Source: Ahniella affigens | GTDB taxonomy: Bacteria > Pseudomonadota > Gammaproteobacteria > Xanthomonadales > Ahniellaceae | Direction: 5' to 3' | Assembly (NCBI RefSeq): GCF_003015185.1 | Contig: NZ_CP027860.1 | Span: forward strand, 372,001-436,000 | DNA length: 64,000 nt | Shown: one piece after another, positions 1 through 64,000 of the stretch | Layout: each line of letters starts with the position of its first letter | Position numbering within the stretch: the first letter of the stretch is position 1 | Notes under the pieces: model-generated | What the model saw: only the letters and a program-made list of their open reading frames with translations | Told to the model about the DNA's origin: nothing | The model's database searches: none | Translations under genes and position numbers: made by a program

Positions 1-194
1 CTGTGGGCGCGTCCGGCTGGGGGCGCGTTGATGTGATGCGCGATCGCGATGGTCGCAACTATCTCATCGAAGTGAATACCACGCCCGGCATGACCGAAAA
101 GAGTCTGGTCCCAAAGGCTGCGGCCCAGGCTGGCATCGACTATCCGGAACTGTGCTGGCGCATTCTGGAAACCTCGTTCAAGGAGCGCGGCTGA
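1..194 (+). CDS. ddlB: D-alanine--D-alanine ligase, C-terminal end (partial)
   Basis: Only the last ~63 residues are in the window; the gene begins upstream. The fragment has the end of the ATP-grasp fold: a [23 protein letters not shown] segment (shortened: the key part is EVNTTPGMT), the metal- and substrate-binding strand typical of Ddl, followed by the ...[17 protein letters not shown] helix. The enzyme joins two D-alanines in the cytoplasm for peptidoglycan precursor synthesis. The TGA stop shares its last base with the ATG of ftsQ, so translation is probably coupled. Identification is strong because both the motif and the ddlB-ftsQ-ftsA-ftsZ order fit the conserved dcw cluster. Confidence 0.93.
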
Positions 195-982
195 TGCAGA
201 TTCGCCAAGCCCTGGTCTGGATCGGTTGGATGCTGCTCGGCGCCGCACTGGTATTGCCGGTGCTCGCCTGGCAGGGCAACTGGTTCAATGCCAGCCATTG
301 GCCGATCCGTAGTCTTCGGGTCGAGAGCGAAGGACGATCGGTGTCGGTCGCCGAAATTCGCGCGCGCGTGGCGGCCGTCACGCAAACGGGGTTCTTTGGC
401 GTCAACCTTGCCGACGTTCGCGCCGCAGTCATGCAAAACCCCTGGGTGGAGCGCGTGGAAGTGCGCCGGCAGTTCCCGGACCGCCTCGTGTTGCGTGTCG
501 ACGAACGCCAGCCGATTGCCAGCTTTGGTCAGGCTGAGCTCTTGTCGAGCCGCGGTGATTTGTTTGCGGTACCGAAAGATTATTGGCCGGAGAACCTGCC
601 CAAACTGGATGGCCCGGCGTCCGAACGTGTGCGGGTCTACAACTTCTGGCGCGAGGCCGAGCAACGGTTTCAGCGCTACGGGTTGTCCGTGGTGGTGGCG
701 CGCATGAGTGGTCGTGGTGCGTACGAACTTGAATTGAACAATGGTTGCTTGCTGCTGTTTGCGCGCCAGCCGCGCCTGGACGTGCTGGACCGCTTCCTGC
801 CCGCGCTTGATGTGCTGAGCGTGTCCGAACGGGACCGTCTGGCGAAGGTCGATCTGCGTTACGCCAACGGTTACGTCGTGGTCTGGCGGCCGCCACCAAA
901 ACCCGAGACCGAACCAACGGTTACACCCGCCGAACCGGCCGCACCGGTAGTGCCCCCAGACGCTCCGAAGGAACCCGCATGA
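194..982 (+). CDS. ftsQ: Cell division protein FtsQ
   Basis: About 262 residues. FtsQ is a bitopic inner-membrane protein that links early divisome proteins to FtsL/FtsB. A short cytoplasmic start (MQIRQ) is followed by one transmembrane segment at about residues 7-27, then a POTRA domain (about 37-105, beginning PIRSLRVESEG and including NPWVERVEVRRQFPDRL) and the beta domain. The C-terminus is a Pro/Glu/Ala-rich tail (about the last 35 residues), longer than in enteric FtsQ. I chose the ATG at 194 because it overlaps the ddlB stop and puts the membrane segment near the N-terminus; a frame-open extension upstream runs through ddlB. Its stop overlaps the ftsA start by four bases (ATGA). Confidence 0.95.
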   Translation: MQIRQALVWIGWMLLGAALVLPVLAWQGNWFNASHWPIRSLRVESEGRSVSVAEIRARVAAVTQTGFFGVNLADVRAAVMQNPWVERVEVRRQFPDRLVLRVDERQPIASFGQAELLSSRGDLFAVPKDYWPENLPKLDGPASERVRVYNFWREAEQRFQRYGLSVVVARMSGRGAYELELNNGCLLLFARQPRLDVLDRFLPALDVLSVSERDRLAKVDLRYANGYVVVWRPPPKPETEPTVTPAEPAAPVVPPDAPKEPA

Positions 983-2232
983 ACCAGCCCTTGAAGAAAT
1001 CCGACAAGACGCTGCTCGTTGGGCTCGACATTGGCACCGCCAAAGTGTCGGCGATCGTGGGCGAATGCCTGCCTGGTCAGGCGGTCGAGATCATCGGTCT
1101 GGGTTCGCACAGCTCGAAGGGGCTGAAGCGCGGCGTGGTCGTGGATATCGAAAGCACCGTGCAGTCAATTCAACGCGCGATCGAGGAGGCCGAGGTGATG
1201 GCCGGTTGCGAGATCCGCTCGGTGTTCGCGTCGATCTCCGGCAGCCACATCCGCAGCCTCAATTCACAGGGCGTCGTGGCGATCCGCGACACCCGCGATC
1301 GGGAAGTCGATGAGCAGGACATCGAGCGCGTGCTCGATGCGGCGCGCGCGGTCGCGATTCCGGCCGATCAGCGGATTCTGACGGTGCTCCCGCAGGAATA
1401 CGTGCTCGACGAGCAAGAGGACATTCGCCACCCCGTTGGGATGATTGGTACCCGCCTCGAAGCGCGCGTGCATGTCATTACGGGTGCGCAGTCGGCTGCC
1501 CAGAACATTTCGAAGTGCGTGACGCGCTGCGCGCTGCACGTGGACGACTTGATTCCGTCTCAACTGGCCTCCGCCGAGGCGGTGTTGACGCAGGATGAAC
1601 GCGACTTAGGTGTCTGCCTGATCGATATCGGTGCGGGCACGACCGACATTGCGGTCTTTACCCAGGGTTCGATGCGCCATACGGCGTCGCTCGGCATTGC
1701 GGGCGATCAAGTGACCAATGACATCGCGTTTGCATTCCGGACTCCAACGCCCTATGCCGAGGAGATCAAGGTCAAGTACGCGTGCGCGCTCGCCCAACTC
1801 GCCCGACCGGAGGAAACCATCGAAGTGACCAGCGTGGGCGACCGACCGTCGCGACGCCTGGCGCGGCAGATGCTCGCCGATGTCGTGCAGAAGCGCTACG
1901 AGGAAATTTTCGAGATGGTGCAGGCCGAGCTCCGCCGCTCCGGTCACGAAGAGATGATCGCCGCCGGGGTCGTATTGACTGGCGGCGGCGCCCGGATGGA
2001 GGGCGTGGTCGAACTCGCCGAAGAGATGTTTCACATGCCTGTGCGCATTGGTGTGCCGCACGGCGTACGTGGGCTTGCTGATGTGGTCAGCAACCCGATT
2101 CATGCGACCGGCGTTGGTTTGCTGGTTGCTGGCGCCAAGCGACTCGGTGCACGGGCGCCGACGCACCCGGCCAGTGAGGCCGTGGGCACCCTATGGGCGC
2201 GCGTGCGCAAGTTTTTTGCAGGAGAGTTTTGA
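979..2232 (+). CDS. ftsA: Cell division protein FtsA
   Basis: 417 residues, the usual FtsA length. FtsA is an actin-like ATPase that tethers FtsZ to the membrane and recruits later divisome proteins. Visible motifs are phosphate-1 (GLDIGTAKVSAIVGE, near residue 16), phosphate-2 (LIDIGAGTTDIAVF, near 215) and the adenosine loop (GVVLTGGGARMEG, near 335). The last ~15 residues (GTLWARVRKFFAGEF) form the amphipathic membrane-targeting helix. The start overlaps the ftsQ stop by four bases. It is followed by a 174-bp gap before ftsZ, longer than elsewhere in this cluster and large enough for a separate ftsZ promoter. Confidence 0.97.
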   Translation: MNQPLKKSDKTLLVGLDIGTAKVSAIVGECLPGQAVEIIGLGSHSSKGLKRGVVVDIESTVQSIQRAIEEAEVMAGCEIRSVFASISGSHIRSLNSQGVVAIRDTRDREVDEQDIERVLDAARAVAIPADQRILTVLPQEYVLDEQEDIRHPVGMIGTRLEARVHVITGAQSAAQNISKCVTRCALHVDDLIPSQLASAEAVLTQDERDLGVCLIDIGAGTTDIAVFTQGSMRHTASLGIAGDQVTNDIAFAFRTPTPYAEEIKVKYACALAQLARPEETIEVTSVGDRPSRRLARQMLADVVQKRYEEIFEMVQAELRRSGHEEMIAAGVVLTGGGARMEGVVELAEEMFHMPVRIGVPHGVRGLADVVSNPIHATGVGLLVAGAKRLGARAPTHPASEAVGTLWARVRKFFAGEF

Positions 2233-2406
2233 TGGATAGCGAGCGTTTCCTGCCGCTCTGCAAGGTTGGGTTCGATGGTCAGATCGAGCCCGGCCAGTAC
2301 CAGGGACGGCAAGCCAGAAGAAGGCCAAGTGCCGACAACCGAAGTGGCCGACGAGCCACCCATAACACCAAGCAGCAACGTTTCAATTTCGAAGGAGAAA
2401 GGGGCA

Positions 2407-3633
2407 ATGTTTGAATTTATCGAAGCACCCGCACCCAATGCGGTCATCAAGGTCATCGGTATCGGTGGCGGTGGCGGCAATGCGGTGATTCACATGGTCA
2501 ATGCCGGCGTCGAGGGCGTTGATTTCATTTGTGCCAACACCGACGCCCAGGCCCTGCGCAACTGCCCGGCCAAGATTACCCTGCAATTGGGTGGCAATGT
2601 CACCAAGGGCCTTGGCGCTGGCGCGAACCCGGAAGTCGGCAAGCAGGCGGCCATGGAAGATCGCGAACGCATCCGCGAGATCCTGACCGGCGCCGACATG
2701 GTCTTCATCACTGCCGGTATGGGTGGCGGCACCGGCACGGGCGCCGCCCCGGTCGTGGCCCAACTCGCCAAGGAGATGGGCATTCTGACCGTCGCCGTGG
2801 TGACCAAGCCGTTCCCGTTTGAAGGTCGTCGCCGGTTGCAGATGGCGCTACAGGGCATCGATGCGCTCAGCCAGCATGTCGACAGCCTGATCACGATCCC
2901 GAACGAGAAACTGCTGTCGGTGCTCGGCCGTGAGATCTCGCTCTTGAATGCGTTCCGCGCGGCCAATGATGTGCTGCTCGGCGCCGTGCAGGGCATCGCC
3001 GACCTGATCACCCGTCCGGGCCTGATCAACGTCGACTTTGCCGACGTGCGCACCGTGATGAGCGAAATGGGCATGGCGATGATGGGCACGGGTACGGCCC
3101 GCGGCGATGACCGCGCGGTGGCTGCCGCCGAAGCGGCCATCAACAATCCGCTGCTCGACGACATCAATCTGTCCGGCGCTTGCGGCATCCTGGTCAACGT
3201 CACGGCTGGCATGAACCTCAGCATGCGCGAGTTCGACGAAGTCGGCCGCACGATTGCCGAGTTCGCCAGCGAGGACGCAACCGTGGTGCTCGGCACCGTG
3301 CTTGATCCGGAGCTGCAGGACGATATTCGCGTCACGGTCGTGGCGACTGGCCTGAATCGGCAGGCCCAGGTGGCCCGTCCGGTCATCCGGGAGCCGCAGC
3401 CGGTGCAGCGGCCTGTCAAGCTGGTCCGGAACGGCACGACTGGTGAAATCGAATCGCCGCTGCCAACGCCCGCCGCACAGCCGCAGATTCGGGCCAACTT
3501 CACCCCCCGAGGGGCGTCGTCGGCAGCGGCTCCGGCCGGTTCGGTTGCCGAATCGCCAGCAGCGGCCCCGGCCAGCCGCACGAACGAGGATTACCTGGAT
3601 ATCCCAGCGTTCCTCAGACGTCAGGCCGACTGA
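2407..3633 (+). CDS. ftsZ: Cell division GTPase FtsZ
   Basis: 408 residues. FtsZ is the tubulin-like GTPase that forms the Z ring. The N-terminal nucleotide-binding segment [13 protein letters not shown] and the tubulin signature [12 protein letters not shown] are intact, as is the NxxFR-type T7 region ([12 protein letters not shown]). A Pro/Ala-rich linker leads to the conserved C-terminal peptide ([14 protein letters not shown]) that binds FtsA and ZipA. The reading frame is open upstream to 2266, but I start at the ATG at 2407, which begins MFEFIE and follows a GGAG ribosome site 10-14 bases upstream; no FtsZ has the upstream extension. A strong terminator lies downstream at 3765-3800. Confidence 0.97.
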
Positions 3634-3764
3634 TCGGTTTTTCCCGGTTTTGGCGTTACCCAATCGATGGTGACGAGAAAACCGGGCCGAACCGACACCC
3701 TGCGGGTTGGTTTAGACCCGCAAACCCAGCGTTGACGCCCTCAGGCGACGCTGGATCGACACTT

Positions 3765-3800
3765 GTCGCGCCGGCTTTGCCCTGGCTGGCGCGACTTTTT
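3765..3800 (+). terminator. Rho-independent terminator after ftsZ
   Basis: An 11-bp stem (GTCGCGCCGGC paired with GCTGGCGCGAC, one G-U pair) is followed directly by five Ts and then GTTG. A second hairpin without a T run sits just upstream at 3726-3754 (CCAGCGT ... ACGCTGG with an inner CGCC/GGCG pair). Together they probably separate ftsZ from lpxC transcription; lpxC then needs its own promoter in 3801-3918. Confidence 0.85.
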
Positions 3801-3918
3801 GTTGTAAAAAACCAACAGCCCTGTGGCTTTTTCGTGGCGGCCGGGTTTCCCAGCTATGACATCCTCGCTACAGTGCGGGCCGGCTATTGTGGTCCTCATT
3901 CCTGAGGAATGTCCAAAA

Positions 3919-4830
3919 ATGATCAAACAACGCACGCTCAAAAATGTGATCCGCGCCACCGGCGTTGGCATCCATACCGGGCAAAAGGTGTATCTGACTT
4001 TGCGTCCGGCAGCCCCGGACAGCGGCATCATTTTTCGCCGCGTCGACTTGGCAGAACCTGTTGAAATTCATGCAAATGCCGAGACGGTTGGCGACACGAG
4101 CATGTCGACCACCCTGACAAACGGCGAGGTTCGCGTCTCGACCGTTGAGCATCTCCTGTCGGCAATGGCCGGGCTCGGAATCGACAACGCTTATGTCGAT
4201 GTGAGCGCCTCGGAAGTGCCGATCATGGACGGCAGCGCTGGTCCGTTCGTGTTCTTGCTGCAGTCAGCAGGCATCGAAGAACAGAACGTGGCCAAGCGGT
4301 TCATCCGCATCAAGAAGTCGGTCATTGTGCGCGATGGCGACAAATGGGCCCGCTTCGATCCGTTCGATGGCTTCAAGGTTGGCTTCACGATCGACTTTGA
4401 TCATCCCATCTTTACGCGTAAGACCTCGTCTGCCGAAATTGACTTCTCGACGACCAGCTTCGTCAAGGAAGTCAGTCGCGCCCGGACCTTTGGCTTCATG
4501 CGCGACATCGAAATGCTGCGCGAGCGTAATTTGGTGCTCGGCGGCTCGATGGACAACGCGATTGTGCTGGACGACTACCGCGTACTGAACGAAGACGGCC
4601 TTCGTTACGAAGACGAGTTCGTCAAACACAAGATTTTGGACGCGATCGGCGATCTGTACCTGCTTGGGCACAGCCTGATTGGCGCGTTCTACGGCTTCAA
4701 GTCCGGGCATCAGCTGAACAACATGCTGCTGCGCGCCCTGATTGCCGACAGCAAGGCCTGGGAGGAGATCACCTTCATGGATCCCGAGGACGCGCCGATT
4801 TCGTACGCGCACCCGGCCCAGGCCATCTGA
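3919..4830 (+). CDS. lpxC: UDP-3-O-acyl-N-acetylglucosamine deacetylase LpxC
   Basis: 303 residues, the normal length. LpxC is the zinc enzyme of the first committed step of lipid A synthesis. Zinc and catalytic residues known from E. coli can be placed: H78 in [11 protein letters not shown]237 and D241 in [10 protein letters not shown], and H264 in KSGHQLNN. I use the ATG at 3919 (MIKQRTLKN), the universal LpxC start, with GAGGAA about 10 bases upstream; the frame is open further up but that stretch encodes nothing LpxC-like. Its position after ftsZ is the standard gammaproteobacterial arrangement. It is convergent with the DciA-like gene. Confidence 0.97.
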
Positions 4831-4949
4831 TCCACCGATTAGGTTTTGCAGAGCCCGCACAGACGGGCAGGGCCGCAGTGTCGGCCACGAAGCAAGGAAG
4901 ACGAATCAGTAGTAGGCAGCAGGATCGCTGCACGATGTTCGAGAGAACG

Positions 4950-5402
4950 TCAACGCTTTTGGGACAGGCTGGCAAAGGCCGCTGCCATTTCGGCATCGCC
5001 CAGCGCCAGGGCCGCCAGTCGAAGATGTTCGACTGCGGTATCTGAGGGTGGAGTGCTCGTACTGCTGATCGCCAGATCGGCAGTCGGTGGTGTCACCTTC
5101 ACGATCAACGTCTTCAAAGGCGGCGTCAGGAATCGATTCGCAGCCTCCAGGATGCGTTTCTGTTCCAGACGGGCTCGCCGAGCGAGCGCTGGATGGCTAG
5201 TGGTGACCACCAAAGTGTCCTGACGGACATTGGCAATCACCAGTCCTTTGGCAAGATCGGCGGGCAGCTGCAAGCGAACGCGGTGATCCAGGTTGGCGAG
5301 CCATTCGGCCCGACCCAACAGATCGACCAGCGGAGGGGCTTCGGTCGTGGCCTGATCGGCACGGCGGAAGCGAGAGTCGGTGGTTTTCGAACGCATCGGC
5401 AT
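4950..5402 (-). CDS. DciA-like DUF721 protein (helicase loader candidate)
   Basis: About 150 residues. The central segment (LLGRAEWLANLDHRVRLQLP ... TLVVTTSHPALARRARLEQK) fits the DUF721/DciA family, in which DciA loads the replicative helicase DnaB in bacteria without DnaC. A Pro/Thr-rich low-complexity C-terminal part follows. A DUF721 gene between lpxC and the M23 peptidase is conserved in Xanthomonas relatives, which supports the call. The start is uncertain: ATGs lie at 5402 and 5396 with no clear ribosome site, and the frame stays open to 5495, overlapping the divergent M23 gene. I chose 5402, 24 bp from the M23 start. Confidence 0.72.
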   Translation of the reverse strand: MPMRSKTTDSRFRRADQATTEAPPLVDLLGRAEWLANLDHRVRLQLPADLAKGLVIANVRQDTLVVTTSHPALARRARLEQKRILEAANRFLTPPLKTLIVKVTPPTADLAISSTSTPPSDTAVEHLRLAALALGDAEMAAAFASLSQKR

Positions 5403-5426
5403 GGCTTTAACGAGACTGACGACAGC

Positions 5427-6356
5427 ATGAATATCATCATTGTCGCCAATCCGGCGGTCGGGACACGAGTGATTCAGCTCGGTGAGCCCAAGCATCGCCG
5501 AATCGCCATCGCAAGCCTTCTGGCTGCGGTGCTGGTGGTCGCGGGTTTAGGTGCCTGGTTTGGCGCCGGCGTACTTGGGCCCAAGCGGGCTCAGGAGCGG
5601 CTGGCGCAAACGCGCGCCGAGCTGGGTGAGCAGCAGGCTGAAGTCGAGCGCCTGAGCAAACTGGTCAACCGCGATATGAATGCCTTGGCCATGCGCCTTG
5701 GTCGCTTGCAGGCCGAATCGACGCGCCTCAATGCACTCGGCGAGCGCCTCGCCGAAATTGGCAAGCTGAACGACGGCGAATTCGACTTTGGCTCCGAGCC
5801 AGACGTCGGTGGTCCGCTCGCGCCTGCCCTGGTGTCGATGCCCCCGGCCGAATTCGGTGCCGAGATTCAGCGCCTCGAACGTCAGATGTCGACCCAGTCC
5901 AAGCAGCTCAGCCTGCTCGAAGGGCTGTTGATCGACTCGTCACTGGACGCGAGCCTGATGCCAAACGCGCTGCCCGTGCGCTCCGGTTACATCTCTTCGA
6001 ACTATGGCTATCGCACCGATCCGTTCACCGGTGGCCGCGATTTCCACCCGGGTATCGACTTTGACGGCAATATGGGCGACACCATCCTGGCCGTGGCCGG
6101 CGGCGTCGTCAGTTTTGCCGGCAACAAGACGGGTTACGGCAAGACGGTCGAGATCGACCACGGCAATGGTCTCGTGACGCGCTACGGCCACTGCTCGCGG
6201 CTCGACGTGCAGGTCGGCGACCCGGTTCGCACCGGAACGCAGATCGCCGCGATGGGCTCGACCGGTCGCTCGACCGGTACCCATCTCCACTTCGAGGTGT
6301 GGAAAGAGGGCAAACTGGTCAATCCTCGTGACTATCTCAAGGCGCAACAGCACTGA
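5427..6356 (+). CDS. M23 family metallopeptidase, membrane-anchored
   Basis: 309 residues. A single membrane segment (about residues 26-48) is followed by a coiled-coil-like region (about 52-115 and 143-165) and a LytM/M23 domain (about 185-305). Zinc ligands are present: H207 and D211 in FHPGIDF, and H286 and H288 in THLHFEV; H255 (RYGHCS) completes the site. The enzyme is therefore likely an active periplasmic peptidoglycan endopeptidase, or less likely an activator of amidases, whose LytM domains usually lack these residues. Start at 5427 places the membrane anchor near the N-terminus; an in-frame extension to 5193 is antisense to the DUF721 gene. It precedes secA by 131 bp. Confidence 0.92.
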   Translation: MNIIIVANPAVGTRVIQLGEPKHRRIAIASLLAAVLVVAGLGAWFGAGVLGPKRAQERLAQTRAELGEQQAEVERLSKLVNRDMNALAMRLGRLQAESTRLNALGERLAEIGKLNDGEFDFGSEPDVGGPLAPALVSMPPAEFGAEIQRLERQMSTQSKQLSLLEGLLIDSSLDASLMPNALPVRSGYISSNYGYRTDPFTGGRDFHPGIDFDGNMGDTILAVAGGVVSFAGNKTGYGKTVEIDHGNGLVTRYGHCSRLDVQVGDPVRTGTQIAAMGSTGRSTGTHLHFEVWKEGKLVNPRDYLKAQQH

Positions 6357-6408
6357 GATTCACTGATCCTTGATAAACTCGCGAGCGACCCCATGTCGCT
6401 CCAGCGCC

Positions 6409-6446
6409 TGAGGCCGCGGCCCCCCAAAAAGGGCTTTGCGGCCTCA
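6409..6446 (+). promoter_or_regulatory. GC-rich hairpin in the secA leader
   Basis: A perfect 9-bp stem (TGAGGCCGC at 6409-6417, GCGGCCTCA at 6438-6446) encloses a smaller GCCC/GGGC stem around an A5 loop. No T run follows, so it is not a classic terminator. It lies 41 bp before the secA ATG and could be an attenuator, an RNA-stability element or part of SecA self-regulation; no SecM-like arrest peptide was recognised in the 131-bp gap. Confidence 0.45.
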
Positions 6447-6487
6447 ACGCATCTTGCGGCCCAAGAATTTCTTATTACGGCAGACCC

Positions 6488-9193
<2,706 letters not shown>

Positions 9194-9207
9194 GCGAACG
9201 CGCATTG

Positions 9208-10167
9208 ATGATGAGTCAGCCGGCGCCACTGCTTGTGGTGGCCGGTGTACTTGCAGATTCAACCGGTCGCGTGCTGATCGCCAAGCGGCCGGCGCACAAG
9301 CATCACGGCGGCTGCTGGGAATTCCCCGGCGGCAAATTGGAATCGGGCGAGTCGGTTGGTGACGGCCTCGCCCGCGAATTGCGCGAAGAACTCGGTATCG
9401 CGGTCACGACTTCGGCACGCATTGGCTTGGTCGTCGAGCCCAGGCCGCAGCACGAGTTGCATCTGATTGTGCAGCGTGTGCTCGCTTGGAGTGGGTCGCC
9501 ACAGGCACTCGAGCACAGTGACATCGCATGGTGCCAGCCGAACGAACTTCAGCGCTTCCACCTCGCGCCAGCAGACCGCCGCATTGCGCAGTGGTTGTGC
9601 GCACCCGCCCAATTGGCCGTCACGCCCGGCCCAGAGTCGCTGTCCGATTCGGAGTGGCCGGCGCGCATCGATCTGGCGCTGCGACGCGGTGCCGAGCGCG
9701 TGCATTTCCGTGGGGGTGCCCATAGTTGGGCGCAGCATCCCGATGGGCTCGCGCGCCTGATCGCGCAAGTTCATGCTGCAGGCCTGACCGTGGCCTTGCA
9801 CGACTTGCCGGAACTCGCGGTGTCGCTCTATGTCGACGCCCTGCATCTCTCGGAACGGTGCGCGCGCCAGTTCGAATCGAGAGCTGATATTGGCTGGCCC
9901 GGCCTACTCGGCATATCGGTTCACGCTGATACCGATAGCGATTGGATTCGGCGCGTGCAGCCGGATTATCTGCTGCTCGGCCAGGTTCATGGCACACCCT
10001 CGCATCCCGATCGGCAGGGCATGGGTTGGGCGCGGTTTGCTGAGCTTGCGGCCGCCTATTGCGCGCCCGTTTATGCGATTGGGGGCGTTGGGCCGGCCGA
10101 TCTGCAGAGTGCCAAGACGCACGGTGCGCTCGGGGTTGCTTCCATCTCGGCGTATTTCCCAACTTAG
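9208..10167 (+). CDS. Nudix hydrolase (MutT-like) fused to ThiE-like domain
   Basis: 319 residues in two domains. The N-terminal half has a complete Nudix box (GKLESGESVGDGLARELREE, near residues 40-60) of the MutT type, which removes 8-oxo-dGTP from the nucleotide pool. The C-terminal half (about 150-319) resembles a thiamine-phosphate synthase TIM barrel (LHLSERCARQ, DYLLLGQVHGTPSHP, VYAIGGVGPADL). Such MutT-ThiE fusions are known in gammaproteobacteria, usually after secA; the ThiE half may not be catalytically active in thiamine synthesis. The start at 9208 (MMSQPAP) lies 14 bases after the secA stop; 9211 is equally possible. Confidence 0.88.
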   Translation: MMSQPAPLLVVAGVLADSTGRVLIAKRPAHKHHGGCWEFPGGKLESGESVGDGLARELREELGIAVTTSARIGLVVEPRPQHELHLIVQRVLAWSGSPQALEHSDIAWCQPNELQRFHLAPADRRIAQWLCAPAQLAVTPGPESLSDSEWPARIDLALRRGAERVHFRGGAHSWAQHPDGLARLIAQVHAAGLTVALHDLPELAVSLYVDALHLSERCARQFESRADIGWPGLLGISVHADTDSDWIRRVQPDYLLLGQVHGTPSHPDRQGMGWARFAELAAAYCAPVYAIGGVGPADLQSAKTHGALGVASISAYFPT

Positions 10168-10188
10168 GACCGCAAGGTTCACGTCGGC

Positions 10189-10220
10189 GACCAGGGCAGA
10201 CACAGGGCTCTGCCCAGGTC
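10189..10220. terminator. Hairpin between convergent genes
   Basis: A 12-bp stem with one A-A mismatch (GACC-a-GGGCAGA paired with TCTGCCC-a-GGTC, 8-base loop) lies in the 62-bp gap between the convergent Nudix and tonB genes. It has no long T run on either side, so termination is likely but not certain; it would work in both directions. Confidence 0.5.
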
Positions 10221-10229
10221 GATTATTCG

Positions 10230-10898
10230 TTACACGCGATTCAAGCGGAACTGCATCGGCACAAGCACCATCGCTGGTACACGTTTGCCGTTTTCTTCGG
10301 CGGGATTGAACGTCCAGCGTCGCACTTGCTTCGCGGCGCTCTGATCCAGGCTCCGATGACCACTGGAGCGCGCGATGATCACATCGATCACGTGGCCATT
10401 GGCGTCCAATGACACGTGCAGCAGCACGTCGCCCTGCACCCCTTCGCGCGCCAAACGGTGGTCATATTTCGCCGTGGGGCGACCGCCGTACCCTGCTGCC
10501 ACCGACGCGCCGACATAGCTGCTCGCAGGCATTTCCGGTGCCACGATCGCCGGTTCGGTGGCCTGAGGGTCGTTACTGACGAAATCGGTAGTGGCAGGCT
10601 CACTCGACGTGGTCGAAGGCACCACAACCGGCGGTGTCACGGGCGTCGGCACCAGCGGCTTTTGCGTCACCACGGGCTTGATGGGTTGTGGCTTGACCGG
10701 CGGTGGTAGCGGCGGTGGCGGGAACTCCTTGCCATCGTTCCAATAGACCTCAACCGTCGCGGGCTCGGACGCCTTGTGGCGATCCGGTCGCACAGGTACC
10801 GCCATGAACAAAAACACGCCCACATGCACGATCAGCGCGCCACTCATGCCCAAGATTCGGCTCGGGCTGATGCCATCTCTCACTGGAAACACAATCAT
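10230..10898 (-). CDS. tonB: TonB family energy transducer
   Basis: 222 residues. TonB couples the proton-motive force, through ExbB/ExbD, to outer-membrane receptors. The N-terminal anchor (GMSGALIVHVGVFLFMAVPV) has the Ser...His pattern of TonB anchors. A Pro-rich periplasmic spanner (PPPPLPPPVKPQPIKP) follows, then a C-terminal TonB domain (residues ~140-222) with GVQGDVLLHVSLDANGHV and RSLDQSAAKQVRRWTFNPA. The start at 10898 has GGGGAAGGA immediately upstream. No exbB/exbD is adjacent. It is divergent from another protein with a TonB-like anchor at 11103. Confidence 0.92.
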   Translation of the reverse strand: MIVFPVRDGISPSRILGMSGALIVHVGVFLFMAVPVRPDRHKASEPATVEVYWNDGKEFPPPPLPPPVKPQPIKPVVTQKPLVPTPVTPPVVVPSTTSSEPATTDFVSNDPQATEPAIVAPEMPASSYVGASVAAGYGGRPTAKYDHRLAREGVQGDVLLHVSLDANGHVIDVIIARSSGHRSLDQSAAKQVRRWTFNPAEENGKRVPAMVLVPMQFRLNRV

Positions 10899-11102
10899 GT
10901 CCTTCCCCAGAACTGCCCACCACTGGGCCGTAAATCGATCAACGCACTAGTCTCGGAATTGGGGTTTGGCCCCGACAGATTCTCAGTCGAAAGCGCGTCC
11001 TGCCGTCCGCATGCAATGGCATTGCGGATCAGCCGGCTGAACGAATTCTGAAAATGCCAGGGCACTTAACGTCGCCTTACTGGTCATCACCAAGAATGCG
11101 GC

Positions 11103-11855
11103 ATGCGCGATGAAACGGACTTCACTGCAATTCCCCTGCAAGCCCGCAAGGACGCGGGCGCCACGTTTTCCTGGACGCGTGTCGTCGGGATCGCGAGTGC
11201 GCTCGCGCTACATGGCGTGCTGCTGCTGACCGTGTTGCGCGCACCGAGTGACTTGCCTGAGCGTCCACGCGTCCGGAACATGTTGCTGCAGGAAACGCCA
11301 TCGGGAATGGCGCTGGTGTTGTTGGATCCTCAGGTCAAGCCAAGCAGCCATGCCCAGAGCATGGCTCGGCCCACCGCGCGGATGCCGTCGATGACTGTGG
11401 TGTTTCGAACACCCCAGGACCCCGATGTGTCGGCCCCGGCGCGGCCGAATTCCGAGAGCACCCCGCCAACGACTGCCACGACAGAACTCAGCCTCTCCGA
11501 TTTGTCGTCGCAGACCGAAGCAATAGCGAGGGAGATGGCAGGTCCGCTTCAGGAGCGCTCGAATCAGACGCTGCCCACACTTCCAGGCGCGGCAATCGGC
11601 GTGAACTTGCACGCACCGGTCAAGCGCTGGAAGCAGATCACGCCTGAGCAGGTGGGCAACGTGCTGGCTCGAATCCTTGTGGCGACCATGGCTTCCAACC
11701 CTGACGACTACGAAAAAGTCCGCGATGGACGCGACCCGTTGCAGGAGTGGACGAGCGCGCACTTGAATAGCTTCGATGAACCGCATTGCGACGATCCCGA
11801 AGACCCGCTTCGCGATCGCCGTTGCTATGACGACAACCCGAACGTGCGCCGATAA
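11103..11855 (+). CDS. Hypothetical protein with a TonB-like membrane anchor
   Basis: 250 residues, not recognised as a named family. Residues ~23-45 (RVVGIASALALHGVLLLTVL) form one membrane segment of the kind seen in TonB proteins, preceded by a short charged cytoplasmic tail. The next ~120 residues are Pro/Ser/Thr-rich and probably disordered in the periplasm. The C-terminal ~80 residues form an acidic, Cys-containing end (PHCDDPEDPLRDRRCYDD) unlike a TonB domain. It is divergent from tonB across a 204-bp gap. It may be a TonB paralogue with a replaced C-terminus, or an unrelated anchored protein. Start choice at 11103 is not decided by a clear ribosome site. Confidence 0.6.
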   Translation: MRDETDFTAIPLQARKDAGATFSWTRVVGIASALALHGVLLLTVLRAPSDLPERPRVRNMLLQETPSGMALVLLDPQVKPSSHAQSMARPTARMPSMTVVFRTPQDPDVSAPARPNSESTPPTTATTELSLSDLSSQTEAIAREMAGPLQERSNQTLPTLPGAAIGVNLHAPVKRWKQITPEQVGNVLARILVATMASNPDDYEKVRDGRDPLQEWTSAHLNSFDEPHCDDPEDPLRDRRCYDDNPNVRR

Positions 11856-12034
11856 CGCGCGGTCGGGATCAAGCGGCCCTGTTCGCGTCTGAAATTACAA
11901 GATGACGTCTTAGCGACCCGCCCCAATAGGCACGCACTGTCAGATTCCCGCAACTCGATTGCAACAGGATCGCGCAACCCGAGTGGCAAACTTTCCGCCC
12001 GACCCAGGCACTGTATGCCCCAGCGGGAGGGAGA

Positions 12035-12886
12035 ATGTCGTATCGCGCCGTGTTCATTTCGGACGTGCACCTCGGGACGCCAGACTGTCGGGCCGAACAA
12101 CTTCTGTCATTCCTCCATCAATTGAACACTGACACGCTCTATCTGGTTGGCGACATCGTCGATCTGGAATCGCTCGCGGTGCGGGCCTATTGGCCTGCCA
12201 GCCACGCAGCAGTTGTTGGTGCGATCTTGGACCTCGCAGCGCGCGGCACGAAAGTGATTTACCTGCCCGGCAACCACGATGCGCCACTCAGAGGCCTGAT
12301 CGGGCAGACCATTAGTGCGATCGATGTTCGTCGCTTTGCCGTTCACCATGGTCTGGATGGTCGTCGTTATCGTGTGAGCCATGGCGATGAATATGACCCG
12401 GAACGCCTCGGCAAGGACTGGCTGGTTTGGATTGGAGAACACGCCAGACGGTTGGTCTGTTGGATGAATCGGGGTCTGAATCGCGTCCGCCGGCAACTGG
12501 GACTGCCTTACCTGCCATTGCCGATCGTCGCGAAGTCGCGCATTCAAGCCGCGATTGACTACATCCAAGAGTATGAGCAGCGCGTCGTTGATGCCGCACG
12601 CGAACAAGGCTTCGATGGTCATATTTGCGGGCACATTCATTTTGGTGCGATTCGCGACGTCGCCGGTGTGCGCTACATGAACGATGGCGACTGGGTCGAG
12701 CATTGCACCGCGCTCAGCGAAGACGCCGACGGGCAATGGTCGCTGCTGCATTGGACCGAGCGCGGCACGGCATTGGCAACGGCTAACACCGTGGGCGTCT
12801 ACGCGTTGCTACCCAGTCGACTGCCGCTCAACTCGTTGGAAGTGGCGCGTCAATTTGCGCCGAATGGATCCTCGAAAGCGGCGTAG
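12035..12886 (+). CDS. Calcineurin-like metallophosphoesterase, PlcP/LpxH-like
   Basis: 283 residues. All dinuclear-metal motifs of the family are present in order: SDVHLG (residues 9-14), GDIVD, GNHD, HGDEYD and GHIH near residue 205. The sequence groups with the COG2908 (LpxH-like) branch. Two details, the opening SDVHLGT..C.AEQLLSFL...YLVGDIVD and the ending GVRYMNDGDWVEHCTAL, resemble my recollection of PlcP, the phospholipase C that releases diacylglycerol from phospholipids during phosphate starvation in Sinorhizobium and marine bacteria. The convergent neighbours btaB-btaA use diacylglycerol, which supports PlcP over LpxH. A GGGAGGGAG ribosome site precedes the ATG. No full PHO box was seen upstream, only a lone CTGTCAG at 11937. 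Confidence 0.8.
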   Translation: MSYRAVFISDVHLGTPDCRAEQLLSFLHQLNTDTLYLVGDIVDLESLAVRAYWPASHAAVVGAILDLAARGTKVIYLPGNHDAPLRGLIGQTISAIDVRRFAVHHGLDGRRYRVSHGDEYDPERLGKDWLVWIGEHARRLVCWMNRGLNRVRRQLGLPYLPLPIVAKSRIQAAIDYIQEYEQRVVDAAREQGFDGHICGHIHFGAIRDVAGVRYMNDGDWVEHCTALSEDADGQWSLLHWTERGTALATANTVGVYALLPSRLPLNSLEVARQFAPNGSSKAA

Positions 12887-12927
12887 CGCGTCGCGCTCCA
12901 ATCAGAGCCTGGAATGGGCGCGTCCAC

Positions 12928-13656
12928 TCATCGCGTTTTGATGCCCAAGAACCGGAAGTAAGGGACCCGAAAAGGGCCGAGCCACGGCAAAGGCTGGCGC
13001 GCCGTCACCAAGCGGTGCGACGGGAATTGCTGGATCAGGGCTTGCAGGCGCGAGGCATCCACCGTTACGCCATCATGCCGAAACCACGTCGACCAGAACC
13101 AGCGCTCGGTGCTTGCCTGGGCTTGGATCGATGATCGTGGTTCAGTCCAGGTGTAGAAATCCACGGCTGCGAGAATGCCGCCGTTGCGAAGCAGTCGATG
13201 GGCGTTCGCAATGACGGCCTGATAGGACGGCATCATCGACAATGCGTACGACATGACCACCAGATCAAAGCGCGCTTCGGAGTCAAACTGCGCAGCGTCC
13301 GCTTCGACAACCGTCACATTGGGATGCCCTTGCCAGCGACGCCGGGCGACTGCCAGCAACGCCGGACAGAGATCGACGAGCACAAAATGGCTTGCGGCAA
13401 TTCGATCTGCCGAGAACCGCGTAAGATTCGCGCCCGTCCCGGCGCCAAGTTCCAGCACGCGCGCCTGGTTTGGCAGCGTGATGGCGTCAATGAGTTCTTG
13501 CCGACCACCGAGCAGGCGCTCGCGAAAGCGATCATAGTGTTCTGCCTGCGGACGGTAGAACTGCTCCAGGCGCTCCTGATGGCTGCCCGAGCGCGACATG
13601 CCGCGAAGTAATCGACCGATGACCGCGAGGTCGCTTGAGAACCGCTCAAGCTGCAT
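12928..13656 (-). CDS. btaB: SAM-dependent N-methyltransferase, BtaB-like
   Basis: 242 residues, a class I SAM methyltransferase. Motif I is VLELGAGTGANL (near residue 67), motif II is FVLVDLCPALL, and the acidic motif EADAAQFD with DLVVMSYALSMM follows. In BtaB this fold methylates the amino group of diacylglyceryl-homoserine three times to give the betaine lipid DGTS. The assignment rests largely on context: its start overlaps the 3' end of btaA by 11 bp on the same strand, the arrangement known from Rhodobacter and rhizobia, and the length fits. By sequence alone it could be a generic methyltransferase. Confidence 0.82.
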   Translation of the reverse strand: MQLERFSSDLAVIGRLLRGMSRSGSHQERLEQFYRPQAEHYDRFRERLLGGRQELIDAITLPNQARVLELGAGTGANLTRFSADRIAASHFVLVDLCPALLAVARRRWQGHPNVTVVEADAAQFDSEARFDLVVMSYALSMMPSYQAVIANAHRLLRNGGILAAVDFYTWTEPRSSIQAQASTERWFWSTWFRHDGVTVDASRLQALIQQFPSHRLVTARQPLPWLGPFRVPYFRFLGIKTR

Positions 13657-14836
13657 CGGCTACCACCAAACCCGCGTAGGTATGAACGCGGTCTTGAGCC
13701 TGCCAATGGGCGACTTGCTCGTGCCGAATCCGGAGCCGTTCGGCGAGTGTTTCGGTTTGGTCCGAATGCAGACGTTGATGCAGAAACTGCGGATCGGCTT
13801 CGGCACTTCGAAGCACAATGCGGGCATGCCGACTCGCCCGGGAAAAAATGGCATGCCACTCTTCCTTCAATGCTTCGGGTGCGTGGCTGCTCATCCAGTC
13901 CATGTGGTCCAGCAGCACAAAATGCGAGAACTGTTGTGGGCTGGATTGCAGCGCACGGGTCACGGTCGCGGTACGAATGCGCAAACCACTCAGCAGGCCA
14001 TCGCGTAGCCTCCGAATATTTTCCGGGCGCAAATATTCTGGACAGCAATCCGGTTGGTACTGCCCGCGCCAATACAGTTGCCAGAAGTAGTTGTTGCGAA
14101 GCGGCAGCTCGCAGACCACGTATTCAACGGCTGAGCGGACGAAGCCTGCCGCACTGCCGCGTTCCTCGCGTTCCACCAACTGCCGTTGCGCGCTCGGCAC
14201 CCCGAGCAAATTCATCAGCCATTGGCTCGACAAGAGCCGATTCAGCATCGGTGTCCACAGGCGGTCGGCGATTTCCTGTTGGTAGATCTCGCGCTGCATG
14301 GCGATCGAATCCGCCGCGAACAATCGGTCGACTGCAGCGCGCAACGATGGGCGCAGGCGCATGTAACGATGCACGCTGTAAGCGACGTATCCGGACAAAC
14401 CATGGAAGTAGAAGCTGCCGCGCCGGCTCTGGAACCAACTGAGCCGGGTGGACCAAAACTCCCGGGCGAATGGCGACAAGTGTTCGGCCAACTGCTCATG
14501 GAATACTTTGTCGATGTCAGGGAAATAGCCGCGACCAAACATCGCGAAAACCTGGTCTTCGTGAAGGCAGCGAATCGCCGCGACCTTGAGTTCAAGTAGC
14601 GCATTCTGACGCGGGTTGATGTCAACCGCCGTCACCGAGCGTGCGCCAGCCAGCAGATAATCCAAGGCGTTGCAGCCGGCGCTGGTGATCACCAGGACGT
14701 CCGACTCGGCATTGATCTGGAGAATGTCGCGGTCAACGGCCGGGTCTTCCCAGCAGGTGTTGTACACCAGACTGTTGCCGATCAATGATTGGAAGACACG
14801 ATTGTGGAGCCGATCGAGCAAAGATGGTCGGGTCAT
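13646..14836 (-). CDS. btaA: SAM:diacylglycerol 3-amino-3-carboxypropyltransferase BtaA
   Basis: 396 residues, close to the usual BtaA length (DUF3419 family). BtaA moves the 3-amino-3-carboxypropyl group of SAM onto diacylglycerol, the first step of DGTS betaine lipid synthesis. The signature is near the N-terminus: LVYNTCWEDPAVDRDIL, then the SAM site LVITSAGCNALDYLLAGA and VTAVDINPRQNALLELK. The C-terminal half keeps the second conserved block (FSHFVLLDHMDWM). I start at the ATG at 14836 (MTRPSLLDRL), which leaves about 25 residues before the conserved YNxCWEDP; the frame is open to 15574 but that stretch has no BtaA-like sequence. No clear ribosome site was found. Confidence 0.9.
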   Translation of the reverse strand: MTRPSLLDRLHNRVFQSLIGNSLVYNTCWEDPAVDRDILQINAESDVLVITSAGCNALDYLLAGARSVTAVDINPRQNALLELKVAAIRCLHEDQVFAMFGRGYFPDIDKVFHEQLAEHLSPFAREFWSTRLSWFQSRRGSFYFHGLSGYVAYSVHRYMRLRPSLRAAVDRLFAADSIAMQREIYQQEIADRLWTPMLNRLLSSQWLMNLLGVPSAQRQLVEREERGSAAGFVRSAVEYVVCELPLRNNYFWQLYWRGQYQPDCCPEYLRPENIRRLRDGLLSGLRIRTATVTRALQSSPQQFSHFVLLDHMDWMSSHAPEALKEEWHAIFSRASRHARIVLRSAEADPQFLHQRLHSDQTETLAERLRIRHEQVAHWQAQDRVHTYAGLVVADAA

Positions 14837-15524
14837 GGTTGCGCACGGTTGAAGGCCGGGCAGGCCGCGCTGCGGGGACCCAGGCCGTGGAAAATCAAGA
14901 GGCAGGAGCAACGTCGGGCGTGGTCGGGTCGGCGTCGTGTGCCGGCACACAACCGGTACCGCACTGTCGATCACCGCCAATTCGCGGCCGACTCGCGGAC
15001 AAGCCATCCTTGGGATACCCAACCGAGCCCCCGGTCGCTGATGCCAGGCGGAGCTTGTACCAACGACATGACTGATTGTTGACGCGCAGAATCCAAAGCT
15101 GTGACAGCCACGAATGCGTGGCGTGTGCCCTCGCTCTGGCGAGCGGCTCTGGCAATGCCTTGGCCCCAACCAGCGTGTTGCCCTCCCCGGACCCACGGCG
15201 GATGCGCCAATACCTGCAGACGATTGCCCGCGAGGGGCCAAGTTGACCCGGTGGCTCGGATGGCCTCTATTGTGCCCAAACGTGACGCGCTGCCGGGGCG
15301 CAGACATGTGCAATGGTTCTGAGGCGGGTGCATGGGCGGGCAGTGTGTGAAATTCGCGTGCAGCCCGGTCTCCTTGCCTGATCGCGGGCTGAACAGCCCG
15401 GAGATTGCCCGCGGATCGCCCCCGGCCTTGCGTTGGCGCACTGTCACGGCCGGCCGCTATACTTGCAGGTCCCTTCTGGCCGTGGCAAAGGCCCGGCGAC
15501 AACCCTCTTGATGCGAGAACGGAT
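14837..15524. other. Intergenic region between btaA and sucA
   Basis: About 690 bp between divergent genes without a recognisable gene; the open frames here lack ribosome sites and family motifs. It must hold the promoters of both btaBA and sucA. A small GGGCTG/CAGCCC hairpin lies near 15390 and a possible sucA promoter at 15433-15463. A complete PHO box was not found. Confidence 0.5.
15433..15463 (+). promoter_or_regulatory. Possible sigma-70 promoter for sucA
   Basis: TTGGCG at 15433-15438 and TATACT at 15458-15463 are separated by 19 bp, longer than the ideal 17. The -10 matches the consensus well; the -35 is moderate. Transcription would start about 55 bp before the GTG start of sucA. 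Confidence 0.35.
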
Positions 15525-18359
15525 GTGAGTTTGCTCCTGCAGTTTCGTGGATCTTCCGAGTTGGGTACTGGCAATCAGGCCTATGTCGATGGCCTGTACG
15601 AATCCTGGCTGGCCGATCCGAATTCGGTGTCGGCCGAATGGCAGCGCTACTTCGAGGCCCAGGGCACGCGTAGCGATCGCGCCCATGGCCCGGTGATCGA
15701 CACCTATGCCGCCCAGGCCAAATTGCCGGCGGTGCGCTACCTCAGCGCCCCGCAGAACAACGACTACGCCGACCGCCAAGGCAAGGTCCAGCGCCTGGCG
15801 AATGCCTACCGCTCGCGCGGCCATTTGCGCGCGAATCTGGACCCGCTCGGCCTGATGCCCAAACTGCCAGCGCCCGATCTGGATCTCGCGTTTCATGGCC
15901 TGAACGACGCCGATCTGGCGACCGAGTTTTCGACCTCGTCGCTGCTTGAGCCCGGCGCTCGCGGCAAGCTCAAGGACATCCTCGGCAAGCTGCAGGCCAC
16001 GTACACGCAGACCATCGGTGCGGAGTTCATGCACATCGATGACACCGAGCAGCGCCTGTGGATCCAGGACAAGCTGGAGCGTGCCGCGGGCCAATTCGGC
16101 TTTAGCGCCGACAAGAAAAAGCGCGTGCTCGATCGGTTGACGGCAGCTGAAGGTCTGGAACGGTTCCTGCACACGAAGTACGTCGGTCAGAAGCGCTTCT
16201 CGCTGGAAGGTGGCGATGCGCTGATTCCGATGATGGACGCACTGGTCCAACATGGTGGCCGGGGTGGCGTCAAAGAAATCGTCATCGGCATGGCCCATCG
16301 TGGCCGCCTGAACGTGCTCGTCAACGTGCTCGGCAAATCGCCGACGGTGCTGTTCGCCGAGTTCGAAGGCAAGGCCAAGGACGAGGCGTATGATCCGGCG
16401 CACTCGGGCGACGTGAAGTACCACATGGGCTACTCGGCCGATGTGCGCTCCGAAGGCGGCCCGGTGCATCTGGCGCTGGCCTTCAATCCGTCGCATCTCG
16501 AAATCGTGGACCCGGTGGTTGCCGGTTCGGTGCGAGCGCGGCAAACGCGCCGGCTGGATGAGACTGGCGACCAAGTCATGCCCGTCCTGATCCATGGTGA
16601 CTCGGCTTTCGCGGGCCAGGGCGTGATCATGGAATTGTTCAACATGTCGCAGGCCCGTGGTTTCAAGGTCGGCGGCACCGTGCATCTGGTCGTCAACAAC
16701 CAGGTCGGGTTCACCACGTCCCGTCCTGATGACACGCGCTCCACCTACTACTGCACCGACGTGGCCAAAATGGTCAACTGCCCGGTGTTCCATGTGAATG
16801 GTGACGACCCGGAAGCCTGCGTGTTCGTTTCCGAACTCGCCTTCGAATACCGCCAGCGCTTCAAGCGCGATGTGGTGATCGATCTGGTCTGCTATCGCCG
16901 CCACGGCCACAACGAAGCCGATGAGCCGGCCGCGACGCAGCCGTTGATGTATCAGAACATTCGGGCACGCAAGACCACGCGCGAGCTCTACGCCGATGCG
17001 CTGAGCGGCGCTGGCGTGCTGCCTGTCGACGCCGCGAAGGCGCTGGTCGATGCCTATCGGCGTGGACTCGATGAAGGCCAGGCGATGAGCGAGCTGACGC
17101 AGGCCGATCCAAATCTGCCGATCATCGATTGGCATCGCCACCTGGATGCGACGATGGCGCAGACGGTGACCACGGGCTTGCCCGTCGCGAAGTTGCAAGC
17201 CTTGTCCGCCAAGATCAATACGTTGCCGGCTGGCGCGAGTTTGCATCCGCGCGTCGCCAAGGTCTATGAGGATCGCCTGAAGATGCAGGCGGGCGAACTC
17301 CGCATGGACTGGGGCTATGCCGAGACGCTGGCGTATGCCACGTTGGTCGAGGAAGGTTACAAGCTCCGGCTCGTCGGTCAGGACGCCGGTCGCGGCACGT
17401 TCTTCCACCGTCATGCCGTCACGCATGACCAGAAGACTGGCGAAGCACGCCTCCAACTTGCCGACCTCGGCGCGCATCCGGGGGCGGTCGAAGTGATCGA
17501 CTCCGTACTCTCCGAAGAAGCAGTCATGGCGTTCGAATACGGCTTCGCAACCACCGATCCGAACACCATGGTGATCTGGGAAGGCCAGTTCGGCGACTTC
17601 GCGAATGGTGCGCAAGTCGTCATCGACCAATTCATCAGCTCCGGTGAGTCGAAGTGGGGTCGCCTCTGCGGTCTCGCGCTCTTTTTGCCGCACGGCTATG
17701 AAGGTCAGGGGCCTGAGCACTCGTCGGCGCGACTGGAGCGCTTCTTGCAACTCTGCGCCGTGAACAACATGCAAGTGGTCACGCCAACGACGCCCGCACA
17801 GATGTTCCACATGCTGCGTCGGCAGATGCTTCGGGATGTCCGGAAGCCGCTCGTGGTGATGACGCCAAAGTCGATGCTGCGCCATCGCTTGTCGACTTCG
17901 ACGCTGCAAGACCTCGAGCAAGGCAGCTTCCAGATCCTGATTCCAGACAGCTTTGCAAAGGATGCCGCGGCAGTGACGCGCGTGGTCGTCTGCGCGGGCA
18001 AGGTCTACTACGACTTGCTCGAAGACGCCGAAAAGCGTGCGCTGACCAACGTCGCCATCGTCCGCGTCGAACAGCTGTATCCGTTCCCGCGCGCCGAACT
18101 CAAGGCCGAACTCGCCCGCTTCCCGAACGCGAAGGAAGTGATCTGGTGTCAGGAAGAACCGATGAACCAGGGCGCCTGGTATCAGATCGGTCATCACCTG
18201 AATGCCAGCATCAGCGCGCAGCATCGCCTGCATTACGCCGGCCGCGCCCGTTCGGCCGCGCCCGCGTGCGGCAAGCTCGCAACGCATGTGGTCGAGCAAG
18301 CTGCGCTCTTGGAGCAAGCGCTCGTCGCCAAGCAAAACGGCGGCCACGCTCCTGAATAA
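15525..18359 (+). CDS. sucA: 2-oxoglutarate dehydrogenase E1 component
   Basis: 944 residues, normal for E1o. It decarboxylates 2-oxoglutarate with thiamine diphosphate and transfers the succinyl group to the lipoyl domain of SucB in the TCA cycle. The N-terminal E2-binding peptide ([20 protein letters not shown]) is present, then [11 protein letters not shown], the ThDP/Mg region ([10 protein letters not shown] ... VNNQVGFTT), and the C-terminal transketolase-like part ([20 protein letters not shown]). I start at the GTG at 15525 ([11 protein letters not shown]): the first in-frame ATG before it overlaps a TGA in another frame and upstream sequence does not resemble E1. It is followed 62 bp later by sucB. 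Confidence 0.96.
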
Positions 18360-18421
18360 TTCATCTAAGGCGGTGGCCACACAGCGTGTTGCCACCCATC
18401 CAGCAAACACGAGGAATCGCC

Positions 18422-19651
<1,230 letters not shown>

Positions 19652-19674
19652 TTGAGCCAGACGCCAACGGCGAC

Positions 19675-21205
<1,531 letters not shown>

Positions 21206-21229
21206 CGGCCCAGCGCCGCTTGTGTTCGG

Positions 21230-21257
21230 AAAAACGCCCCTCGCGGGCGTTTTTTTT
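21230..21257 (+). terminator. Rho-independent terminator after lpdA
   Basis: AACGCCC pairs with GGGCGTT around a five-base loop, extended by A/T pairs, and is followed by an uninterrupted run of Ts to 21257. It is a textbook intrinsic terminator 25 bp after the lpdA stop. Confidence 0.92.
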
Positions 21258-21383
21258 GGCCCCAAAGAAGCTCATCGCGTTCAATGGCGTGGCCGCTTGG
21301 CTAGCGCTGCATGTTCGGTTTGTCGTTCCGGCGCATTGTCATCGATGCCGCGCGATTGGTCGCGCTACCGAGAGTCAATAGCC

Positions 21384-22811
21384 ATGTCCAAGCAGCGCAT
21401 CGCACCCCGGCCTGATCGCGCCGTGCCAGTGTCCCGTTCCGGCGCACAGAGCTGGTCAACCCGAATCGGCCTCGTCGACGATTCGATGCGGGCTGAGTCG
21501 ATCGGAACCTGGTATCGCGCGGCGATGTCTTGGATTCTGGTTAGTCTTGCTGGGCTATGCCTCGGCAGTATTGGTAGTGCGGCCAATGCGGTGGAGCGGG
21601 AGGACGATGGCCTGCAAGCACTAGCGATTCGCTATTACGCCGACAAATACCGAATCGATCCGGAGCGCGCCCGCGCGCGTTTGGAAATTCAAGATCGCGC
21701 TGCTGGCATTGACGATGCGTTGATTGCTGAACTCGGCGATGACTATGCAGGCATCTGGTACGACCCCAATAAGGCAGGACGCCTGCAGATTGGTCTCACG
21801 CGTGCCGGATCGGCGCGCCTCGCCGCGCTGCAGCGCGTGGTCGATGCGTTTGGCCTGACCGCGGACACGGATTGGGTGTCGGTCAATCGAACCGAACGGG
21901 ACTTGACGGAACTGCGCGATGCACTGCGACCCGACTTGCAGGATCTGCTCAGCACGGCTCGCGCAAACATGGGCTATGACACGCGCCGCAACAGCGTCGT
22001 CGTTCGCGCGGTCACCCGGGTCACACCAACCGAAGAGGCGACCTTGCGCAGCTTGGCCGGCATTCCCGGCGTGATCGTGCAGCGCGTTCCTGTCGACACG
22101 TTCGCCGCAACGTATCAAGGTTGCTGGATCACCGCGTGCAACCCGCCGCTCCGTGGGGGGCGAGGGGTGATTGCTGACGGGTTTTGTACCGGTGCGTTCA
22201 TCGCCTACACGCCGAACAGTCCGCACCAATGGCTGCTGACTGCCGGCCACTGTATGTATTTCGAGGCCATCGTCGGCGACGGCTATGCCTGGCATGCGCG
22301 CAACGAGGCCATGAAGACGCATCTCATCAGCGCGTATGTGAACTACACCTTTGCCGGGCCGAACGGGCGCGATGCCGGCATCATCTGGCTCCAGCCCAGC
22401 AGCTATTGGGCGACGCCAGCACCCATCGCTGCTGTCGTCGTCAAAATCTCCGACGACACGACCTACAACCCGTCCTACGAGATTCGCCAGACTTCGTTCA
22501 GTGCGATCGGTCAGATCCTGTGTCGAACCGGACGCATGACCGGCACAGACTGCGCGGAAGTCAGCCTGCTCGGCGCGGATGAGACGGCCAAAGGTCCGAA
22601 CGGTCTCTACTATGGCGTCCGAAACATGGGTGAAGTAGATGCCTGCGGTGCCCAGGGCGGCGACAGTGGCGGGCCGCTTTACAAGAAACATCGCGCGTAC
22701 GGGATCTATTCCGGCCGTGTGAATGCCGGTCCCGCATTCTGCTGGGAGTTTTACCAGGGCGTTCGGGATGCCGAAAAGGCGCTCGGCGTCAAAGTCCTGT
22801 TGGCACCTTGA
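21384..22811 (+). CDS. Secreted S1 (trypsin-like) serine protease with propeptide
   Basis: Up to 475 residues. A hydrophobic signal segment (MSWILVSLAGLCLGSIGSAANA) is followed by a ~190-residue pro-region and a chymotrypsin-fold domain. The catalytic triad is visible: His in LLTAGHC, Asp in GRDAGIIW and Ser in GGDSGGP; paired cysteines support a secreted enzyme. The pattern recalls alpha-lytic protease or streptogrisin-type enzymes common in Lysobacter relatives. The start is uncertain. ATGs at 21384, 21486 and 21525 are in frame; 21486 gives the most normal signal peptide, 21384 has a weak GAGAG upstream. It is preceded by the lpdA terminator and so is transcribed separately. Confidence 0.85.
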   Translation: MSKQRIAPRPDRAVPVSRSGAQSWSTRIGLVDDSMRAESIGTWYRAAMSWILVSLAGLCLGSIGSAANAVEREDDGLQALAIRYYADKYRIDPERARARLEIQDRAAGIDDALIAELGDDYAGIWYDPNKAGRLQIGLTRAGSARLAALQRVVDAFGLTADTDWVSVNRTERDLTELRDALRPDLQDLLSTARANMGYDTRRNSVVVRAVTRVTPTEEATLRSLAGIPGVIVQRVPVDTFAATYQGCWITACNPPLRGGRGVIADGFCTGAFIAYTPNSPHQWLLTAGHCMYFEAIVGDGYAWHARNEAMKTHLISAYVNYTFAGPNGRDAGIIWLQPSSYWATPAPIAAVVVKISDDTTYNPSYEIRQTSFSAIGQILCRTGRMTGTDCAEVSLLGADETAKGPNGLYYGVRNMGEVDACGAQGGDSGGPLYKKHRAYGIYSGRVNAGPAFCWEFYQGVRDAEKALGVKVLLAP

Positions 22812-22990
22812 GGCATCATGCAATGCCGGTGACCAGGCAACGACTGCGCGCGCGTTTCACGATGTTGAAACCGGCGGGAATGCTGCCGCAAACCGGTTCC
22901 GCGTCACAGTTCCGAGCGCGTGTTGGTCGACTCCGAAGCGTGCCTCAGTCAGGGCTGTACAATGCCGTTCCGTTTCCGACCCATCCGGAT

Positions 22991-23563
22991 ATGAACGCAC
23001 CGTTGGAGCCGTCGACTGCCGAACTCCTGCACGCGATTCGCAACGGCAGCGAGCCGGCGAGGCACGCGCTGTATCAGCGATTCCTGCCGATCCTGAGCCG
23101 TTGGGCGCATGGTCGTTTGCCCCGCGGCGCGCGTGACGTGGCCGACACTGACGACTTGGTGCAAGTCAGTCTGATGCGCACCTTGAAGCATTTGGATGTC
23201 ATCGAGTCGGAGCGCACGGGCAGCTTTCTGGCCTATCTGCGGCAAATACTATTGAACGAAGTGCGCGCCGAAATGCGCAAGCACCGAGTGCGCGGCGAGC
23301 AAGTGGATGTGGCGGATCTCGATCTGGTCGATGCCGCATCGTCGCCGGTCGAGCAATTGGTCGGCCGGGAACGCATGCGTGCCTATGAAGCCGCCTTGGC
23401 AAAATTGAATCAACGCCAGCAGGAACTGATCCTGATGCGTTTGGAACTCGGGATGAGTTACCCCGAAATTGCTTTGGAGACGGGCAGCGACCCCGATGCC
23501 GTGCGGATGATGGTCACGCGCGCGCTGAAATCCCTGACCGAGCAACTGGCGGATTGCCGTTGA
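22991..23563 (+). CDS. ECF-type RNA polymerase sigma factor
   Basis: 190 residues with the two ECF domains: region 2 (about 25-95, core DTDDLVQVSLMRTL) and region 4 (about 134-175, LNQRQQELILMRLELGMSY then an HTH, PEIALETGSDPDAVRMMVTRAL). In the usual core, DLVQ is followed by an acidic residue; here it is Val-Ser. The kinase gene starts 3 bp after the stop, and no anti-sigma factor is present. That organisation matches the kinase-linked ECF43 class, where phosphorylation of the sigma factor replaces anti-sigma control; membership is inference. A TACAAT -10-like box lies at 22958-22963. I use the ATG at 22991; the frame is open upstream but carries no sigma sequence. Confidence 0.88.
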   Translation: MNAPLEPSTAELLHAIRNGSEPARHALYQRFLPILSRWAHGRLPRGARDVADTDDLVQVSLMRTLKHLDVIESERTGSFLAYLRQILLNEVRAEMRKHRVRGEQVDVADLDLVDAASSPVEQLVGRERMRAYEAALAKLNQRQQELILMRLELGMSYPEIALETGSDPDAVRMMVTRALKSLTEQLADCR

Positions 23564-23566
23564 GTC

Positions 23567-25186
23567 ATGAACGCGAATCAACGCGCTGGCGCAGGTCGAA
23601 CATCGAGTGCGGTTTCAGACGAGCCCACCACCGAGCCACTCTCTAACGCACTTTCGGCAATCGCGGATCAGGCGCCGGTCGCATGGGATCTGCTGGCCCA
23701 GACCAGCCTCCAGCCGGGTGAACTCGAAGGGCTGCGGCTGATCGAGGATGTCGCCCGCGCATTTCGCGGGCAAGGCATGCCTGGTGAGACCGAGACCAGA
23801 CCGGTCGCGTTTACCTGGAATGGTCTGCAAGTGACTGAGCGACTCGGCGCTGGCAGTTATGGGGACGTCTGGCGAGCGTTTGACCCGTGGCTCGAACGCG
23901 AGGTCGCGCTCAAGCTGTTTCGCGGGCACGCCAGTGCAGGTTTGGATGAAGCGCGGCGTCTGGCGCGGCTCCGCCATCACAATGTATTGAGCGTGTTGGG
24001 CTGTGCCATTGCCGATGATCGCGCCGGCCTTTGGAGCGAGCTGATCGAAGGCAACACCTTGGCCGACCTCATCACCCGCGGCGGCCCGCTGAGCGCGGCC
24101 GAGACCATGCGCGTCGGTCGAGATCTGGCGCAGGCGTTGGTCGCCGTGCATGGCGCGGGTCTCGTGCATGGCGACATCAAAGCATCCAACGTCATGCGCG
24201 AGCGTGGTGGCCGCATCGTCCTGATGGACTTTGGGGCGGGTGGCGAAGCGCGACTGCTCGCCGCGCAGCGCGTGCGTTCGGGTACCTTGGCGTACTTGGC
24301 GCCGGAAGTGCTCGATGGCGCGCCGGCCTCGCAGCAGAGTGATCTGTTCGCGTTGATCGTGTTGCTGCATCTCTTGTATCGCGGGCATTTGCCGTGGTCG
24401 GCAGATTCGGCGCTGGAGTTGCGGCGGGCACAAAACGTGCCGCCCCAACTGCTACCCAAACAAGGCGATCCCATCGAACAGCATTTGTGTCGGATGATCG
24501 CGCAAGGCTTGTCGGTAGACCCGCGAAAACGAGTCGGTGACGCACAAAGCCTGGCTCGTTGCTTGCAAATTCAGACCAACATGGCAACGCCGGTCGCACC
24601 GATTCGCCGCCACCTGGGGCTGGCGATTGCGGCGAGTGCGGTACTGGCTTTAGGCATATTCGGATGGATGTTGCGGCCTGATTGGCGCACCGACGTCAAG
24701 TTTGTGCGACTAGGCGAATCGGGTCCGGTGAGCTTGGAACCTGATGCCAGCGTCCGTGCCGGCGATCGCTTGCGTCTACAGTTCGAGAGCAATCGCCAAG
24801 TCTACGCCTACGTGCTGAATGAAGATGATCAAGGCATCGCGACCGTCCTCTTTCCGTTGTCAGATCGCGATAATCCGCTGCCTGCAGCCAAGGCTCTGGA
24901 ATTGCCAGGTGGTGTCGATTCGGGGCTTGCCTGGGAAGTCGGTGCAAGTGGCGGGCAGGAAGAGTTCTTAATTGTGGCGAGCGCCGAGCCGTTGACCAAT
25001 CTGGAACAAGCTCTGGCTGACTGGCGGCGGGCGCGCGGCGTGCAGCGCTCGGTGGACCAAATCGTGACCGTTGCGCCGCCGGAATTGAGTGGTGCGCAAC
25101 TGAATGCCCTGGTGCGATCGCTGGAGGGTGACGTTCGTCCGGAGTCTGTCCAGAAATGGCAGTTTCGATTCACCCACACGCGCTGA
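23567..25186 (+). CDS. Transmembrane Ser/Thr protein kinase with DUF4384-like periplasmic domain
   Basis: 539 residues. A Hanks-type kinase domain spans about 88-335: Gly loop LGAGSYGDVW, Lys116 in VALKLF, catalytic loop HGDIKASN (201-208), DFG (221-223) and APE (245-247), all needed for activity. The loop has Gly before the catalytic Asp, making it a non-RD kinase. One membrane helix (about 350-369) leads to a C-terminal domain (about 385-500, with VRAGDRLRLQFESNRQVYAYVL and TVLFPLSDRDNPLP) that resembles DUF4384, known beside kinases and caspase-like proteins. The topology is cytoplasmic kinase, periplasmic sensor. It starts 3 bp after the sigma gene and precedes the CHAT gene by 52 bp. Confidence 0.9.
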   Translation: MNANQRAGAGRTSSAVSDEPTTEPLSNALSAIADQAPVAWDLLAQTSLQPGELEGLRLIEDVARAFRGQGMPGETETRPVAFTWNGLQVTERLGAGSYGDVWRAFDPWLEREVALKLFRGHASAGLDEARRLARLRHHNVLSVLGCAIADDRAGLWSELIEGNTLADLITRGGPLSAAETMRVGRDLAQALVAVHGAGLVHGDIKASNVMRERGGRIVLMDFGAGGEARLLAAQRVRSGTLAYLAPEVLDGAPASQQSDLFALIVLLHLLYRGHLPWSADSALELRRAQNVPPQLLPKQGDPIEQHLCRMIAQGLSVDPRKRVGDAQSLARCLQIQTNMATPVAPIRRHLGLAIAASAVLALGIFGWMLRPDWRTDVKFVRLGESGPVSLEPDASVRAGDRLRLQFESNRQVYAYVLNEDDQGIATVLFPLSDRDNPLPAAKALELPGGVDSGLAWEVGASGGQEEFLIVASAEPLTNLEQALADWRRARGVQRSVDQIVTVAPPELSGAQLNALVRSLEGDVRPESVQKWQFRFTHTR

Positions 25187-25226
25187 GCGGGCGGTGCTGC
25201 CGTATCCTGTGCGGCATCCACGGTCT

Positions 25227-25241
25227 GGAGCCTGCATCTTG
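25227..25241 (+). promoter_or_regulatory. Ribosome site and TTG start of the CHAT gene
   Basis: GGAG at 25227-25230 lies eight bases before TTG at 25239-25241. This start gives a clean signal peptide (MRTPCLTVGLWFVALLTA...), whereas the longer frame from 25104 overlaps the kinase gene and buries that segment. I therefore take TTG as the start. Confidence 0.75.
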
Positions 25242-28200
25242 AGAACACCTTGTCTGACGGTTGGGCTTTGGTTCGTCGCGCTGCTGACAGCGTCCATGCT
25301 GGCCGACGCAGCTGCGCCAAACTCGGCCATTCCCGAGCGATTCGTGGCGCTGATTCAGGATGACCGCCCAAGTGACGCCAGGCGTCTGGCCGAGCGCGAA
25401 TACCAAGACTTGGCGCCCGACGCCAGCATGCTGCAGCGATGTGAGGCCTTGGAGTTGATCATGGTGCTATTCGGCTTCGAGCCGGGCGCACCGGATGATC
25501 TGAGCGCCCGTTATGCCACGCAGTCTTTATCTTGCTGGCAGTCTCTGCCTGGTGATCGCGCACGCGCATTTGCGGTGGCGCGCGAGCTCCGTCAGGCACG
25601 CCGACTGATCATCGAAGGCAAGTATCAAGAAGGCTTCGCTTTGGAAGCAGCACGCCGGCAGGAATTCGACGCCCTGCAACGCCACCTGCCGGCGTTGCAG
25701 CAATCCATGTGCTGGGACGCAATCGGCAATGCCGCACAATGGCGGGATGAGTTGGAGGCGGCCGCCCAGGCATTTCGGAAGGCCACCGATGTGCTGGACG
25801 GCGGGGCCAGCGCTGAGCGCATCCAGCAGGCGCAGATGCTTGGCGTCTTAGCGTTGCGGCTCGAACGGGCCGGGCAACTGGCCGAGGCGATGGCTGCGAT
25901 CGATCGCGCCGACACATTGATGGCGCCGCCGTTTCCGGCGCCAAAATTTGTTCGGGCGACGCTCCATGGCCGGCGCGCAACGATCGCGTTCTTTGCGAAC
26001 CGTTGGGATCAAGCGCTGACGCACGCCGATGCTGCAATCGCGTTGTTCCGGCCGCTGGGACCGAGCGTCAATGAGCAACTTGCATTGAATCTGGTGACAC
26101 GCTCGAATGCCCTGAAGAAAAGCGGCCGACAAGCCGATGCGTTGCCGCCACTGATTGAGGCAATCGCATTGGAGCGCGCTTTGCCCGATCAGGATCTGAC
26201 CGGACTCGCAGCGCACATGAATCAACTGGGCACGCTGCAGTTTGAGCTCAACCAGATCGAAGCGGCAGAAGCGAGTTTCAACGAGTCCTTGGCGCTCTAT
26301 CGGGAAGCGCTGGGTGCGGGCAAGGAACTGGGTTATCCCGCCGCCGCGAACCTGGCGGCGGTGCTGCTCGCCCGTGGCAATACCCGGGATGCCCGTGCGC
26401 GCATGGATACGTATGTCGCCCGCGCCGAGCAACAATTGGGGCCGGACAACGAGCGTCTGCCCGAACTCCTACTGGAGCAGGGCAACTATGCCTATGCCGA
26501 CCACGACTATGCCGCGGCGGAGGCCATTCACCAGCGTGCGCTCCGTTTGCTGCCGAAGGTCGAGGGCGTTCTGGCCGCGCAACGCTACTGGCATACGCGA
26601 AGTCTCGCGCGCGCGCAGCATGGGCTCGGCAATGATCGCGCGGCGTTTGCGACCGCAGTCAACGCCGAACGCCAGCGCCAGCAACTGTTGCGCAATGTCG
26701 GCAGTCATCTGGGGAGCGACCATGCGATCGCCTTGCAGCAAAAGCTGACCGGCACCCTCGACATGATCCATGCCTTAGTGGCTGCTGATCCAGACCCAAA
26801 GCGCATCGAAATCGCCTGGGATCTCGAGATCGCAGCGCGCCAGAGCGTCGCCCGCCTCATCGGCGCGCGTCTGCAGACGGCGCGACAAACCGCCGATGCG
26901 ACGACGCAATCGCTCTGGTTAGCGTATGAGCAGGCCAGCGATGCCTACACCAACGCCACTCTATCGCCCGCCAGCGACCAAGTCGCAATGGCGCGTCGCC
27001 GCGAGGCGCTGGATCAAGCCGAGCGCGCGCTCGCCGCGCAGGTGCGAGCGGTGGCGCAGGCGTTGGAGCCGGGCGCCGATCGGGTCGCCGCATTGAAGTC
27101 GGCACTGCCCCGTGGCAGCGCGCTGATCGCGTATGTGCAGTTCACGCAAGATCCCTGGCAGCCCGAAAACACCGGTCGAGCGGCGTCCGAGGGTCGCTAC
27201 TACGCTTATGTTCTGAGTGCATCCGAACCGGCAACGCTGACCGATCTTGGTTCCGGCACGCGCATCGCGGCGGCCGTGGGCCGCTGGCAGGAATCCTTGC
27301 GCGACCCACGCAGCAGCGCGCTCGAACTCAAACAAGCGGGGCGGGCGCTCCGGCGCTTGGTTCTCGATCCGCTCTCGATTCCGACGCAATTATCGCGGCA
27401 CTACATTGTTCCGGCCGGCGATTTGTATCGGGTCAGTTGGCTGCCCTTGCCGGTGGCGGACGAACGCTCAGCGCAACGTTTGGTGGACACCGGGCCTGAT
27501 GTGCAATTGCTCGACAGCGAACGCGAATTGCGTGTGGCTGCCGGCACTCAAGTCGCCGATTCCTTACTGTTGGTTGGTGCCCCTGCGCTCGCGAATCGCG
27601 AACGTCATCTCACGGGATGCGGGCTGGCAGAACTGCCCGGCGCATCGGCCGAAATTGATGCGCTGAGCAACTTGTGGCGGCCCGAGAAAGCGTCACCCAG
27701 CATGTCGGTCCTGGTTGGCAAAGCGGCCATGGAGCCGGCAGTGCGGCGTGCCATGCAGGCAAGCCGGCTGCTGCATTTCGCCACCCATACCTTGAGCACT
27801 CAGGCTTGCGAGCCGTTGTTGGCGAGTCGATCGGTCAAGCTCATTGATACGACAGCAACGCCGTTGCGACCAGAAGATCGCGGGCGTGGCGCGCTGGTGC
27901 TCAGCACGCCAACCAAGCCCGCGCCAAAAATGAATCCGGCGCGTACCGATGGTTTGCTGACGCCGGAAGAAGTCGTCACGATGGATCTTTCCGAGGTGCA
28001 ATCGGTGGTCTTGTCGGCATGCGACACGGGTGCCGGGGCGGTGACGCCGGAAGAAGGCGCGTTCGGACTTCGCCGCGCCTTTCGACTGGCAGGTGCGCGC
28101 AGCGTGGTCATGAGTCTTTGGCCGATCGACGATGCCGCCACCGCCGCATTGATGCAGGCCTATTACCGCGAACGTCTGCAACGCAGGGCCGAGGTGCCGA

Positions 28201-28310
28201 CCGCGCTTAGAGCGGCGGCTTTAGCGGTGATCGCTGAGCGCACCGCGGCCGGTGAATCGGTGCACCCTTACTACTGGGCCGGATTTGTCGCCAGCGGGGA
28301 CTGGCGCTGA
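25239..28310 (+). CDS. Exported TPR-CHAT protein (caspase-like peptidase candidate)
   Basis: 1023 residues from the TTG start. A signal peptide (about 1-25, ending MLADAAA) suggests export to the periplasm. Residues ~90-560 are helical repeats of TPR type (for example AAHMNQLGTLQFELNQIEAA and LLEQGNYAYADHDYAAAEAI). The C-terminal ~330 residues are a CHAT domain. Its predicted catalytic dyad is intact: His850 in LHFATHT and Cys928 in VVLSACDTGAG, followed by GLRRAFRLAGARSVVMSLW. CHAT proteins include separase-like and caspase-like proteases, for example the CRISPR-associated Csx29/TPR-CHAT. Here it is the third gene after a sigma factor and a membrane kinase. Substrates are unknown. A hairpin repeat begins 17 bp after the stop. 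Confidence 0.88.
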   Translation: MRTPCLTVGLWFVALLTASMLADAAAPNSAIPERFVALIQDDRPSDARRLAEREYQDLAPDASMLQRCEALELIMVLFGFEPGAPDDLSARYATQSLSCWQSLPGDRARAFAVARELRQARRLIIEGKYQEGFALEAARRQEFDALQRHLPALQQSMCWDAIGNAAQWRDELEAAAQAFRKATDVLDGGASAERIQQAQMLGVLALRLERAGQLAEAMAAIDRADTLMAPPFPAPKFVRATLHGRRATIAFFANRWDQALTHADAAIALFRPLGPSVNEQLALNLVTRSNALKKSGRQADALPPLIEAIALERALPDQDLTGLAAHMNQLGTLQFELNQIEAAEASFNESLALYREALGAGKELGYPAAANLAAVLLARGNTRDARARMDTYVARAEQQLGPDNERLPELLLEQGNYAYADHDYAAAEAIHQRALRLLPKVEGVLAAQRYWHTRSLARAQHGLGNDRAAFATAVNAERQRQQLLRNVGSHLGSDHAIALQQKLTGTLDMIHALVAADPDPKRIEIAWDLEIAARQSVARLIGARLQTARQTADATTQSLWLAYEQASDAYTNATLSPASDQVAMARRREALDQAERALAAQVRAVAQALEPGADRVAALKSALPRGSALIAYVQFTQDPWQPENTGRAASEGRYYAYVLSASEPATLTDLGSGTRIAAAVGRWQESLRDPRSSALELKQAGRALRRLVLDPLSIPTQLSRHYIVPAGDLYRVSWLPLPVADERSAQRLVDTGPDVQLLDSERELRVAAGTQVADSLLLVGAPALANRERHLTGCGLAELPGASAEIDALSNLWRPEKASPSMSVLVGKAAMEPAVRRAMQASRLLHFATHTLSTQACEPLLASRSVKLIDTTATPLRPEDRGRGALVLSTPTKPAPKMNPARTDGLLTPEEVVTMDLSEVQSVVLSACDTGAGAVTPEEGAFGLRRAFRLAGARSVVMSLWPIDDAATAALMQAYYRERLQRRAEVPTALRAAALAVIAERTAAGESVHPYYWAGFVASGDWR

Positions 28311-28326
28311 GAATGGATTCGCGTTG

Positions 28327-28390
28327 GGAGCCTCTGAACAGGTTCAGAGGCGATGCGGGTCTGAAAGTCCAGGTTGGATGTATTCAGACC
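28327..28390 (+). repeat. Composite hairpin repeat, copy A
   Basis: Two palindromic modules: module 1 is GCCTCTGAA, a CAGG loop and TTCAGAGGC (a perfect 9-bp stem); module 2 is GGTCTGAA ... TTCAGACC with the inner AGTCC sequence. It lies 17 bp after the CHAT stop. Related copies are at 34064, 46272, 50912, 56338, 56837, 57793 and 61896. It lacks modules 3 and 4 found in copy B. It may end or protect the operon mRNA. Confidence 0.8.
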
Positions 28391-28472
28391 CTGCCGAAGT
28401 TACCCGCAATTTTGATGTTCGGATTCCACAGTCAGGCGCATTGCCATCGGTATTCCCCACCGAGGCCGTCCC

Positions 28473-29882
28473 ATGTCGCCATTGAAATCCGCCTGTCTGA
28501 TGTTTGGTCTCTTGCTCGCGTCGCGAGCCGAAGCCGACTGGCTCAACTTGAATGTGCTGCGTCCGTCTGATCTGCCCGCTGCCACCAGCAATACGAACTT
28601 CGGCCAGAGCGTGGCGGCGGACTATGGCGACGATGGGCGCATCCGCGCGCTGTATGTCGGTTCACCCAACGAGACGGCAGTGTTCAACAATGTCAGCTAC
28701 CCAGGCAACGGCGCTGTCTATGTGTTGATCCCGAATGGCAATGCCTGGGTCGTGCACACGCGTTTGGTGCTCGCGGGTTATCTCCAGGCCAATGCCCATT
28801 TTGGTGCCGCCATCGCGGTGCATCGCGGTTCCATCATCATTGGCGCTCCGGATTTCGACAACGAAGGCCATCCGAATAGTGGTCGGGTGCACTTTCTTCA
28901 GGATTATCGCTGGAACAGCGCCAGTCCAACACCGCTACTCATTGGCCTATCCAGTCGCGGCACAACACTCGATAACTCACGCCTGGGCGCCAGTGTCGCG
29001 GTCGCTGGCGGCGGCTTGAATACGGTCTCTGGCAACGCACCGAACAGCGATGGCAGCTGGTTTGCCGCTGGTGCGCCGGGAATGGTCGGCGCTGGCTGTG
29101 TGCTCGTCGATCACTTTGGTGCCAACTATAACTTTGACCTCGGTGACCGGGCGGATATCGGCAGTGTTTGCTCAGGCAACGCCGGGGATGCACTGGGTGC
29201 GAGCGTGGCCGTGCAGGCGCCCGGCAATAATCAAGTGATTCTGCTGACCGGAGCACCCGGGACGATGCAGAACGGTCAGGCGGCTGCGGGCGCGGCACAC
29301 GTCTACATTCGGGTGAATGGTGTGCTGACGCTGATCGATACGCTGTTGCCGCCAAACCCGCAACTGCTCGATTCGTTCGGCACCAGCGTGGGCTTGCAGC
29401 CGCCCCTGGCCTACGTCGGCGGCACCGGTCGAATCCTGCAAGGGGTGGGGCGCACGGGTTCAGTCAGTGTGTTCGAGCCGGCCGCTATTCTCGGCTATGA
29501 CTTTGCGACGGAAGTGTTTCCAACGGCACCGCGCGCCGCCGGTGACCTATGCGGCGCCTCGCTGTATCCCGACTTGCTCGATACCGAACGATTTGCAATG
29601 GGTTGTCCTGGTGCCGATGGCAGCGTTGCCAATCAGGGGGTACTGCGCGTGCTCCAGAAATTGACCTTCATGGGTATCCCGATTTGGGTGAATCAGCGCC
29701 TGGCGGTGGAGGACAGTCCGCACGGCGCCGATGACCTGGGGCGCAGCGTGGTGCTGGTTAATGGCCGTGCGTACGCGGGCGCGCCGCTTGCCGACGACAG
29801 CGTAGGCGCCAACAACGGTGCAGTCTACGAATTTGCCGACTCATCCACGCTGCCGGAAGTGTTTGCGGACAGCTTTGAATAG
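28473..29882 (+). CDS. Secreted FG-GAP/integrin-like beta-propeller protein
   Basis: 469 residues. A signal peptide (MSPLKSACLMFGLLLASRAEA) is followed by repeats with the FG-GAP flavour: NTNFGQSVAADYGDDG, NAHFGAAIAVHRGSIIIGAPD, SRLGASVAVAGG and DALGASVAVQAPGNNQVIL. These build a propeller like the integrin alpha headpiece and usually bind calcium or other proteins; no enzymatic motif was seen. The protein ends ...EVFADSFE, a short acidic tail similar to the ...LLRDGFE end of the protein at 32500. It follows the CHAT operon after 162 bp containing repeat copy A, so it may be a separate unit. Confidence 0.75.
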   Translation: MSPLKSACLMFGLLLASRAEADWLNLNVLRPSDLPAATSNTNFGQSVAADYGDDGRIRALYVGSPNETAVFNNVSYPGNGAVYVLIPNGNAWVVHTRLVLAGYLQANAHFGAAIAVHRGSIIIGAPDFDNEGHPNSGRVHFLQDYRWNSASPTPLLIGLSSRGTTLDNSRLGASVAVAGGGLNTVSGNAPNSDGSWFAAGAPGMVGAGCVLVDHFGANYNFDLGDRADIGSVCSGNAGDALGASVAVQAPGNNQVILLTGAPGTMQNGQAAAGAAHVYIRVNGVLTLIDTLLPPNPQLLDSFGTSVGLQPPLAYVGGTGRILQGVGRTGSVSVFEPAAILGYDFATEVFPTAPRAAGDLCGASLYPDLLDTERFAMGCPGADGSVANQGVLRVLQKLTFMGIPIWVNQRLAVEDSPHGADDLGRSVVLVNGRAYAGAPLADDSVGANNGAVYEFADSSTLPEVFADSFE

Positions 29883-30008
29883 CCCAATTCAAGCCATCCC
29901 AATGCGGTTGGTTGCGCCGGGGGTGGCCGATGCGCTGCGCCCCGGCTTCTGGCGCGGGCGGGAATGCGCGATACTGCACTTCAGTTTCGCTGCAATACTC
30001 GCCGCTGC

Positions 30009-30356
30009 ATGCCGCGCCCCACGACTCGTAAACGCCGACTCACCAAACCCGGTCCAGGGGTGCTGCTGGCCGAGCGCTTTGCGCGCCTCTGTGCGCCGAC
30101 GAACCCTTGGCGCGCGCTGGGTGTGACCCAGGTCGAATGGCGACAGTGGATGATTGGCCGAAAGCCCATGCCGATGTCGATCCGCCGCAGTATTGACGCC
30201 CATCTGCGGCTCCATGATCTGGGTGCGCGCGGACAAGCCGCGTTCGCGGATCTCCTGAATAGCGTTGGTGACGCCAAGCGCGGCAGCGCTGAACAGCAGT
30301 TGCTGTTGGACTTGAGTGCGAGTGCGCAAGTGGGCGATACATCAAAGTCGGACTAA
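30009..30356 (+). CDS. Small hypothetical protein, possible helix-turn-helix
   Basis: 115 residues, not recognised. The N-terminus is strongly basic (MPRPTTRKRRLTKPGPG). The middle (RALGVTQVEWRQWMIGRKPM then SIRRSIDAHLRL) could form a Cro/CI-like helix-turn-helix, where VTQVEWRQW and GRKPMPMSI would be the turn and recognition helix. The C-terminus is Ala/Gln/Ser-rich. I chose the ATG at 30009 because the longer frame from 29964 adds nothing conserved; no strong ribosome site is visible. Coding is likely but not certain. Confidence 0.45.
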   Translation: MPRPTTRKRRLTKPGPGVLLAERFARLCAPTNPWRALGVTQVEWRQWMIGRKPMPMSIRRSIDAHLRLHDLGARGQAAFADLLNSVGDAKRGSAEQQLLLDLSASAQVGDTSKSD

Positions 30357-30473
30357 TTCAAACATGGCGCGGAATGTCGGCATGCGTGAATGCCGAAATG
30401 ACGGCAGCATGCGCGGGCTCTCGATGAATTGCCTCGCTAAGATAGAGAGACCCAACGACAGTCAAAGGACACC

Positions 30474-31421
30474 ATGACCACTGCCATCCTCGCCATTCTT
30501 GCTGGCTTGGTCCTGCTCGCCATCGGTGCCGAAGGCCTCGTTCGCGGCGCGAGTCGCATTGCGCTGCAGCTCGGTGTAACGCCACTGGTGATCGGCTTGA
30601 CGATCGTCGCTGCGGGTACCGGCAGTCCGGAAATGGTGGTCAGCTTTCAAGCTGCATTTGCCGGGAGCAGCGATCTGGCGCTCGGCAATATCGTTGGCTC
30701 GAACATTGCGAATGTCGCGTTGATCCTCGGACTCGCCGCCATCGTGCGGCCGCTGCAAGTGCGGTCCGCGCTGTTGCTTCGCGAAATGCCCATCATGATC
30801 GGCGTGACGCTCGCATTGATTGCCATGTTGGCCGATGGTCAGCTGGGTCGGATCGATGGCGCGCTGCTCAGCATCGGCGCTGTCGTCTACACGATCGGTG
30901 CGTATCGGGCGTCAAAACGCGATCGCGATGCGGCAGTGGCCGAGGAATTCGCTAATGAGCTGCCCAAGACGACTGGCAATACCGCGAGCAATGTGATCTT
31001 CATTGTTGGTGGTTTGGGCGCCTTGGTATTCGGTGCGACGCTGCTGGTCGATGGCGCCGTGGTCATCGCCAAGTCGATCGGCATGAGCGAGGCGGTGATT
31101 GGTTTGACGATCGTCGCGATCGGGACCAGCTTGCCCGAACTCGCCACGTCGGTACTGGCCGCCTGGCGCAAAGACGCCGATGTGGCGTTCGGCAACGTCC
31201 TGGGTTCGAACATCTTGAACATTCTGCTCGTGCTGGGCGTGGTCGCAGTAATTCAGCCGATCGGTGCAGGCGGCATTCGCAGTCTCGATCTCATCGCCAT
31301 GGCCGCCAGCGCGATCTTGCTCTACCCGCTGATGTGGCGCGGCCGCGTCTTGAGTCGGTGGGAGGGTGGGCTGCTGCTCCTGGGCTATGTGTTGTATCTG
31401 GCGCTGGCGTTGCGGGCTTGA
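30474..31421 (+). CDS. Calcium/sodium antiporter, YrbG family
   Basis: 315 residues and about ten membrane helices, an inner-membrane CaCA exchanger. The two inverted alpha repeats are clear: GLTIVAAGTGSPEMVVSFQA with GNIVGSNIANV, and GLTIVAIGTSLPELATSVLA with GNVLGSNILNI. The acidic residues in the two (G)xPE motifs that bind the cation are present; the first repeat reads GTGSPE instead of the usual GTSxPE. A basic cytoplasmic loop (YRASKRDRD) separates the halves. The ATG at 30474 has AAAGGA seven bases upstream. It appears to be a single-gene unit. Confidence 0.92.
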   Translation: MTTAILAILAGLVLLAIGAEGLVRGASRIALQLGVTPLVIGLTIVAAGTGSPEMVVSFQAAFAGSSDLALGNIVGSNIANVALILGLAAIVRPLQVRSALLLREMPIMIGVTLALIAMLADGQLGRIDGALLSIGAVVYTIGAYRASKRDRDAAVAEEFANELPKTTGNTASNVIFIVGGLGALVFGATLLVDGAVVIAKSIGMSEAVIGLTIVAIGTSLPELATSVLAAWRKDADVAFGNVLGSNILNILLVLGVVAVIQPIGAGGIRSLDLIAMAASAILLYPLMWRGRVLSRWEGGLLLLGYVLYLALALRA

Positions 31422-31783
31422 TTGGATAGAGGCCCTGGCTCGGCTGGTAAACCAATTCTTGGATCAACGTTGGTTTGAACTAACTTGCCAAACTTGTGTC
31501 TGAAGCAGCGTCACTGGTCGCGAGCACGCTCTTTTTGGATACACCACAGCGCACTGTCTTTGCTGGCAAGAAATTTGCGCGCAGTGAAGATTCTGATGGC
31601 AAGCAACCCCCACACCGACCCTCCCGCGCGCTCGCGGAGGAGGGAGCCAACTCCCTCTCCCACGCGAGTGGGAGAGGGCTGGGGAGAGGGCTACTTGCGA
31701 CACGGCAACACTGAAAGAATCGCGCAACGGCTCCAACCGTTTGACGCTTGAATAAACACCACGGCAGAGAAAATATAATCCTC
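31422..31783. other. Intergenic region with a CCCTCTCCC palindrome
   Basis: No gene recognised in 362 bp. An imperfect AAACCAA/TTGGTTT hairpin lies at 31449-31476. At 31653-31678 CCCTCTCCCAC pairs perfectly with GTGGGAGAGGG around a GCGA tetraloop, followed by CTGGGGAGAGGGC; this is the kind of dispersed palindrome that is widespread in proteobacterial genomes. TATAAT at 31774-31779 lies only 5 bp before the next ATG. Confidence 0.6.
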
Positions 31784-32359
31784 ATGGTTCAAAAGTATGC
31801 AGCGCAGCACGCGAGCAAACCCTACAATCTGGCTTGCTTGGCAAAGCTGCCGCTCACGTTCGTGCTCATTGCGATCGGTGGATCGACCGTTGCAAACGCT
31901 TGGGATTCGACTTGGACTCCAGCACGATTCCCCGTCCCGCCAATCCGTGCGGACGGACGCGTTGACCTGAGTGATTTGAGTTGCGCGACTCAATTTGCGC
32001 GGCTCTTGCCTCTGGCGATGCGAAATAGTCGTTGGCTGCAAGAAAGACGTGACTCGCCAGAAATGGAACGGCGGTTCCAGAACATGTCTTGGCATCCGCC
32101 TGAATTGACGTGGGATGCGTCGCCGTGGCTCAGGTTGGAAGGGGCTGAGCTTGAGCGCGACCTGAGGTTTCTCGCGGCTCCGCGCTTCTCGCTACGCGAT
32201 GCGGATTGCCAGTATCAGGATGGCGAGATTCGGCTTGTTTTCATCGCGCTGATGACATCCCCGGGCTTGGGGACCGGTCACTCGTTTCTACTGGAGGCCA
32301 ACACCGGTGTTGTCACGGCGGTGCAGCAGACTCGATTGTGCTGGACGAGCTGCCTATAG
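31784..32359 (+). CDS. Hypothetical exported protein
   Basis: 191 residues, not recognised. The N-terminus (MVQKYAAQHASKPYNLACLA then KLPLTFVLIAIGGSTVANA) looks like a long signal peptide with a possible cleavage after VANA. The mature part has no known motif; it contains a Trp/Arg-rich stretch (RNSRWLQERRDSPEMERRFQ) and a C-terminal Cys pair (LCWTSC). Base composition is lower in GC than its neighbours near the start, and a perfect TATAAT box ends 5 bp before the ATG, so the message may be almost leaderless. Start at 31784 is chosen for the signal peptide. Confidence 0.5.
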   Translation: MVQKYAAQHASKPYNLACLAKLPLTFVLIAIGGSTVANAWDSTWTPARFPVPPIRADGRVDLSDLSCATQFARLLPLAMRNSRWLQERRDSPEMERRFQNMSWHPPELTWDASPWLRLEGAELERDLRFLAAPRFSLRDADCQYQDGEIRLVFIALMTSPGLGTGHSFLLEANTGVVTAVQQTRLCWTSCL

Positions 32360-32499
32360 TGTACTGCTCGATCCTCGCGGTGGTTGCCGATCGCGGAGAT
32401 TGCTACGTGATGGCGCAGGGTAGACCAATTTGTCAGGTCGGCTGCTGAAAGCGCGTATGCTCCTGAGTCCACATTCATGCGACCGTTCAGGATCACCAC

Positions 32500-34029
32500 A
32501 TGCCAGCTCAAAAAACTCGCATTCTTGCGACTCTCGCATTCCTGGTCTTGCTGCTGTTCTCGCCCTTAGGATTCAGTAACGGCCAACTCGACACCAGCTT
32601 CGCGGGCGGCAAAACCAGTACCTTTTTCCCGATCGATGCGACCGGCCAACGCGGCGCGACGCGTGTCGTCAAAACGCTCGTGCAGGCCGACAACAAGGTG
32701 CTGCTGATCAGCAACACGCCCACCCCGTTTGGCTCGCAGTTCTCCGGCAACAGCCAGATCGGCATCACGCGATTGAACGCGGATGGCACCCCGGATGCGA
32801 GTTATGGCGCCAACGGTCAGCTCTTGCTGGATGCCGGTGTTGACTTCGAGGTCGAAGCCGTTGATGCGGCATTGCGAATCGATGGTGCGGTGCTCGTTCT
32901 AGGAACGATGTACGGCCCGTTCAATGAAAGCGACATGGCGGTTTGGGCCGTGCGGCCAAATGGGCAGCGAGACCTCGCATTTGCGACGGGTGGCCTGCTC
33001 CGCATCCGACGTGGCGGTACGCCTTCGGATACTGCCGGGGCGATCGAGCCTTATGATCTCAGTTTGAATCGATTCATGATCGCTGGCACGATTCGCGATG
33101 CGCCGGGCGACAATCGGAATCTGATGCACGTGATCTTGTTTGGCGATAGCGGCACGCTCTGCGCCGTCGCTGAGTGCGGCAATGTCGTCGGCGGCAATGT
33201 CGGTCAGCCCAATCAGTGGTACATGCTCCGGTTCTTCCTCAACCTCGATGTGCAGGTGGCCGATCTCGCAGCTGAGCTCCGGCCCGAAGCCGCTGTTCCG
33301 CTGCGCGTTCGCACGTTGTTGCGACGTGCGATCCCCGATTCACAGGGCAACTTCGACACGGCGATCATTGCGACCTCCTTTCCATCGGCGACGAACGGCT
33401 ATGGTGTCGATCCAGAGTTCGACGGCGACGGTATACGCGAGTTCTTTTTCACCGCGCAGCCGGGGTTTCGACATAACACGGGCAATCGACTCGCCATTCA
33501 GCGGCAAGGCAGCACGTCGCGCCTGATTGCCGTCGGCTATTCCGCGAACGCATCCGATACCGATCCGTCCATCGGTGTCGCGGCGTTCGACCTGAATAGC
33601 GGCGCGAATGATCCCGGCTTCAACGCTGGTGTCCCGCTGAGCTTCGATTATGCCGCCGGCGCGATTCACGGTGATGCGTATGCGAGTGATGTCTTGCCAA
33701 CACCCGATGGCAAGCTCCTCATCGGCGGCGGTTACGAGTACGCCGGTTTCACGTTCGGTGATGCCGCGCTGGTCAGGCTCAATGCCAATGGCACCTTCGA
33801 CAACACGTTCGGCAGCTTGAGTGCGGCCTTGCCGGGTCGCGCTGGTTTTGGTCATACCTTGGCTGGTAGCGATCGCGACAACCGCCTCGATAGCATGGCG
33901 CTTGCTGCCGATGGTGAGCGGGTGGTTTTTGGTGGCTATGCCTATGCCAGCGACGATGGGAGTTACTTCGGCAGCGCGATGCGTGTCCGCTTGCATGCAG
34001 GCGACCTATTGCGCGACGGCTTCGAATAA
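32500..34029 (+). CDS. Secreted delta-60 repeat beta-propeller protein
   Basis: 509 residues. A signal peptide (MPAQKTRILATLAFLVLLLF) is followed by repeats of the delta-60 (DUF5122) type, recognised by the pattern N-D/N-G-x-x-D-x-x-F/Y-G: NADGTPDASYGANGQ, RPNGQRDLAFATGG, NANGTFDNTFG, and the opening GQLDTSFAGG. Such proteins are surface or secreted propellers of unknown function. The last residues (HAGDLLRDGFE) form a short acidic tail like that of the protein at 28473. It is convergent with the GAF-GGDEF gene; hairpin repeat copy B fills the gap. Confidence 0.8.
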   Translation: MPAQKTRILATLAFLVLLLFSPLGFSNGQLDTSFAGGKTSTFFPIDATGQRGATRVVKTLVQADNKVLLISNTPTPFGSQFSGNSQIGITRLNADGTPDASYGANGQLLLDAGVDFEVEAVDAALRIDGAVLVLGTMYGPFNESDMAVWAVRPNGQRDLAFATGGLLRIRRGGTPSDTAGAIEPYDLSLNRFMIAGTIRDAPGDNRNLMHVILFGDSGTLCAVAECGNVVGGNVGQPNQWYMLRFFLNLDVQVADLAAELRPEAAVPLRVRTLLRRAIPDSQGNFDTAIIATSFPSATNGYGVDPEFDGDGIREFFFTAQPGFRHNTGNRLAIQRQGSTSRLIAVGYSANASDTDPSIGVAAFDLNSGANDPGFNAGVPLSFDYAAGAIHGDAYASDVLPTPDGKLLIGGGYEYAGFTFGDAALVRLNANGTFDNTFGSLSAALPGRAGFGHTLAGSDRDNRLDSMALAADGERVVFGGYAYASDDGSYFGSAMRVRLHAGDLLRDGFE

Positions 34030-34063
34030 AAGCGGCGTCATCCTTCGCTACGTGAACGCTTAG

Positions 34064-34211
34064 GGCGCCTCTGAACAAGTTCAGAGGCAATGCCGGCCAT
34101 GGATGGTCCGCCCAGAATCAAGCACGCAAGTGCTTGGTTCTGGGGCACAGAGTCCGGACACGTGCCGGACTCTGTGCGAGTCTGAAAGTCCGGGATGGAC
34201 TGATTCAGACC
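34064..34211 (+). repeat. Composite hairpin repeat, copy B (fullest copy)
   Basis: Four palindromic modules in order. Module 1, 34067-34088: GCCTCTGAA/TTCAGAGGC with loop CAAG. Module 3, 34112-34143: a 14-bp stem CCAGAATCAAGCAC/GTGCTTGGTTCTGG with a GCAA loop and one G-T pair. Module 4, 34145-34177: a perfect 13-bp stem GCACAGAGTCCGG/CCGGACTCTGTGC with a 7-base loop. Module 2, 34180-34210: GTCTGAA/TTCAGAC enclosing AGTCC/GGACT. It sits between two convergent genes and ends next to the stop of the GGDEF gene. Confidence 0.85.
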
Positions 34212-34215
34212 CTCC

Positions 34216-37200
34216 TTACGCGAGATCCGATTGCCGCATGCCTTCCGTGAACAGCACCGCCTGATTGCGGCCCGCATCCTTGGCGCGATACATCGCGAGA
34301 TCAGCATCGCGCAATACGTCCTCGGGATTGCGATAACTGCCTTGGGCAATCGCAATGCCGACGCTGGCGGTCAGCCGCCACTCACGGGCGGCCATGCGAA
34401 TGGGCAGGTTGATGCCCGCAAGCAACGTGCGCGCAATGTCCTGCAATTGCGCTTCAGACTCGGTGCGGTCGACCACCAGAGCAAATTCATCGCCACCCAT
34501 GCGTGCAACCAAACCCGGCACGCGCAAGGTGTTCGCGACGCGCAACGAGATCTCTTTCAGCAATTCATCGCCAAGCAAGTGTCCGACTGCGTCGTTGACC
34601 GCCTTGAAGCCATCGAGATCGAGCAGCAGCAACGCAAACGGCGCGCCACGCAGCGCATGGCTCTGGCCCAGCAACTGGCCAAGTTTGCCGAGCAAGTTGT
34701 TGCGATTCGCGAGCCCGGTCAGCGGGTCATGCATCGTCTCACGCCGAAGTTCCAGTTCGATGCGGCGGCGAATGGCAATCTGCTCCACGAGTTCGCGATT
34801 CGCATCGGCCAACTCGCGCGTGCGCTCATCAACGCGGCGCTCCAACTCTGTATAGCGCTGGCGGCGCTCCAGCGCATTGGTCACGTGGATGGCCACAAAG
34901 CTCAAGAGCTCCAGATCGTGCGCGGTGTACGACTCGGTCTCGCGATACGTCTGTACCGTGAGCACGCCCACGACGCGATCCTCCACCAGCAACGGAACAC
35001 CCAGCCAGCAGGCGGCGAGCGTGCCGGTACTGATTGCGAGATCCCGTTCGGCCAGATGCAGAATGTCCTTTTGGGTGGCCAGCAACGGCTTTCGGGTGCG
35101 GTACACGAATTCGGTCAGACCGCGACCAAAGGGGCGTTGCGGCAAATGGCCGTCCTGTTCGTCCACGCAATACGGAAAATCGACCAGGGTCGCCGTCTCG
35201 TTGATCATGGCAACATAGAAGTTGCGGGCGTCGATCAGCTCGCCAATGATGGCGTGCAGGCGTCGATAGAATTCCTCCAAGTTGCACCGCGCCATCGACA
35301 CTTCGGCAATCTCGAACAGCGCACGTTGCATCCGTTCGCTACGTTGGCGTTCGACAATTTCCTGACGCAGCGCGCGCGTGCGTTCCTCGACCGACAGCTC
35401 CAAGCGCGCGTGTGCCTCGCGCCGTTCCAGTGCAGTCCAGATGTGCTGCGCGACAAACACCAGCAACGCCTGATCGTCTTCGCTGTAATGAATGCCGGGG
35501 TCGTAGCTCTGCACCACCACCGCGCCGCGAACGATGCCGCGATCCATCATCGGCACACCAAGCCAGTGCTCCGGGAGGGTGCCAAACACCTGATCAGCGC
35601 GGATGTTCAGCATCGACAAAATCTCAGGCGAACTGCCCCGCACGGGCGCGCCGAGTTTCAGCATATTGAACGTGACGCTATTCGGCGCATCGGCGCCGCG
35701 GACTTCCCGATCCACCCAGTCGTTCTCGGAATCGCGGGTATCGGTGAAGTACAGCATGCGCAGCACATTGCGCTCGATGTCGTAGCGGGCGATGTAAAAA
35801 TTCTCCGCGTACATCAGGCTGCCGACGACTTCGTGCAGGCGCTGGTAGAACGATTGTGCGCGGTCACCCGAACTGGCCAAGTCCGCGATTCGGTACAAGG
35901 CCTGCTGCAGTTTTTCGCCGCGCTGGCGCTCGACCACTTCCTGGCGAAGTTCGGTGGTGCGCACGGCGACCTTGCGCTCCAATTCATCGCGAACCTGACG
36001 GCGCTCCATCGCATTCGCAATGTGAACGGCCACAAAGCCCAGCACGTCGCGATCTTCCGGGCGATAGCGTTGACCGGACTCATAAGTCTGCACGGCCACC
36101 ACGCCAATCGCCTTGCCCTTCACGAGCAGTGGCGCTCCGAGCCAGCAGTCGCTGCGCGTGCCAATCACCTGCGCCTTCCCCGAGTGATGCAATTGCTGCG
36201 TGAAACTGGCGTCGGCAATGAGCGGTTCGCCCATATCCATGACGAGTTCGGACATGCCATGCCCATAAGGCCGCTCGGTAATGCCGGAATCGTACTCATC
36301 GACGTAGTAGGGAAACTGCAGCGTGCGGCTGTCATCGCTCAGCAGCGCCACGTAGAAATTTCGGGCATCCAGAAATTCGCCGACGATCGCATGGACGGCC
36401 GCGAAAAAATCGCGCGCGGTCTGCGCTCGGCTGGACGCCTCGGCAATGTCAAACAACGCCCGCTGCAATTGCGCCGAATAGGTCAGATTTTCGACCTCGT
36501 GCTGCAGTTGCTGCTGAGCGAGGAGCGAGTGTGCGCGCATGGCGGCGGCCACGCCCATGCGGCGCGCTGGTGCGAGGTTGGCCGCGGGTGCATGAACCCC
36601 GATGACCGAAAACCGCGCCAGTTCGGTCCGGCTGCAGACATGCGCATATTTGCTGAGTTCGGCGCTGATCGGCAGGCTGTGGGGCGTCTGCAACTGTTCG
36701 GCGGTTTCGAGCAGCGCCCGCTCATCAGCGGCGAGCTGTGACAGTTCGATCGGAATCCGGACCTGCAGCCCGTGCTGCGGACAGTCGATCAGCAAGCGTG
36801 CCGCTTCCAGTCCCAGCGGGTGCAGGTGGCGTGCCAACGCAATCGATAGTTCCAGCAGATTGTCGCAATCGATCAGGTCCTTGCCGACCAGCTCCGGGCT
36901 TTGTTCGGTTCGCGTGGCCTTGGCGACGTCGGTCCGGCTCGCCGTCGCCGCAGGCTGGCCTTCGAATTCGACCTCGATCGGTGCGGATGGCGCGAACAGA
37001 TAGCCCTTGCGTGCCACCGTGCGGATCATGGCGTGCGAGCCGAGCGCGCGCCTCAGCATCCACACCGATTGCGTCAGATTGGCATCCTCGACAATCAAGC
37101 CAGGCCAGATGGTCCGAAAGAGTTCGTCGCGGGTCCACAGCCGATCCGGACCTTGAATGAATGCCGCCAGCAGTTCAAAGACGCGCGGGGTCAACTCGGA

Positions 37201-37317
37201 TTGTCCGGTATCGGTCCGTACGATCCGCAAATGCCAGTCGATCTCGATGTCACCGATCCGGACACGTCGTATGTTTTTACTGTGCTCGCTCGGCATTGCC
37301 TGCGCTTCTTTGCCCAT
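34216..37317 (-). CDS. Winged-helix DNA-binding, triple GAF, GGDEF protein
   Basis: About 1033 residues. An OmpR/CadC-type winged helix (about 15-110: LTPRVFELLAAFI, TRDELFRTIWPG, VWMLRRALG, TVARKGYLF) is followed by ~170 residues of unknown fold, three homologous GAF domains (each with DARNFYVA or AENFYIA, CWLGAPLLV or similar, GVVAVQTY) joined by coiled-coil linkers, and a C-terminal diguanylate cyclase. The active loop is intact (RMGGDEFALV, GGDEF at ~941-945); the inhibitory RxxD site is degenerate (RVPG). No membrane helix or receiver domain is present. It would be a cytoplasmic sensor that makes c-di-GMP and binds DNA. Start at 37317 is tentative (GGGGAGA just upstream); 37329 and 37296 are alternatives. 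Confidence 0.88.
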   Translation of the reverse strand: MGKEAQAMPSEHSKNIRRVRIGDIEIDWHLRIVRTDTGQSELTPRVFELLAAFIQGPDRLWTRDELFRTIWPGLIVEDANLTQSVWMLRRALGSHAMIRTVARKGYLFAPSAPIEVEFEGQPAATASRTDVAKATRTEQSPELVGKDLIDCDNLLELSIALARHLHPLGLEAARLLIDCPQHGLQVRIPIELSQLAADERALLETAEQLQTPHSLPISAELSKYAHVCSRTELARFSVIGVHAPAANLAPARRMGVAAAMRAHSLLAQQQLQHEVENLTYSAQLQRALFDIAEASSRAQTARDFFAAVHAIVGEFLDARNFYVALLSDDSRTLQFPYYVDEYDSGITERPYGHGMSELVMDMGEPLIADASFTQQLHHSGKAQVIGTRSDCWLGAPLLVKGKAIGVVAVQTYESGQRYRPEDRDVLGFVAVHIANAMERRQVRDELERKVAVRTTELRQEVVERQRGEKLQQALYRIADLASSGDRAQSFYQRLHEVVGSLMYAENFYIARYDIERNVLRMLYFTDTRDSENDWVDREVRGADAPNSVTFNMLKLGAPVRGSSPEILSMLNIRADQVFGTLPEHWLGVPMMDRGIVRGAVVVQSYDPGIHYSEDDQALLVFVAQHIWTALERREAHARLELSVEERTRALRQEIVERQRSERMQRALFEIAEVSMARCNLEEFYRRLHAIIGELIDARNFYVAMINETATLVDFPYCVDEQDGHLPQRPFGRGLTEFVYRTRKPLLATQKDILHLAERDLAISTGTLAACWLGVPLLVEDRVVGVLTVQTYRETESYTAHDLELLSFVAIHVTNALERRQRYTELERRVDERTRELADANRELVEQIAIRRRIELELRRETMHDPLTGLANRNNLLGKLGQLLGQSHALRGAPFALLLLDLDGFKAVNDAVGHLLGDELLKEISLRVANTLRVPGLVARMGGDEFALVVDRTESEAQLQDIARTLLAGINLPIRMAAREWRLTASVGIAIAQGSYRNPEDVLRDADLAMYRAKDAGRNQAVLFTEGMRQSDLA

Positions 37318-37790
37318 CGTTCTCCCCATTTGCTGCCGCTGGCGCGGCACGCTCCGTCGTCGCGGGACACGTTCGTGCTGCCCGCGCAACGGTCTTCGGC
37401 GCCCGGCAACTGCGTGGGTCTTGTCGCAACAAGAGCCGGCAGACTGCTTGGGGGCCGTCAAGCCAAGTCCCGAGCGTACACAAAAATCCTTGGTGCAATG
37501 CGTCGAAACCGGGCAGTGGGGTTAGATTGGTTGGTGAATGGAATGTGATGGTGCCGACTAGGTGATTCCGTCAAGCTGCCGTTGTCATGGTCGGGACGAT
37601 CGCCCGATGCGCCCGGTGCTATCTGTGCGATAACGGTTGGAAATTGCAGCGATGCGTTTTTGCTGCCGTTCCGGGGCGCCAGATTCGGTGAAGGCGGCCG
37701 TGGTCGCTCCGTTGCTGCGACCGTCCAAGTCGTCGTCACATAATCTGGGAAGCGGCGTGCCGGCACGTCCGGTTGCGGGCCGATTCTGAA

Positions 37791-37814
37791 GAAAAACCCG
37801 CCCGTTTGGGCGGG
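37791..37814 (-). terminator. Intrinsic terminator, minus strand
   Basis: CCCGCCC/GGGCGGG stem with a four-base loop. Read on the minus strand the stem is followed by TTTTTC, the classic layout. It lies about 394 bp after the end of the subtilase gene, too far for simple termination of that gene, which raises the question of another transcript here. Confidence 0.8.
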
Positions 37815-38144
37815 TCTGAAAGGGCAGGCCTGTGCGGGGGCGCAGGTTGCCGGGCGTTAGCGCGTTCAGGGAACCATGCCGTGTTTGCCGCATCGACGGT
37901 GGTTCGTCTGAAAGGCCGGCCGTCACGAAGTACTCGCTCCGGCCGTCGAGGTCGCACTCGGTTGGGAAACCAAGCGGCGACCTCCGTGCTGCCCATTGAA
38001 TCTTGCCGCCAGGTTCGTCACACCCGTCTGCCATCCTGGCATCGCGGGACACGACTTGGAGCTGCCTGGTGCGGGTTCCAGCGCTGGCGGCGTTCATTTG
38101 CGATATCAGGCCGCTCTCACACGGCCTCCTAAAGCAATTCGGTG

Positions 38145-38175
38145 GTCGGGTCGGTTTGCAATAGACCGACCCGAC
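38145..38175 (-). terminator. Strong hairpin after the subtilase gene
   Basis: A perfect 11-bp stem, GTCGGGTCGGT/ACCGACCCGAC, with a nine-base loop, begins 33 bp past the stop of the minus-strand subtilase gene. There is no T run, so it may stabilise the 3' end or be a Rho-assisted terminator. A smaller GGCCAC/GTGGCC hairpin is at 38180-38194. Confidence 0.5.
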
Positions 38176-38207
38176 TTGCGGCCACGATGTGGCCATTGCC
38201 CAGTCGA

Positions 38208-40001
38208 TCAGAACGTCAGGCTGAAGCTGTTGATATAGCCGACGTCACCAGCCCCTTGGTCCTTGACGCGCAAGGTCCACGTGCCATTCAGCACCTCACT
38301 CGACAGGTTGCGACTGTAGGTGGTGATGATGTTGTCGGTACTGGCACCGGTGCGGTTATGCAGGTTGTAGACCGTGCCATCCGGCGCAATCAGGTCGACC
38401 ACGAGGTCGCCTTGGTACGTATGGCGGATGTCCACCGCGACCGAACTCGTCGCCGAGGCATTGCCGCTCCGACCACTGACGACGATCGTGCTGTTGACCG
38501 TGCTGTTGTCGGTGATGTTGACGTCGGTGCCATTCGTGTAGGTTTGCGTGCTGCCGCCACCGCCGCCGCCTTGTGCTGCGGTCACGGCCGCGTTCGCATC
38601 GATCAGACCTGGTCCGCATCCGCCTGGGCATTTGGCCGACGTGATCGGGCGGGCCGTGCTCGACAGCAGCGTCTTGATCTGCGCGACGGTCTTCGGTGTC
38701 GCCGATACCGATTGAATCAGCGCCACGATGCCCGCGACATGCGGCGACGCCATCGAGGTGCCCTGATAAAACTCGTAGGTCCCCGAAGTCGTCGTCGACA
38801 ACACGCCATTGCTCGCGTGGTTCTGCGTGCACTTACCGGTGGTCGACTCCCCAAGTGCGAGGAACTCGACGCTGGGCGAGCAGGTTTCGCCGCCTGGTGC
38901 GGTGATGTGGATGCCCGTGCCGTAGTTCGAATACCAAGCGCGGTTGCCGTTGAGATCGCTGGCCGCTACCGCAATTGCGTTGGTGCAGTTTGCCGGCGTG
39001 AAGCCCGAGACATTCATGTTGCTGTTGCCGGATGCCACCACCACGATCGACCCATTGTTGGTCGCCGTCGTTACGGCATTTTGGTACGTCGCGCTGCAGG
39101 AACCGGCACCGCCGAGCGAGAGGTTGATGACCTCAGCAGGATTCGCATTGGCCGGAACGCCTGAGACGGTGCCGCCAGACGCCCAGATGATGCCGTCAGC
39201 AATGTCCGAGGTGGCGCCATAGCCGCCATTGCCCAACACGCGGATCGGCACGACTTTCGCACTGAAGGCCACACCGGCAACCCCGGCGCTGTTGTTCGTG
39301 ACCGCGGCGATCGTGCCGGCGACATGGTTGCCATGCTTGACGTTGGCGGCATCGGTCGGATCGCTGTCCCGCCCGTTGCCGTCGCCACTGCCGCCGTTGC
39401 CGGTGGTGGTGGATGCAACAAAGTCATAGCCCGCGAGCAGATTGGCGTTCAAGTCCGAATGGCTGAGCTTGCCGCTGTCGACCACCGCGACGACCACGCC
39501 CGCGCCCGTGTTCTTGTCCCAGGCGGAAGCAACGTTCGCGCCGACGGCCGACGTCTTGTAATGCCACTGCTCGGCATAGCGCGTGTCGTTCGGGGTGAGG
39601 GCAATGCCCATCAGGCGGTCGATTTCGACGTATTCGACATCGCCATTCTTGGCCAGCTCCACCATCAGATTCTGCGCATCCATCGTGTCCAGGCCGCGGC
39701 TGGCGCTGATCAGCTCGGCGCCGGTCGCGAGACGGCGGCTCTTTTTCAAGGAAAATGCCGGTGCGGCCGATTTTGCCAACATCCCCCGACTGGCCTGATT
39801 CAGTGCAGCCTGCAGGCTCTGCTCGTTGCGAGCTGATTTTGAGCCGTCCCGATACTTGATGATGAAACGCTCATGCTGACTTTGATCCTGCAAGCCATCC
39901 ATGTAGACCTTGGCCTGGGCCATGACGCCCGAGCTGACTACCAGGCCGCAAGCGGCCAACGCGGCAGCCAGGGTGCTCTTCCGATACCTCTGATTCGACA
40001 T
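38208..40001 (-). CDS. Secreted subtilisin-family (S8) protease with P-domain
   Basis: 597 residues. A signal peptide (MSNQRYRKSTLAAALAACGL to MAQA) precedes an inhibitor-type propeptide (about 35-135) and the S8 domain. The triad is D175 (VAVVDSG), H223 (KHGNHVAGT) and S416 (GTSMASPH); the oxyanion Asn is in VVASGN. A Gly-rich linker leads to a C-terminal P-domain (about 490-597, with DIRHTYQGDLVVDLIAPDG and GTWTLRVKDQGAGD), as in proprotein convertases and Xanthomonas/Lysobacter extracellular proteases. GGGAGAAG lies ~10 bases before the ATG at 40001; the longer frame to 40181 has no function I can see. It is divergent from a secreted-protein operon that also ends with a P-domain protein. 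Confidence 0.95.
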   Translation of the reverse strand: MSNQRYRKSTLAAALAACGLVVSSGVMAQAKVYMDGLQDQSQHERFIIKYRDGSKSARNEQSLQAALNQASRGMLAKSAAPAFSLKKSRRLATGAELISASRGLDTMDAQNLMVELAKNGDVEYVEIDRLMGIALTPNDTRYAEQWHYKTSAVGANVASAWDKNTGAGVVVAVVDSGKLSHSDLNANLLAGYDFVASTTTGNGGSGDGNGRDSDPTDAANVKHGNHVAGTIAAVTNNSAGVAGVAFSAKVVPIRVLGNGGYGATSDIADGIIWASGGTVSGVPANANPAEVINLSLGGAGSCSATYQNAVTTATNNGSIVVVASGNSNMNVSGFTPANCTNAIAVAASDLNGNRAWYSNYGTGIHITAPGGETCSPSVEFLALGESTTGKCTQNHASNGVLSTTTSGTYEFYQGTSMASPHVAGIVALIQSVSATPKTVAQIKTLLSSTARPITSAKCPGGCGPGLIDANAAVTAAQGGGGGGSTQTYTNGTDVNITDNSTVNSTIVVSGRSGNASATSSVAVDIRHTYQGDLVVDLIAPDGTVYNLHNRTGASTDNIITTYSRNLSSEVLNGTWTLRVKDQGAGDVGYINSFSLTF

Positions 40002-40320
40002 CTCAGCTTCTCCCGATGTGTATGACGACCTGGCCGATCTGTGCCGGATGGGTCGTTCTGTGCTGAGGTCAGTCCGGGCCTTTGCGGCGCCAGCCTCCCT
40101 CCCCGTTGTGTGATCGATCACCCCGTCCTCACAGGGTGGACCGCGATCGTCCATGGCGGCCCGATGACACGCATGTTTCAATTTCTCAAAGATTTCTCAA
40201 AATTGACCCGGGCGCCGGGGTGGAAAGCGTCTCTCAGCGTTGCGATTGACCGCAGATCGCACTTGAAACCTGTTGCCAAGTTCTGCGACAGTTCCGCTGT
40301 GATCCACGGGGAATAAGGCA
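40002..40320. promoter_or_regulatory. Divergent control region of protease and secreted-protein operon
   Basis: 319 bp without genes, serving both directions. Two candidate operators stand out: a perfect 12-bp palindrome GTGATCGATCAC at 40110-40121, and a direct repeat ATTTCTCAAA at 40181-40190 and 40192-40201. The repeat period is 11 bp, about one helical turn, so a dimer could bind on one DNA face. No good -10/-35 pair was identified. Confidence 0.4.
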
Positions 40321-41634
40321 ATGCATATTGAAATGGAACAAAGAGCAGGACACCGGGGCCGATTCACCGGGACGAAGACCGCTATTTGGCGCCGAATCGC
40401 TCATGTGGCCGCAGCGCTGACTTTTGGCCTGATTGGCCATTTGTCCTTGACCAGCTCGGCAGAAGCCGCCATCGGCACAGTCGATCAAGTGCCGGCTACG
40501 ACCATCCTGATTCCGTACTTTGAGGTGGATCTGGTCAATACCAATGGCCGCACGACCCAGGTGAGCCTGAGCAATACCTCGGCCACCGCGACCTTGCACA
40601 ACGTCGTGCTCTGGTCCGACGCTGGCGTGCCCGTGTTCAACTTCAATGTCTATCTGACCGGCTATGACACGCAGGTGTTCGATATGCGTGACATCCTCAA
40701 CGGCACCCTGCCACGAACGGCCTCAGCCGGCCAAGACCCGAGCGACACGATCTCGAATCACGGCAACGTGTCGCAGGACATCAACTTCGCCAGCTGCAGC
40801 TCGTTTTTGCCCCCGGCAGGCGTCTCGGCAGCCACCGTGAACGATCTTCGGGCCATGTTGACGGGCCTTGCCTCAACCGTTGCTTATCCAGGCCAATGTG
40901 TGGGCTTCAACAATGGCGACAACGTGGCACGCGGCTATCTGACGATCGACACCACGACCCAATGCACGACCGACACGCCCGCGACACCTGGATACTTCTC
41001 CACCTCCGTCGCCAGCCTCCAGAACACGCAGGTGGCCGAATACATGTTGATTGATCGCAGCACCAACCAGATGACCATTGATAACGGCGTTGCGGTTGAG
41101 GGAAGCACCACTGATGCCTCCGTCAATGTGTCAGGTCAATACACCTTCTACTCGCGCCTGATCGGCTCGGACGCCTCCGACCGCCGCGAAGCCCTGGCCA
41201 GCACTTGGGGCGTGCAGGGTGACAATCACAGCGGCAAGGTCTTGGTCTGGCGCGATGTCAAAGCCGCGCCGGCCGCCTTTGCCTGCAATAGCACGCCAAG
41301 CTACGCGCCGCTGGGGCAGGAGCAGATCGTATTCTTGACGCCGGATAGCGAGCCGACCATTTCGACCACGCCGGGTGTCGGCCGAGCCACTCAGGTCACG
41401 CCGATGACGGCCGCGGCACTCGGTGCGCCAGCGGCCGCCAAGCAGGGTTGGACGTTCATGAATCTCAATACGACGCTCGGGGGCGTGACGGTCCCGACCG
41501 AGGACCCGGCCGCAGCCCAGTCCTACATCACGGTTGTTCGTACCTTGGAAGACACCAGCCGGGCCACGACCAGCAGCATGGCCGTCCAACTGGATTCGGC
41601 CGGCGACTCGTCGCATTTCACTCTCGGAAACTGA
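40321..41634 (+). CDS. Hypothetical secreted protein, paralogue 1
   Basis: 437 residues, no known family recognised. An extended basic N-region (MHIEMEQRAGHRGRFTGTK) precedes a signal segment (about 28-48, AALTFGLIGHLSLTSSAEAA). The mature part opens IGTVDQVPATTILIPYFEVD and contains QDINFASCSSFLPP, both shared with the next gene, so the two are paralogues. Six or more cysteines suggest disulfides outside the cytoplasm; the content is beta-rich, Thr/Ser-rich. An upstream GGGGAATAAGG acts as the ribosome site. It is first in an operon with the genes at 41645 and 42905. Confidence 0.75.
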   Translation: MHIEMEQRAGHRGRFTGTKTAIWRRIAHVAAALTFGLIGHLSLTSSAEAAIGTVDQVPATTILIPYFEVDLVNTNGRTTQVSLSNTSATATLHNVVLWSDAGVPVFNFNVYLTGYDTQVFDMRDILNGTLPRTASAGQDPSDTISNHGNVSQDINFASCSSFLPPAGVSAATVNDLRAMLTGLASTVAYPGQCVGFNNGDNVARGYLTIDTTTQCTTDTPATPGYFSTSVASLQNTQVAEYMLIDRSTNQMTIDNGVAVEGSTTDASVNVSGQYTFYSRLIGSDASDRREALASTWGVQGDNHSGKVLVWRDVKAAPAAFACNSTPSYAPLGQEQIVFLTPDSEPTISTTPGVGRATQVTPMTAAALGAPAAAKQGWTFMNLNTTLGGVTVPTEDPAAAQSYITVVRTLEDTSRATTSSMAVQLDSAGDSSHFTLGN

Positions 41635-41644
41635 GGAACCCAGC

Positions 41645-42901
41645 ATGAGCACAATGATTCAATCCTTGCTGAAAGGCCTCTTGGGCACGTGTCTGATTGC
41701 GGGCGCGGCGCTAGTCTCCAGTCCGGCTCGTGCGGTCATCGGCACGGTCGACGTGGTGCCGGCGGCCACCATTCTGGTGCCGTACTTCGAGGTCGATCTG
41801 AACAACAACAACGGCCGTCAGACCTCCGTGCAGGTCACCAACACCTCGGCGTCTGCCATGCTGTTGAATGTCACCCTGTGGACGGATCTCGGCATTCCGA
41901 CCTTCCGCTTCAACATCTATCAGACCGGTTACGCCACGACGCCGATCGACCTCCGCATGCTGTTCAAGGGCGTGGTGCCGATCACAGCGACTGATGGTCA
42001 GGACCCAGTTGACCTCATTTCGCCGCAAGGCCCGTTTTCGCAGGACATCAATTTTGCGAGCTGCAACAGCACGCTGCCCTATGCGACCCCGCTGCCGGCA
42101 GCCACGCTAACGGCCCTTAGGAACGCTCACACCGGCCAAAGCTCGACGACGTTCGGTGGTAGCTGCGGTGGTGTGGCCTACGGCGATGGCATTGCCCGAG
42201 GCTATATCACGATCGATACCGTGAGTGCCTGCCAATCCCAGTTGCCTGGGGATGTCGGCTACTTCTTGGCTGGCGGTGGCGGCACGGCGACGAACCAGAA
42301 CGCGCTGACGGCGCAAGTCACGTATATGGATCGCAGCCAGAATCAGTCGAGCGCTGAGCCCGCTGTGCATATTGAGGCGAATGGTGTTGACCCTTTGACC
42401 AATGGCGCAGGTGACAACACGTTCTACGGTCGCTTTGTGGCGTTCACGGGCGCGGACAATCGCGAGCCCCTGTTCGGCATGTCGCAGGCACGCTACTTCA
42501 ATACGTCTGGCTTGAGCACGGAAATGGTGGTGTGGCGCGACCCAGGTGCTGCGGTCAGCCCGTTTGCCTGCGGCGCAAGCCTGCCCGGCCCGTATCCGCT
42601 GGGTCAGCGTGAGTTTGTCGGCTTTGACGAACAGGAGGACTTCACCATCTTCTCGGGTTCGCCAGCATTCCCCTATGCTGCGCAAACCAAGTCGGTGAGC
42701 TCGTTCTTCCCGAGTGCGGGTGGCCACCTGTTCCTGAATCTCGTGTCGAGCGTCGGTGATCCCACCATCTCGTTCAGGCAGCAGCACTATTTGTCGGTCC
42801 GGCATCGGTCCGGCAACAGCTACAGCGGTCAGACCGCGGCATCGCAGCTTGTCAATGCGAGCCAACCCAGCAATGACAACTACATCATCGCGAGCTTCTG
42901 A
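41645..42901 (+). CDS. Hypothetical secreted protein, paralogue 2
   Basis: 418 residues. A standard signal peptide (MSTMIQSLLKGLLGTCLIAG ... SSPARA) is followed by VIGTVDVVPAATILVPYFEV, nearly the same opening as the preceding protein. They also share NTSASAMLLNVTLWTDLGIP-type sequence, TGYxT, GQDPxDxIS and QDINFASC. Function is unknown; the shared opening may be a strand-rich domain common to this secreted family. The gene starts 10 bp after paralogue 1, with GAGGAA six bases before the ATG at 41645; an in-frame extension to 41534 overlaps paralogue 1 and is rejected. The next gene starts 3 bp after the stop. Confidence 0.78.
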   Translation: MSTMIQSLLKGLLGTCLIAGAALVSSPARAVIGTVDVVPAATILVPYFEVDLNNNNGRQTSVQVTNTSASAMLLNVTLWTDLGIPTFRFNIYQTGYATTPIDLRMLFKGVVPITATDGQDPVDLISPQGPFSQDINFASCNSTLPYATPLPAATLTALRNAHTGQSSTTFGGSCGGVAYGDGIARGYITIDTVSACQSQLPGDVGYFLAGGGGTATNQNALTAQVTYMDRSQNQSSAEPAVHIEANGVDPLTNGAGDNTFYGRFVAFTGADNREPLFGMSQARYFNTSGLSTEMVVWRDPGAAVSPFACGASLPGPYPLGQREFVGFDEQEDFTIFSGSPAFPYAAQTKSVSSFFPSAGGHLFLNLVSSVGDPTISFRQQHYLSVRHRSGNSYSGQTAASQLVNASQPSNDNYIIASF

Positions 42902-42904
42902 GCC

Positions 42905-43555
42905 ATGAACAGACATTCTTCTCACAGCCTGTTTCCGGCCGCATTGATCGGCTTGGCCCTGTTGTTCACGACGGCAACGTCTTCCGCCCAGGAAACCAGT
43001 TGCGTGGCCTCCGGTGGCACCAATTGCACGTTCCAGATTCCGGATGGCCCGCAACTTGGTTTGACCTCCACGATCAACGTACCGGCGGCAAGTTGCGCCC
43101 GCGGGATCAACCACGTGGAGATCAACGTTGACGCCACGCACAGCTGGATCGGTGATCTGCAGCTGGTTGTTACTGGCCCGAACGCCGCGACGGCAACCCT
43201 GCTCAGTGGCCTGCTCGGGGCATCGCCGCCAGCAACCTGCTCGGGCGACGACGTGCTCGTCGCGTTTTCCGATGGTGCGCCCTTGCCAGTGTGCAATGGT
43301 TCGGTGGTGCCGTCGCTTAGCGGCGTGGCCGGGCCAGTCCAGCCGATCGCACCGACCGCAGGCACCATTGCAGGAACCTGGAGCCTCACCGTAACCGATT
43401 TGGCTAATGGCAACAGTGGTTTGCTCAACGATTGGTCGGTCGATGTCGTGTGCAACCCGCAGGAAGTGCCAGCGAGCTCCGATTTCAGCAAGCTGATGCT
43501 CGGCATGCTGCTCGCGCTGACGGCCATGGTGGCCCTGTTCCGACTGCGTCGCTGA
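42905..43555 (+). CDS. Secreted P-domain protein with C-terminal sorting-like tail
   Basis: 216 residues. The signal peptide (MNRHSSHSLFPAALIGLALL ... SSAQ) precedes a P-domain-like fold (about 30-180, with GINHVEINVDATHSWIGDLQ, IAGTWSLTVTDLANGNSG and WSVDVVC), related to the domain at the end of the neighbouring subtilase. The C-terminus is a short linker, a membrane segment and basic residues (FSKLMLGMLLALTAMVALFR then LRR). This three-part tail resembles IPTL-CTERM-type sorting signals (VPxxSxxxxLLLALLLAxxAxxxLRRR) but the IPTL core is replaced by VPASSDF, so the match is only approximate. It is the last gene of the operon. Confidence 0.75.
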   Translation: MNRHSSHSLFPAALIGLALLFTTATSSAQETSCVASGGTNCTFQIPDGPQLGLTSTINVPAASCARGINHVEINVDATHSWIGDLQLVVTGPNAATATLLSGLLGASPPATCSGDDVLVAFSDGAPLPVCNGSVVPSLSGVAGPVQPIAPTAGTIAGTWSLTVTDLANGNSGLLNDWSVDVVCNPQEVPASSDFSKLMLGMLLALTAMVALFRLRR

Positions 43556-43753
43556 GCCAATCTGGGCCAATGCGCTGGCCGACGCGCCATTTGGCGGTTC
43601 GTCCGGGCGTTGGCCCAGCGTCTGGCTAACTGCCAACTGCCCAGTGGTCTAGCCTTCAATCAGGCCGCAACCACGTGCAACCGATTCACCTTGAACTGGG
43701 CGCGGCCGATGGTCGCGCCCAACTCGTTTCAGGAATTGCCCGAGCGTGTCGTG

Positions 43754-45256
43754 ATGAATAGATGCATCTATCCCGGACTGCTTGGTCTCGCGCTACTCCT
43801 CAGTGCTTGTACAGCGAGCCAGCCCAACCGCCAGGAACTGGACGATCCGAATCGGACCTGGATCGCTGAAGACGGACGCGAATACCGCCTGGAGCGCCTG
43901 GAAAAGCGCCCCGATACGTACCAGATGACTGCCGATGGTCGTCTGCGTTGGTATCCGGGCGGGACGTTCGACATTGAGCGCGAGACCGACGATGCCTTCT
44001 ACGTTCGCCAGTATGCGCCGGTGCCAGCCGTGCCGCCACCGGAGTTGGTCGAACCGACGCCGGTTGATCCGGCGGTCGAATCGGCCCTCACCGTAACGGA
44101 CCTGAGCCAAGGGCTACCGACGACGGGGCAGTGGCGTGATCACTTGGATGTGGTTGACCTGAATGGTGATCAGCATCTGGACTTGCTCGTGCCACCAATA
44201 CGCAAGTCCTTCAACATGGCGCCAGAAGTGTTTCTGGGCCAAGCAGACGGTCATTGGCAACGGTGGGACAATAGGCGGTTTCCCACTTCAAGGTTTGATT
44301 ATGGCGCCGCTGCCAGCGCCGATATCAATGGCGATGGCCATGCCGACGTGGCGGTGGGCATGCACATTCTCGGTATTCGCGCGTTTCTGGGGGACGGTGC
44401 AGGCACATTCACGGAGCACAGTCAGGGCCTTCCGGTGCCCACCGCTGGCCAATCGCCAGCGTTGTCGTCCCGCCAGATTGCGTTCGTGGATTGGAATCAG
44501 GATCGAATGCCCGATTTGGTGGTGTTGAATGAGCGTCTGGGGCAGGATCCCAAGAGTCCCTATCGTGATGGCGCGGTGGTCTTCAGCAATCTCGGGGACC
44601 ACTGGCAAGCGTTGCCCACGGTACCGGCGCTGCACACCGCCCGTGTCATGGCGCAGGATGCCGCGCGCTCAGTGCTGTTGCTGAGCGCGGGAACGGTCGA
44701 TGCTGGACAGATGGTGATCAGTGAACGCCATGGCAAGCGCTGGACCGAGCATGTCGTCAACCATTTGCTGCCGAGCAGCCAATTGACGGCGATGGCGGTC
44801 ACGGCGGGAAAAAACGGTGCCGACCGGATCGCGTTGGCCTACCAGTCACGTTCGCCAAAGTCCTGGTGGTTGGACGTTGAGCTCATGACGCGAACTGGCC
44901 GCGATTGGCAGCGGCAGACCTTGATTCGGATCCCGGTCAGTCTGGCGATCCGCGATCTGCACTTCCTGAATGTCGGGACCGACCACTTGCAGTTGGCTGC
45001 CATCAACGCAGCGGGCCAGATCGAAATCTGGTCACATCGGGACAAGGCCACCTGGGTACGTCACGCGCCGATTCCGGTACCGGAGTGGCGTCTGGGCTGC
45101 GCCGGATTTGGCTTGCACGCGGCCGATCTGGATGCCGACGGTCGCGACGAGTTGATCGCCAATGTCGCCGGCGATCCGCCCATGATCCGTACCGGCAAGG
45201 ACTGCACCGGTGAGGGCGGCATTCAGGTACTGAAGCTGGCGACCGACGGCCGTTGA
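43754..45256 (+). CDS. FG-GAP/VCBS repeat lipoprotein
   Basis: 500 residues. A lipoprotein signal peptide (LLGLALLLSAC, lipobox LSAC) predicts an anchored outer- or inner-membrane lipoprotein. Calcium-binding VCBS/FG-GAP repeats follow: DLNGDQHLDLLV, DINGDGHADVAVG, DWNQDRMPDLVV and DLDADGRDELIA, which build a propeller. The N-terminal ~100 residues (DDPNRTWIAEDGREYRLERL) are a separate unknown part. Start at 43754 (MNRCIYPG) puts the lipobox in the right place; the frame is open to 43610. A ~200-bp gap separates it from the preceding operon, and it is convergent with rluF (22 bp). Confidence 0.8.
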   Translation: MNRCIYPGLLGLALLLSACTASQPNRQELDDPNRTWIAEDGREYRLERLEKRPDTYQMTADGRLRWYPGGTFDIERETDDAFYVRQYAPVPAVPPPELVEPTPVDPAVESALTVTDLSQGLPTTGQWRDHLDVVDLNGDQHLDLLVPPIRKSFNMAPEVFLGQADGHWQRWDNRRFPTSRFDYGAAASADINGDGHADVAVGMHILGIRAFLGDGAGTFTEHSQGLPVPTAGQSPALSSRQIAFVDWNQDRMPDLVVLNERLGQDPKSPYRDGAVVFSNLGDHWQALPTVPALHTARVMAQDAARSVLLLSAGTVDAGQMVISERHGKRWTEHVVNHLLPSSQLTAMAVTAGKNGADRIALAYQSRSPKSWWLDVELMTRTGRDWQRQTLIRIPVSLAIRDLHFLNVGTDHLQLAAINAAGQIEIWSHRDKATWVRHAPIPVPEWRLGCAGFGLHAADLDADGRDELIANVAGDPPMIRTGKDCTGEGGIQVLKLATDGR

Positions 45257-45278
45257 TCGGGAACAACTGCTCAGCGCT

Positions 45279-45989
45279 TCACCATTCCGTGCGGCCCGGA
45301 ATCAGGCCCTTCAGCTCAACGTCGGTCAAATTGCGCCATTGCCCAAGCTTCAGATGACCAAGCTTGATGTTGTCAATGCGCACGCGCACCAGCTGTTTGA
45401 CGCGATAGCCGAACGCCGCCGCCATCAGGCGGATCTGTCGGTTCAAACCCTGCTTCAGAATGATTCTAAACGCGAACTTGTTCAGCCGACTGGTCCGGCA
45501 GGGTTTGGTCATCTGGTCGTGCACAATCACGCCGCGCGCCATGCCGGTCAGAAACTCAGGCGAGATCTCGTGATTGACGCCCACCAGATATTCCTTTTCG
45601 TGCCCGTTCTCGTAACGCAGAATCTCATTGACGATGTCGCCGTTGCTGGTCAACAGGATCAACCCTTCCGAGTCCTTGTCCAAACGACCAATCGGGAAAA
45701 TGCGACGCTCGTGCCCGATCGCATCAACGATGTTGCCCTTGATGGCAGATTCGGTCGTGCACGTCACGCCAACAGGCTTGTTGTAGGCAATATAGACATG
45801 CTTGCGCCCGGCCTTTTTTGCCCGAACTTGCAGCGTTTGGCCGTCGACGCGGACATCGTCGCCCTCGTTGAACAAGGTGCCGACGCTCGCCGGAGTGCCA
45901 TTAACCGTGACGCGGCGTTCCGACAGCAGTTTGTCGGCTTCTCGGCGAGAACAATAGCCGGTGTCGGCAATGTATTTGCTAATGCGCAT
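45279..45989 (-). CDS. rluF: 23S rRNA pseudouridine synthase RluF
   Basis: 236 residues. An S4 RNA-binding domain (about 1-50, RISKYIADTGYCSRREADKL) is followed by the RsuA/RluF-type synthase. The catalytic Asp is D104 in FPIGRLDKDSEGLILLT. The sequence follows E. coli RluF through YNKPVGVTCTTES, NGHEKEYLV, LKQGLNRQIRLMAAAFGY and LGQWRNLTDVEL; RluF modifies U2604 of 23S rRNA. RluB or RsuA remain less likely. I use the ATG at 45989; the frame is open to 46085 without S4 homology. Confidence 0.88.
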   Translation of the reverse strand: MRISKYIADTGYCSRREADKLLSERRVTVNGTPASVGTLFNEGDDVRVDGQTLQVRAKKAGRKHVYIAYNKPVGVTCTTESAIKGNIVDAIGHERRIFPIGRLDKDSEGLILLTSNGDIVNEILRYENGHEKEYLVGVNHEISPEFLTGMARGVIVHDQMTKPCRTSRLNKFAFRIILKQGLNRQIRLMAAAFGYRVKQLVRVRIDNIKLGHLKLGQWRNLTDVELKGLIPGRTEW

Positions 45990-46360
45990 GCGGTATTCGA
46001 TCCGGAGCGGGGCGACGTGCGAGGACTGCATCCCGATAAACTGTTGGCAAAGGCTGGCGCACGATGCATCACTGCACGTGACCAATTTGCCTTGATCAAC
46101 ACGCGTGCCGCTGCCAAGTCTAGCAGGCTGTCAAAACACGCGCGCCTCGTTGCTTAGTCGGCGTGCGCTGTCCACGATGCGCACCCGCTGATGGGGTGTC
46201 AACACCCGGTCGGGTCCTTGTCTGCATCCGAATCTTTTGCCGGCTCGCACATCAGTTCAGACAATTCGCGTTTGGGGAGGGTCTGAAAGTCCATGATGGA
46301 CTTATTCTCATCCTCCCCAAGAATCGTCTTGCCCGGATCTTCTCTTGAAATGGCACCACG
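45990..46360. repeat. Intergenic region holding hairpin repeat copy C (46272-46320)
   Basis: No gene recognised. At 46272-46320 an outer 9-bp stem TTGGGGAGG/CCTCCCCAA encloses GTCTGAAAGTCC and an inner 6-bp stem AAGTCC/GGACTT: a degenerate module 2 of the dispersed family. It lies about 40 bp past the stop of the minus-strand SEL1 gene, consistent with a role at the 3' end of that transcript. Confidence 0.7.
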
Positions 46361-48772
46361 CTATTTGGATTCTGTGCCGAGTTCATTGTCGGTCTCGGCG
46401 ATCCTTACCGCTTCGCGATGCTGGTACTGCACCAAACGCTTCGAGTAACGGCAGCTGCCATCTTGGCGCGCGGCCTCGGCACATGAGTCAACGGCACGTT
46501 GCTGCGCGCTGACTGCTTCATCAAAACGCTCCAGCGCAGCGAGGCAAGCTGCTTCCGTGTCCCAATGACCCGGCTCTCGATCGTCGGCTTTGACGCGCTG
46601 AATCACTTTGAGTCCGGCCTCGCCATCGCGAATCGTGTTGTCGGCTATCGTGCAGCGCATCCACGCGAGGTTGTTGATGGCTTCCATTCCGCCCGCTTCA
46701 GCGGCCTGTTCGAGCCAGCGCAATGCCGCTGGCAAATCGCGATCGACACCCCGGCCATAGCGCAGGGCGTAGGCATAGAACGTCATGGCATCGGCAGAGC
46801 CTGCCTTTGCACCCATCTCGTAGTAGCGCGCAGCGGTCGCGAAATCCGTCGGTAGGCGACTTGAGCCGAACTCAAACTGTCGGCCAAGGTCGTACCAGAA
46901 ACTGGGTTGTTTCGAGTGATGCTCCAAGAGCTCGGCTAGTGCGGCGTCGCGAACCTTCGCATCTTTGGACCAGCGCAGACGGAACCAGCGCAATTCCTCA
47001 GTGATCTTGGCATCACCTGCTTTCTGCAAAGCTGTGGCGACCAGTCTGACGTCGCCGATCACCACGGGATCTGCCTGCTTGGCATGGCGCAATACGGTCA
47101 AGAGCTCCGGCAGGGCCTTTTCATCGGAAGCCATGAGCAACGAGTACAGCCAGTTGATGACTTCGTCCGTTTCGATAGCGGGCGACTGTTCGAGTAAGGT
47201 CCTGATTGACGAAGGGTCGCCAAGCTGCGCGCCTTTGCGCAGATAGTGCATGGGGGGATGGTCCAGCCTCACTTCCAGCCTTGGTGCGCTGGCGAGGCCA
47301 TACAACGCTGTGCCCGCGGCGCCAGCGCCGGCATCAAGGGCTCGCAACATGCCCACTTTGAAGCGGGTCAGGAAATCCGACTCGCTTCCCGGAAAACGGT
47401 TGGTGCCAAGGGCCAAGAGCAGCAGAAGCTCTGGATCGCCGCTCGCACTGGCGCGCTCCAGAACCTGAAGCGCTTTGGAATGGGCGCCGATCGATTGATT
47501 CTTCGTGCTCACCATCGCGATGATCATTGCTGACTTCGGGTCGCCCGCAAGCGCAGCATCTTCCAACGCCAACATCGCGTCCCGGCGCAGCCCGGACTGG
47601 CTGGTCACGAGGCTGACGTCGCCACTTGCGCTGATCTGCCAAAGCGTATTGATGGCCAGGGTGTGCGCATATTGACGGAGCACGTCAGTCAGCACACCTG
47701 CTTGCTTGGCCTTGTCGAGGAACGTCCTGGCGGCCTTCTTGTCCCGCTTGACGCCCGCACCGCGGTGGGTGAGGGCCGCCAGCGTTGCGAGCACGTCGCT
47801 ATTGGCTTTAGGCGCCAGATCCAATAGACCGTCAACGGCTGCCCCAATACATTCAAGTCCGACAAACGAGAGACAGAGTTCCGTGATCCCAACCCCCCCA
47901 TCGGCCGGGCTGATCGATCGAATCGTCTGCCAGACTTCCAACGCCTCGCGGGCCTCGTCCAGAGATTTTGGCTGCATCGACTGGGCATACGTCACCAGAC
48001 CGGCCGGATCGCGCAGACCCAGCTGCTCAGCCTGGAGTCTTGCGATGTGATGCAAGGCAAAACCTGGGTACTCAGCGATCGTTCGGTTTTGCGCGCGCGC
48101 GATCGATATTGGCAGCAGAAGCGGATCGAAGTACCAGGACGTCTCGCGCTGCCCGGGCGCGCGCACGCGGAGCAGCAAACGCATCTCGCCATTGTCGCGA
48201 GTGTCATAGCGTCGGCTCAGTATTTCGAGACCGGCGAGATCAGCCAGGGCATCGGCGTCCTGGTACACCGTCAGCGCCAAAGGCTGTTGCCAGCTTTGAC
48301 CGGCTCCCTCTTGCAGTAAGTGCTTCAACAGCGCTGCAATCAAGGCCTCGCGCGCGCTAGCACGCGGCTCATCACCGTTTTGCTCGGCGCACTGGAGTGA
48401 CCGTTTCTGCAGCGCCAAACTGAAGAAGAATTGCTGTCGCGCCGACTCCAATCGGTCGAGCTGGTCCTTGCACACCGAGCCCAAATTGGGGTCCTCAGCC
48501 GGCTCGTCCCATTCAGCTAGGAGTCGCTTCACCTCGGTGACGTCTCGGACCTTGTAGCGGCGGACCGTGGCGTTCCAGATCGCCGGAAAATCCGCTCGTG
48601 TCGGGTCTTGATCAGCAGCGGCGGTGAGCGCTTCCAGTGGGCTGCCAGAACGAGTCTGGCTGTCGGCCGTGTCTGGCGCTTCGCCACGGGCGCCCGTCAC
48701 CATCAGGCAACCACAAAGCATCAATCCGCACACAGGGAGTTTCGACCGCAAGTTCCAGACGTTCGTGATCAT
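46361..48772 (-). CDS. Exported SEL1/TPR-repeat protein
   Basis: 803 residues. An N-terminal signal-like segment (LPVCGLMLCGCLMVTGARG) contains a Cys that could be a lipidation site but the lipobox is poor. The long middle is alpha-helical repeat sequence; the clearest SEL1 repeats are near the C-terminus (ATAARYYEMGAKAGSADAMT and AALRWLEQAAEAGGMEAINN). Such solenoids mediate protein contacts; no enzyme motif is visible. The gene starts 4 bp after the stop of the DUF3857 gene on the same strand, so the two are co-transcribed and probably work together at the envelope. Confidence 0.75.
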   Translation of the reverse strand: MITNVWNLRSKLPVCGLMLCGCLMVTGARGEAPDTADSQTRSGSPLEALTAAADQDPTRADFPAIWNATVRRYKVRDVTEVKRLLAEWDEPAEDPNLGSVCKDQLDRLESARQQFFFSLALQKRSLQCAEQNGDEPRASAREALIAALLKHLLQEGAGQSWQQPLALTVYQDADALADLAGLEILSRRYDTRDNGEMRLLLRVRAPGQRETSWYFDPLLLPISIARAQNRTIAEYPGFALHHIARLQAEQLGLRDPAGLVTYAQSMQPKSLDEAREALEVWQTIRSISPADGGVGITELCLSFVGLECIGAAVDGLLDLAPKANSDVLATLAALTHRGAGVKRDKKAARTFLDKAKQAGVLTDVLRQYAHTLAINTLWQISASGDVSLVTSQSGLRRDAMLALEDAALAGDPKSAMIIAMVSTKNQSIGAHSKALQVLERASASGDPELLLLLALGTNRFPGSESDFLTRFKVGMLRALDAGAGAAGTALYGLASAPRLEVRLDHPPMHYLRKGAQLGDPSSIRTLLEQSPAIETDEVINWLYSLLMASDEKALPELLTVLRHAKQADPVVIGDVRLVATALQKAGDAKITEELRWFRLRWSKDAKVRDAALAELLEHHSKQPSFWYDLGRQFEFGSSRLPTDFATAARYYEMGAKAGSADAMTFYAYALRYGRGVDRDLPAALRWLEQAAEAGGMEAINNLAWMRCTIADNTIRDGEAGLKVIQRVKADDREPGHWDTEAACLAALERFDEAVSAQQRAVDSCAEAARQDGSCRYSKRLVQYQHREAVRIAETDNELGTESK

Positions 48773-48776
48773 GTGT

Positions 48777-50807
48777 TTAGTCTTCTCGGGTCAGGTCGTT
48801 GATCAGTTGCTTCATGCGCTCTTGCCGCGACTTCTGCAGGCTCGCCTCGCCCAGACCCGCAATCGCGCGTACCGAGCTGGCATCGAATACTTGCCGGAGG
48901 TTCCGCGCGTAAGCGGGCAGATCGGCGTCGGTAATCACGTCCGACTTGCTGACAAAGAGGTGTTCAACCTGCACAACATCGCCCTTCCGAGAAATCTCAC
49001 GCCGGTAGTCAAATGCCTTGTCGGTGAGCGACAACTTGTCGTTGCCGAATTGCAACTGGCGGCCCTTTGGCGGCAGCAATTCAATCCGATGCTTCAATGT
49101 CATCGGGAATGCTTGTGCCATGGGCACGGTGCGCTCCATTTCGGTCACGGGCTCCAGAAACTGCAGGAGCGCCGCGGCATGCAAGTCCAGATAGTTGTGG
49201 CCAGCATCGAGCCGTTGCCAAGGCTGCTCAATACGGAACTTGGCCTGGATCTCAATTTCGTTGCGGGTCATATCATCGGCGACCCGAATAGCCTCGACTT
49301 CCGTGGCGGTGCCCAATGTCTTGGTGTAAAGCTGGCGCCAGCGCTTGCTGATTTCCGAACTGCTGTTGCTCGCCAGATCCCGGCGCATCACATCCGCAAT
49401 GTCGCCGCGGCTGCGTTGACTGAGCGCGATCACAATACTGTCTCCCGTACCGGATTCAATCGACTCGCTGATATCGACTTCCGAGCGATCGGACGCGGGG
49501 CGAATCACTTCCGTCAACTCGCGTTCGCCGGGAGCGATGATCAGCGCGCGCCCGTAGGGCAACGTACTGAGATGGGCGAGGTCGCCGCCTTGCAGCGTTT
49601 GGGTCGGATCGAGCCATACGGTTCGGTTGGCGAGCGCCACACGGACGATGACGTGGTCGAATGCCGCTGCGCTCGGCGGGTGCTGGGTCAGCGACTTGCC
49701 ATGCGCAATCGACACCAGCGCCGGGTCGGCACGCAAGCCAAGTTGGCGTAAGAGGCTGATCAGCAGTCGCGACTTGTCTTTGCAGTCGCCAAAGCGACGC
49801 TGATAGACCTCGTTCGGTTCAGCGGGCCGATGCGTGCTCGCGCCAAGCTCCATGCCGAAGTAGCGCACATCGGTCTGCACGAGCCTGAGAGCGGCAATGA
49901 TCTGCTGATCGATCGTGGGCAGCGCTTTCAGCGTTGCGAGTTTGAGCTGAAGCTCGGCGTTCAGCGGCACAGGCTCGGGGTACAGCGTGAGCGCCCAGTT
50001 GACGACGTCGGACCATGTCCGTTGCTTGCTGACCAGCAACGTGGGCAATGGAAATGTCCAGTTGGGTGCGCGCTCGTTCTTGCTGACGGCAGCGAGATTC
50101 TTGCCGAGCCAATGTAGTTCACGATGATCGTCCACCTGCTTCTCGCTGGCCTTGATCGTGGCACCGATGATCGTGTGCGCGAGCGGGGCGTCACTCAGAA
50201 TTCGGATCTGCCGCCGAGCGGTCGGCGCATGGCCAGACAAGTTCAACGAATCACCGAGCAGATCGCCCATGATCGGATTGCTCCCTTTGATCGTGTATTG
50301 CATGCGAATCCGATCGTGCACGCGGACGTCTTCCAGCACGATCAGGGCGCTAACCTTGCCGGTGTACATCAATGACTCGAACTCACTCTCGCGCCTGGCA
50401 AGCGTGATGTGGGCCGGGTCGAAGCGGGATTCCCAGTGGCCATCCCGGAAAATCTCAACACGATGGATCACGAGTTGTTCGTAGGTCGGCTCGAACTGGA
50501 TTTCGAACTGGGCGGCATACTGCAGCAATTCCTGGCTGCGCGGCTCGTAGATGTAGTCGAGATACGCGGCGTACTGCCCTTTGCGGAAGTCGATTTGCGA
50601 ATCGACCTGCCAGACGCGCCAAGGATCGCTGTCTTGGCCAAGCTTTCGCGGCCATTCCGAAATCAACTCGCGCGCGTCGACATACGCGGGTGGCTGATCC
50701 TCGGTGTAGCGGAAGCCACCTGATTCCAGTGTCCGCGCGATGCCCGGCCCGGATGGCAGCGAGGTGACGGCGAACCACAATCCTGCCAACAGCATTCGAT
50801 GCAGCAT
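48777..50807 (-). CDS. DUF3857/transglutaminase-like exported protein
   Basis: 676 residues. A signal peptide (MLHRMLLAGLWFAVTSLPSG) precedes a DUF3857 domain (about 60-240) and a transglutaminase-like domain. A catalytic triad can be proposed: C342 in RRFGDCKDKS, H385 in FDHVIVRV and D400 in TVWLDPT, so the fold may be active as a protease, transglutaminase or amidase. The remaining ~270 residues resemble the DUF3858-type end common in this family. The start at 50807 has GAGAG upstream; the open frame to 50996 runs into hairpin repeat copy D and is rejected. It leads a two-gene operon with the SEL1 protein. Confidence 0.85.
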   Translation of the reverse strand: MLHRMLLAGLWFAVTSLPSGPGIARTLESGGFRYTEDQPPAYVDARELISEWPRKLGQDSDPWRVWQVDSQIDFRKGQYAAYLDYIYEPRSQELLQYAAQFEIQFEPTYEQLVIHRVEIFRDGHWESRFDPAHITLARRESEFESLMYTGKVSALIVLEDVRVHDRIRMQYTIKGSNPIMGDLLGDSLNLSGHAPTARRQIRILSDAPLAHTIIGATIKASEKQVDDHRELHWLGKNLAAVSKNERAPNWTFPLPTLLVSKQRTWSDVVNWALTLYPEPVPLNAELQLKLATLKALPTIDQQIIAALRLVQTDVRYFGMELGASTHRPAEPNEVYQRRFGDCKDKSRLLISLLRQLGLRADPALVSIAHGKSLTQHPPSAAAFDHVIVRVALANRTVWLDPTQTLQGGDLAHLSTLPYGRALIIAPGERELTEVIRPASDRSEVDISESIESGTGDSIVIALSQRSRGDIADVMRRDLASNSSSEISKRWRQLYTKTLGTATEVEAIRVADDMTRNEIEIQAKFRIEQPWQRLDAGHNYLDLHAAALLQFLEPVTEMERTVPMAQAFPMTLKHRIELLPPKGRQLQFGNDKLSLTDKAFDYRREISRKGDVVQVEHLFVSKSDVITDADLPAYARNLRQVFDASSVRAIAGLGEASLQKSRQERMKQLINDLTRED

Positions 50808-50911
50808 GAAGCAATACTCTCTGAGTGACAGCACAATTTCGTCGGCGGTACCCGTGGCTGCCGCGCCGGTTGCCAGCAAGAATCGCGCGATTGTCCGGTC
50901 CCGCCAATGAC

Positions 50912-51022
50912 GGTCTGAATCAGTCCATCCTGGACTTCCAGAACCGCACCGAGTACTCGCGTGCTTGATTCCGGGCGGGACATCCATGCCCCGCATCGCC
51001 TCTGAACCTGTTCAGAGGCGCC
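50912..51022 (-). mobile_element. MITE-like hairpin element, copy D, with 8-bp target duplication
   Basis: The same composite repeat as at 34064 but inverted: module 2 (from 50912), a shortened modules 4/3 (GAGTACTC palindrome, then GTGCTTGATTC), and module 1 (50998-51019). The termini are GGTCTGAA and ...AGAGGCGCC. CCAATGAC is directly repeated exactly at both ends (50904-50911 and 51023-51030), as expected for a target-site duplication. No transposase is encoded; it would need one in trans. Unlike other copies it lies upstream of a gene (about 105 bp before the DUF3857 start). Confidence 0.75.
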
Positions 51023-51243
51023 CCAATGACTCGAATCCGCTCTTAGCCGATCGAACCGATGGGGCGTTGCGCGTCGACGCCGTCGTTGCCACGACACGAG
51101 CCGACCCGCAGATTATTGCCGGAGACTGAGACAGTAGGGGACCGGGCCGAGTCAAACGCGCAAAACCGAATATCGACTGATTCGCACGGCGCGCGCGTCG
51201 TGGCGCTGAGATTGGTCGCAACCGATCTTCGACGCGCCAAAGC

Positions 51244-51275
51244 AAAAAAGGCGCAGCCTGAGGCCGCGCCTTTTT
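51244..51275 (-). terminator. Rho-independent terminator of rne
   Basis: AAAAAGGCGC pairs with GCGCCTTTTT around an 11-base loop, giving a run of six Ts when read on the minus strand, 30 bp after the rne stop. The symmetric A/T ends make it potentially bidirectional. The 220 bp between it and copy D show nothing recognisable. Confidence 0.9.
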
Positions 51276-51305
51276 CCCCGGACCGGGATCCGATGATTGC
51301 AACCG

Positions 51306-54300
51306 TCAGCCGGTGGTCGGGCGCTCGGCGTCCGACGATTCGGCTACCGCAGCCGACGCGTCAGCGATTGCAGCCGCCGGAGCGGTCGGCTCCGAATCGG
51401 CGACGGTGTCGGCCGTTGCACTGGCGACATCACTGGCGACGGGCGCGCTTGCCGCGGGCGGCGTTGCGACCGGTTCGATGCGGGACGGTTCGTCAACAGC
51501 TGGCGTCGGTTCAACAGCGACGACAACAGTTTCTTCGATGGCGGATGCGGTTGCGACGGGCGCTGCGTCCGCCGGGACGGCGGGCTCAATGGCTGCCGCG
51601 TCACTTGTGACAACGGAAACCTCACTCGGAGCAGCGGTTGCTGCAGCCGTAGCCGGCGCCAGCGGCGCCGTTGGCGCAGCTGCTGGCGCCGATTCAGTCG
51701 TCACCACCGCGGCGCTAGAAACGGCCGTTGCGTCAGATGCCGTCGGCGACTCGGGTGCCGCTGCCGGAGCCGGTGCCGATTCAGGGGCCGGTGCTGCCTC
51801 AAGAGCCGGAGCTGCCTCAGGAGCCGGAGCTGCTTCAGGAGCCGGAGCTGCTTCAGGAGCCGGAGTTGCCTCTGGAGCCGGAGTTGCCTCTGGAGCCGGA
51901 GCTGCCTCTGGAGCCGGAGCTGCCTCTGGAGCCGGAGCTGCCTCAGGAGCCGGAGCTGCCTCAGGAGCCGTGGAAGATTCTGGTGCCGGTGCTGGCTCTG
52001 CAGCGACTTCAGGACTCGATTGCTCGGTCGAACCCACCGCAGCCGGCGTTGCGGCCACGGCGGCCACTACGGCTGGGACTTCCGCTGTAATCGCCTCATG
52101 ACGGTTGCGCGGGCGGCTGACCGCGGCCTCGCTCCGTGCCTTTGGTGCCCTGACCGCCTCAGCGGTGGCGACAGCCTCGTCGGTGCTCAGAGCGTCGGAA
52201 CCGTCATCTGGCAAATCGCCATCTTCGTCATCGAGGTCAAGTTCGTTGCCGCCCGCAGTACCGGCGGCCGCGTTTTGGCCTTCGCCGCGTTCGCGACGGC
52301 GACGGCGACCACCACGGCGGCCGCGACGACGCTTGCCCTCGCCATTGCCGATGGCTGGCGTATCGCCGTTCGGCGCGGTTTGGGCGTCGGCATTTGCCGC
52401 GGTTTCTGCAACGACTGGCTTTGGTTCATCGGCAGTCGCTGCGGCGCTGGTTGGTTTCGGCTCGGCTGCAGGTGTCGCCGGGGCGGCAGCCTTGGCGGCT
52501 GGCGCAACGGGTTGGGCTGCGGGCTGCTGGCCTCGATGCTGCTGATTCCCCGGTTGCTTGCCACCGCCCTGCGCCGGTTGCTGGGGCTTGTTACCGCCGG
52601 CCTGACCTGGGTTCTGACCCTGGCCCGCATTCTTGCCCTGCGCCTGATTCTGCTGGCCTTGTTTCGGTCCACCCTGGGCCTGCTGATTGTTCTTGCCGCC
52701 CGCTTGGTTGTCGCGATCACGATCCCGATTGTCGCGGTCCTTGCCGTCGCGCTGCTTTTGGCCTTGCTGACGGTCGTCACGACGGTGCTGGCGATCTTGG
52801 CGATCGCGGCGGTCGTCACGGCGATCTTTGTTTGGTTTCTGCTCGGGTTTGGCCGGCGCGGCAGGCGCGGGGGCCGCGGCCGGCGTCTCGCCCATGCCAA
52901 ACAGGCGCTTCAGCCAGGCGACAAACCCGCCGCTCGCTGCCGGTGCGGCTGCCACGGCTGCCGCGGCTGGCGCTTGCGGTGCCGGTTTCGCAGCAACTGG
53001 CGCAGGCGTTGGCGTGGGCGTGGCGTCAGCATCTTCTTTGACTGGAGCGGGCGCCGCCGGTGCGATTCGGGTCACGGCTGGTTTTTCGCCTTCGACGACC
53101 GGCTGCGTAGAGGCCGGCATCGGCATTGGTACCAGCGGGGTGACGCGCTCGTAACTCGGTGCCGTCTCCATGCCAACTTCGCTCTGGCGAATGCGGCGGA
53201 CTTCGTAATGCGGTGTTTCCAGCTTGTCGTCGGCAACAATAATCACGCCAGATTCCTGGCGCTGCTCGATCTCGATGATCGCGCGGCGCTTCTCGTTCAG
53301 CAGGAAGTTCGCGACCATCGGCGGGCACTGCACCAGCACTTGTCCGGTGTTCTCCTTCATCGCCTCTTCTTCGGCAATACGCAGGATCGACAGCGACAAC
53401 GATTCGACCGAGCGGATGCGTCCGTGGCCTTCGCAGCGCGGGCAGACCTGGGCGGTAGCCTCGCCGAGCGACGGACGCAGGCGCTGACGCGACATTTCGA
53501 GCAAGCCAAAGCGCGAGATCTTGCCGAGTTGCACGCGCGCTCGGTCCATCCGCAGCGCATCGCGCAGCCGTTCCTCGACTTCGCGCTGGTGCTTCGGCGA
53601 ATCCATGTCGATAAAGTCGATGACGATCAGGCCGCCCATGTCGCGGATGCGCAACTGGCGGGCGATCTCCACGGCGGCTTCGAGATTCGTGTTGAGCGCG
53701 GTTTCCTCGATATCGCCACCCTTCGTGGCGCGCGACGAGTTGATGTCGATCGCGGTCAGCGCTTCGGTCTGGTCGATGACGATCGAGCCACCGGAAGGCA
53801 GGCGCACCGAGCGCTCAAACGCGTTCTCGATCTGCGTTTCGATCTGGAACCGCGAAAACAGCGGGACGGTTTCCTTGTAGAGCTTCAGCTTACGCAAGTT
53901 CTGCGGCATGACTTGCGCCATGAACTCGCGGGCATCGTCGTACAGGCTTTCCTCGTCGACCAGGATTTCGCCAATGTCGTTGCGCAGATAATCGCGCAGT
54001 GCGCGGATGATCAGCTTGGATTCCTGGTAAATCAGGAACGGTGCCTTGCGATTGGTCGAGGCATCGATAATCGATTTCCAGACCAGCAGCAGGTAGTCCA
54101 AGTCCCACTGCAGCTCTTCGGCTTCGCGACCCATGCCGGCGGTGCGGATGATCAAACCCATTTCGTCTGGCAACTTGAGGTCGTCCATGACCTCTTTGAG
54201 ATTCTGGCGGTCATCGCCCTCGATGCGCCGCGACACGCCACCCGCGCGCGGGTTGTTGGGCATCAGCACCAGGTACCGACCGGCCAGGCTGATGAACGAG

Positions 54301-54647
54301 GTCAGCGCCGCGCCCTTATTGCCGCGTTCTTCCTTGTCGACCTGGACGATGATCTCGGTCCCTTCCTTGATCAGTTCGCGGATGCCGGCACGGTGTGGGT
54401 CGACGCCCGGCTGAAAATACTCGCGACCGATTTCCTTCAGTGGCAGAAAGCCGTGACGCTCGGCACCGTAATCGACGAAGCAGGCTTCGAGACTGGGTTC
54501 GACCCGAGTGATCCGGCCTTTGTAGATGTTCGACTTCTTCTGCTCTTTGGATGGGATCTCAATATCAAGATCAAAGAGGTTCTGGCCGTCGACAATGGCC
54601 ACGCGCAACTCTTCCCGCTGAGTTGCGTTGATCAGCATGCGTTTCAT
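51306..54647 (-). CDS. rne: Ribonuclease E
   Basis: 1113 residues. RNase E is the main endonuclease of mRNA decay and rRNA/tRNA processing and the scaffold of the degradosome. The N-terminal half is conserved: S1 domain ([20 protein letters not shown]), the DNase-I-like catalytic part with Asp in [15 protein letters not shown] and [12 protein letters not shown], and the Zn-link CPRCEGHG. The C-terminal ~550 residues are disordered: an RNA-binding Arg/Lys/Asp/Gln/Gly region ([34 protein letters not shown]), a second [16 protein letters not shown] block, and a Pro/Ala/Glu tail with ten 18-bp repeats. AAGGA lies eight bases before the ATG. It is divergent from rluC, as in many proteobacteria. 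Confidence 0.97.
51787..51966 (-). repeat. Ten 18-bp tandem repeats within rne
   Basis: Ten consecutive 18-bp units of the form GCCGGAGCTGCCTCAGGA (plus-strand reading), with few variant bases, encode repeated APAPEA hexapeptides in the disordered RNase E tail. The near-identity of units at the DNA level points to recent slippage and predicts copy-number variation between strains. Confidence 0.9.
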
Positions 54648-55002
54648 GTTGTTTGTCCTTCGCCCGCCCCCGTTGCCGAGCCCGCTGCAGCGAGAGGGGC
54701 CATGCGGCGCGAGAAGCGGGTGACGCTCCTGGCGCGGCCTGCATGCCCATCAAGCGGCGGTTTTCGTCGCTGGGTGCGGTACTGCATTGCGGCTTGGTAA
54801 ACCGGACCAATCCTCGCCGGGCTCGTCACTAGATCGAGTCGCCCTGTCTTCGGATCGATGCCGGGCTGTCTAGGTCAGCCTGCTAGGATGTCTGTGGGCG
54901 GCTTATCAGCCAGCCCTGCCGCCGCAAAAACGGCCGCAAATCCGATCAAAAGTATGAGAAGCGCTTGAAAATCAAAGCGAAAAGCGGACGGAGTGTAGCA
55001 AC
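54648..55002. other. Divergent rne/rluC control region
   Basis: 355 bp without a gene. In E. coli the long rne 5' leader allows RNase E to regulate its own mRNA; the length here would permit the same. No convincing promoter boxes could be assigned by eye. Open frames crossing it continue antisense into rne and are not taken as genes. Confidence 0.5.
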
Positions 55003-56334
55003 TTGAAGGCAAGGCCGGCAAACAGGAAGACGGGCAAGGTACAGGCAGGTCCGAAACGGCCGGCCGGTTTGGTGCCGAACGGCAAGGCTGGCAAGCGGCC
55101 CGCAGCGTCAGGCAACTCGGCGCGGGCACCTGGTCTGCGCCACCCGGCGCCTGATGCTCGAGGCAAGCCACTGATTGGAAAGGCGAGGAATGTGAAGGGC
55201 GACGCGTCGATTCGCGCTCAGTCTGCCTCGCGGCCACGAGGTGATACGTCGCGCAACCCGGTGTTCGAGACTGTTGGGAAAAAACAACAGGTTCGGTCGG
55301 GACGGTTCGAGCCACGAACCGAGTCGGGCGGCCAGACCGATCGTTCGAGTCATCCGCGCGCGTCCGCGACGGCACCCAAAACCGAGCCCGCTCCAAACAA
55401 AGCAACCACCGCCAGCGTCCGGGTCGAAACAGTGGACGCCAACGCCGACGATCAGCGCGTCGACAACTTCTTGCTGAAGACATTGAAAGGGGCGCCGCGG
55501 TCACTGATCTACCGCATCCTCCGATCGGGCGAAGTCCGCATCAACGGCAAGCGGGCAAAGCCGGAACAGCGGCTGGCGATCGGTGATCAGGTTCGAATCC
55601 CACCCGTTCGACTGGAGGAACGCGATCCCGGGCAAGCGCCTCTGGGTCTACTCGCGCAGGTCCCGAACTGGGTCATTTTCGAAGACCGCCTGTTTTTGGT
55701 GTTGAACAAGCCGTCGGGCATCGCGGCACATGGCGGCAGTGGTATCAGTTTTGGCGCGATCGAACTCGTTCGGCAGTGGCGCCCAAATGAGACGTTTGAA
55801 CTGGTCCATCGCCTGGACCGCGACACGTCGGGCGTGCTCGTGCTGGCCAAGCGCCGCAGCGGGCTGACCGCGCTGCAAGCCGTCATGCGCGAAAATCGGA
55901 TCGAGAAGCACTATCTGGCGTTACTTGCGGGCCAAGTGGTGCGGGAAAAGCAGGAAGTCGATGTCGCGTTGGCGAAAAATGTGCTGCGCGGTGGCGAGCG
56001 GATGGTCACAGTGGACTTAGAGGGCAAAGATTCGCTGAGCATTTTCCGCGTGATCGAGCGCTACGCCGATGCCACGTTGGCAGACGTGCAGATCAAGACC
56101 GGCCGTACGCACCAGATCCGCGTACATTCCCAACACATCGGTCACCCGATTCTGGGTGATGACAAGTACGGCGATGACGAAGCCAACAAGCGCGCCAAGG
56201 CGTTTGGCTTGAAGCGACTCTTTCTGCATGCGAAATCGTTTGCGTTCAGTTTGCCGGAGCAGAACTATGCGTTTACGGCGCCGCTCGCTGATGATTTGCG
56301 CGCAGCGCTGGATCGGTTGGCGGTAAGCAAATAG
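55003..56334 (+). CDS. rluC: 23S rRNA pseudouridine synthase RluC with long basic N-terminal extension
   Basis: 443 residues against about 320 in E. coli. The conserved part begins near residue 139: an S4 domain (VDNFLLKTLKGAPRSLIYRI), then the RluA-family synthase with catalytic D272 in HRLDRDTSG and KTGRTHQIRVHSQHIGHPI. RluC modifies positions 955, 2504 and 2580. The first ~138 residues are Lys/Arg/Pro/Ser-rich and likely disordered. The start is a TTG at 55003 with GGAG nine bases upstream; no ATG precedes the S4 domain, so a non-ATG start is required in any case and a shorter protein is possible. Divergent placement from rne supports the identity. Confidence 0.9.
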   Translation: MKARPANRKTGKVQAGPKRPAGLVPNGKAGKRPAASGNSARAPGLRHPAPDARGKPLIGKARNVKGDASIRAQSASRPRGDTSRNPVFETVGKKQQVRSGRFEPRTESGGQTDRSSHPRASATAPKTEPAPNKATTASVRVETVDANADDQRVDNFLLKTLKGAPRSLIYRILRSGEVRINGKRAKPEQRLAIGDQVRIPPVRLEERDPGQAPLGLLAQVPNWVIFEDRLFLVLNKPSGIAAHGGSGISFGAIELVRQWRPNETFELVHRLDRDTSGVLVLAKRRSGLTALQAVMRENRIEKHYLALLAGQVVREKQEVDVALAKNVLRGGERMVTVDLEGKDSLSIFRVIERYADATLADVQIKTGRTHQIRVHSQHIGHPILGDDKYGDDEANKRAKAFGLKRLFLHAKSFAFSLPEQNYAFTAPLADDLRAALDRLAVSK

Positions 56335-56337
56335 GAC

Positions 56338-56359
56338 GCCTTCGAACGACTTCAGAGGC
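56338..56359 (+). repeat. Degenerate hairpin repeat module 1, copy E
   Basis: GCCTTCGAA, loop CGAC, TTCAGAGGC: module 1 of the dispersed family with two mismatched stem positions, four bases after the rluC stop. No other module accompanies it. Confidence 0.55.
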
Positions 56360-56445
56360 AACATACCGGTATTGCACCGCCTTCCTGTCGCACTGGCGGC
56401 ATGTGTTGCCCGGCGGTCTCATTGGAATTGAAAGGGAGCGTCAGG

Positions 56446-56832
56446 ATGTCCGAAACAACGAACGACCCGGTAAATACCAGTACCTTGATTGCGGCGCTCC
56501 AGCACGTGTTGGATACCGGCCAGCAACTGCCGGTGCTGCAGTACCTCGGTAGGCCGTCCGAGGAATCGAACCCGGAAGACCGGATTCGCGAGGCGATCCG
56601 AGTGCTCCGTTCGGGCGGTCAATTGCCGGTGCTCGCGAATCTGGATTTGGCTCAGCAGATCAATGACCTGAATTTGGAGCAGTGGATGACGATTGACCAT
56701 CAGTACGAAATGAACCAGGTCCTCATGGCGACGATGGCCAAAGCGGTGTCCCTGTTGGTTGGCGGCGATGGCGAGGATCATGTTGAGCCGGTTGGTCTGC
56801 GGTCCGAAATTCGCCGCGTCGACACCGACTAG
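56446..56832 (+). CDS. Small RebB-like protein 1
   Basis: 128 residues. The C-terminal half (LPVLANLDLAQQINDLNLEQ, then HQYEMNQVLMATMAKAVSLL) aligns by eye with the gene at 57115 (PAILANLALANLITNTNLSQ, QQAMNELQISVTGKVVQML), so the two are homologous. The N-terminal half repeats part of the pattern (TGQQLPVLQYL against GGQLPVLANL), suggesting an internal duplication. The family resembles RebB ('killing trait') R-body proteins only through this relationship, so the functional call is weak. GGGAG lies eight bases before the ATG at 56446. Hairpin repeat copy F follows 4 bp after the stop. Confidence 0.55.
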   Translation: MSETTNDPVNTSTLIAALQHVLDTGQQLPVLQYLGRPSEESNPEDRIREAIRVLRSGGQLPVLANLDLAQQINDLNLEQWMTIDHQYEMNQVLMATMAKAVSLLVGGDGEDHVEPVGLRSEIRRVDTD

Positions 56833-56836
56833 GGAA

Positions 56837-56935
56837 GGTCTGATCAAGTCCTTCCTGGACTTTCAGACCCGCAATGAGTCCGGCACGTGTCCGGACTCAT
56901 TGCCCGTGTCGCCTCTGAACTTATTCAGAGGCTCC
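56837..56935 (-). mobile_element. Composite hairpin repeat, copy F
   Basis: Inverted relative to copy B. Module 2 at 56837-56869 (GGTCTGA/TCAGACC around AAGTCC/GGACTT), module 4 at 56871-56903 (perfect 13-bp stem GCAATGAGTCCGG/CCGGACTCATTGC), module 1 at 56911-56932 (loop CTTA). Module 3 is missing. Bases flanking the element read CTAGGGAA and CTAGGCGC, a possible decayed 8-bp target duplication (first five identical). It separates RebB-like genes 1 and 2. Confidence 0.75.
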
Positions 56936-57114
56936 CTAGGCGCCAAACTTTTGGAAGCGCGCATGGATCGACGTCCCGGTGCGACCAACGATTGTGGTGC
57001 TTGGGCGTACTGGCTAGATTCCTGACCGTGTTTGCCGCGATCGCGCCCGAATGGCCGGACGTGCGCGCAGACTCTGTCGGTCCAGATTGGGCCTTATCCT
57101 TGGGAGGAATACTG

Positions 57115-57471
57115 ATGTCGGATTCAAACGCGTCGTTACCGAACGAAATCGTGCAATCCATTGCGATTTCCAACGCCAAATCGATAGGTGAGCAGCCTGC
57201 CATCCTCGCAAACCTGGCGCTGGCCAACCTGATCACCAACACGAACTTGTCCCAGCAGAATGCCATCGCCACTCAGCAGGCGATGAACGAACTGCAAATC
57301 TCAGTCACCGGCAAAGTCGTTCAGATGTTGACCACACTCGGTCCGCTGGAGGCCCGGTCGGCGGTTGATGTGCTCACCAACAATGAACTCGCCCAGACGA
57401 TCGCCGACCTCAAGGCCACCATTGCGGCATTCGGCAATCGCGGTGACTCGGCCACGGATGCGGCGTCATGA
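57115..57471 (+). CDS. RebB-like protein 2 (R-body/killing-trait family candidate)
   Basis: 118 residues. The sequence pattern N-x-K-x-(I/V)-G-E-x-P-A (NAKSIGEQPA) followed by ANLALANL, SQQNAIATQQAMNELQ and TGKVVQMLT resembles RebB proteins, the small subunits of R-bodies, in which an 'N.KV.G..PA' start and a 'QNA...QQ' block are typical. R-bodies are coiled protein ribbons that can extend and burst membranes. No signal peptide or membrane helix. GGAGGA lies eight bases before the ATG at 57115; the open frame to 56887 runs through repeat copy F. The stop overlaps the next gene by four bases. Confidence 0.65.
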   Translation: MSDSNASLPNEIVQSIAISNAKSIGEQPAILANLALANLITNTNLSQQNAIATQQAMNELQISVTGKVVQMLTTLGPLEARSAVDVLTNNELAQTIADLKATIAAFGNRGDSATDAAS

Positions 57472-57767
57472 GCGCGTCGGAGCAAGATCCATCCGTCGCC
57501 CCCGCGGCCCCAGCCATCGATCACACCGCGCTGCTCGGATTGATCAATGAGTCCGCGCGAGTGTTCGAACAGCAACTCGTCATGCAGAACCAGATCGCGT
57601 TTCAGCAGGCGGTCAACCAGCTTCGACTCGCCGTGGTCGCCAAGTGTGCGCAGGTGATTCTGAGCCTGGAGCCGCGCGACGAAAGCGCTGCAGAATTGAT
57701 CAATCAGTGCCGGGCGCTTCTGGAATTGTTTGAAAGCCGGCTCGGTGCGCCGAAGCTCGCCGAATAG
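57468..57767 (+). CDS. RebB-like protein 3
   Basis: 99 residues, translationally coupled to the previous gene (ATGA overlap). It shares the helical core QNQIAFQQAVNQLRLAVVAK with QNAIATQQAMNELQISVTGK of protein 2, so it belongs to the same family, but it lacks the NxKxxGExPA start and has an acidic C-terminal helix (LLELFESRLGAPKLAE). Operon structure and homology suggest a mixed assembly of two or three related subunits. A repeated intergenic block starts 26 bp after the stop. Confidence 0.6.
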   Translation: MSASEQDPSVAPAAPAIDHTALLGLINESARVFEQQLVMQNQIAFQQAVNQLRLAVVAKCAQVILSLEPRDESAAELINQCRALLELFESRLGAPKLAE

Positions 57768-57792
57768 CCTGCTGACGCAACGTGCGTCGCGC

Positions 57793-58844
57793 ATGACGAG
57801 CACGCAACAACGGCAAAGCGGGCCATGATGGCCCGCCCAGAATGATGCGCATCGGTGCCCGAATCTTGAGCGACGAGTCCGGATGCGTACCGGACTCATA
57901 GCGAACTTGAACGTTCAGCACAGACTTGATCGGTCCGCCCCGAAGTTTGGCTGCTCAGTGTGGGACGGATCGCCGAAGACGGACGGCCTCAGGCCTGGAC
58001 TGAGCATTTACGGACATTCTGTCAGCAATCCACGGGTGCCGGGGTGATGCGTTCTAGTGGCAAGCTGCCGCTGACGGTCGCGCCACCGAGTTGCAATTGG
58101 TACTGACCACTCAGGGTGTTGCAAGAGGTCGGCGTCAGATCCAGCGTGCCGACTGGTGCCAGTACCGTGGCATTCGGCGCATCCAAGCGCCCGCCTTTCG
58201 ATTCGAACACGCTGAGGCGGCTGCTGTTGCCATCCAAAGTGCCAACCGCGGCGAGCCAGAGCGGCGCTTGCCGACCATTGCCCAGGACATTGCCCGGATC
58301 AAACGTAAACCACGTGGCGACCAGTTGGTTGGTCTGCGGTGATACATCCAGAATCAGCCCCTGGCCCGGTTTGGCCGGGTTGTGCCAGGCGCCGTTGTGG
58401 GCGACGCGCCACACATAAGGTGCGGCGGTATCGTCAGCCAGGGCTGGCAATTGGCCGGTACGAAAACTCTGGCAGACGGTATCGTTGCTGATTCGCGCCA
58501 AAGGAATCGTCCCCGAGACATTGCCGCCCTCCGCATTGAGCTGATACTGCGCTTCGGCGGCGAGACAGGATTGCATGCGTATGGTGAGTGTGCCGCGCAG
58601 TGTTTGTGCGCCGGCTGGGTTGCTATCGAACACGCCGTCGTCGGCGGCGCTCAGATTGAACTGCACGGTATCGCCAACAACCTCGCCCAGTCCCAACATC
58701 CAGCGCTGATCGGTGCGCGTTCCGCTCTGGGTGTCAGTGCGGTAGGTGTACCAGGACACGAGCATTTGGCCGGTTGCCGGCAACGGCACGAATTGAAAGC
58801 CTTGGCCTTCGTTGCCAGGCTCTGTCCACAGACCGCTCATGCCC
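57793..58844. repeat. 1.05-kb near-identical direct repeat, copy 1
   Basis: This block and 61896-62947 are nearly identical and of equal length (1052 bp). Each contains the intergenic hairpin element and the last ~270 codons of a minus-strand propeller gene. The intergenic part has palindromes at 57818-57836 (GCGGGCCAT/ATGGCCCGC) and module 4 at 57875-57897 (GAGTCCGG/CCGGACTC, loop ATGCGTA), linking it to the dispersed family. Confidence 0.9.
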
Positions 58845-61798
58845 ACGTTGTTGAAGGATTCATGGGTGCGATACAAGAACGCATCAAAAGTGCCGTTCTG
58901 ATCCGGGAAATCCGTGAGGATTCGACTGGATCGCTCTCTGAACACAATCTCGGTCAGTTCAGTATTCGCGGTAAAGCCTAAGAGCTCTGACTCCGATCTG
59001 CCTGTTGACAGATCCTCCGAATTCAGCCATTCCGATGTCGTCGTTAAGAAGTCAAACAAGAACAGACCGAAGACGGGCGAAGCGCTTGCCGACCCGATCA
59101 GATGTCGAACGTCGGCGGTGATGAGCGCCCGGTCTCCCGATGGCGACAGGCGCATCTCCAGACTCTGGGGATCGATGCCCTGATTGACCGGGTAGTTGTA
59201 AGTGAGCACTAGGACTTCAGTTGGCGCTTGAAGATCAAGTTTCCAGATCGTCTGTCCGAGTGTGTTGGCGTCGGTGTCCTGTCGCTCATACAGAACCTGC
59301 TGGCCGTTGGCCGATGCCGCCGTGCATCGCTGTTGGACGCTATTGTCGCCGCCGCTACTGGTGATGCGTTGCCACGTCCGGGTCGTCAGATCAAGCCGAA
59401 AGCAATCAAGGCTTGTGCTGCCAGGAGGTTCGATCGGCGTTGCGAACGAAGGCGATGCGCTCGCGAAGAACAGAAACTGTCCGTCGCCCGAGAAGAACGC
59501 GACGGGTGTTTCCGGGTTATGCGGGCGCGGCGTCACGGCGAGCTCAGTCGTTTCCAGAGGCACAACGGTACCCGTACGCGTATCGGCCAAATAGTGCAGG
59601 CCCGTGGTCGGCGGATTGCTGACGCCGAGATTGGTGGCGGCCGAATGAAACACCACGAAGTCGAGGTTGGTTGATGCCGCGACGAAGCTCACGTCGGCGT
59701 CAGCGCCGACATTCCTGTTCGTTCCCGCAGCAGAAATCAGCGTCGATGTGCTGTCACGCGTCGATCGCAGCAACAATTGGCGCGCGCCGTTCGCCTGGAA
59801 ACCGGGAATCACCTGATCATTGACCGTGGTCTGATAGACCACGCGTGCGCCATCTGGCGCGATGGCGTAGGTGGAACCGAACTCAGCGATGTCGAGGTTG
59901 TTGGCCGTGCGATTCAGCAGCCGGATCGCGCCGGTATCGCGCTGATAACTGTACGTGCCCAGAAACTCGAAAGGCCTTTGGAAGTCGCTGTCCAGATCGC
60001 TTGCTTCGGAATTGAAGATCACGACCGACCCGTCGGCACTGATCTGTTCGAGGCGGGAGCGGTTGTTCGGTGTATGGTCCGGCCCGGCGATCGACCGACT
60101 CACTAAAGTGCGTCGTCCCGTCCAGGTATCGAGCAAGAACACGTCCGATAGGCGATTGTCATCGTGTGTGCCAACGCCATAGTCACGGGATTGGCTCTGC
60201 ACACCCACCCATCGGCCATTCGCAGCCAAGAGACTTCGATTAATTCCTGCGATCGCGGCCTCGCCCGTATTGCGGGCGCGGCGGCTGATCAGACTTGGCG
60301 TGGTCCCCGGTTGCCAGCGGAACAGATCGGTACTGTCGTTCCAGTCGCTTCGGTTCGAGTCTAGTTCCTCATTGCAAGTGAAGATCACACTTTGGTCAGC
60401 CATGAATGCCGCTGAGCCACACACCGCCGCTGCAGGCTGAGGTCCCGGGATGACGGGGATGACTTGCATGGCGTCGGTGTCAATCCGGTAGTGGGCCAAG
60501 AGGGAGCCCTCGGCCGTAACTGGATTCGCCAGAACATCGTCGCTATCAAGACTCAACAAGACTTGGTTGCCGTCGGGGCTCAAGCCGTAGACGTAGGCGT
60601 GACCAGCGCTTTCTCGATTGCGCTCGCCGTAAGCATGCGAGATGAGTTGCGGCTGTTGCATGCTCGCCGACCACAGGTATGCCTGTTGTGGTCGGCTGTC
60701 AACGTTGGTGCGCCGCGGGAAGGCGCTGAAAGCAATCAGGCTAGCGTCATCATTCATGGCCACCGATTCAGCGCAACCGGTCCGCTCGTCCGTGCCAGTG
60801 GGCGGCGGATTCAGGTATCGCAATTCGCCACTGACTAGATCTGCCCGCGCAGCCGCAACGTTACCATCGTCGGCGATCGCGCCAGGCGCCGGTATGCAGA
60901 CGACACTGGCGTTGCCAGACCGACTGACCAGCGGCCCAAACGTCGCGCCAATAGTCTGACCGGCTGGATCTGGAACGGGTGTTCTGCTGCCGGTGCTGAA
61001 TTGGAAACGAACGGTCCCTTCTCGCCCGCTCAGCAGTGCCTCATCGCCGGTGGCAGAGATCCAGATCGGCCACTGACGATACGGCAAATTGAAGTTAGCA
61101 GCGTTTGAGGCATCACTGGCCATGCGGACTTGACCCGAGCTTCGGTCAAATACATAAGTCAGATCCACCTCGTCAGTTCTGCCATCCCGCGTATTGATCG
61201 GGTCACTGGTGAGATCACCGCCACGATTCGCAAAATAGACGCGTTCGCCGTCATCGCTGATCAAGTTCGGGCCGATTCCCAGCTTGCTCACGACGTCGGG
61301 TTGGCCGGGCAAGTGGTTGATGAGCCAAACGAGGCCAGTGTTTCGCTCGATCAAGTAGGCCGCGAAGGCCCCTGGTTCAGACTTGGTCATGCGCGGATGG
61401 ATCAGATCGAGGCTCGTCACCAGCAGCCAACGGCCGTTGGCGCTGATTGCGACCGATTCGGCCGCGACGGATCGTCCACCCGCCACCGTGATGGGGAACA
61501 TCCGATTGCTGGCGGCTTCATACAAAACGAAGTTCGTCAGGCTGCCAGGCGGCGCCGGTTCGGCCAGGAGGTTCGGATTGCTGGCCATGACCACACTGAC
61601 GGCGACATCCCGGGCCGAGCCGCGCAAGCTCGTGATGGATGCTGCATCGCTTGGCTGGCCGAGGCTCAGGTGGGTGAGGCTGCCGGCGCAAAGCAGCGGC
61701 GAGGTGCCGAGGGCGAGTGCCCCCGCGAGTCGTGTCAGCCAATGCCGGGATGACGTTACAGGCATGATGTCTGGGAGATTCTTGGATTGTTGCGTCAT
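58022..61798 (-). CDS. Giant secreted TolB/PD40-type beta-propeller protein with SGLW C-terminal repeats
   Basis: About 1258 residues. A signal peptide lies near WLTRLAGALALGTSPLLCAG. The body has many WD40/PD40-like blades (AISANGRWLLVTS, ISDDGERVYFANRGG, YGLSPDGNQVLLSLD, ISADGSVVIFNSEA, LSPSGDRALITAD). The last ~270 residues hold two related modules beginning MSGLWTEPGNEGQGFQ and NGAWHNPAKPGQGLILD, each with a following SWYTYR or TWFTFD strand; this SGxW-PxxxGxG type occurs in secreted proteins of this lineage but I cannot name it. The start is 61798 or 61765; neither has a good ribosome site. The frame continues upstream into the hairpin repeat and that part is rejected. It is downstream of its own paralogue. 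Confidence 0.78.
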   Translation of the reverse strand: MTQQSKNLPDIMPVTSSRHWLTRLAGALALGTSPLLCAGSLTHLSLGQPSDAASITSLRGSARDVAVSVVMASNPNLLAEPAPPGSLTNFVLYEAASNRMFPITVAGGRSVAAESVAISANGRWLLVTSLDLIHPRMTKSEPGAFAAYLIERNTGLVWLINHLPGQPDVVSKLGIGPNLISDDGERVYFANRGGDLTSDPINTRDGRTDEVDLTYVFDRSSGQVRMASDASNAANFNLPYRQWPIWISATGDEALLSGREGTVRFQFSTGSRTPVPDPAGQTIGATFGPLVSRSGNASVVCIPAPGAIADDGNVAAARADLVSGELRYLNPPPTGTDERTGCAESVAMNDDASLIAFSAFPRRTNVDSRPQQAYLWSASMQQPQLISHAYGERNRESAGHAYVYGLSPDGNQVLLSLDSDDVLANPVTAEGSLLAHYRIDTDAMQVIPVIPGPQPAAAVCGSAAFMADQSVIFTCNEELDSNRSDWNDSTDLFRWQPGTTPSLISRRARNTGEAAIAGINRSLLAANGRWVGVQSQSRDYGVGTHDDNRLSDVFLLDTWTGRRTLVSRSIAGPDHTPNNRSRLEQISADGSVVIFNSEASDLDSDFQRPFEFLGTYSYQRDTGAIRLLNRTANNLDIAEFGSTYAIAPDGARVVYQTTVNDQVIPGFQANGARQLLLRSTRDSTSTLISAAGTNRNVGADADVSFVAASTNLDFVVFHSAATNLGVSNPPTTGLHYLADTRTGTVVPLETTELAVTPRPHNPETPVAFFSGDGQFLFFASASPSFATPIEPPGSTSLDCFRLDLTTRTWQRITSSGGDNSVQQRCTAASANGQQVLYERQDTDANTLGQTIWKLDLQAPTEVLVLTYNYPVNQGIDPQSLEMRLSPSGDRALITADVRHLIGSASASPVFGLFLFDFLTTTSEWLNSEDLSTGRSESELLGFTANTELTEIVFRERSSRILTDFPDQNGTFDAFLYRTHESFNNVGMSGLWTEPGNEGQGFQFVPLPATGQMLVSWYTYRTDTQSGTRTDQRWMLGLGEVVGDTVQFNLSAADDGVFDSNPAGAQTLRGTLTIRMQSCLAAEAQYQLNAEGGNVSGTIPLARISNDTVCQSFRTGQLPALADDTAAPYVWRVAHNGAWHNPAKPGQGLILDVSPQTNQLVATWFTFDPGNVLGNGRQAPLWLAAVGTLDGNSSRLSVFESKGGRLDAPNATVLAPVGTLDLTPTSCNTLSGQYQLQLGGATVSGSLPLERITPAPVDC

Positions 61799-61895
61799 AG
61801 AATTTCTGTGGCTGCTCTGGGAATCATTGTAGACAACGGCGGACGCCCCTATTGATGCGCCTAAAGTCATCCGCGCATATTGCCTGGTTGGCGCA

Positions 61896-62947
61896 ATGAC
61901 GAGCACGCAATAACGGCAATGCGGGCCATGATGGCCCGCCCAGAATGATGCGCATCGGTGCCCGAATCTTGAGCGACGAGTCCGGATGCGTACCGGACTC
62001 ATAGCGAACTTGAACGTTCAGCACAGACTTGATCGGTCCGCCCCGAAGTTTGGCTGCTCAGTGTGGGACGGATCGCCGAAGACGGACGGCCTCAGGCCTG
62101 GACTGAGTATTTACGGACATTTTGTCAGCAATCCACGGGTGCCGGGGTGATGCGTTCCAGTGGCAAGCTGCCGCTGACGGTCGCGCCACCGAGTTGCAAT
62201 TGGTACTGACCACTCAGGGTATTGCAGGACGTTGGGGTCAGGTCGAGTGTTCCAACCGGTGCCAGTACCGTGGCATTCGGCGCATCCAGCCGCCCGCCTT
62301 TCGATTCGAACACGCTGAGGCGGCTGCTGTTGCCATCCAAAGTGCCAACGGCGGCGAGCCAGAGCGGCGCTTGCCGACCATTGCCCAGGATATTGCCCGG
62401 ATCAAACGTAAACCACGTGGCGACCAGTTGGTTGGTCTGCGGTGATACATCCAGAATCAGCCCCTGGCCCGGTTTGGCCGGGTTGTGCCAGGCGCCGTTG
62501 TGGGCGACGCGCCACAGGTTGGACGTAGTCGTGTCGTTGCTCAACGCGGGCAACTGCCCGCTACGGAAATTCTGGCAGACCGTATCGGCGCTGATCCGTG
62601 CCAATGGGATCGTCCCCGAGACATTGCCGCCCTCCGCATTGAGCTGATACTGCGCTTCCGCGGCGAGACAGGATTGCATGCGTATGGTCAACGTGCCGCG
62701 CAGCGACTGTGCGCCGGCTGGGTTGCTATCGAACACGCCGTCGTCGGCGGCGCTCAGATTGAACTGCACGGTATCGCCAACAACCTCGCCCAGTCCCAGC
62801 ATCCAGCGTTGATCGGTGCGCGTTCCGCTTTGGGTGTCAGTGCGATACGTGTACCAGGACACGAGCATCTGTCCGGTTGCGGGCAGGGGCACAAGCTGAA
62901 AGCCTTGGCCTTCGTTGCCGGGTTCAGTCCACAGACCGCTCATGCCC
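61896..62947. repeat. 1.05-kb near-identical direct repeat, copy 2
   Basis: Second copy of the block at 57793. The module 4 hairpin is at 61978-62000. The intergenic part lies in the 326-bp gap between the two propeller genes and precedes the start of the downstream gene, so its hairpins may end the first transcript, and the promoter for the second gene should lie in 61799-61895 or within the repeat. Confidence 0.9.
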
Positions 62948-64000
62948 GGGTTAAGCAGGGATTCGGTGCTGCGAAACAAGAACGCATCAGGTCGGAAGTT
63001 GGTATCCCCATAGCCCGCAACCAGGACATTGGTGTAGTCGGTAAACGCCACTTCGCTGAGGTCTTCCTTGGCGGTGATCCAAGTCAGCAAACTGAGAAGG
63101 CGATCGGTCGCCCCCACCTTGCGGTTGACCCACTCAAGGGTGTTGGGGCCAGTCAGGGCGCGGTACAGGCTCTGATCTCCTGACGCGCTGGCGCCGCTGA
63201 CCAAATCGCTCGCACCACTCACGAACAACGCGCTGGTGCCGTCGCTGGACAATTCCAGCGCTTCACTGTCGCCGCTGGCGAGATTGCGTCCGGGAACATT
63301 GCTCGTGCTGAGGCGCTTTTCCGTCGCGGTGATCAGATCGCGCCACCAGATTTGCCGCATACCAGCACCGCCAGATGGCGCCTCAACGCGTTCCAGCAGT
63401 ACTTGCTGACCATCGTCTCGGGCGTCAACGCAGCGCTGATCCAGATTGACGGTAACCCCGCCACCGGTTACCCGCGTCCATGCCTTGTTGCTCAAGTCCA
63501 TGCGGAAACAATCCAAGGTCGTGAGGCCAGGCTCGATCGGCGTTGCGAGCCCTGGGTTGCGGCTCTCGAAAAATAGAAACTGCTCGTTCTTCGAGAAGAA
63601 GGCCGTGCGGTACGGTCTGACGCGCTGCCCGGACAGCGGCGTGGAAGCCTGTCCCGGATCGAGCGGTGTCAGCGTATTCGCCACCAGGTCGGCGAGATAG
63701 TGAACCGGGCTGCTGCCGGGCTCAGCAACGCCGAGATTCCGGGCGCTGCTGGTAAACACGACATAGCGCATCGATGGACTTGCCGCCACAAACGTCACCG
63801 GGGCGTCGGCGCCAGTCAGATCATTGCCCGGAGCGTGCGAAACGAGCGTTGCCGACTGGTCAGCGGTGGATAGCACGAGCAATTGCTCGGCACTGGGCCC
63901 GACGTATCCGCTGATCAAGCTGTCCGCTGAGCCCGCGACGTAGGCCACTTTGGTGCCGTCGCTGCTGATGGCGACGCTTTGCCCGCGCGTGCCGAAATCG
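62125..64000 (-). CDS. Second giant propeller protein (partial, start outside window)
   Basis: The visible part is about 625 residues; the frame is open to the window edge (…GQSVAISSDGTKVAYVAGSA), so the N-terminus is missing. Blades such as VAISSDGTKVAYVAG and LELSSDGTSALFVSGASD match the preceding paralogue, with which it also shares block order (TDFVAASPSMRYVVFTSS-type and PVHYLADLVANTLTPLDP-type motifs). The last ~270 residues, with the two SGLW/NGAW modules, are almost identical between the two proteins, whereas the propeller parts have diverged strongly. Likely secreted; function unknown. Confidence 0.78.
   Translation of the reverse strand, partial: DFGTRGQSVAISSDGTKVAYVAGSADSLISGYVGPSAEQLLVLSTADQSATLVSHAPGNDLTGADAPVTFVAASPSMRYVVFTSSARNLGVAEPGSSPVHYLADLVANTLTPLDPGQASTPLSGQRVRPYRTAFFSKNEQFLFFESRNPGLATPIEPGLTTLDCFRMDLSNKAWTRVTGGGVTVNLDQRCVDARDDGQQVLLERVEAPSGGAGMRQIWWRDLITATEKRLSTSNVPGRNLASGDSEALELSSDGTSALFVSGASDLVSGASASGDQSLYRALTGPNTLEWVNRKVGATDRLLSLLTWITAKEDLSEVAFTDYTNVLVAGYGDTNFRPDAFLFRSTESLLNPGMSGLWTEPGNEGQGFQLVPLPATGQMLVSWYTYRTDTQSGTRTDQRWMLGLGEVVGDTVQFNLSAADDGVFDSNPAGAQSLRGTLTIRMQSCLAAEAQYQLNAEGGNVSGTIPLARISADTVCQNFRSGQLPALSNDTTTSNLWRVAHNGAWHNPAKPGQGLILDVSPQTNQLVATWFTFDPGNILGNGRQAPLWLAAVGTLDGNSSRLSVFESKGGRLDAPNATVLAPVGTLDLTPTSCNTLSGQYQLQLGGATVSGSLPLERITPAPVDC

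Follow-up and report, generated by a model that had tools for sequence, protein, structure and literature searches.

The analysed window, a 64,000-nucleotide stretch of an Ahniella affigens contig (NZ_CP027860.1), carries three closely spaced genes on its forward (+) strand, to which all coordinates below refer. The first (P0001, 22991..23563) encodes an ECF sigma factor of 190 aa, the second (P0002, 23567..25186) a membrane Hanks-type Ser/Thr kinase of 539 aa with a C-terminal DUF4384 domain, and the third (P0003, 25239..28310) an apparently exported TPR-CHAT protein of 1023 aa. The first two start with ATG and the third with TTG, the latter at 25239 with GGAG 8 bases upstream. Re-derived coordinates agreed with the three genes and the spacings of 3 bp (sigma-kinase) and 52 bp (kinase-CHAT) reported in an earlier, sequence-only reading of this DNA. 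As in that reading, the sigma gene has no anti-sigma gene beside it: the two genes adjoining the putative operon encode a trypsin-like protein (21156-22811) and an FG-GAP protein (28473-29882), and neither is an anti-sigma factor.

The sigma factor matched Sigma70_r2 and Sigma70_r4_2 of Pfam above cut-off, and its relatives, of up to 61% identity, had the same neighbour genes. It scored 81 bits against NCBIfam TIGR02984 (cut-off 183.75) and passed Pfam PF07638 weakly (26.1 vs 21.1 bits), a profile for which the NATA-type sigma of the same genome reached 135.7 bits. Its region 2.2 motif, D52-T53-D54-D55 (DTDD, 23144..23155), corresponds to a family motif [DE]TxD in which the acidic residues are retained. 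Among 81 aligned sigma rows, both Thr53 and Asp55 were invariant (81/81) and position 52 was D/E in 79. Threonine was found at the place equivalent to Thr53 in one of six other sigmas of the same genome, and in one of nine weakly related sigmas within the fetched loci. Residue 118, which lies in the sigma2-sigma4 linker (Ser118 in the window, 23342..23344), was Ser or Thr in 72/81 rows. Thr53 and Ser118 are proposed here as two new candidate phosphosites. No promoter motif shared upstream of the sigma genes was found, the best two-box 4-mer pair occurring in 7 of 16 regions, against 4-7 in ten shuffles; this result is neutral with regard to the CHAT gene.

An ECF sigma factor adjoining a membrane Hanks kinase is also found in EcfK/PknS of Xanthomonas citri and EcfP/PknT of Vibrio parahaemolyticus, both of group ECF43, where the linked kinase is reported to phosphorylate the sigma (available parts of PMC13147305 and PMC8999054). 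According to the same texts, ECF43 sigmas have lost the acidic DAED motif and carry QTTA or STTA with a phosphorylated Thr at the third position, the phosphorylation site thus lying in region 2.2, and EcfK is additionally phosphorylated in the linker. The sequence-only reading had drawn on the ECF43 type as the known parallel for the present sigma. Membership of this group was rejected: the adjoining kinase is shared, but the acidic motif is kept, with an invariant Asp55 and an almost invariant acidic first position, and the conserved Thr occupies the second position rather than the third. Ser118 is a candidate counterpart of the EcfK linker phosphosite T106, a position described as Ser/Thr/Asp/Glu in ECF43. 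As the motif acids are retained, phosphorylation would not be required to supply charge, and its effect could be either to enhance or to block core binding. Other kinase-linked groups are ECF59, ECF61, ECF62, ECF217 and ECF283. Groups retaining the acidic motif may act differently and need study, as stated in the available part of a review (PMC8999054).

The kinase domain (Pkinase, PF00069, 5e-34; residues 88-327, 23828..24547) contains GSYG, ALK with Lys116, the catalytic loop HGDIKASN with Asp203, DFG and APE. Hydropathy indicated a single transmembrane helix at about residues 350-368 (24614..24670), leaving 171 residues C-terminal to the hydrophobic segment, and the same analysis gave one helix in 19/19 kinases (the window and 18/18 relatives examined). 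The DUF4384 domain (2.6e-13; residues 396-475, 24752..24991) is presumably periplasmic and is predicted to form a beta sandwich (AlphaFold pLDDT 84.8). Its fold had no Foldseek match at E <=0.001, the best Z being 8.3 with unrelated chains, and its profile had no match among PDB sequences. Pfam, motifs and hydropathy were in agreement with the previous description of a Hanks kinase with one membrane helix and a DUF4384 domain. Further downstream, a low-confidence loop (residues 493-507, 25043..25087, pLDDT <50) contains a near-invariant Arg494 (37/38 rows) followed by Gly/Ser (38/38). A role in anti-phage defence was considered and set aside: the PD-T4-6 matches of the kinase span its kinase domain only, and the sigma and CHAT proteins had no PADLOC match.

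The third protein matched CHAT (PF12770, 2e-50, 172 bits vs a cut-off of 24) and TPR_12. A signal-peptide-like N-terminus (about residues 1-24, 25239..25310) is followed by a TPR superhelix (about residues 31-690, 25329..27308), delimited from TPR_12, the AlphaFold model and structural matches, and by a CHAT caspase-like domain (residues 699-1021, 27333..28301) supported by PF12770 and by matches to Csx29 and separase. The predicted catalytic residues, His850 (27786..27788) and Cys928 (28020..28022), were conserved in 27/27 and 26/27 aligned rows, respectively, the remaining row showing a gap. The AlphaFold model (pLDDT 85.6) was nearest in fold to Csx29 (Z 25.6 to 7y9x_B and 8eey_B) and separase. 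Sequence comparisons with the PDB gave separase alone for the CHAT domain profile (E 0.11-0.16), annexin alone, in the TPR part, for the single sequence, and TPR-type proteins among the matches listed (60 of 305) for the whole-protein profile. Hydropathy and inspection by eye found a signal-peptide-like N-terminus in all 15 linked CHAT proteins with a judgeable N-terminus, the window included. Both the His-Cys dyad and the predicted signal-peptide-like N-terminus of the earlier description were recovered, and its placement of the signal on the periplasmic side is supported, at the level of prediction, by these N-termini and by the single kinase helix.

The association of sigma, kinase and TPR-CHAT genes is more than a chance arrangement, as a second complete set (locus L019) is present in the same genome and the linkage is repeated elsewhere. 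A kinase directly downstream of the sigma gene, defined as a kinase frame starting <=800 bases after the sigma end, was present in 74 of the 80 related sigma loci. In a further set of relatives, which overlaps partly with the first (same contigs) and is not independent of it, the figure was 44 of 49. Because the sigma profile used to collect the 80 loci came exclusively from sets of the DUF4384 type, this type is enriched among them. The sets were distributed over Pseudomonadota (Lysobacterales and others), Acidobacteriota and Eisenbacteria, with relatives in Tahibacter and Dokdonella strains, Tahibacter aquaticus DSM 21667 and Dokdonella fugitiva being examples that carry the set, so that the co-occurrence check proposed with the sequence-only reading had a positive outcome within Lysobacterales and beyond. 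The sigma could still be controlled otherwise, by transcription or an unlinked anti-sigma factor, with the kinase and CHAT proteins acting on other targets. Its acidic region 2.2 motif might allow it to bind core polymerase unmodified, the genome has 73 Pkinase matches and the kinase may have other substrates, and 6/80 sigma loci (two of them at contig ends) had no kinase directly downstream. Such separate control would nevertheless leave an invariant Thr in a core-binding motif hard to account for, and the position of the kinase directly behind the sigma gene in the large majority of loci makes it improbable.

Linkage to a CHAT gene depended on the kinase tail. Tail types were assigned for most loci with our own iterated profiles rather than Pfam, and CHAT genes were counted in the 61 of 80 loci with at least 2.5 kb of downstream sequence. 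CHAT was present in the fetched locus for 22 of 28 DUF4384-type kinases, as against none of 29 with TPR or other tails (Fisher p 1e-10) and none of four loci without a kinase. The 19 loci with <2.5 kb downstream, left out of this count, comprised 7/35 of the DUF4384 type (two with CHAT upstream), 4/27 of the TPR type, 6/12 with other tails (one with CHAT upstream and its kinase cut by the contig end) and 2/6 without a kinase. Mapped on the best tree of the sigmas, the DUF4384 state required 10 changes. Independent pairs agreed but were few: of six, CHAT followed this state in four to five and opposed it in none, so that the sign test fell short of 0.05 (median p 0.0625). The partner is not always adjacent, since 6/28 DUF4384-type loci had no CHAT in the fetched stretch. 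Among the 22 positive loci, it was on the opposite strand in three, upstream in one and 1.9-5.4 kb past the kinase in four.

It is likely that the three proteins act in one pathway, because their genes recur together across phyla and CHAT tracks the DUF4384 kinases. The one-pathway interpretation first drawn from the sequence has in this respect gained support from recurrence in several phyla and from the specificity of CHAT for DUF4384 kinases, and has lost its ECF43 label. The TPR-CHAT protein is best read as the periplasmic partner of the kinase, because in the counted loci it accompanies DUF4384 kinases and never those with other tails. PknS bears TPRs on its own tail (available parts of its descriptions), whereas the present kinase ends in DUF4384 and the TPRs are found on the CHAT protein. 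This separate protein is best read as replacing the TPR tail borne by sister kinases. Alternatively, TPR-CHAT may be an output, an exported caspase-like effector switched on by the sigma, while the kinase senses through its own DUF4384 domain. The CHAT gene comes at the end of the set and, in 3/22 positive loci, forms a unit of its own on the other strand, and CHAT domains are named as bacterial defence effectors (available part of PMC10907252). A mere target of the sigma is, however, unlikely to depend on the kinase tail, and a regulon member should not be confined to one tail type as CHAT is in the counted loci; this link counts for the partner reading, and we regard the output role as rather unlikely. 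The CHAT/kinase conflict systems of PMC10907252 were also considered as the same system and rejected, the available text mentioning no sigma factor.

Our main reading is that of an envelope-to-gene signalling cassette, to which we give a probability of roughly one half. The exported TPR-CHAT protein would be the periplasmic sensing partner of the membrane Ser/Thr kinase, and would work on or through its DUF4384 domain, supplying the TPR module in trans. The cytoplasmic kinase domain would then phosphorylate the adjoining ECF sigma, most likely on Thr53 of the [DE]TxD motif and/or on linker Ser118, and phosphorylation would alter binding to core RNA polymerase in one direction or the other.

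Whether proteolysis might be the gating step can be considered from the Arg494 loop. CHAT could cut the periplasmic tail of the kinase at Arg494-Gly/Ser and so switch the kinase on or off. The conservation of both residues within a loop of such low model confidence is consistent with this, as is the fact that separase, a close structural match, cuts after Arg (available parts of PMC4357240 and PMC4626109). The motif was also rare elsewhere: among the last 120 residues of nine other DUF4384-bearing frames, RG[VIA] occurred just once, in a caspase-DUF4384 protein. The Arg-Gly motif was, however, retained in 5/6 loci without CHAT, and the CHAT proteases of Craspase cleave behind Ala, Leu or Met rather than Arg (available part of PMC11106740). 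Moreover, a preference for Arg is not predicted from the P1-binding Asp of separase, because this position is Ala969 here (counted on from the alignment) and acidic in at most one of 27 rows. Cleavage at this site as the switch appears very improbable. In a broader version, the separase/Csx29-like CHAT protein would be exported, activated by its TPR superhelix, and would control the kinase through the DUF4384 tail, either by binding to the Arg-Gly loop or by cleaving it; phosphorylation of Thr53 of the sigma by the kinase would follow. This version is put forward tentatively and is in our view unlikely.

Proteolysis in the Csx29-Csx30-CASP-sigma system (type III-E CRISPR, Craspase) is cytoplasmic. 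This system has the same TPR-CHAT fold and an ECF sigma in its locus, and its TPR-CHAT protease controls the sigma: Csx29, activated by target RNA on Cas7-11, cuts a sigma inhibitor (available part of PMC10028731). The set described here differs in that its CHAT protein looks exported and its intermediate is a kinase rather than a sigma inhibitor, and neither Cas7-11 nor Csx30 was among the operon partners or the two adjoining genes. In group ECF54, CHAT genes likewise occur near ECF sigmas without an anti-sigma (PMC8999054); in this comparison, made by description, the available text proposes proteolysis as the control and mentions no kinase, which is present here. DUF4384 has been reported on orthocaspases and on kinases (available parts of PMC6426788 and PMC7475262). 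Caspase-DUF4384 fusions occur among Lysobacterales, whereas in the present set DUF4384 belongs to the kinase and the caspase-fold domain to another protein. Our literature search found no described pathway joining an ECF sigma, a membrane kinase and a TPR-CHAT protein. The earlier statement that no such pathway is described therefore held for the combination, but not for its elements, since TPR-CHAT control of an ECF sigma is known from Csx29 and CHAT genes from the vicinity of ECF54 sigmas (available texts).

The set probably serves to relay a signal from the envelope to gene expression, and its composition points to a route not identical in detail with those already known. With regard to how kinase-linked ECF sigmas outside ECF43 are switched, this sigma family offers a candidate residue in its invariant Thr53. 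If gating by the CHAT protein were true, members of at least three phyla would couple regulated proteolysis outside the cytoplasm with phosphorylation of a sigma factor within it. The set would also link kinase signalling with a bacterial protein of the caspase fold through a modular swap: some kinases have TPRs on their own tail, and others end in DUF4384 and usually have a TPR-CHAT protein encoded next door.

The three genes were found, on open reading frames and translation in the window, where the sequence-only reading had placed them: the ECF sigma factor at 22991-23563, the membrane Hanks kinase at 23567-25186 and the TPR-CHAT protein at 25239-28310. By Pfam, the sigma factor had regions 2 and 4 and no further domain. 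The kinase displayed its catalytic motifs, with HGD replacing HRD, and one membrane helix followed by a tail of 171 residues containing DUF4384; one clear helix with 171-212 residues behind it was observed in this kinase and in all 18 related kinases examined. The best start of the third gene was the TTG at 25239, giving a signal-peptide-like N-terminus that is followed by TPRs and by a CHAT domain carrying H850 and C928. On hydropathy and visual inspection, a signal-peptide-like stretch was present in all 15 linked CHAT proteins with an available N-terminus (that of locus L119 was cut off). The 6.12 Mb genome of Ahniella affigens contained 8 CHAT, 2 DUF4384 and 73 Pkinase matches, the latter mostly in open frames of 700-1000 aa and numerous by bacterial standards. 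Elsewhere in the window, the proteins at 28473-29882 and 32500-34029 had similar short C-termini, ADSFE and RDGFE; a D[GS]FE C-terminus, seen in 2 of 124 window frames of at least 150 aa, is possibly a C-terminal sorting signal.

The adjacency of the three genes, proposed from the window only, proved to go beyond chance, given a second complete copy in the same genome and repeated linkage in others. The second DUF4384 gene of A. affigens belongs to another set of sigma factor, kinase-DUF4384 and TPR-CHAT genes (locus L019, about C1:1786.9-1792.9 kb). At a threshold of E 1e-15, the window sigma factor had matches in 23 of 61 genomes, A. affigens included, and 49 of the 53 listed places were fetched, the remaining four being two in A. 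affigens and two fragments. A kinase lay directly behind the sigma gene at 44 of these 49 places; seven of the 49 had a kinase with DUF4384, and CHAT genes were found at six of these seven and at none of the other 42. Of the 299 genomes searched in the order, 26 contained DUF4384; with 20 additional stretches read, the sigma plus kinase-DUF4384 sets came to 18, window and L019 included; a nineteenth kinase-DUF4384 gene (L118) had no sigma gene directly beside it. The CHAT gene was downstream on the same strand in 13 of the 18 sets (after 2.2 kb in L109) and on the other strand in three. Two sets showed none at first; longer reading of one of them (L113) revealed a CHAT gene some 5.4 kb farther downstream.

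Some sets contained a further long frame between kinase and CHAT genes (L151 12292-14790; L113 6952-10152, 1066 aa with a weak Calx-beta match). In L104 (2889-5841, same as L128), the TPR-CHAT gene adjoining the sigma and DUF4384 kinase genes was split over two overlapping frames, either through decay or a sequencing slip. DUF4384 was also fused in the order to the type VI secretion protein DotU (L110, L111, L115), to caspase (C14) domains (L106, L114, L121, L122) and to a peptidoglycan-binding domain (L107).

A profile of 15 sigma factors from DUF4384-type sets was scanned against contigs of named genomes and yielded 98 relatives; the following counts cover the 80 loci listed. These were scattered over Pseudomonadota (Tahibacter, Dokdonella, Marinicella, Wenzhouxiangella, Woeseia and many bins), Acidobacteriota, Eisenbacteria, Latescibacterota, Gemmatimonadota and one Acidimicrobiia bin. 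In an even draw over the phylum, the sigma factor (E 1e-20) was found in at least 3 of 398 genomes, a lower bound since at most eight candidates were scored per listed genome; all three, A. affigens among them, were from the order. A kinase frame started within 800 bases of the sigma end in 74 of the 80 loci, with tails assigned by our own iterated profiles to DUF4384 (35), TPR (27) or other types (12). At least 2.5 kb of downstream sequence was available for 61 loci; among these, counting CHAT anywhere in the fetched locus, CHAT accompanied 22 of 28 DUF4384-type kinases, whereas it was absent from TPR-type loci (0/23), other tails (0/6) and loci without kinase (0/4); the Fisher p of 1e-10 for DUF4384 versus other kinases takes no account of relatedness. 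In a tree of 82 sigma factors, 10 changes were required for the DUF4384 state and 11 for CHAT. Counting well-supported branches, six independent pairs differed in tail, and CHAT agreed in four or five and opposed in none (median p 0.0625), so that the DUF4384-CHAT link is consistent across independent pairs but short of proof by this stricter test.

These kinases thus bear either a TPR tail or a DUF4384 tail, the latter mostly with an adjacent TPR-CHAT protein. The best interpretation of this is a sensor divided between two proteins. PknS, whose TPR tail is described in part of PMC13147305 as periplasmic and possibly restraining the kinase, serves as the model for the unsplit form. From this modular pattern, the TPR-CHAT protein is read as the partner of the kinase on the far side of the membrane, and the kinase would in turn act on the sigma factor as modelled on EcfK and EcfP. 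We give the whole path, from TPR-CHAT partner through kinase to sigma factor, a probability of about 0.5. CHAT was downstream on the same strand in 18 of the 22 positive loci (four of them 1.9 to 5.4 kb off), on the opposite strand in three and upstream in one; that CHAT is an output of the sigma factor is a less likely, though still plausible, explanation. The earlier statement that no pathway with this combination had been described holds within the open-access literature searched, where work on CHAT with sigma factors, kinases, ECF or operons offered no description of the three-gene set.

The sigma factor had been likened to ECF43, with which it shares an adjoining kinase. Parts of PMC8999054 and PMC13147305 describe ECF43 factors as having lost the region 2.2 motif acids and bearing a phospho-Thr at the third place, EcfK itself retaining one acid (QATE; PMC13147305, in part). 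Contrary to this feature, the acids are kept here: the motif [DE]TxD had its Thr and its fourth-place Asp in 81 of 81 rows and D or E at the first place in 79. With its acids kept and its Thr at the second place, the window sigma factor is not ECF43 by this feature. The Thr was found in all 58 members of an overlapping sigma set, and linker residue 118 was Ser or Thr in 72 of 81 rows. Six other sigma places in A. affigens had AED (three) or ATS, PTA or TRA before LVHE, LIHD or LVNE, with Thr at the motif place in one (TRA, L014), as in one of nine weakly related sigma factors from fetched loci. Kinase-linked groups retaining the acids may work differently, some having Ser/Thr in or around the motif (PMC8999054, in part). 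For the window set, that the kinase exerts no control on the sigma factor appears rather improbable. Directly upstream of the second set, L019 10121-13203 (C1 about 1793-1796 kb) encodes a PF07638-type sigma factor, ECF43-like with NATA in region 2.2 and acids lost, and a TPR-tailed kinase, so that both forms stand side by side.

Among solved structures ranked by Z, the AlphaFold model of the TPR-CHAT protein (pLDDT 85.6, pTM 0.87) was closest to Csx29/TPR-CHAT chains (Z 25.6; 8eey_B, 458 residues at 3.8 Å), with separases also among the top structures (Z up to 23.7; 5fc3_B, 310 residues at 3.2 Å); the eighth Foldseek match was the transmembrane anti-sigma factor DdvA (8rot_A, E 9e-13, TM 0.24). 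Cleavage of Csx30 by the protease Csx29 would, as proposed in part of PMC10028731, free an ECF sigma factor. The kinase tail was modelled as a beta sandwich with helices (pLDDT 84.8), with one loop below 50 containing Arg494. This Arg was present in 37 of 38 rows amid variable sequence and in five of six loci without CHAT; the sole row without it (L146) also lacked CHAT. Counted on from a CHAT-separase alignment and part of the description in PMC4626109, the separase Asp that holds the P1 Arg would correspond to Ala969 here. Separase cleaves after Arg (parts of PMC4357240 and PMC4626109) and Craspases, in the part of PMC11106740 available, do not; evidence for a putative cleavage after Arg by the window protein is mixed. 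An exported CHAT protease gating the kinase via its DUF4384 tail, with the cut site left free, seems unlikely; it overlaps both the whole path and the specific version in which the protease cuts the kinase tail, which we consider very unlikely.

For five of the 8 CHAT matches across the A. affigens genome, a Sigma70_r2 match lay on the same strand at a distance of 0.5-4.8 kb; for a sixth, the distance was 5.9 kb and the strand the opposite one. The expected number within 6 kb was about 0.4 (25 matches, 6.12 Mb), with a binomial p of 1.4e-5 for five or more at a distance picked after seeing the data. Two of the five, in L021 (4209-9909, about C1:2663-2669 kb) and L025 (2290-6932, about C1:1283-1288 kb), adjoin a different ECF sigma factor and a one-helix protein of about 210 aa, anti-sigma-like by eye and matching no Pfam family; in L021 an animal-haem-peroxidase-like gene lies in between. 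Given this proximity, A. affigens may pair exported CHAT proteins with ECF systems repeatedly, and not in the window set alone.
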